A stretch of 25,242 nt of DNA from positions 1 to 25,242 of the IMG/VR virus record IMGVR_UViG_3300025131_000387; one strand, written 5' to 3'. Made by a program: the position numbers and the translations under genes. The notes under the pieces were generated by a model. The model was not told the DNA's origin and did not search any database. It worked only from the letters and a program-made list of their open reading frames with translations. Shown in pieces: positions 1 to 25,242 of the stretch (positions are counted from its first letter, which is position 1; every line of letters starts with the position of its first letter). The DNA is from a virus.

Positions 1-2
1 CG

Positions 3-203
3 TCTTATCAAGTTAATTACAATGTTAAACCAGGGCGTTTAATCTTTTTTAATTCTTATTTACCTCATATGTATAGTGTAGATAATGGATACGAACCTTT
101 TCGTTTTATTCATTTTAATATACAAGCAATTCCTAATGGGGTCTTAGGACAACCTCATCAACCAACATGGTTAGAGAGACAAAAAAATGACAAGAAAAAA
201 TAA
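3..203 (+). CDS. 2OG-Fe(II) oxygenase, C-terminal part (cut by window edge)
   Basis: The open frame runs in from the left edge and gives 66 residues before TAA. The visible part has the C-terminal signature of small phage 2-oxoglutarate/Fe(II) dioxygenases: a PGRLIFFNSYLPH stretch carrying the distal iron-binding His (visible residue 22), then an Arg 12 residues later (FRFIHFNI) in the position of the 2-oxoglutarate-binding Arg, on the last core beta strand. It resembles the C-terminal half of the YbiX-like group (PF13759 type). The substrate cannot be told; the N-terminal HxD/HxH motif lies outside the window. It overlaps the next ATG (187) by 17 nt, so it is co-transcribed with the two following genes. 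A nearby second oxygenase (338-979) makes this a tandem. Confidence 0.6.
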   Translation, partial: SYQVNYNVKPGRLIFFNSYLPHMYSVDNGYEPFRFIHFNIQAIPNGVLGQPHQPTWLERQKNDKKK

Positions 204-357
204 AATAATACACATGCCTCAGGCTACACAGAATGCTTATGTTAAAACTATTTTAGGACAACATCCTAAAAAACTTCCCGATGATTTCGTGGAAACATTA
301 ATCGAAGAGAAAAGAAAACAATTAATAAAGGAGAAACATGTCGTTCAAAAAAAATAA
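187..357 (+). CDS. small hypothetical protein (56 aa)
   Basis: ATG at 187 opens a 56-codon frame ending in TAA at 355. It overlaps the preceding gene by 17 nt and the following ATG (338) by 20 nt. The product is basic (MTRKNKII..., many Lys) with a probable C-terminal helix EEKRKQLIKEKH; no membrane segment or known motif is seen. The 3' part contains the Shine-Dalgarno (AAGGAGA) of the next gene, which weakens the argument for coding, but this packed overlap style is seen throughout the window. The ribosome site is weak (GAGAGAC, then A-rich). Function unknown; it may be a bridge peptide that couples translation of the two oxygenases. Confidence 0.45.
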   Translation: MTRKNKIIHMPQATQNAYVKTILGQHPKKLPDDFVETLIEEKRKQLIKEKHVVQKK

Positions 358-979
358 ATATAAAGTTTTAAAACAAGCCGTCTCTAAAGAACTCGCACAG
401 TTTGTGTATACCTACTTTTTAAATAAAAGAAGAGTGGCCAGATTCTTTTTTGATATTAAATGGATTAATCCTTTTGCAGAAGAATGGGGAACCTGGAGTG
501 ATGAACAGATTCCTAATACTTATTCCCATTATTCTGATCTCGCGATGGATACTTTACTTCAAGGACTTCATACAAAAATGGAGAAAGAAACTGGATTTAA
601 GTTACAACCCGCTTATTCCTATGCCAGAATTTATAAAACAGGAGACATCTTACACAGACATAAGGATCGTTACTCTTGTGAAGTCTCTACGACTTTAAAT
701 CTAGGAGGAGATCCCTGGCCTATTTATTTAGAACCCTCTGGTAAAACGGGGATGGCAGGAATAAAAGTAAACTTAGATCAAGGAGATATGCTCATTTACA
801 TGGGCTGTGAATTAGAACATTGGAGAGATCCTTTTCCTGGTAAAGATTGTGGTCAAGTTTTTTTACATTATAATGATAAAACGAAGAAAACGGCTAAAGA
901 CAATCTGTATGATAAACGACCTTTTTTAGGTCTTCCTGCTTGGTTTAAAGGTTTTAAGTTGCCAAATAAGAAAAAATAA
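338..979 (+). CDS. 2OG-Fe(II) oxygenase
   Basis: The 213-aa protein is probably a 2-oxoglutarate/Fe(II)-dependent dioxygenase. Visible motifs: HKD at residues 108-110 (HxD iron ligands; His106 lies just before), followed by CEVSTTLNLGG, and a distal His at 161 in CELEHWRDPFPG, with a final beta strand CGQVFLHYND at 171-180. Length and arrangement fit the prolyl-hydroxylase-like oxygenases common in marine phages. Family members hydroxylate proteins or small molecules or modify nucleobases; the substrate here is unknown. The start is supported by AAGGAG 8 nt upstream of ATG. The C-terminus is Lys-rich (LPNKKK). It is the last gene before the 117-bp gap preceding the virion operon, and may belong to the end of an upstream transcript. 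One of three oxygenases in the window. Confidence 0.75.
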   Translation: MSFKKNKYKVLKQAVSKELAQFVYTYFLNKRRVARFFFDIKWINPFAEEWGTWSDEQIPNTYSHYSDLAMDTLLQGLHTKMEKETGFKLQPAYSYARIYKTGDILHRHKDRYSCEVSTTLNLGGDPWPIYLEPSGKTGMAGIKVNLDQGDMLIYMGCELEHWRDPFPGKDCGQVFLHYNDKTKKTAKDNLYDKRPFLGLPAWFKGFKLPNKKK

Positions 980-987
980 TATATAAA

Positions 988-1039
988 GAAGCTCGGCGTG
1001 GGGGATTCTTTCCACCACAAAGGTCTTCTACGCCTCTTC
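988..1039 (+). ncRNA. GC-rich nested stem-loop in the gap before the virion operon
   Basis: Two pairings can be drawn by eye. Outer: GAAG (988-991) plus GGCGT (995-999) against ACGCC (1030-1034) plus CTTC (1036-1039), with a CTC/T internal loop. Inner: positions 998-1005 against 1011-1018 around a TTCTT loop, seven of eight positions paired with one G-A mismatch. The two share bases 998-999 and so may compete at the junction. No U-run follows on the plus strand, so it is not a standard intrinsic terminator. It could be a 3'-end stabiliser or processing site for the oxygenase transcript, a leader-type element or a small RNA. It stands out as GC-rich in AT-rich surroundings. Confidence 0.4.
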
Positions 1040-1047
1040 ATAAGCAG

Positions 1048-1074
1048 TTGAAATCCCTCTCGATCTAGTATAAT
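1048..1074 (+). promoter_or_regulatory. sigma70-like promoter for the virion operon
   Basis: A perfect -10 TATAAT (1069-1074) is preceded by TTGAAA (1048-1053), five of six matches to the -35 consensus, with a 15-bp spacer, shorter than the usual 16-18. Predicted transcription start is near 1081, leaving about 16 nt of leader with GGA before the ATG at 1097. It lies in the only sizeable gap upstream of the structural genes, directly after the 988-1039 stem-loop. Confidence 0.45.
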
Positions 1075-1096
1075 TTAACCATAAACGGATTTTTCT

Positions 1097-3253
1097 ATGC
1101 TACATAAGATCAGATTAGTACCAGGATTAGATAAACAGTCCTCCGATACAGGGGCCGAAGGTAAATGGGTTAATGCAGATTACACTCGTTTTCGTTATGG
1201 CTTTCCCGAAAAGGTAGGAGGATGGGAACAACTTGTTAATTCTAATCTTATAGGCGCGGGCCGTGATCAACACACATGGGTTGATTTAGCGGGTAATAAA
1301 TACGCTGCCATTGGTACCAATAAATGTCTCTATATATATTTTGAAGGAGCGGTCTATGACATCACTCCTCTTGATACCTCTAGGGAACAAGCTTCAGCAA
1401 CCTTTACTTTTGATGGTACAACCACAGTTACTATAACAACCTCCACGGCCCACGGAGCAGAGGTCGGGGATATCATCTTATTAGATGCAGTGAGTCTGCC
1501 TGGAGGTACAGGATTAAGTAATAGTGATTTTGAAGATAAACTCTTTGAAGTTCAAAGCGTTCCTTCTGCAACTACCTTTACTATTACGAGTAGTTCTTCA
1601 GGTTCCGCAGCCAGCGGAGGAAGTACTACGGTTAAATTTTATTATGTGATTGGCCCTGTTAAACAAACGTATGGCTATGGTTGGGGAACTAATACCTGGG
1701 GTGGTCAAAATAATCCAACAACCAACAGTACATTAACTGGGCCTTTATTAAACGACAGCGCAGGAACCGGAGGAACAGGAACCAGTATTACTCTAGCGAG
1801 TACAGCAGGTTTTAGTAGCTCTGGAACTATATTGGTGGATAGTGAACTTATTACTTATACCGGAGTATCCGGTAGTGATCTCACTGGAATCACTCGAGGC
1901 ACTAATGGAACATCGACCGCGGCCCATAGTAATGGAGCAACGGTTTATGATGCAACCAACTGGGTGGGTTGGGGCAGTGCCAGTACGTCTTCTAATATTG
2001 TAATTGAACCGGGTCAATGGCGATTAATTAATTATGGTGAAAATTTAATTGCTCTTATCCATAATAAAAGAATCTTTCAATGGGAGCCTTCTATTCCTAA
2101 TCTACAAGTTCGAGCCGTAGCCGTAACAGGAACAGAAGTTCCAACGGCTTCTAGAGATTTGGTGTTATCTACACCTGATCGTCACTTAGTATGTATAGGA
2201 ACTGAAACCACTTTACAGAGTTCTACCACTCAAGATGATATGTTTGTGAGATGGTCGGATCAAAACTCAACTACTACATGGACTCCTACTAAAAATAATA
2301 CAGCCGGCAGTCAGCGACTGACCGATGGCTCTAAACTAATGGGAGGGATTGTCGGAAAGACAGCGGTTTATTTATGGACGGATACTGCCATGTACACCAT
2401 GAAATTTATTGGACCTCCTTTAACTTTTGGTTTTACTCAAGTCGGAACTAACTGTGGTATGTCTAGTCAACACGCAGCAGCCGAGGTAGATGGTATCGCC
2501 TATTGGATGGGTCCTACTGGATTTTATAGATACAATGGAGGCCGAGTAGAATTAATGCCATGTCTGGTTGAAGATTATGTCTTTGAAGATATTAATACTA
2601 ATGCTAATCAACAAATTCATGTGGCCGTGAATGCTCTCTTCGGAGAAATCACTTGGTTTTATCCAAGTTCAGGATCCGATTATGTAGATCGATCGGTAAC
2701 TTTTAACTATATGGAATCTAATCCTGAAAACCAAATTTGGACAACTTCTTCTTTAGCTCGTTCAACATGGACTATTGAAGGAGTCTTTAGTAAACCTTAT
2801 GCTACTGAATTTAAATCCGGGGTAACCCCTACTTATCCAACCGTTCTTGGAGTTTCTAATGGGGCAAGTTACTACTGGAAACAAGAAACAGGAACCAATG
2901 AAGTATTTTATGATGGAACTAAAAATGCCATCGCGGCTTATGTAGAATCTGGAGATTATGATATTAGCCGCCAAGAAGGATTACAGGGTCAAGGAGAATT
3001 TATGATGAGAGTTTCTAGAATTATTCCAGACTTTGGAGCTCAAACCGGAGATGCCAAAGTGTATTTAAACTCTAAGGCCTTTCCAAGTAGCGCTGCGGTC
3101 TCTACTTCTTATGTAGTAACCACATCCACTACTCAAGTCTTTACTAGAAAACGAGCAAGACAAATTGCTCTTAAGGTAGGTAATGTAGGTACCGATGAGA
3201 GTTGGAGAATGGGAACGTTTAGATTGGATATTCACGCAGGAGGAAGAAGATAA
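1097..3253 (+). CDS. large virion structural protein, P22 gp10-like with inserted beta modules
   Basis: This 718-aa protein is probably a head-tail or tail-hub structural component. The N-terminus (RLVPGLDKQ..., WVNADYTRFRYGFPEKVGGWEQL in outline) and the recurring strands with Trp/Tyr-Gly pairs resemble P22 gp10-type packaged-DNA stabilisation proteins, which are beta-rich and close the portal channel. Two Thr/Ser/Gly-rich beta modules appear inserted: residues about 98-188 (with STAHGAEVGD) and about 229-285 (ITLASTAGFSSSGTILVDSE, ending ITRGTNGTSTAAHSNGATVY). The second type recurs in many phage virion proteins and may be surface exposed. No signal peptide or membrane segment. First gene of the virion operon; its TAA shares one base with the next ATG. 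Exact role is inferred from resemblance and position; a tail-fibre-associated protein is an alternative. Confidence 0.55.
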   Translation: MLHKIRLVPGLDKQSSDTGAEGKWVNADYTRFRYGFPEKVGGWEQLVNSNLIGAGRDQHTWVDLAGNKYAAIGTNKCLYIYFEGAVYDITPLDTSREQASATFTFDGTTTVTITTSTAHGAEVGDIILLDAVSLPGGTGLSNSDFEDKLFEVQSVPSATTFTITSSSSGSAASGGSTTVKFYYVIGPVKQTYGYGWGTNTWGGQNNPTTNSTLTGPLLNDSAGTGGTGTSITLASTAGFSSSGTILVDSELITYTGVSGSDLTGITRGTNGTSTAAHSNGATVYDATNWVGWGSASTSSNIVIEPGQWRLINYGENLIALIHNKRIFQWEPSIPNLQVRAVAVTGTEVPTASRDLVLSTPDRHLVCIGTETTLQSSTTQDDMFVRWSDQNSTTTWTPTKNNTAGSQRLTDGSKLMGGIVGKTAVYLWTDTAMYTMKFIGPPLTFGFTQVGTNCGMSSQHAAAEVDGIAYWMGPTGFYRYNGGRVELMPCLVEDYVFEDINTNANQQIHVAVNALFGEITWFYPSSGSDYVDRSVTFNYMESNPENQIWTTSSLARSTWTIEGVFSKPYATEFKSGVTPTYPTVLGVSNGASYYWKQETGTNEVFYDGTKNAIAAYVESGDYDISRQEGLQGQGEFMMRVSRIIPDFGAQTGDAKVYLNSKAFPSSAAVSTSYVVTTSTTQVFTRKRARQIALKVGNVGTDESWRMGTFRLDIHAGGRR

Positions 3254-3420
3254 TGGCAAAGATAGCAGAAGTTATAGCCGATATATTAGGACCCGATTTT
3301 AATAGAGAAAATGTTCAAAATTTAGCGGACAATGTAGGGTCAGTAGTTCAAAAATTAAATACTACTTATCAGCAACAGCTTATTGATGAGTATGAAGCCT
3401 TTACTTTGTTTACAAGTTAA
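3253..3420 (+). CDS. small hypothetical virion-operon protein (55 aa)
   Basis: ATG at 3253 overlaps the preceding TAA by one base, indicating translational coupling. The 55-aa product (MAKIAEVIADILG ... YQQQLIDEYEAFTLFTS) is predicted mostly helical and mildly acidic, with no Cys and no membrane segment. It lies between a gp10-like protein and a small structural protein, and without it a 190-bp hole would sit in an operon that otherwise has almost no gaps. Size and helicity would fit a small head-completion, chaperone or scaffolding peptide, but no family is recognised. Confidence 0.6.
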   Translation: MAKIAEVIADILGPDFNRENVQNLADNVGSVVQKLNTTYQQQLIDEYEAFTLFTS

Positions 3421-3443
3421 GGTAAAATAGAGGAAAAGAAGAA

Positions 3444-3788
3444 ATGGCTAACGTATATAAAAATAATATTAATGTTGTTGCTACAACAAACATTCAAACC
3501 CTTTACACATGCCCCGCAGAAACGGTGGCATTAGTAAAATCTATCGCTGCTTATAATGCCCATGCATCAGCGACGGCGGATTGGACTTTAACTTTATATG
3601 ATTCAAGTGCTACCGCTAATGTAGTCTATGCTAAAGCAGCTAGTACAGCGGCGGCCGGAAAAATAGAATTTTTAGAAGGGGATTCCAGTACAGTCATTGT
3701 ACTTGAAGAAAGTGATGCTATTAAATTTACCACAACAGTAACCAGTGCTAATGTATCCATTAGCGTCTTACAACAGGATAGAACATAA
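3444..3788 (+). CDS. small beta-rich virion protein (decoration-like)
   Basis: The 114-aa protein is rich in Ala, Thr, Val and Ser with alternating hydrophobic strands (TLTLYDSS, TVIVLEESDAIKFTTTV, NVSISVLQQDRT), the profile of a compact beta sandwich. Proteins of this type and size occur near capsid or tail genes in marine phages and are often annotated as structural. GAGGAAAAGAAGAA upstream of ATG supplies the ribosome site. Stop and next ATG overlap by one base (3788). Capsid decoration or a tail/fibre adaptor are both possible; no enzyme motif is seen. Confidence 0.55.
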   Translation: MANVYKNNINVVATTNIQTLYTCPAETVALVKSIAAYNAHASATADWTLTLYDSSATANVVYAKAASTAAAGKIEFLEGDSSTVIVLEESDAIKFTTTVTSANVSISVLQQDRT

Positions 3789-4033
3789 TGCCTTTTAAAG
3801 AAGATGGAAAATTTGTAGGTTACAAAGAAATTAATGGAAAGAAAGTTCCTCATTATTTAGCCGAAACTGAAGTAACGTTAGTTAATAAAGTAACAGGAAA
3901 AGAATATATGTCCGATAAAGAAGCAGATGATGATATAAAAAATCCTAATACAGATACCGTGAAAGATCATATACGAAGACATGTGAAAGTAACTGTGCCT
4001 AAATTAGTGATGGGAAGTGGTACATCAAAATAA
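3788..4033 (+). CDS. hypothetical protein (81 aa)
   Basis: The 81-aa, charged, soluble protein has one-base overlaps with both neighbours (ATG at 3788, stop ending 4033). It starts with a strand-turn-strand pattern (FKEDGKFVGYKEINGKKVPHY), followed by EVTLVNKVTGKEYMSDKEADDD and a basic helical part DHIRRHVKVTVPKLVMG. No recognised domain. Conserved-looking position between a small structural protein and a glycosyltransferase suggests a virion or assembly role, which is inference only. Confidence 0.6.
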   Translation: MPFKEDGKFVGYKEINGKKVPHYLAETEVTLVNKVTGKEYMSDKEADDDIKNPNTDTVKDHIRRHVKVTVPKLVMGSGTSK

Positions 4034-4986
4034 TGGATCCCAAAGGTGGTACGGAATTACAGTTCGATGAACTTAAGAAAAGACTCCCAGAACATTATTG
4101 GGAAAAAATTAATATTACCACTTCAGTTCCTGAAAAAACTCCTATTCAAAAAGGTCGACTCAATATTTTATGGATAAAAAATTCTTATGACCAACCCAAT
4201 GTTAAACCCTGGTTTGAAAAACCGGAGAATCATATTAAATATGATTGGTATATTTTTAATTCTCATTGGACTTTTGAAAAGTATAGGCTTTATTTTAACG
4301 TTCCTACTTCTCGTTGTCGTGTTATTAAAAATGCCTTACCCACTCGTCAATGGTTACAAAAAGCCATCTATAAAAAAGATCAGCCTTTAAGATTAATTCA
4401 TTGTTCTACTCCCTGGAGAGGATTGAATGTCCTTTTAACCGCTATGCATTATGTCAAACATAGAGATATTCAACTCGATGTTTATAGTTCTACTCAACTT
4501 TATGGAGATGAATTTAAAAAGATGAATGATAAACACTATGAACCTCTTTATGAGCATGCGAGAAAAATGGATAATGTGAATTATCTAGGTTATTCCCCTA
4601 ATAAAAGGTTAATTACTGCCATGCAGGATACCCATGTCTTTGCCTACCCATCTATCTGGGAAGAGACATCTTGTATTTCTGCTATCGAAGCCATGGCTGC
4701 AGGAAATATTCCTTTGGTCACTAATTTTGGAGCGTTGCCCGAGACGTGTGGAGACTATGGATTTTATGTTCCTTATGATACCAACCCTCAAACGTTAGCC
4801 CGAGAGTACGCGGCCTATCTAGAATATATTAAAAGAATTTTACCTACTGAAGCTATGCAACAACAAATAGAAAATCAAAGACAGCATTTCATTCATTTTT
4901 ATAGTTGGGATCAACGTATTAAAGAATGGATAGCTTTTTTAAATAATGCTCTTCAAGCAAAAGGAATTTCTCATGAAGCCGGGTGA
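4033..4986 (+). CDS. glycosyltransferase, GT-B fold, family 4-like
   Basis: The 317-aa enzyme should transfer a sugar from a nucleotide-sugar donor. The C-terminal half shows the GT4 donor-binding region: STPWRGLNVLLTA at 125-137, VNYLGYSP at 182-189, and the EX7E motif with Glu211 and Glu219 in EETSCISAIEAMAAG, followed by IPLVTNFGALPE (226-237). The N-terminal acceptor half is short compared with typical family members of about 370-400 residues, so the acceptor domain is trimmed. No membrane segment or signal peptide. It sits inside the virion operon next to a second, unrelated glycosyltransferase, which it overlaps by 14 nt. Likely targets are virion proteins or a host surface glycan; the sequence does not decide. 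Confidence 0.8.
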   Translation: MDPKGGTELQFDELKKRLPEHYWEKINITTSVPEKTPIQKGRLNILWIKNSYDQPNVKPWFEKPENHIKYDWYIFNSHWTFEKYRLYFNVPTSRCRVIKNALPTRQWLQKAIYKKDQPLRLIHCSTPWRGLNVLLTAMHYVKHRDIQLDVYSSTQLYGDEFKKMNDKHYEPLYEHARKMDNVNYLGYSPNKRLITAMQDTHVFAYPSIWEETSCISAIEAMAAGNIPLVTNFGALPETCGDYGFYVPYDTNPQTLAREYAAYLEYIKRILPTEAMQQQIENQRQHFIHFYSWDQRIKEWIAFLNNALQAKGISHEAG

Positions 4987-5824
4987 AGGTATTCTAACTC
5001 AAGAAGCGTTTAAAGGCACTAAACTTCATCCTCAAAACACTATTGATGGAACTAAACTATTGGACCAACCGGAGATTAAGATTGAAGAAAATTCTTTATT
5101 TATAGTGACTCCTTGTATGGGAACACTTATGTTATCTTACGTTAAATCTTTATTGGAACTTCAAACCATTTGTTTTCATAAAGGTATTTCTACTAAAGTT
5201 CATATGGTTCAATCCTCTTTGGTAACTCAGGGAAGGAACCTATGTGTGCAGGCTTTTTTAAATTCCCGTATGTCTCATATGTTATTTGTAGATTCAGATA
5301 TTGAATTTGATCCTACTTCTATTCCTACGATGATGGACTTTGATAAGGATATTGTTTTAACTCCTTACCCAATGAAGGTGTTTAATTGGGACAAGGCAAG
5401 AAAGGTAGCTCAAAAATCAGGGAAACCTATTGAAGAATGTCCTCATCTTTATTGTATAGATTTTCCAGATAATAATAATATTGAAAGTAAAGGTGGATTA
5501 GTTGAAATTGTAAAGGGCCCTGCCGGCTGTATGTTGATTAAAAGAACTGTATTTGAAAAGCTTATTAAGGCTTATCCCAATAAAAGAATTAAACAAACTC
5601 AACTTATTAATGGTCTCATGGCCACCAGTGAAAACATTTATAACTTCTTCGATACCTATTTTGACCCTATTACTGGAGACTTTTTAGGCGAAGATTATGC
5701 CTTCTGTAAACTCTGGACAGACATAGGAGGTAAGATATATGCTAATGTAGACGCGTATATTACGCACTATGGAACCCATGGTTTTCGTGGAAGATTCATT
5801 GACGAAGGCAAAAAAGTAAAGTAA
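4973..5824 (+). CDS. glycosyltransferase, GT-A fold
   Basis: From ATG 4973 the protein is 283 aa. It has a GT-A core: SLFIVTPCMGTLMLSYVKSL at 41-60, the donor-entry segment VQSSLVTQGRNLCVQAFLNS in outline, and a DxD metal/nucleotide-sugar motif at 107-109 (LFVDSDIEFDP). Later EDYAFCKLWTDIGGKIYANVD carries the acidic residue region expected for the catalytic base. An upstream in-frame ATG (4946) would add nine residues but has no ribosome site and lies deeper in the preceding gene; AAAGGA sits suitably before 4973. Acceptor unknown. With the GT4-like gene it makes a two-enzyme glycosylation pair in the structural region. The operon then pauses with a 69-bp gap. Confidence 0.75.
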   Translation: MKPGEGILTQEAFKGTKLHPQNTIDGTKLLDQPEIKIEENSLFIVTPCMGTLMLSYVKSLLELQTICFHKGISTKVHMVQSSLVTQGRNLCVQAFLNSRMSHMLFVDSDIEFDPTSIPTMMDFDKDIVLTPYPMKVFNWDKARKVAQKSGKPIEECPHLYCIDFPDNNNIESKGGLVEIVKGPAGCMLIKRTVFEKLIKAYPNKRIKQTQLINGLMATSENIYNFFDTYFDPITGDFLGEDYAFCKLWTDIGGKIYANVDAYITHYGTHGFRGRFIDEGKKVK

Positions 5825-5842
5825 TACTATAAGATACAGGGA
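5800..5842 (+). promoter_or_regulatory. candidate promoter before the second virion block
   Basis: In and just before the 69-bp gap upstream of 5894 two readings are possible. A sigma70 reading has TTGACG (5800-5805), a 17-bp spacer and AATACT (5823-5828, four of six consensus). A phage-polymerase reading has TAATAC (5822-5827), eight bases, then ACAGGGA (5836-5842), which matches the T7 late promoter frame TAATAC-N8-ATAGGGA in all but one of the fixed bases. A phage RNA polymerase gene is not present in this window. A weak hairpin AGGGA/TCCCT follows within the leader. Confidence 0.35.
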
Positions 5843-5893
5843 TTTTTCAGGATTTCCCTTCAACCTGCTTGCATACATTTACAAGGAATTTAT

Positions 5894-7807
5894 ATGGGAT
5901 TATTTAAATCTATAGGAAAAATCGCTCGAAGTATCACTAAACCACTTAAGAAGGTCGTTAAAAGTCCTTTAGGGAAAGCGGCTTTATTAGCTGGTATAGG
6001 TATCTATGGACCTAAAATGTTTGGTACTCCTAATGTAGGATTCAAAGGAGGATGGGGTCAACTCGCAGGTAAATTACCTCCATGGTTATATACACCTGGG
6101 GTGGAAGATCCCATAAGTGGTAGTCTGAAGAATAGCATTCCAGCCAAAGGAGTTCTTCCAGCAATTGGAAAATTTGCTAAGAGCCCTGCAGGAATAGCTA
6201 CGCTGGTAGGTGGAACAGCGTTAGCCGCTGCACCAAAATTAGAAGAGAAAATTGATATCGATGTAGACAGTGCAAAAGGAGATACAGATTACCGAGCACT
6301 GGCAGAATACTATGAACCTGAATGGACCCAATGGTTGATTGATCAAGGTTACAGTGCAGAAGATGCATCACGAATGGCTAATCAAAGATTGTTCAGTTCT
6401 CAAGGTGGAAGAATAGGATTTCGTGTAGGTGGAGGCAAAGGTATGTCTGAAACTGAAGATACTGGAATGCCTGTTGGTAGCTCGGGGGCTAATTATGGTG
6501 GTGGAAATACTGGAGGAGAAGGTAGAAGCAGAATTCAAAGTGAAAGACAAGCAGATTTTACAGCCAATCCAAAAAATTATAGAACCGTAGATCGTGGTGG
6601 CCACTTACCTAATCGAGGTGGAATTTTCGGCAACGTTAGATCTAATCTGATAAGAGGCAGAGCCGAAAGAGAATTACTGAATCGAATGGGTTTAGCCAAT
6701 CGAGGAAACCTATGGGGTATCCTTGGGAAAAAATCTCCAGATTTATGGGCTCGTCAAACCGGCAATCCTCATTTAGAGTATAGCGAAGAAGACATTAATA
6801 GAATTACAGAAGTTCAAGATTATTTTAAGCAAGGACAAGGAAATTTTAATATAACTCAAGATCAATACTATGATATTTTTCCCAGAGATAAACCTCCCAT
6901 CGATACCGGTGGTGGTGGAGAAGGACAACCTTACATCTGGCCTCATGGAAATGTAGGGGCAGTATCCTCTGCGGTTACGCAAAACCCAGCAGGCGATGGA
7001 GATTATTATGGGTTTAAAGAATGGGCTGATTGGGAAGGTCAACCGACCACTCCCATGTTTGGAGGAGATAAATATAGAGGAGTTTTAGCTAGCAAAGGCG
7101 GAAGAATAGGATTGTATCTCGGCGGAATGGGTGCTATGAATCAAGGTATGAATCCAATGACAATGAACCAAGGTATAGGAGCAATGAATCCGATGGGCTC
7201 TATAAGAAGCCAGATGAGGGGAAGACCTATGATGGGCCAAGATCCACGTATGGCTCAAATGAATCAACGACAAAATATTAATACAGGTATTCAACAGGTG
7301 GCTAGACCCCCTAAAGAATCCGAAGACACAGAACTTCTTCAACTCATTAAACTTTTAACTTCTATGGGTATTCCTATGGAACAATTAAGAGGAAGAACTA
7401 AAGATGAGTTGGTAGAGATGGCTGTAGCTCTTAAAGGAAAAACTCAAGGCGGTAGAGACGTTACCGAAACTGCAGAAGTTATTGAAGAAGAAGATGTTAG
7501 AGAACAAAATCAAGCCGCGGGTGGTGGACTGATGAGAACCGGTTATGCAATGGGTTCTTCTCAATTTGGAATGGGAACAGAACACCCAATCATTCCTGAT
7601 AAAGATGGTCCTCAATTAGATATGAGAGACAGTGGGGGTTATCAACCTCATGGTAAAAAAGAAAAACACGATGATGTAAGAGCACTACTTGCTCAAGGAG
7701 AATTTGTTATGACGTCCGATGCTGTTAAAGGTATGGGCGGAGGCGACCGAGAACTCGGCGCGAAAAAAATGTATGATTTAATGCACAGCATGGAGGCGAT
7801 GGCATAA
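5894..7807 (+). CDS. virion protein, Gly/Met-rich, with RALLAQGEFVM C-terminal motif
   Basis: The 637-aa protein starts with a basic amphipathic segment (GLFKSIGKIARSITKPLKK), then a hydrophobic stretch about residues 26-44 (KAALLAGIGIYGPKMFG), which could insert in membrane. It has two copies of a GGRIG(F/L) motif followed by Gly-rich sequence (about residues 171 and 403), a Met/Asn/Gly-rich segment about 412-465, and a C-terminal block (HDDVRALLAQGEFVMTSDAV, then GGGDRELGAKKMYDLM) common in marine phage structural proteins. AAGGAA precedes the ATG. The basic, membrane-active N-terminus and position before large internal-protein candidates suggest an ejected or tail-tip component; this is inference. 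ATG of the next gene overlaps the stop by one base. Confidence 0.6.
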   Translation: MGLFKSIGKIARSITKPLKKVVKSPLGKAALLAGIGIYGPKMFGTPNVGFKGGWGQLAGKLPPWLYTPGVEDPISGSLKNSIPAKGVLPAIGKFAKSPAGIATLVGGTALAAAPKLEEKIDIDVDSAKGDTDYRALAEYYEPEWTQWLIDQGYSAEDASRMANQRLFSSQGGRIGFRVGGGKGMSETEDTGMPVGSSGANYGGGNTGGEGRSRIQSERQADFTANPKNYRTVDRGGHLPNRGGIFGNVRSNLIRGRAERELLNRMGLANRGNLWGILGKKSPDLWARQTGNPHLEYSEEDINRITEVQDYFKQGQGNFNITQDQYYDIFPRDKPPIDTGGGGEGQPYIWPHGNVGAVSSAVTQNPAGDGDYYGFKEWADWEGQPTTPMFGGDKYRGVLASKGGRIGLYLGGMGAMNQGMNPMTMNQGIGAMNPMGSIRSQMRGRPMMGQDPRMAQMNQRQNINTGIQQVARPPKESEDTELLQLIKLLTSMGIPMEQLRGRTKDELVEMAVALKGKTQGGRDVTETAEVIEEEDVREQNQAAGGGLMRTGYAMGSSQFGMGTEHPIIPDKDGPQLDMRDSGGYQPHGKKEKHDDVRALLAQGEFVMTSDAVKGMGGGDRELGAKKMYDLMHSMEAMA

Positions 7808-8709
7808 TGGCTGAAACAACTACACAGATAACAAGACCAGCACCCTTTATAGAAACGTTAGGTAAAACGTTTGGTGAAGGTGTTGCAAGACTCGGTGCTA
7901 AACCGATTGATACTACAAAATTTCAACCAACCGTAGCAGCTCAAGGAGCTCTAGGACAAGCAGCTCAACAAGCTGCAGCAACTCAAGCTGGTTTAGGAAC
8001 TTTAGCTTTTGATGCAACGACAGGAGCTGTAACAGGAGTCGGAGCAGGAACAGGAGTTGCCGGTTATCAACCCTTTTTAGATCAAGCCGCAGCTTTAAGA
8101 GGACCAGGCGCTGGAACAGGTGCAGGTTCTGTTTCAGAATACATGAGTCCTTACACGACGAATGTTATTCAAGCGATGAGAGATGAAATGGCTGATGTTA
8201 AAGCACAACAAGATATGGCTCGTAATGCTCAGGCCGTAGGCGCTGGAGCTTTTGGTGGAGCAAGACAAGGAATTCAACAAGCCGTAGCCGACACAGAATA
8301 TAATCAAGCCGTTGCTAACATGGTAGCTCAACAACAAGGCATGGCTTATCAACAAGCCGTAGGAGCAAGAGCTGCTGATCAACAAATGAATTTAGGACTG
8401 GCTCAACTTCAACCTCAATTAGCAGGTCAGAATGTTCAAAACGTAATGGGCATCGGTCAACAAGAACAACAATATAGACAAGCGCTAGCAGATACTTTAG
8501 CTCAACAACAAAAATTATCATTGTATGAACCTTACCAACGTTATGGATTCATGGGTGAACAACTTACTGGTTTAATGGGTGGTTACCCTGGAGGAACTAG
8601 AATGACTAATCAACCATCGGCAAGTCCAATGTCTCAAGCATTAGGAATGGGGATCGCTGGAGGCTTAGGTTATGCTGGCATGAAGAACTTAGGAATGTTC
8701 GGAGGCTAA
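7807..8709 (+). CDS. Ala/Gln-rich internal virion (DNA-ejection) protein candidate
   Basis: The 300-aa protein is dominated by Ala, Gln and Gly. A central helical region carries SEYMSPYTTNVIQAMRDEMA (about residues 115-134) and ARNAQAVGAGAFGGARQGIQ (about 138-157), a pattern I recognise from phage proteins annotated as DNA-transfer or internal virion proteins (gp14-like in podoviruses). The C-terminus is Gly-rich with small hydrophobic residues (ALGMGIAGGLGYAGMKNLGMFGG), possibly membrane-inserting. Genes on both sides overlap by one base. No catalytic motif. Role in forming the conduit for DNA delivery is inferred from composition, size and its place before the 1345-aa protein. Confidence 0.6.
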   Translation: MAETTTQITRPAPFIETLGKTFGEGVARLGAKPIDTTKFQPTVAAQGALGQAAQQAAATQAGLGTLAFDATTGAVTGVGAGTGVAGYQPFLDQAAALRGPGAGTGAGSVSEYMSPYTTNVIQAMRDEMADVKAQQDMARNAQAVGAGAFGGARQGIQQAVADTEYNQAVANMVAQQQGMAYQQAVGARAADQQMNLGLAQLQPQLAGQNVQNVMGIGQQEQQYRQALADTLAQQQKLSLYEPYQRYGFMGEQLTGLMGGYPGGTRMTNQPSASPMSQALGMGIAGGLGYAGMKNLGMFGG

Positions 8710-9809
8710 TGAAAAAACCACACGTACTTAATAGACCAATGTTTACCAAAGGTGGAATCTCTGCCTACGGGAAAGGTATAGCTTCTAACTTAGTCACTGA
8801 AGAACAAAGACAAAGATTTAATTATGGTGGGAGAGTTGGATTAGTCGGAGGAGGAAATTGGTGGGATGATATAGATTACACGAGTACGCGCTATATGCCA
8901 ATCGAGCCAGAGTATACGGGTATAACTTCTGGGGGACGATTTGATTATAAAGAAGGCGATAAAGATAAATGGGTATACCCTAAGCGTGCAGATACTTTTG
9001 ATTTAGCTTTAGAAAATAGAGCTCAATTGGAACAAAAAAATATCCCTCTAAAATTAAGAAAATCGGCTGATGAACTTTATAATCTCGACAAGACGAGGGA
9101 CGAAGCCATAGCCGCTGATTGGCAAAAAGAAGGCGGAGATACTCAAGTCTTTGATCGGGATGAGTTAGAAATGGCTAGAAAAAGAATCGAAGGTAAAAGA
9201 GATTTAGCAACGATGCCTGACTCCGACACCATGGAAGCTATGGATTGGGAAACTCTATTAGGGCCTACCGAAGAACAAAAGAAAAGAACTAAAGGTGAAG
9301 CTCAACTGGGCTTAGCTGCAGGAGCTCTTGATGTTTTTTCTCAACCCAGTATCGCTAAAGGAATGAAAGCGGCTAGTCCTCACCTATTAAATTTAGGTAA
9401 GACAGCAACCGCGGATCAAAAAGCTAGAGACAAAGCTATCCTGCAAGGTAAAATTTTAGACAAAGTGTACCGAGGTCGAGAAGAAGAAAGAGGAATACAA
9501 ACTAGAAAAAGTCAGGATGCAAAAGCAGGAGGAGATACTCCATCCAATCTATTTTGGGGAATTCTAGATGCGGCTCAAATAAAAAAAGGTAAAGCAAAAG
9601 ACGTCGATTATGCCTACGCCTATGAAAGAGCATCAAACAAACCTACTCAGATTATAAAAAAAGAAGAAGACAAAGCAGCGATAGAAGCTAATCCAGATCA
9701 ATTTAAAGATACTGTATTTGTAATGGGCTCAAGCTTTTTACAAATTAATAAAAAGACAGGTCGCTTAGAAGACATTACAAAGGAAGTACTGGAAAGCTTC
9801 AAAGGGTAG
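8709..9809 (+). CDS. hypothetical virion protein (366 aa)
   Basis: The charged 366-aa protein has an N-terminal region (RPMFTKGGISAYGKGIASNL) followed by FNYGGRVGLVGGGNWW, a third instance of the GGR(I/V)G(F/L) plus Gly motif seen twice in the 5894-7807 protein. The middle is helical and rich in Asp, Glu and Lys (residues about 100-200), then an Ala-rich helix (GEAQLGLAAGALDVFSQPSI). No enzyme motif or clear membrane segment is seen. It overlaps its upstream neighbour by one base and is followed after 6 nt by the largest gene. Likely a virion component delivered or assembled with its neighbours; family not recognised. Confidence 0.6.
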   Translation: MKKPHVLNRPMFTKGGISAYGKGIASNLVTEEQRQRFNYGGRVGLVGGGNWWDDIDYTSTRYMPIEPEYTGITSGGRFDYKEGDKDKWVYPKRADTFDLALENRAQLEQKNIPLKLRKSADELYNLDKTRDEAIAADWQKEGGDTQVFDRDELEMARKRIEGKRDLATMPDSDTMEAMDWETLLGPTEEQKKRTKGEAQLGLAAGALDVFSQPSIAKGMKAASPHLLNLGKTATADQKARDKAILQGKILDKVYRGREEERGIQTRKSQDAKAGGDTPSNLFWGILDAAQIKKGKAKDVDYAYAYERASNKPTQIIKKEEDKAAIEANPDQFKDTVFVMGSSFLQINKKTGRLEDITKEVLESFKG

Positions 9810-9815
9810 AGAAGC

Positions 9816-12800
9816 ATGGCTACTTATTTTGACCCTACCAAACTCAATTCCGCTGAAGAAAATAGTGATCCAAGTATCATAGGATCTATTGGTGCTGGTA
9901 TAGCAACCGGTCTTATTAGAATACCTGAAGGTGCGGCTTCTTTATTTGCTAGTATTTACGACATCACTAATGACACGGACACAGCCACAGAAGTAGAAGA
10001 ATGGTTTGATAAAAATGTCTATCAAAAATTAGGTGACATCGATGAGAAAGCAGAATCAACTACCGCTGGAAAAATAACAGCAGCCCTTGTTAACATTGGT
10101 ATCCCTGGAGGATTGGCTTTTAGATATGGAACCAAGATGGCTAACTATGCCATTAAGAATGCCAAGGTTGGTAAATATTTTACTCTTAATAATAAAGCCC
10201 TAGCAGACCAAGCCCAGAAGGCCATTGAACTAAATAAAAAAGGCAAGGTCTTTAAGTTTGGAGCTGGTGCAGTAACCGGTGGAGTAGCTGAAGGAGTTTT
10301 CGTTGGAGACGTTGAAGAGTTTGGAACGATTGGAGATTTATTAGGAGGACCGACAGCAGTCGATAGAGAATCCTCAACGGGAGGAAGAGACCAAGCCACA
10401 CGAGAAGTATTAAACAGAATTAAATTTGGAACTGAAGGAGCCTTACTCACAGGAGTGATTGGGGGTGCAGGTAATCTTATTAAACGAGTAGCAACCAGAG
10501 GAGATAAATTAAAGTACAGTAGAAGTTTAACCGATAGACTTCTTAATAAATTTTCATCCGGCTTTAGACCGAGAGGAGATCTCCCTGAACAATTCTTTTT
10601 AACTAAAGGAGAACAAACAGGTAAGAGAGCTGCCGATTTAAATAGAGCCGTAGAACTTTCACGAAGAGTGGACATGGATATTGATCGTATGTTTCCCGCG
10701 ATGAAAAGAATGTTTGATAAGAGCACGAAGATGGAAAAAAATAAAATCTTAGCAGATCTTGAAGAGGTTATGTTTTCAGGCAAACCGGGCATTGATAAAG
10801 CAGGTCGAGTCACTATGGGTGATATGGATGCTAAAATGTTAGAGTCCATTAAAGCAGCCATGATAAAAAAAGGAGCCAAGCCTGAGCACATTGAAAATAT
10901 CTTCGCCAACATAGGGATGATGAGAGATAAATGGGGTGATATGGCGACCTTAATTCAATCTAAACTTCCTTTAGAAGCTCAACCTACATTCAAAGATATC
11001 TTAGGAAGTCAATTTAAACAATGGATTGGAAGAACCTATGCGATCTTTGAAAATAAATCCGCCATTCCTTTTTTAAATTATAAACCTACGGAAGAAGCCT
11101 TTGAACGTGTGGTTAATATATTTTTAAGACAAAATAGAAGAGCCATTAACAGAGCTAAAGAAACACCAGGTGCAGTAGTACCGGACCCTTTAACTTATGA
11201 ACAAGCGTCTACTCAGGTGGCTAATATTTTAAAAGATACTAAACAAGACACCAGTCTTTTAAAAATTCTTAAAGAAACAGAAGGCACACGAGCTCTTCGA
11301 ACTCCATACTTTGATATCGATGCGAACTTTGTAAAGCAATCTGTAGCAGATGACTTAGTGAAGAAAGGGATCTTTGAAAAAAGATTAGAGCAAGCTGTTA
11401 CTAAAGGAAAATATGCACGAATAGGAGCAGAAGGATTACCTGAACGAACGGTGATTGGAAAAGGAAGTAAAGCATTCAGAGAATTGTTTGGAGAAGTAAA
11501 AGATGTCAGACAAAAGATGCTACATGGAACAGAAAGACTTTCCATGGTGGCACGTAAATCAGAATTCTTACAGAAACTTGTGGATGATTCAGCTCAACGA
11601 ATAACAGATGGAGGAAGAGGATACTTCTACGGAACTAAACAAGCAGCGGAAAGAGCGCTTGGAGGTAATGTTCCTGTTAAAAAATATGAAGCACCTGGAA
11701 GTCCATGGGGTGAAACAGCATCAGAGAATCCTTTGATGGCTGCTTTTCCTGATGGAGCTTGGGGTGATAAAGATTTAATGGATGCACTAACCATTACCCA
11801 ACAAAGATTAATTAATAATAAAACCATTAGCTTCCTCTATGATAGTTTATTTTTATTTCCTAAAGCTACATCACAGTTTGCTAAGACGGTATTGTCACCG
11901 ATCACTCATGCACGTAACTTCTTTAGTGCTGCAACCTTTCAAACAGCCAATGGAATTTGGTTTGAAAATCCTAAAGTTCTCGCAGCTGCATGGCGAGATG
12001 CGATGGGTTCATTACAACCTCAAAACTTTGCACAGAATACTCCTGCCGCTCAAGAATTTTATAGAAAATTATTAAGATTAAGAGTTACTAATTCAAACGT
12101 AAGAATGGGAGACATGTCAGCATTATTTAGAGACATGGCTGAAGGAAGAATGACTACCGATAAAACAGCGAAGATGATGCTTCAACCTAAATGGTTTAAG
12201 AAGTTTGCTAAGTGGAGTCAGGATATGTATGTAGCGGAAGATGATTTCTGGAAAGGTAGTAACTGGATCATGGAAAGGTATCGATATAACAATGCTTATA
12301 AAAGAGCATTTGATAGAGGACTCATTAAAGAGATGCCATCAGCAAACCAACTCGATGAGATGGCGGCTAACATTACACGGAACACAGTACCTAATTATGA
12401 ATACGTTCCTGAATTTATTAAAGCTTTAAGAAGAATGCCGGTAGGGAATTTCGTTTCCTTTCCTGCAGAAATTTTAAGAACAGGAACCAACATTGTTCAA
12501 CAAGCTATCAAAGAAATTAATGATCCTATTACAAGAGCAATAGGAATGAAAAGACTTGCTGGTTTTGCAGGCACAATGGCGGTTCTACCTCCGGCCATGG
12601 TGGGAATGTTTAAAACAATCTACGACATTACGTCGGATGAATTAGCCGCGATGAAACGATTCTTACCTGAATGGTCTAAGAACTCTACAATCTTACCGAT
12701 GAGAGATGAGGAAGGAAATTTAAAATACATCGACATGAGTCATGGCTTTGCTTACGACACATTAACTCGTCCAGTTCAAACAGTATTGAATGCTGTAGCC

Positions 12801-13853
12801 GCTGGCGAAACTAATGAAGAAGCATTAATGGAAAGCTTTATGAAAGGACTAGCTACTTCCACAGCAGAATTAGGACAACCTTTCATTGCCGAATCCATTT
12901 GGACAGAAGCGATGTTGGATGTGTTAAGAGGTGGGGGTAAAACTAAAGACGGTAAAATTTTATATACGGATAAAACTCCCTATGGAGAAAGAGTCTCAGC
13001 GGTGATGGGTCACCTCGTAAGAGCACAAGCTCCATTCTCTTTACAACAAATGATTCGTTTAGGTTTTGCAGCTACTGGACAACCAAGTAGAACGGTAGGA
13101 CCTTACACTGGAACAGGACAAACTTATGAATTAACGGATGAAGCTTTAGGTTTCACAGGGTATAGACCGGTACCCATTGATCCTGCTCGGAGCTTAGACT
13201 TTATGATGAGTGGATACCAAAGAGATATTAGGAATGCACGTAGAGAATTTAATGCTAAACTATTAAGAGGAGATCCGATCAGTCCTCAAGATATTGTTGA
13301 TAGATATATCATTGCTAACAAAGCTAAATGGGAATCAATGAAAGATATGTCTCTGGATTTAGAAGCAGGAAAAATTCTAGGAGTGGGCGACGATAAATTA
13401 GATAACGTGTTGGGAAGAATCTCTAAAAAAGATGCCAATGCTTTAAGAGAAAATGAATTTATTCCATTTACTATTTCTCCAAATGTACAAGCAGTCTTCC
13501 AACAAAACGCAGATAATTTAGGAGTGGCAAATCCTTATGAGGAAGCAGAACCTGCCTTGGATAGTATGAAAGACCTGATGGAAGAGATGTCATTATCAAT
13601 GCCAGAGTGGCCAGATCTAACAGAGTTATTTAATCTGTCTCCACCAGCAGCCACAGGAACTCCACTTAATACACCATCAGGAGCAGCTACTTTAAACCCT
13701 ACTATTTATAAGCGTCCTAGCTTAACTTTAGGCGCTGGCAACCAAGCTATGGGTGGACCAAATCAAGTATTGACACCTAATAGAATGGCATTATTATCGC
13801 CCGAGGAACAGTTATATTATATGAGGAGGAACCAAAGGAATTTAATTACATGA
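9816..13853 (+). CDS. very large internal virion / DNA-ejection protein candidate (1345 aa)
   Basis: This is the largest gene in the window. Size, position just before the lysis cassette and helical, Ala/Lys/Arg-rich composition resemble the large internal or ejection proteins of podoviruses (gp16-like role). An N-terminal Gly/Ala hydrophobic stretch (about residues 21-45: IIGSIGAGIATGLIRIPEGA) and a later one (AGFAGTMAVLPPAMVGMFK-like, about 910-930) may interact with membrane. Further motifs noted are PVGNFVSFPAEILRTGTN (about 873-890) and DPARSLDFMMSGYQRDIRNA (about 1122-1141). I could not find a lytic transglycosylase signature, so peptidoglycan cleavage is not supported. AGAGAAGC precedes the ATG, a weak site. 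The stop overlaps the holin-like gene start (ATGA). Confidence 0.65.
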   Translation: MATYFDPTKLNSAEENSDPSIIGSIGAGIATGLIRIPEGAASLFASIYDITNDTDTATEVEEWFDKNVYQKLGDIDEKAESTTAGKITAALVNIGIPGGLAFRYGTKMANYAIKNAKVGKYFTLNNKALADQAQKAIELNKKGKVFKFGAGAVTGGVAEGVFVGDVEEFGTIGDLLGGPTAVDRESSTGGRDQATREVLNRIKFGTEGALLTGVIGGAGNLIKRVATRGDKLKYSRSLTDRLLNKFSSGFRPRGDLPEQFFLTKGEQTGKRAADLNRAVELSRRVDMDIDRMFPAMKRMFDKSTKMEKNKILADLEEVMFSGKPGIDKAGRVTMGDMDAKMLESIKAAMIKKGAKPEHIENIFANIGMMRDKWGDMATLIQSKLPLEAQPTFKDILGSQFKQWIGRTYAIFENKSAIPFLNYKPTEEAFERVVNIFLRQNRRAINRAKETPGAVVPDPLTYEQASTQVANILKDTKQDTSLLKILKETEGTRALRTPYFDIDANFVKQSVADDLVKKGIFEKRLEQAVTKGKYARIGAEGLPERTVIGKGSKAFRELFGEVKDVRQKMLHGTERLSMVARKSEFLQKLVDDSAQRITDGGRGYFYGTKQAAERALGGNVPVKKYEAPGSPWGETASENPLMAAFPDGAWGDKDLMDALTITQQRLINNKTISFLYDSLFLFPKATSQFAKTVLSPITHARNFFSAATFQTANGIWFENPKVLAAAWRDAMGSLQPQNFAQNTPAAQEFYRKLLRLRVTNSNVRMGDMSALFRDMAEGRMTTDKTAKMMLQPKWFKKFAKWSQDMYVAEDDFWKGSNWIMERYRYNNAYKRAFDRGLIKEMPSANQLDEMAANITRNTVPNYEYVPEFIKALRRMPVGNFVSFPAEILRTGTNIVQQAIKEINDPITRAIGMKRLAGFAGTMAVLPPAMVGMFKTIYDITSDELAAMKRFLPEWSKNSTILPMRDEEGNLKYIDMSHGFAYDTLTRPVQTVLNAVAAGETNEEALMESFMKGLATSTAELGQPFIAESIWTEAMLDVLRGGGKTKDGKILYTDKTPYGERVSAVMGHLVRAQAPFSLQQMIRLGFAATGQPSRTVGPYTGTGQTYELTDEALGFTGYRPVPIDPARSLDFMMSGYQRDIRNARREFNAKLLRGDPISPQDIVDRYIIANKAKWESMKDMSLDLEAGKILGVGDDKLDNVLGRISKKDANALRENEFIPFTISPNVQAVFQQNADNLGVANPYEEAEPALDSMKDLMEEMSLSMPEWPDLTELFNLSPPAATGTPLNTPSGAATLNPTIYKRPSLTLGAGNQAMGGPNQVLTPNRMALLSPEEQLYYMRRNQRNLIT

Positions 13854-14062
13854 CCCCTAAAACTATAAGAGAAAATATTATCAGTCTACAAGGACACATC
13901 ACAGGTATTAAAAGAGATGTGGCTAACATCAAGAACAATCATTTGAAACATATGCAGACACATATTCATGACTTGGGTGGCAAGATAGACAAAATCTATT
14001 GGGTTCTTTTAGCGATGGTGGGGGCCATTGCCTTACAATTATTTCAGCATTTCCTAGCATAA
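13850..14062 (+). CDS. holin-like protein (one TM segment)
   Basis: The 70-aa protein has an amphipathic helical N-terminal part (residues about 5-48, with regularly spaced Ile/Leu and polar residues, HITGIKRDVANIKNNHLKHM) and a single hydrophobic segment at about 50-69 (YWVLLAMVGAIALQLFQHFL). This layout resembles XhlA-type hemolysin/holin accessory proteins. It sits 3 nt before an M15 peptidase gene, the usual holin-endolysin order, and its ATG overlaps the preceding stop as ATGA. It would form or regulate inner-membrane lesions at lysis. Anchoring of a virion protein is an alternative. Confidence 0.65.
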   Translation: MTPKTIRENIISLQGHITGIKRDVANIKNNHLKHMQTHIHDLGGKIDKIYWVLLAMVGAIALQLFQHFLA

Positions 14063-14065
14063 TCT

Positions 14066-14530
14066 ATGCAATTATCTTCAAATTTTAGTTTACAGGAGTT
14101 AACTAAGTCACAGACAGCGACGAGGAAGGGCATTGATAATACCCCTAGTCCTGAGCACCAGGAGAACCTCAAAAGGCTCTGTGAGAGCGTCCTACAGCCC
14201 GTTCGAGACCATTTTGGCAAGGTAGTAACCATTTCTAGCGGATATCGCTCCCCAGAATTGTGCACTGCCATAGGCTCAAAAATCACGAGTCAACATGCAA
14301 AAGGCCAGGCGGCGGACTTCGAAATCTTTGGAGTATCTAATAAAGCTCTTGCTGATTATATTGATTCAGAACTTCATTATGATCAACTCATTCTTGAATA
14401 CTGGAACGAATCGGATCCCAACTCAGGCTGGGTGCACTGTTCATTTGCAGAAGGCAAGAATCGCAAACAATATCTGAAAGCTTATAAAGACGAGAGTAAC
14501 AAAACTTGTTATCAACCTATGGAGGGCTAA
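14066..14530 (+). CDS. endolysin, M15-family zinc peptidase
   Basis: The 154-aa protein matches small M15 D-Ala-D-Ala carboxypeptidase/L-Ala-D-Glu endopeptidase endolysins, which cut peptidoglycan peptides. The zinc motif SxHxxGxAxD is complete: Ser75, His77, Gly80, Ala82, Asp84. The second zinc His is His124 in GWVHCSF. ISSGYRSPELC (56-66) is the conserved substrate-side segment. No signal peptide, so export would depend on the upstream holin-like protein. Length is normal for a single-domain phage enzyme. Base composition is unusual: most of 14101-14340 is close to 50 percent GC by hand count, against about one third in neighbouring genes, then falls to about 28 percent at 14341-14400, suggesting a separate origin or mosaic gene. 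Confidence 0.9.
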   Translation: MQLSSNFSLQELTKSQTATRKGIDNTPSPEHQENLKRLCESVLQPVRDHFGKVVTISSGYRSPELCTAIGSKITSQHAKGQAADFEIFGVSNKALADYIDSELHYDQLILEYWNESDPNSGWVHCSFAEGKNRKQYLKAYKDESNKTCYQPMEG

Positions 14531-14622
14531 TGATTCAACTATATAATAAATTCAATTCGATTTTCAATCAGCATCAAGGACTTGTGTTATTTGTGATGCT
14601 GGTTTTGATTTATTTAAAATAA
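14530..14622 (+). CDS. 30-aa membrane peptide after the endolysin
   Basis: ATG at 14530 shares one base with the endolysin TAA. The peptide has a short polar start with one Lys (IQLYNKFNSIFNQHQ) and a hydrophobic helix GLVLFVMLVLIYLK to the end, a typical N-in or small bitopic arrangement. GGAGGG lies 6-8 nt upstream. Position fits a third lysis gene (holin, antiholin or spanin-like inner-membrane part), but no Cys lipobox or outer-membrane partner is visible. The tiny length makes it less certain. Confidence 0.5.
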   Translation: MIQLYNKFNSIFNQHQGLVLFVMLVLIYLK

Positions 14623-14639
14623 TCAAATTTGAAAATTCT

Positions 14640-14654
14640 GCGCGCCCCACGCGT
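14640..14654. terminator. weak hairpin between converging genes
   Basis: In the 40-bp gap between the plus-strand lysis genes and the minus-strand helicase, GCGCG (14640-14644) faces CGCGT (14650-14654) around a CCCCA loop, four Watson-Crick pairs plus a wobble on the plus strand. It is the only GC-rich block there. No clean U-run follows in either direction, so termination is uncertain. Confidence 0.25.
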
Positions 14655-14662
14655 ATATCCTA

Positions 14663-16093
14663 CTAAATCCATGATTTAAGTTCTTCACCCATAATCTGTG
14701 AAGCAATATTAATCTTGTTTTTAAGGGCTCGCACTATTTTTTGATCTACGGTTTTATCGGCAATAATGTCAACGTAGGTAACAGACTTCTTTTGCCCAAT
14801 TCGGTGGGCTCTATCTTCGGACTGTAATCTTTTTTCTAAGTCATATCCATTAGAATAGTAAATTACCGTATTGGCCGCAGTCAGGGTTATTCCATATCCG
14901 CCGGTTTGTGGAGTTCCTACGAAAAATCGTACTTTATCATTTTTCTGAAAATCGTCTTTATTCTTTTGTCGTTGATCCTGAGGCGTGAGCCCATAATAAT
15001 CAACCACGGACCCCGGACCATATTCTTTAATAATGGCATCTTTAATAATCTGAACGTCTCTTTGCCAATGGGCCCATATAATCGCTTTTCCTTCAACTTC
15101 TTCTAATACATCCATTAATTCATTTAAACGATTGTGTTTAATTTCCTGAATTTCAGCATCATCCCCTTTAAAGTGACCACAAGTAATTTGTTGCAAACGC
15201 ATTAATTGCGTAAGAGCTGTAGCTGTTGTCATTTTTTCTCCATTCATCTCTGCTAAAGCCTGTTCTTTCATTTGTTTGTAAATCTTTTCTTGTTCCGGTG
15301 TTAAAGTAATCATTCTTTTCATATAAATTTTAGGAGGTAAATCTAAACAATCTTCTTTTAAGACTCTATAAGAGAAAGGTTTAAGTTTCTCTGATAATTC
15401 TCCAAGATTTTTATAGAAGGCTACTACTTGAACTGAACGGCCACCAAAGTTCATGGTTTTCATTTCAGCATATCTATTTCTAAAAGAATAAAACGATTCA
15501 CTGTCTAAATGCCAAGGGCTTAAAAATTCACACTGACTATATAAATCTAAAGGATTTCTCGTGACAGGAGAACCCGTTAAGATCCTACGATACTTAGTAT
15601 ATTTAGAGAGCTTAACAATATTCTTTGTTCGTTTAGCTTTAGGATTTTTAATCGTCGTACTTTCATCCACCACCATTAAAGTTTTATGAGATGATATAAA
15701 CTTATAAGCAAACTTTACTCCTTTAACTGTGCTTAAAGCTTCAACATTCATTACTAATATATGCAGCTGATGACCCGTAGCAAATAAAGTATCTAATTTA
15801 TCTTGCTGTTTTTGATTAATGTGGGCTTGCCACAATACCGACACATTCTCTATATGAGTAGGTAAGTGTGCAGGAAGTTCCTGTTGAAACCAAGTATTAA
15901 CAACTCCTTTCGGAGCTATAATTAAAGCCCCATCAATTTTTCCATGATCATAAAGCATGGCCATATTATCGATAAGGACTTTAGTTTTACCTGTTCCCAT
16001 CTCCATGAAATAAGCATAGGTTTCCCTGTTCCAAGACATTTCTAATGCCTTGAGCTGATGCTCATACGGATCAGTTTTAAATTTATATTTCAT
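14663..16093 (-). CDS. SNF2-type SF2 helicase/ATPase
   Basis: The 476-aa protein is a compact phage SNF2-like ATPase. Motifs in order: Q-like YEHQ (10-13), Walker A MGTGKT (32-37), Walker B VVDEST (141-146, DEST in place of DEAH), motif III LTGSPVTRNP (172-181), AIIWAHWQRD (337-346), motif V region TPQTGGYGITLTAA (394-407), and motif VI QSEDRAHRIGQ with Gln424, Arg428 and Arg431. It lacks long insertions of chromatin remodellers and has no nuclease or HNH domain. Likely roles are DNA translocation or remodelling in replication, recombination or transcription. It is the only minus-strand gene, converging on the lysis genes and divergent from the early genes, with its own strong promoter at 16108-16135. 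Confidence 0.88.
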   Translation of the reverse strand: MKYKFKTDPYEHQLKALEMSWNRETYAYFMEMGTGKTKVLIDNMAMLYDHGKIDGALIIAPKGVVNTWFQQELPAHLPTHIENVSVLWQAHINQKQQDKLDTLFATGHQLHILVMNVEALSTVKGVKFAYKFISSHKTLMVVDESTTIKNPKAKRTKNIVKLSKYTKYRRILTGSPVTRNPLDLYSQCEFLSPWHLDSESFYSFRNRYAEMKTMNFGGRSVQVVAFYKNLGELSEKLKPFSYRVLKEDCLDLPPKIYMKRMITLTPEQEKIYKQMKEQALAEMNGEKMTTATALTQLMRLQQITCGHFKGDDAEIQEIKHNRLNELMDVLEEVEGKAIIWAHWQRDVQIIKDAIIKEYGPGSVVDYYGLTPQDQRQKNKDDFQKNDKVRFFVGTPQTGGYGITLTAANTVIYYSNGYDLEKRLQSEDRAHRIGQKKSVTYVDIIADKTVDQKIVRALKNKINIASQIMGEELKSWI

Positions 16094-16100
16094 CTTTCTA

Positions 16101-16129
16101 TTGACTTAGTATATAGGATCTATTATATA
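16101..16129 (+). promoter_or_regulatory. sigma70 promoter for the early region, overlapping the reverse promoter
   Basis: TTGACT (16101-16106, five of six) is followed after 17 bp by TATATA (16124-16129). Predicted start is near 16136, just before the ATG at 16138, which implies a leaderless or nearly leaderless transcript. It occupies the same DNA as the minus-strand promoter, and TTGAC/GTCAA arms at 16101-16105 and 16131-16135 make the segment an imperfect dyad. Confidence 0.55.
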
Positions 16130-16135
16130 TGTCAA
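16108..16135 (-). promoter_or_regulatory. strong sigma70 promoter for the SNF2 helicase
   Basis: On the minus strand the consensus -35 TTGACA (complement of 16130-16135) and near-consensus -10 TATACT (complement of 16108-16113, five of six) are separated by 16 bp. Predicted start is near 16101, only about 8 nt before the helicase ATG at 16093, so the mRNA leader is very short, with at most a weak GAAAG ribosome site. Confidence 0.65.
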
Positions 16136-16137
16136 GC

Positions 16138-16500
16138 ATGAAAGAAGAAAAATCAATAGTTTATGTAATTCAAGAAATTCCAGGAACCAGTGAAGGACGT
16201 CCTAAAATTAACATTATGGGCGCAAGAGAATTTGGGGAGTTTAAATTTTTACTTCCTGAACTTTCTCAGATTATTTTTTCTCCGGGTCCCTTAATTTTTA
16301 AATTAAGGGATCTTTTAAAAAATTATACCATCAAAGATTATTTATTATTAACAGGTGATCCAGCTATTATAGGAGTTGCGTGTTCAATAGTATCTGATAT
16401 AACTAATGGTAAATACAAACTACTTAAATGGGATAAACAAGAAAGAAAATATTATTCCATTGATATTAACTTACATGAGAAAGGAAAAATAGATGAGTGA
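16138..16500 (+). CDS. hypothetical early protein (about 120 aa)
   Basis: No known family is recognised. The frame is also open from ATG 16129, but that codon lies in the predicted -10 hexamer and upstream of the predicted transcription start, so ATG 16138 (residue 4 of the longer form) is preferred; neither has a ribosome site. The protein is soluble, alternating strands and helices, with KINIMGAREFGEFKFLLPEL and LRDLLKNYTIKDYLLLTGDPAIIGVACSIV in outline; the TGDPAIIG turn followed by a small-residue helix looks like a nucleotide- or dimer-interface loop, without being a proven motif. First gene of the early transcript; overlaps the next gene by 8 nt. A regulatory or host-takeover role is plausible from position alone. 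Confidence 0.65.
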   Translation: MKEEKSIVYVIQEIPGTSEGRPKINIMGAREFGEFKFLLPELSQIIFSPGPLIFKLRDLLKNYTIKDYLLLTGDPAIIGVACSIVSDITNGKYKLLKWDKQERKYYSIDINLHEKGKIDE

Positions 16501-17047
16501 TATTAATTTTGAAAAAGACCAAGAAGAAGTTTTAGATCGTACATCGAATATAACTTCGTTAGCAGATCAAGTAAAAAGATTAAGAGATCTTGAAGATCAA
16601 GTTAAAGCAGATGAACAAGCTTTAAAAAATAAACAACGTGAAGTTGAAAGAATTTCAGGTGAAATTATCCCTACACTTTTAAGTGAAATGGGGTTATCAT
16701 CTCTCAAACTTGCAGATGGATCTGCAGTTGAGGTAAAACCGTATTATGCAGCTAGCATCTCGATTAAGAATAGAGAAGCAGCGTATAGTTGGCTTCGTGA
16801 GAATGGCCTAGGTGATATTATTAAAAATGATATTACCGTTTCCTTTGGACGAAACGAAGATAACAAGGCGGCACATTATGCTAACCTTGCGAAGAGTCAA
16901 GGGTTTGAGCCGACACAAAAGTTGAAGGTAGAACCCATGACTCTTAAAGCACTCGTCCGTGAACGTATTGAGAAAGGTCTCGATATGCCCATGGATACTT
17001 TTAACGTGTTCGTAGGAAACCGAACCAAACTAACAAGGAAACAATAA
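16493..17047 (+). CDS. coiled-coil early protein (184 aa)
   Basis: The protein has a heptad-rich helix at about residues 24-58 (LADQVKRLRDLEDQVKADEQ onwards), so probably oligomeric, then a mixed alpha/beta part (LKLADGSAVEVKPYYAASISIKN) and a C-terminal region rich in Leu/Arg (LKALVRERIEKGLDMP, FNVFVGNRTKL). Proteins with this layout lie beside the SSB-like gene in related marine phages in my recollection, usually without a function. GGAAAAATAG gives its ribosome site and it is followed after 2 nt by the SSB candidate. A partner or loader of the ssDNA-binding protein, or a Gp157-like accessory protein, are possibilities not shown by the sequence. Confidence 0.65.
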   Translation: MSDINFEKDQEEVLDRTSNITSLADQVKRLRDLEDQVKADEQALKNKQREVERISGEIIPTLLSEMGLSSLKLADGSAVEVKPYYAASISIKNREAAYSWLRENGLGDIIKNDITVSFGRNEDNKAAHYANLAKSQGFEPTQKLKVEPMTLKALVRERIEKGLDMPMDTFNVFVGNRTKLTRKQ

Positions 17048-17049
17048 AC

Positions 17050-17823
17050 ATGAAAAGTGAAACACAAATCACGAAACGTGAACAAGCAGGAGCGTTAGCT
17101 ACAAATTTATTTGAAGCTGATGCAAACCAAGGCGCTCAGAATATAACGCAGGAAGATTTAGCGTTACCATTCCTGAAAGTTTTGGGACAGCTATCTCCCG
17201 AAGTTAATAAACGGGATGCAAAATATGTTGAAGGTGCAGAACCTGGCATGATTTTGAATACAGTGACAAACGCACTGTATGATGGCGCAAAAGGCATCCA
17301 AGTATTGCCAGTCTTTTACAAAAGACAGTACATTGAATGGCAAGACCGAGGTGAATCTAAAGGCGCACCAGTACATATCTATGAAGCTGGTGATGATATC
17401 CCAAAAAGTACAAGGGATAAACAAAACAAAGACCGCTTAGCCAATGGTAATTATCTTGAGAACACAGCAAATCATTTTGTTGTGGTATTAGGAGATAGTC
17501 CAACAACGGCTTTGATTTCTATGAAAGCTACTCAATTAAAGATTAGCAAGAAATGGAACTCAATGATGTTGGGTACTAAAATGCCAAGAGCTAATGGAAA
17601 TGGGGTCTTCACACCGCCTACATATAGCCACATTTATAAGTTAAAAACAGTCCAACAGTCCAATGATAAAGGTACTTGGTTTGGTTGGGATGTTTCTCAA
17701 CTTGGTGCTGTTAAAGATAAAACAGTTTACGATATAGCTAAGAACTTTGCTGTAAGTATAAGCAAAGGAGAAGTAAAAGCTAAACACGGAACTGAAGAAT
17801 CTAAAACAGACGTACCTTATTAA
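17050..17823 (+). CDS. putative ssDNA-binding protein
   Basis: The 257-aa protein resembles phage proteins annotated as single-stranded DNA-binding proteins. Features: LPFLKVLGQLSPEVNKRD (about 41-58), AKGIQVLPVFYKRQYIEW (about 80-97) with aromatic and basic residues, NHFVVVLGD, ALISMKATQLKISKKWN (about 153-170) and YSHIYKLKTVQQSNDKGTWF, a beta-rich OB-like pattern. The end is polar/acidic and finishes with an aromatic (EESKTDVPY), in the style of SSB tails that recruit partners. No classic SSB signature is identified, so the assignment is moderate. AAGGAA precedes the start. It is the last gene before a strong intrinsic terminator, which fits a highly expressed early protein. Confidence 0.5.
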   Translation: MKSETQITKREQAGALATNLFEADANQGAQNITQEDLALPFLKVLGQLSPEVNKRDAKYVEGAEPGMILNTVTNALYDGAKGIQVLPVFYKRQYIEWQDRGESKGAPVHIYEAGDDIPKSTRDKQNKDRLANGNYLENTANHFVVVLGDSPTTALISMKATQLKISKKWNSMMLGTKMPRANGNGVFTPPTYSHIYKLKTVQQSNDKGTWFGWDVSQLGAVKDKTVYDIAKNFAVSISKGEVKAKHGTEESKTDVPY

Positions 17824-17846
17824 TTAATTCCTTTCTAAGGAATAGG

Positions 17847-17879
17847 GGGCGGGAGCGGGAGACTTAACCCGCCCTTTTT
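17847..17879 (+). terminator. intrinsic terminator after the early operon
   Basis: GGGCGGG (17847-17853) pairs perfectly with CCCGCCC (17868-17874) around a 14-nt loop, immediately followed by TTTTT (17875-17879). An alternative shorter stem GCGGG (17855-17859) with CCCGC (17868-17872) is also possible. It lies 24 nt after the SSB-like stop codon. It is the clearest terminator in the window and separates the early genes from the replication operon. Confidence 0.9.
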
Positions 17880-17885
17880 AATTAG

Positions 17886-17902
17886 ATGATAGAAAAATTT
17901 AA
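17886..17902 (+). repeat. 17-bp direct repeat, left copy
   Basis: ATGATAGAAAAATTTAA is identical to positions 18448-18464, where it is the start of the primase gene. Here it begins a frame of ten codons (MIEKFKETKK) ending in TGA at 17916-17918, overlapping the ATG of the oxygenase gene. The pair brackets the whole oxygenase gene, 562 bp apart, and suggests the oxygenase was inserted at the primase start. Confidence 0.7.
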
Positions 17903-17914
17903 GGAAACAAAGAA

Positions 17915-18451
17915 ATGAAAATCAAGAGAATTGAAGCAGAAATATTTATAGTGGATGTCCCAGAACACAATCAATACAAAGATCAACTATTAAAATTAAT
18001 TGATGAAATGCCTAATCAGTCCTTTGAGTGGATTAGTAAATCCGACAGTGGTTTACCTAAATCCTTTAAAAGAAAATATCTAGATTTATTTTATAAGAAA
18101 GTTATTCAATCATCCAGGAATAAACTTATAAATTATTTTAAGTCAATGACTGGCAATGTTAATGGAACGGATTGGAAAATATCTAATGGTTGGTTTCAAC
18201 AATATGGTAAAGATTCATATCACCAATGGCATAATCATAATGGTGCAAACTGGACTAATTCCTATTTTTTAGAATTACCGGATAGTGAATATAAAACTGA
18301 AATTAAAAATCAAGATAAAATTATAGAGTATGATGTTAAAGAGGGTCAACTTCTTTCTTTTCCTGCTCATTTATTACACCGATCCAAGCCTAATGGGGAT
18401 AAAAGAAAAACCGTTATAGCCTTTAATTCAAATTTTATATTTCCATTATGA
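17915..18451 (+). CDS. 2OG-Fe(II) oxygenase, YbiX/PF13759-like
   Basis: The 178-aa protein has the core of this 2-oxoglutarate/Fe(II) dioxygenase group: YHQWHNHNGANWTNSYFLEL (102-121) with His106/His108 as the first iron-ligand region, then VKEGQLLSFPAHLLHRSKPN (141-160) with distal His155, and Arg164 before the final strand TVIAFNSNF, in the 2-oxoglutarate-binding position. An HxH in place of HxD is usual for this subgroup. Substrate unknown. AAGGAA is 8 nt upstream of the ATG. The gene follows the intrinsic terminator and overlaps the primase start by 4 nt (ATGA). A 17-bp direct repeat on both sides suggests acquisition as a single-gene cassette. It differs from the 338-979 enzyme, so the two are not recent duplicates. 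Confidence 0.75.
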   Translation: MKIKRIEAEIFIVDVPEHNQYKDQLLKLIDEMPNQSFEWISKSDSGLPKSFKRKYLDLFYKKVIQSSRNKLINYFKSMTGNVNGTDWKISNGWFQQYGKDSYHQWHNHNGANWTNSYFLELPDSEYKTEIKNQDKIIEYDVKEGQLLSFPAHLLHRSKPNGDKRKTVIAFNSNFIFPL

Positions 18452-18464
18452 TAGAAAAATTTAA
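18448..18464 (+). repeat. 17-bp direct repeat, right copy (primase start)
   Basis: Second copy of ATGATAGAAAAATTTAA, here encoding the first codons MIEKF of the primase. The copies differ on both sides right after the 17 bases (GG against AA on the right, G against T on the left), so the identity ends sharply. Confidence 0.7.
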
Positions 18465-19962
18465 AAAAATATTTAATGGCTTACAACGAGCGCACGGTTG
18501 CACCTACGTTGAAAAGAAAAACGCAGATGGAACCAAAGTCAAAGGACAATCGTTTGTTAAACGAGAGCCAGTTATTACTACTCTGTGGGAAAACCATTTA
18601 AAAGGAATTGAACCAAGCCTAGGTATTATTCCAATTAATGAGGATAATAAATGTCGATGGGGGTGTATCGATGTAGATTCCTACGCAGGTTTCGATCATA
18701 AAAAATTATTAAAACAAATTCAAAATTTAAAACTTCCTCTAATAACTTTTAGATCTAAAAGTGGAGGAGCTCACATCTTTTTATTTACTACAGTTCCAGT
18801 GGATGCATCGTTAATGAGAAATAGATTAATTTCGATTGGATCAGTCTTAGGATTTGGTAGTTCTGAAGTTTTTCCAAAACAGGTAGAATTAAAATCCAAA
18901 GATGATACAGGAAATTTTCTTAACTTACCATATTTTAATTCTAATAAAACAACAAGATATGCCTTTTTAGAAAGCGGAGACGCTGCTACCATAGAAGGTT
19001 TTTTTGGACTCTATGAAAGAAATAAACTCACACCGGAACAACTAGAAAATTTAAAAATAGAAAGACCTCAATCAGAATTAGCAGATGGACCACCTTGTTT
19101 AGAAACCATGTCCATTGATGGTATTGGAGAAGGGGGACGAGACAATGCTTTATTTCATTATGTGGTGTACGCTAAAAAGAAATGGCCACAAAATTGGGAA
19201 GGTAAGGTCACACTATTTAACGAAAGACATATGAACCCACCTCTCGATGATAACTCAGTTAAAAGAATTAAATTACAACACGATAAAAAAGAATGGGGAT
19301 ACAAATGTAAAGACGAACCGATGTGTAGTTATTGTGATAAAGATTTATGTCGTCAAAGAAAATATGGTATAGGCGGCACAGCTCTCTTCCCATCATTAAG
19401 TGATCTTCAAAAAATTAATCTAGAAAAACCCTATTATTATGTAAATGTAGATGGAGAAAGAGTGAAGTTAGAAGAAACAGCCTTCTTACAAGATCAACGT
19501 TTATTTCAAAGAGCAGTCATGGAACAAATTAATAAAAGACCACCACGAATTTCACCCAAAGAGTTTGGACAATATGTAGATCTCTTATATGCAGGCATAG
19601 AAATCATTGATCCTCCTAAAGGATCTTCCACATTAGAACAATTACTAGATCATTTAGAAGAATTTTGCACGGACCGAACTGGAACAGGTGCAACCAAGGA
19701 AGACATGGAAAGAGGAAATGTTTGGAACAATGAAGGTAAACATCATTTTATTTTTAGAGAATTTTATAATAAGTTCTTGCTGCGTAGAAAATGGAAAGAA
19801 CCTTATGACATTACGATGCAACTTCTGGTGGATAAATGTAAATGTAAAATTAAAAGAGAAAATATTGGAAAGAAAAGACCTAACATTATGGTCGTCGAAG
19901 AATTTGAAAAACAAGAAGATACTTATAAAAAGAAACAATTTAAACCGAAGGACCCTTTTTAA
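18448..19962 (+). CDS. archaeo-eukaryotic-type primase with Cys4 cluster
   Basis: The 504-aa protein should make primers for phage DNA synthesis. An AEP-like catalytic domain is visible: metal-binding DVD (Asp75, Asp77) in WGCIDVDSY, then FRSKSGGAHIFLF (101-113) with the SxGxH-type motif at His109, and a conserved FGSSEVFPKQVEL with Glu140. The arrangement is closest to TOTE/NrS-1-type primases. A second region GEGGRDNALFHYVVYAKKK (227-245) looks like the PriCT helical domain, followed by a four-Cys cluster Cys287, Cys293, Cys296, Cys301 in CKDEPMCSYCDKDLCRQRKYGIG, able to bind zinc or an iron-sulfur cluster. The C-terminus is Lys-rich. There is no helicase domain; the helicase is separate downstream. 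Ends with one-base overlap to the HNH gene. Confidence 0.75.
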   Translation: MIEKFKKIFNGLQRAHGCTYVEKKNADGTKVKGQSFVKREPVITTLWENHLKGIEPSLGIIPINEDNKCRWGCIDVDSYAGFDHKKLLKQIQNLKLPLITFRSKSGGAHIFLFTTVPVDASLMRNRLISIGSVLGFGSSEVFPKQVELKSKDDTGNFLNLPYFNSNKTTRYAFLESGDAATIEGFFGLYERNKLTPEQLENLKIERPQSELADGPPCLETMSIDGIGEGGRDNALFHYVVYAKKKWPQNWEGKVTLFNERHMNPPLDDNSVKRIKLQHDKKEWGYKCKDEPMCSYCDKDLCRQRKYGIGGTALFPSLSDLQKINLEKPYYYVNVDGERVKLEETAFLQDQRLFQRAVMEQINKRPPRISPKEFGQYVDLLYAGIEIIDPPKGSSTLEQLLDHLEEFCTDRTGTGATKEDMERGNVWNNEGKHHFIFREFYNKFLLRRKWKEPYDITMQLLVDKCKCKIKRENIGKKRPNIMVVEEFEKQEDTYKKKQFKPKDPF

Positions 19963-20495
19963 TGCGTGGAGAACAATTAAGTTTATTTGAACAACCCATG
20001 GTGAGTAGAAAATTAGATAATCATCTTCTTAAACCCATAAAATTAGAAACTATTATGCCTGAAATTGTACCTGATAAACATGTTCTTTATCCTACGGGAG
20101 GGTGGCATTTTTTTCATAAGCAGGTTGAAAAAAATTCTATGTACGCTAAACCTATTTGGCCTTACATAACTGTTCAAAATGGGGACAAAATAAAAATATC
20201 TTCCACTTACTTTTCTGATGCAACTAATTACATGATGGTAAGTCTTAAAGATAAAAATCATCCTCAAACATGTCCTAAAATGATGCATGTTATTGTAGCT
20301 AAAGCTTACATATGGAATGCCGATCCCAAAAAATATTATCAAGTATCTCATAAAGGGGATGATAAATGTAATTACTTACCTGATAATTTAGAATGGACAA
20401 CCGGAAGTGGTAATCACACCGGAAAAAAGAATAAGAGATTTTCTAACAAAGAACAAGATTACAAATTTGCCAAGGCACGAGGTTTTATAAAATGA
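19962..20495 (+). CDS. HNH_3-like endonuclease with N-terminal clamp-binding motif
   Basis: The 177-aa protein carries an HNH domain of the type found in free-standing homing endonucleases: MMHVIVAKAYI (107-117, His109), QVSHKGDDKCNYLPDNLEW (127-145, His130 and Asn137) and a terminal GSGNHTGKKN with Asn151, giving an H-H-N pattern like HNH_3/NUMOD4-associated proteins. It also begins with EQLSLFEQP (residues 4-12), a textbook match to the bacterial beta-clamp-binding pentapeptide QLSLF. The gene is fitted into the replication operon with one-base (19962) and four-base (ATGA, 20492) overlaps, unlike a freshly inserted homing gene. Possible jobs: replication or repair nuclease recruited by the host clamp, or domesticated homing enzyme. 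Catalysis and clamp contact are inferred. Confidence 0.7.
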   Translation: MRGEQLSLFEQPMVSRKLDNHLLKPIKLETIMPEIVPDKHVLYPTGGWHFFHKQVEKNSMYAKPIWPYITVQNGDKIKISSTYFSDATNYMMVSLKDKNHPQTCPKMMHVIVAKAYIWNADPKKYYQVSHKGDDKCNYLPDNLEWTTGSGNHTGKKNKRFSNKEQDYKFAKARGFIK

Positions 20496-21982
20496 AGACA
20501 ATTGTATTGGGACCGCCAGGCACAGGTAAGACTCATACTTTATTAAATGAAGTAGACAACTGTTTAAAACAAACCGATCCTAATAAGATCGGTTATTTTG
20601 CTTTTACGCAGAAGGCTGCATACGAAGCTCGTGATAGAGCGATGGAAAAATTTAATTTAACCGAAGATGATCTTCCTAATTTTAGAACTCTCCATTCTTT
20701 AGCGTTTAGAAGATTAGGAATTAAAAAAGAAAACGTAATGCAAACTAAACATTATGCCGATCTCGGAAAGAAAATAAATATTAGAGTAGATTATAATGAG
20801 TATGATGATGAGTTCACAGGAATCTTTACAACCAAAAGTGATTACTTACGCATCATTCAATTAGCTAAACTCAGAAACATTACACCCGAACAACAATATA
20901 ATTTACAAGAACATACTCAAGACATATCGGTAAAAAATTTAAGAATATTTGCTAATGAATTAGAATCTTACAAAAAACAATATGGACTCATTGACTTTAA
21001 TGACATGATTACTCAATTTATTAAATCAGATACTTGTCCTAAACTGGATACAGTTTTTATTGATGAAGCCCAGGATTTATCCCGCATGCAATGGAACATG
21101 GCAGCTGTCTTAATGAGCAACTCAAATGATTCTTTTATCGCCGGTGATGATGACCAGGCTATCTTTAGATGGGCGGGAGCTGATGTTGATAGTTTCATTA
21201 CACAAAAAGGAAAATTTTTAAACCTAACTCAATCCTACCGCGTACCTAGAGTGGTTCATGATGTAGCCATGGGAATTGTAGGAAGAATTTCAAATCGGTT
21301 ACGAAAAGAATGGGAACCTAAAACACATTTAGGAATGTTATCTTATTACCACGAATTTCACGATGTAGATTTAAGTAAAGGAGAATGGTTAGTATTAGCT
21401 CGAACAAAGTATATGTTGAAAGATTTAGAGGATGAACTTTATAAGAAAGGATTCTATTACAAAAATAAATTTAAAAAAGGATATGAATCTGATTTATATA
21501 ATGCCATTACTAATTGGGAAAACTTCAGAAAAAACAAAGAGTTAGACGCAGAACAAATAAAAGAAATAGCCAGCTATATGTCTCCTAAACATTATATGAG
21601 AGAAAGTTTACAGTACATGGATAAAGATAAATTTTATACCATTGACGACTGTCATAAGAGTCATGGTTTAATGACCAAAGCTGTCTGGTATGAAGCCATG
21701 GATCAAGCGCCAGCTAAAAGTGTAAACTATATTAGAAAGATGAGAGAAAATGGAGAAGCGTTAAATAAATCGCCACGTATTTTATTATCAACCATTCATG
21801 GTGTCAAGGGGGGAGAAGCCGATAATGTTGTCCTTCTTACTGATTTAAGTTTAAACACACAGAAAGGCTATGACAGAAATCCAGATGATGAAAATAGATT
21901 ATTCTATGTGGGTGCCACACGTGCCAAGAATCATCTCCATATTATTAGACCCAAAGATATTTATAAAAGTTTTAAATTATGA
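20492..21982 (+). CDS. UvrD/Rep-like SF1 DNA helicase
   Basis: The 496-aa ATPase shows all main SF1A motifs: Walker A GPPGTGKT (7-14), AFTQKAA (37-43, motif Ia), FIDEAQD (189-195, motif II), GDDDQAIFRWAGAD (218-231, motif III), LTQSYR (245-250, motif IV), STIHGVKGGEADNVVLL (about 438-454, motif V) and VGATRAKNHL (473-482, motif VI). It is shorter than bacterial UvrD (about 720 aa), consistent with a phage replicative or Dda-like helicase with reduced 1B/2B domains. It should translocate on ssDNA 3'-5' as usual for the group. ATGA overlaps join it to the HNH gene before and to DUF3310 after. Together with primase and polymerase it makes up the replisome. Confidence 0.9.
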   Translation: MKTIVLGPPGTGKTHTLLNEVDNCLKQTDPNKIGYFAFTQKAAYEARDRAMEKFNLTEDDLPNFRTLHSLAFRRLGIKKENVMQTKHYADLGKKINIRVDYNEYDDEFTGIFTTKSDYLRIIQLAKLRNITPEQQYNLQEHTQDISVKNLRIFANELESYKKQYGLIDFNDMITQFIKSDTCPKLDTVFIDEAQDLSRMQWNMAAVLMSNSNDSFIAGDDDQAIFRWAGADVDSFITQKGKFLNLTQSYRVPRVVHDVAMGIVGRISNRLRKEWEPKTHLGMLSYYHEFHDVDLSKGEWLVLARTKYMLKDLEDELYKKGFYYKNKFKKGYESDLYNAITNWENFRKNKELDAEQIKEIASYMSPKHYMRESLQYMDKDKFYTIDDCHKSHGLMTKAVWYEAMDQAPAKSVNYIRKMRENGEALNKSPRILLSTIHGVKGGEADNVVLLTDLSLNTQKGYDRNPDDENRLFYVGATRAKNHLHIIRPKDIYKSFKL

Positions 21983-22233
21983 GTGCATATAAAAAACAAA
22001 TTGGCGGATCCCATTACAAGAGCATGAAAATTCAGCCAAGCAAATTTATTAATGACAATAAATTGCTTTTCGCCGAAGGAAATGCTATAAAATATATCTG
22101 CAGACATGCACATAAAGGAGGAAGGGAAGATTTGAACAAAGCTATACATTATATTGAAATGATTATTGAAAGAGACTACTCGCAAGAAAATCCCATGGAA
22201 AAAAAGAACTATTGGGGGATCTTAAAAAAATAA
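21979..22233 (+). CDS. DUF3310 family protein
   Basis: The 84-aa protein matches the DUF3310 (SaV-like) pattern common in phages: GGSHYKSMKIQPSKFI near the N-terminus, GNAIKYICRHAHKGGREDLN (about 35-54) and KAIHYIEMII. The Asn/Lys/Arg/His-rich conserved segments suggest nucleotide or nucleic-acid binding; some members are described as nucleotide-kinase-like, but activity is not shown by the sequence. ATGA overlap with the helicase and one-base overlap (22233) with the polymerase place it inside the replication operon. Confidence 0.85.
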   Translation: MSAYKKQIGGSHYKSMKIQPSKFINDNKLLFAEGNAIKYICRHAHKGGREDLNKAIHYIEMIIERDYSQENPMEKKNYWGILKK

Positions 22234-24086
22234 TGCAGATCCCATTGTTCAAACCTCAGACTGAATGGCTACCACCTGAAGAGTTTCCGGACTTAAAGGG
22301 AGAAAGCGAAATAGCAATAGACTTAGAAACACAAGATCCTAATTTAAATAAGAGTATGGGATCTGGAGCTGTCGTTAAAGTAGGACAGATTGTAGGAATT
22401 TCCCTGGCTACTAAGACCTGGTCAGGATATTATCCCATTGCTCATGAAGGCGGAGGGAATATGGATAAAGCCATGGTCTCTAAATGGCTCCAAGATGTTT
22501 TAAATACTTCTGCTGATAAGATATTTCATAATGCCATGTACGATGTCTGTTGGTTAAGATCCTCAGGCTTTACGATTCAAGGAAGAATTATTGATACGAT
22601 GATTGCTTCAGCCATTGTTGATGAAAATCAATTGCGTTATGATTTAAATAATTGTTCTAGACGATATTTGAATGAAGCCAAAGATGAAGCCGCTCTCTAT
22701 GCTGCGGCTAAAGAATGGGGCGTCGATGCTAAAGCAGAAATGTATAAACTTCCAGCGATGTATGTAGGAGCTTACGCAGAGAAAGATGCAGAGCTCACGT
22801 ATAAGTTGTGGCAAGAATTAAAAAAAGAAATTAATCATCAAGACATTACAGAAATTTGGAAAATGGAAACGGAATTATTTCCTTGTCTCGTTGAAATGAG
22901 GTTTCTCGGTGTACGCGTAAATCAAGAACAAGCAGAGATCGAAAAGAAAACGTTAATGGAACATGAGAAGAAGTTACTCACAGAGGTGAAGAACGAAACA
23001 GGAATAGATGTACAGATTTGGGCAGCGCGATCTATTGCTCAAGTCTTTGATAAACTTAAATTAGTTTATGATCGAACGGAAAAAACTCAAGCTCCCTCCT
23101 TTACTAAGAATTTCCTAACTCATCACCCTAATCCTGTTGTGAAAAAGATTGCTAAAGCGAGAGAAATTAATAAAGCTCACACTACCTTCATTGATACGAT
23201 ATTAAAACACACGCACAATGGTCGGATCTTCGCGGAGATTAATCAGTTGAGAGGAGACAATGGAGGCACGGTCACTGGACGATTCAGCTATGCCCATCCA
23301 AACCTTCAACAAATTCCTGCACGAAACAAAGATCTTGGACCACGGATCAGAAGATTATTTATTCCTGAAGAAGGATGTACCTGGGGTTGTTTTGATTACA
23401 ATCAACAAGAGCCAAGACTCGTTGTTCATTATGCAGCCCTTCAAAATTTATATGGAGTGACTGAAGTTCTGGAAGCTTATAAAGCTGGAGACGCAGATTT
23501 TCATAGTATCGTAGCCGACATGGCTGACATTCCAAGATACCAAGCGAAGACGATTAATCTTGGTTTGTTTTATGGAATGGGAAAAAATAAACTACAAGCA
23601 GAGCTTGGTGTTAATAAAGAAAAAGCTGAAGAATTATTTAAACAATATCATGGTAAAGTTCCTTTCGTTAAACAACTCATGGATGCCGTGATGCGTAGAG
23701 CCCAGGACTCTGGACGTATCCGTACATTACTCGGTCGATTGTGCCGGTTCCATTTATGGGAACCCAATCAATTCGGGATTCATAAAGCTTTGCCTCACGA
23801 AGAAGCACTCAGGGAACACGGACCAGGGATCAGGAGAGCTTATACATACAAGGCATTAAATAAATTAATTCAAGGATCAGCAGCGGACATGACTAAAAAA
23901 GCTATGTTAGAATTATATAAAGCAGGAATTATTCCTCATATTCAAGTACATGATGAGTTGGATATTTCTGTAAAAGATGATAAAGAAGCAAAACAAATAG
24001 TGGAAATTATGGAATCTGCAGTTGGACTTGAAGTACCTAATAAGGTAGACTACGAGTCAGGTAAAAACTGGGGAGACATAAAATAG
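22233..24086 (+). CDS. family A DNA polymerase with 3'-5' exonuclease
   Basis: The 617-aa protein has a proofreading domain with Exo I AIDLET (Asp30, Glu32), Exo II HNAMYD (Asp104) and Exo III YAEKD (Tyr181, Asp185), then a polymerase domain: motif A FDYNQQEPR (Asp388), motif B RYQAKTINLGLFYG (Arg435, Lys439, Leu443, Tyr447) and motif C HDE (573-575). No 5'-3' exonuclease domain. By motif spacing Leu443 is equivalent to E. coli Pol I Phe762. The start is ATG 22233, overlapping the preceding TAA; an upstream TTG (22212) is less likely. This start gives MQIPLFKPQ, with a QxxLF peptide like beta-clamp-binding motifs. It is the core replicative polymerase. Followed after 9 nt by a small membrane peptide gene. 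Confidence 0.95.
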   Translation: MQIPLFKPQTEWLPPEEFPDLKGESEIAIDLETQDPNLNKSMGSGAVVKVGQIVGISLATKTWSGYYPIAHEGGGNMDKAMVSKWLQDVLNTSADKIFHNAMYDVCWLRSSGFTIQGRIIDTMIASAIVDENQLRYDLNNCSRRYLNEAKDEAALYAAAKEWGVDAKAEMYKLPAMYVGAYAEKDAELTYKLWQELKKEINHQDITEIWKMETELFPCLVEMRFLGVRVNQEQAEIEKKTLMEHEKKLLTEVKNETGIDVQIWAARSIAQVFDKLKLVYDRTEKTQAPSFTKNFLTHHPNPVVKKIAKAREINKAHTTFIDTILKHTHNGRIFAEINQLRGDNGGTVTGRFSYAHPNLQQIPARNKDLGPRIRRLFIPEEGCTWGCFDYNQQEPRLVVHYAALQNLYGVTEVLEAYKAGDADFHSIVADMADIPRYQAKTINLGLFYGMGKNKLQAELGVNKEKAEELFKQYHGKVPFVKQLMDAVMRRAQDSGRIRTLLGRLCRFHLWEPNQFGIHKALPHEEALREHGPGIRRAYTYKALNKLIQGSAADMTKKAMLELYKAGIIPHIQVHDELDISVKDDKEAKQIVEIMESAVGLEVPNKVDYESGKNWGDIK

Positions 24087-24095
24087 GAGGAAACT

Positions 24096-24200
24096 ATGGA
24101 TATGATAAAAGACGCAATAAAAGACCTATGGACTAATCACAGAAAAAAAGTGATTGGTGCAGGTGTTGTACTTGTCATTTTAATAATCGCAGCACTATAG
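24096..24200 (+). CDS. 34-aa single-span membrane peptide
   Basis: ATG at 24096 has a perfect AGGAGG ribosome site (24085-24090) with 5-nt spacing, one of the best in the window, which strongly supports translation. The product has an amphipathic polar start (MDMIKDAIKDLWTNHRKK) and a hydrophobic segment VIGAGVVLVILIIAAL to the end, suggesting N-in membrane insertion. Function unknown; positions after polymerase genes in marine phages often hold such peptides. A replication-membrane anchor or superinfection-exclusion peptide are possibilities. Confidence 0.65.
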   Translation: MDMIKDAIKDLWTNHRKKVIGAGVVLVILIIAAL

Positions 24201-24213
24201 GACTTTATGCTAA

Positions 24214-24867
24214 ATGGCTTACTTAAACGTAAACATCCCTGTGATCTATGCACAGATCAGGAGAGAATATCTCTATGATCTTAAAGAACACCATGGAGAA
24301 GTGGAAGACTGTGTTGTCTTTGGCTTGGCATCAATTACAGGGCGGCCTATACTCTTTCACGCACTTATGGAAAATGGTGCTATCTTCTATCGGTTGCCGA
24401 TTAGTGCGTTTCTTCAAAGAGGATTTAAGCCAGAAGAAGTTCCTAGGACTAGGCTGGACCAGCTGGAGCTTTGGAATTGCTTTAGTTATTATCCTGCTAT
24501 TACTAATTACGATATCTTAGATGGTCAATCAGGGAAATATATAGACAAAGATAAGGTCTGGCACATAGGATCCTATCTTTTCACAGTTGACTGGGCCCAC
24601 CCAGAGAGTAATATAGTCGACACAGATCATTCTGAAATACCGCACGAACATAAGTGCGCACACATACTTGCCTTGGATGATGGTAACTATGCGGCTCAGC
24701 CTAATAATAGATTAATATGGAGTATCCCATCTTTCACTGTGAAAGATGAAATTCCTTTCGATTGGAAGGTACAAACTTCCGAATGGAATGTTGAAGACGA
24801 TAGTAAATGGAAAACAGAAGATAGTGATAACTACTTCTACAAGATTGAGGAAACTAAAAATGAATAA
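24214..24867 (+). CDS. hypothetical protein (217 aa)
   Basis: No family is recognised with confidence. The protein is mildly acidic and beta-rich, with CVVFGLASITGRPILFHALM (33-52), IFYRLPISAFLQRG (57-70), and a middle segment with aromatic and His residues (VWHIGSYLFTVDWAHPES, then DHSEIPHEHKCAHILALDDG). The cluster of His with Cys near residues 139-152 could bind metal. The C-terminus is charged (VEDDSKWKTEDSDNYFYKIE). There is no signal or membrane segment. A weak AGGAC precedes the ATG. Its stop overlaps the metallothionein-like gene by 8 nt, so the two are co-translated. Base composition is more balanced than in its neighbours. Confidence 0.65.
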   Translation: MAYLNVNIPVIYAQIRREYLYDLKEHHGEVEDCVVFGLASITGRPILFHALMENGAIFYRLPISAFLQRGFKPEEVPRTRLDQLELWNCFSYYPAITNYDILDGQSGKYIDKDKVWHIGSYLFTVDWAHPESNIVDTDHSEIPHEHKCAHILALDDGNYAAQPNNRLIWSIPSFTVKDEIPFDWKVQTSEWNVEDDSKWKTEDSDNYFYKIEETKNE

Positions 24868-25006
24868 ATGTAAAGATTGTTTTTGTGATTGCCACTGTAA
24901 TGTAGGTGAACATTCCGATGCCAATGGGGTATGTGCATGCGCCAAATGTAATTGTAACCCTCAAGGAGCTACAGTAAACAATGAGGAGTGTCTCTCGTGT
25001 CAATAG
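24860..25006 (+). CDS. metallothionein-like Cys-rich peptide (48 aa)
   Basis: The 48-aa peptide has 11 Cys and 2 His and almost no aromatic residues, as in metallothioneins that chelate Zn, Cu or Cd in thiolate clusters. Cys positions: 4, 7, 9, 11, 13, then 25, 27, 30, 32, then 44, 47, giving repeated CxC and CxxC spacing (CKDCFCDCHC; CACAKCNC; CLSC); His12 and His18 could be extra ligands. It differs from SmtA/BmtA in exact pattern. The start is ATG 24860 with GAGG upstream; the open frame extends further 5' only as antisense-like overlap inside the previous gene. It overlaps the preceding stop (24867) and the following GTG. A zinc-ribbon pair or rubredoxin-like site is a weaker alternative because there are too many Cys. 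Metal binding is inferred from composition. Confidence 0.65.
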   Translation: MNKCKDCFCDCHCNVGEHSDANGVCACAKCNCNPQGATVNNEECLSCQ

Positions 25007-25212
25007 AAGAAAAACGAACTTGCAATATGCATACCAAAGAAAAAGAAGAATTAGGTACATGTTGTCAAATAAAAGACGAACAAGAAAACGCAGAGCAACT
25101 AACGTATGAACAAAATTTTTTAACAATGGGTGTGAAGAATAGTGAGATACAAGGCTTTAAAAATATTGAGGGCACGAAATCTTGCACGGATAAAGGAGCA
25201 GAGAGAAGCTAA
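24997..25212 (+). CDS. hypothetical small acidic Cys-containing protein (71 aa), GTG start
   Basis: GTG at 24997 has GAGGAG (24983-24988) 8 nt upstream and overlaps the previous stop by 10 nt; another GTG at 24988 sits on the ribosome site itself and a later ATG (25027) lacks one. The product is Glu/Lys-rich and helical with four Cys (residues 9, 22, 23 and near the C-terminus, SCTDKG). Cys are interspersed with His/Met near the N-terminus (TCNMH). No family recognised. Being adjacent and coupled to the 11-Cys peptide, it may share its metal or redox context, which is only an inference. Confidence 0.5.
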   Translation: MSIEEKRTCNMHTKEKEELGTCCQIKDEQENAEQLTYEQNFLTMGVKNSEIQGFKNIEGTKSCTDKGAERS

Positions 25213-25242
25213 ATGGATAACATATCTCGTTTCTGCTTTTAT
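25213..25242 (+). CDS. start of a further gene (cut by window edge)
   Basis: ATG at 25213 follows directly after the TAA of the preceding gene and opens MDNISRFCFY with no stop before the edge. GGAG lies about 14 nt upstream, somewhat far. Only ten codons are visible, so no product can be named. Confidence 0.35.
   Translation, partial: MDNISRFCFY

Follow-up and report, generated by a model that had tools for sequence, protein, structure and literature searches.

A phage-specific family of small proteins, predicted to be metallothionein-like, in marine phages including some that infect SAR11

The closest described counterparts of the protein discussed here are the bacterial metallothioneins of the PF02069 family, including SmtA of Synechococcus (PDB 1JJD) and the Pseudomonas metallothionein (PDB 6GV6/6GV7), which are about 50 residues long, with roughly 20% Cys plus His. 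Their ligands follow the order CxCxxCxC ... C(S/C)xxCAxxH ... GCxHxxCxC, and their number in SmtA, 11, equals the Cys/His count of the core of a phage protein family whose representative we studied in a viral window (the whole stretch of 25,242 nucleotides that was analyzed). The phage family resembles the PF02069 proteins in length and Cys/His content, and has in common with them a CxCxxCxC motif, 11 or so ligands and few aromatic residues. Metallothioneins in the broad sense form a polyphyletic class of proteins that bind several d10 metal ions in a thiolate cluster. In sequence they are recognized by a mass under about 10 kDa, a very high content of Cys in CxC and CxxC motifs, few aromatics and conserved Cys/His as metal ligands; the phage proteins show all of these sequence properties, and cluster formation is predicted for them.

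The gene in the window (Table 1) encodes the protein MNKCKDCFCDCHCNVGEHSDANGVCACAKCNCNPQGATVNNEECLSCQ, in which Cys makes up 23% of the residues and forms five CxC and three CxxC motifs (positions 4, 7, 9, 11 and 13, then 25, 27, 30 and 32, then 44 and 47), with His at positions 12 and 18 and one Phe as the sole aromatic. Its start overlaps the end of the preceding gene, stop codon included, by 8 nt, and TGAGGA or a similar sequence is found 5' of the ATG in many homologs. The size, the Cys and His counts, the motif spacing, the coupled ATG and the ribosome-binding site had all been described in the initial annotation and were confirmed in the sequence. The runner-up among open 48-residue stretches upstream in the window contains 6 Cys. 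When the window was shuffled 60 times with its dinucleotides preserved, the maximum was 9 and the usual count 5-6, which excludes a chance origin of a frame with 11. Across 46 distinct 48-residue genes, that of the window included, the mean dN/dS is about 0.13, and TGT and TGC are used interchangeably for the 11 Cys, all of which are invariant in all 46. The frame is a real gene under strong purifying selection.

Table 1. Features of the window referred to in the text, in order of position.
Feature	Coordinates	Strand	Remarks
Three genes	16129..17823	+	Match the Pam3 phage gp32, gp33 and gp34 families
Primase	18448..19962	+	PF22548 match (archaeo-eukaryotic primase domain, TOTE conflict systems)
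DNA polymerase A	22212..24086	+	Upstream; conserved in synteny
"PurM" neighbor, 217 aa	24214..24867	+	Conserved; annotated PurM in cyanophages and pelagiphages; PHROG 3704 "ferredoxin"
GAGGA ribosome-binding site of the putative metallothionein-like gene	24847..24851	+	8 nt 5' of the ATG
Putative metallothionein-like gene	24860..25006	+	48 aa; 11 Cys; 2 conserved His
Coupled downstream gene, about 71 aa	24997..25212	+	GTG start inferred from homologs; conserved CCxxH...CC

When viral contigs were searched with the single protein, 66 close relatives were recovered, and profile scans extended the set of wider relatives to 308 and then to at least 464. Ligands were counted in 139 distinct proteins from loci that had been collected with patterns covering parts of the core and subsequently fetched, 136 of them having the full core. 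The core, C-x2-C-x-[CH]-x-C-H-C-x4-[HC]-[SAG]-D-x2-G-x-C-x-C-x2-C-x-[CH], comprises 11 potential Cys/His ligands kept across the 139 members. In the 136 full cores positions 4, 7, 11, 12, 13, 25, 27 and 30 are fixed, and the remaining three are occupied exclusively by Cys or His (Cys:His 79:57 at position 9, His:Cys 134:2 at position 18 and Cys:His 134:2 at position 32). Recounting only those members that escape the pattern over the scored region gave the same result for these three positions, with the proviso that it still presupposes the C..C.[CH].CHC start, which all members of the HMM-collected set have. Because exchange at positions 9, 18 and 32 is restricted to Cys and His, they bear the signature of metal ligands rather than of disulfides, and the core Cys/His positions together appear to fit such ligands. 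This pattern of conservation and exchange lends support to the metallothionein-like character ascribed to the protein in the initial annotation. Homologs keeping the frame and losing most of the Cys would have spoken against that character. This check did not refute it, as the more distant relatives retain 8 Cys, with His in one of the lost Cys positions.

Beyond the 11-position core, Cys 44 and Cys 47 are always present in the sub-clade of the window protein. The corresponding C-terminal ECxxC pair occurs in 78 of 78 full-length members with Cys at position 9 and in 6 of the 54 members with His there (48 lack it), an association that partly reflects shared ancestry. Aromatics number 0 or 1 in 76 of the 84 members ending in CQ. 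The family also includes tandem paralogs, with overlapping 8-Cys and 11-Cys forms at one locus (L082) and a second tandem pair on another contig (one and the same in L017 and L076).

With fair confidence, we favor the explanation that these proteins constitute a phage-specific family of small metallothionein-like metal-thiolate proteins, whose predicted role is to store or buffer zinc and similar metals. Their Cys and His residues would enclose 3-4 divalent ions, with Zn(II) as the most likely metal, in a cluster of thiolate and imidazole ligands. A multinuclear cluster is suggested by the number and spacing of the ligands, since the alternating CxCxCxC run would be hard to serve with single mononuclear sites and is typical of clusters rather than of mononuclear fingers, and Zn(II) is preferred over Cu(I) because the conserved His ligands favor zinc. 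Produced in the infected cell, the protein may be a general buffer of the cytosol that binds zinc (or Cd/Cu) when infection frees it or leaves a surplus, and that passes it on to newly made zinc proteins. Points against a metallothionein include the following: the family has no sequence or fold match to a known one, and AlphaFold confidence is low, with a pLDDT of 60 for the window protein, which is too poor for use, and of 76.5 for a relative consisting of the 36-residue core. The model of the latter found no match in the PDB with Foldseek, a result that says little for a peptide folded by metal.

An alternative is that the family represents small structural zinc proteins, comparable to zinc fingers, in which the metals just hold the fold. 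Their partner would be a host protein or a nucleic acid, and the effect might be redirected transcription or a blocked host zinc enzyme or defense. Small zinc-finger regulators are frequent in phages, and the family conserves several residues that are not ligands, namely D20, G23 and K3/K5 (an H-S/A-D-x2-G stretch and a Lys ahead of the first Cys), which could point to a binding partner; in addition, the related pelagiphage HTVC027P encodes, in the corresponding position downstream of PurM, a peptide of another kind, CxxC...HxxH...CxxCDC. Nevertheless, we regard this alternative as unlikely, since the 11-13 potential ligands in 48 residues far exceed the need of one finger, the alternating CxCxCxC run and the tandem duplication are metallothionein-like, and no zinc-finger family was matched.

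Still less probable is that these proteins are divergent true members of the SmtA/BmtA family (PF02069). A profile-profile comparison of the family with bacterial metallothioneins yielded a local P of 0.007 over 14 columns, which cover the shared CxCxxCxC only, and a global P of 0.43. With composition correction turned off, a bacterial metallothionein HMM scored the family above most residue-shuffled controls, with a median of 21 bits versus 11 bits; however, the best family score of 28.2 bits compares with 27.1 bits for one shuffled control and with 97-112 bits for true members, and the aligned stretches center on the common Cys motif. Of the PF02069 order of motifs the family has the CxCxxCxC element only, and it has no match to the Pfam model. 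We therefore rejected PF02069 membership on the basis of profile-profile comparison, HMM scores with shuffled controls and motif order; the first two also bear out the view in the initial annotation that the cyanobacterial Cys pattern is not simply copied.

Searches with the single protein and with alignments against Pfam, NCBIfam, PHROGs, PADLOC and PDB sequences recovered no meaningful match, which strengthens the earlier suggestion that this may be an undescribed viral family. The weak matches that turned up here and there (GASA, UFD1, GatB, ribosomal S27, some PHROGs) seem to reflect composition. The high Cys content and the PHROGs label of the neighboring gene might suggest an iron-sulfur protein or a redox protein with disulfides. 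This is highly improbable, given that the window protein has neither CxxCxxCxxxC(P) or rubredoxin-type motifs nor paired CxxCG knuckles and no Pfam match, that exchange of Cys for His does not fit disulfides, and that the neighbor is the phage "PurM" gene, with no ferredoxin domain in Pfam. Judged from sequence, the family thus matches no known family and is plausibly metallothionein-like in its action, outside PF02069. We found no report of a phage or pelagiphage metallothionein in the literature searched, the scope of which excluded preprints and most subscription journals, so that a prior description is possible.

Among public phage records, the family is present in the Pelagibacter phages Gjalp, Eyrgjafa and HTVC041P and in the deep Mediterranean phage KM23-C739; the gene is unnamed or unannotated, and in the three records inspected it lies directly 5' of the capsid gene. 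A survey of 84,980 prokaryote genomes gave one confirmed match, on a contig of a Pelagibacteraceae single-cell genome. The polymerase A, PurM and metallothionein-like proteins encoded on this contig are respectively 84%, 80% and 79% identical to those of the window. This similarity points to SAR11 as host, and at least some of the carrier phages infect SAR11. The family was otherwise undetected in 397 sampled Pelagibacteraceae genomes, and a search of a plasmid collection found no match. Among 398 Pseudomonadota genomes matches were at chance level, three weak ones outside the Pelagibacteraceae showing no sign of the family on inspection. PF02069 itself was not found in 147 Pelagibacteraceae genomes in a search that detected the S. 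elongatus positive control; as many of these genomes may be incomplete, we provisionally consider SAR11 to be without a detected SmtA-type metallothionein. Buffering by the phage protein would serve a host family in which such a protein went undetected.

The family occupies at least five phage gene neighborhoods, with PolA/PurM, capsid, terminase, endolysin or tail genes nearby. In the lineage of the window the gene follows PolA and PurM, with PurM close upstream in 137 of 199 loci (counted among the matches listed, which are ranked by similarity, and hence not abundances). The initial annotation had placed the gene at the end of a replication operon, which calls for one correction: its immediate upstream neighbor, labeled "PurM" or "ferredoxin", does not belong to the replication genes, and DNA polymerase A lies further upstream. 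Both labels of this neighbor look doubtful, because its product has no Pfam match. In a study of HTVC023P-type pelagiphages, purM is reported in 45% of genomes and 2OG-Fe(II) oxygenases are also described; no Cys-rich protein came up in a term search of its main text (PMC9599517). The window polymerase is closest to that of HTVC023P/HTVC027P-type pelagiphages, and its occurrence together with genes of Pam3 type in the window indicates a mosaic genome. In HTVC023P an unannotated Cys-rich frame, NKTFCFECHHDCHCDKICPKCSCYTCNN, stands directly 3' of PurM (L201, about 8585-8750); it may be a shortened relative, with no ATG start seen and no match to the family profile. The HTVC027P peptide mentioned above is gp12 (L200, 8641-8799).

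The proposal that the protein supplies metal to the primase, a zinc peptidase (M15) or oxygenases, or protects the replisome, found no support because the neighborhoods vary, with relatives adjoining capsid, terminase, endolysin and tail genes. The unrelated gene neighborhoods instead favor a general service, such as metal buffering, over a fixed partnership with the replisome, and suggest that the gene is horizontally moved cargo that would help infection in general.

In the window, the gene overlaps a downstream gene by 10 nt, and GAGGAG at 24983-24988 lies ahead of the GTG of the latter. Its product has a conserved stretch of the form KCCNxHTKEKExxGxCCQ, represented in the window by RTCNMHTKEKEELGTCCQ (TCNMH...TCC). 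Across the fetched loci, a tblastn search with this protein gave 100 matching places, most of them immediately 3' of the metallothionein-like gene, and a homolog occurs in L087. The conserved CCxxH...CC suggests another metal-binding peptide, which, as a guess, might serve as a metal relay or regulator alongside the metallothionein-like protein in the sub-clade of the window. A more tentative possibility, to which we give less than an even chance, is that a phage-only, undescribed metallothionein family has spread by horizontal transfer between phages of SAR11, and perhaps of other ocean bacteria, that are not related to one another, and buffers metal in hosts in which no SmtA-type metallothionein is found, one lineage having combined it with the coupled CCxxH...CC peptide in a two-part store and relay.

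Few bacterial groups of the ocean are as abundant as SAR11, and the gene is carried by phages of several unrelated kinds, including SAR11 isolates. Should the peptide bind zinc, these phages would provide a metal buffer of their own in a host family without a detectable SmtA-type metallothionein, trace-metal control in infection would become testable, and the protein could bear on the handling of scarce metals up to and at lysis. The natural exchanges between Cys and His also provide a small, clean model for the evolution of metal clusters.

Compared with the PF02069 metallothioneins, the Cys groups of the phage family differ in order and spacing and give no significant profile match; nothing in matching order corresponds to the C-terminal half of SmtA (GCGHxxCxC), and the genes of the family are found in phages, without an SmtB-type repressor. 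A protein of Microcystis phage MaAM05 (L208, 1501-1719) is likewise of metallothionein type and encoded in a phage genome, in this case a large one in which it is annotated just as hypothetical; in contrast to the window protein, it is a true SmtA-type metallothionein, 44% identical to SmtA and unrelated to the family described here. Gjalp gp42 (QLF88234.1), the same ORF in Eyrgjafa and an ORF of HTVC041P do belong to the family of the window protein by profile (E about 4e-20), with matching ligand positions, but they lack the ECxxC tail and represent a distinct form with 8 Cys and His at position 9, encoded directly 5' of the capsid gene.
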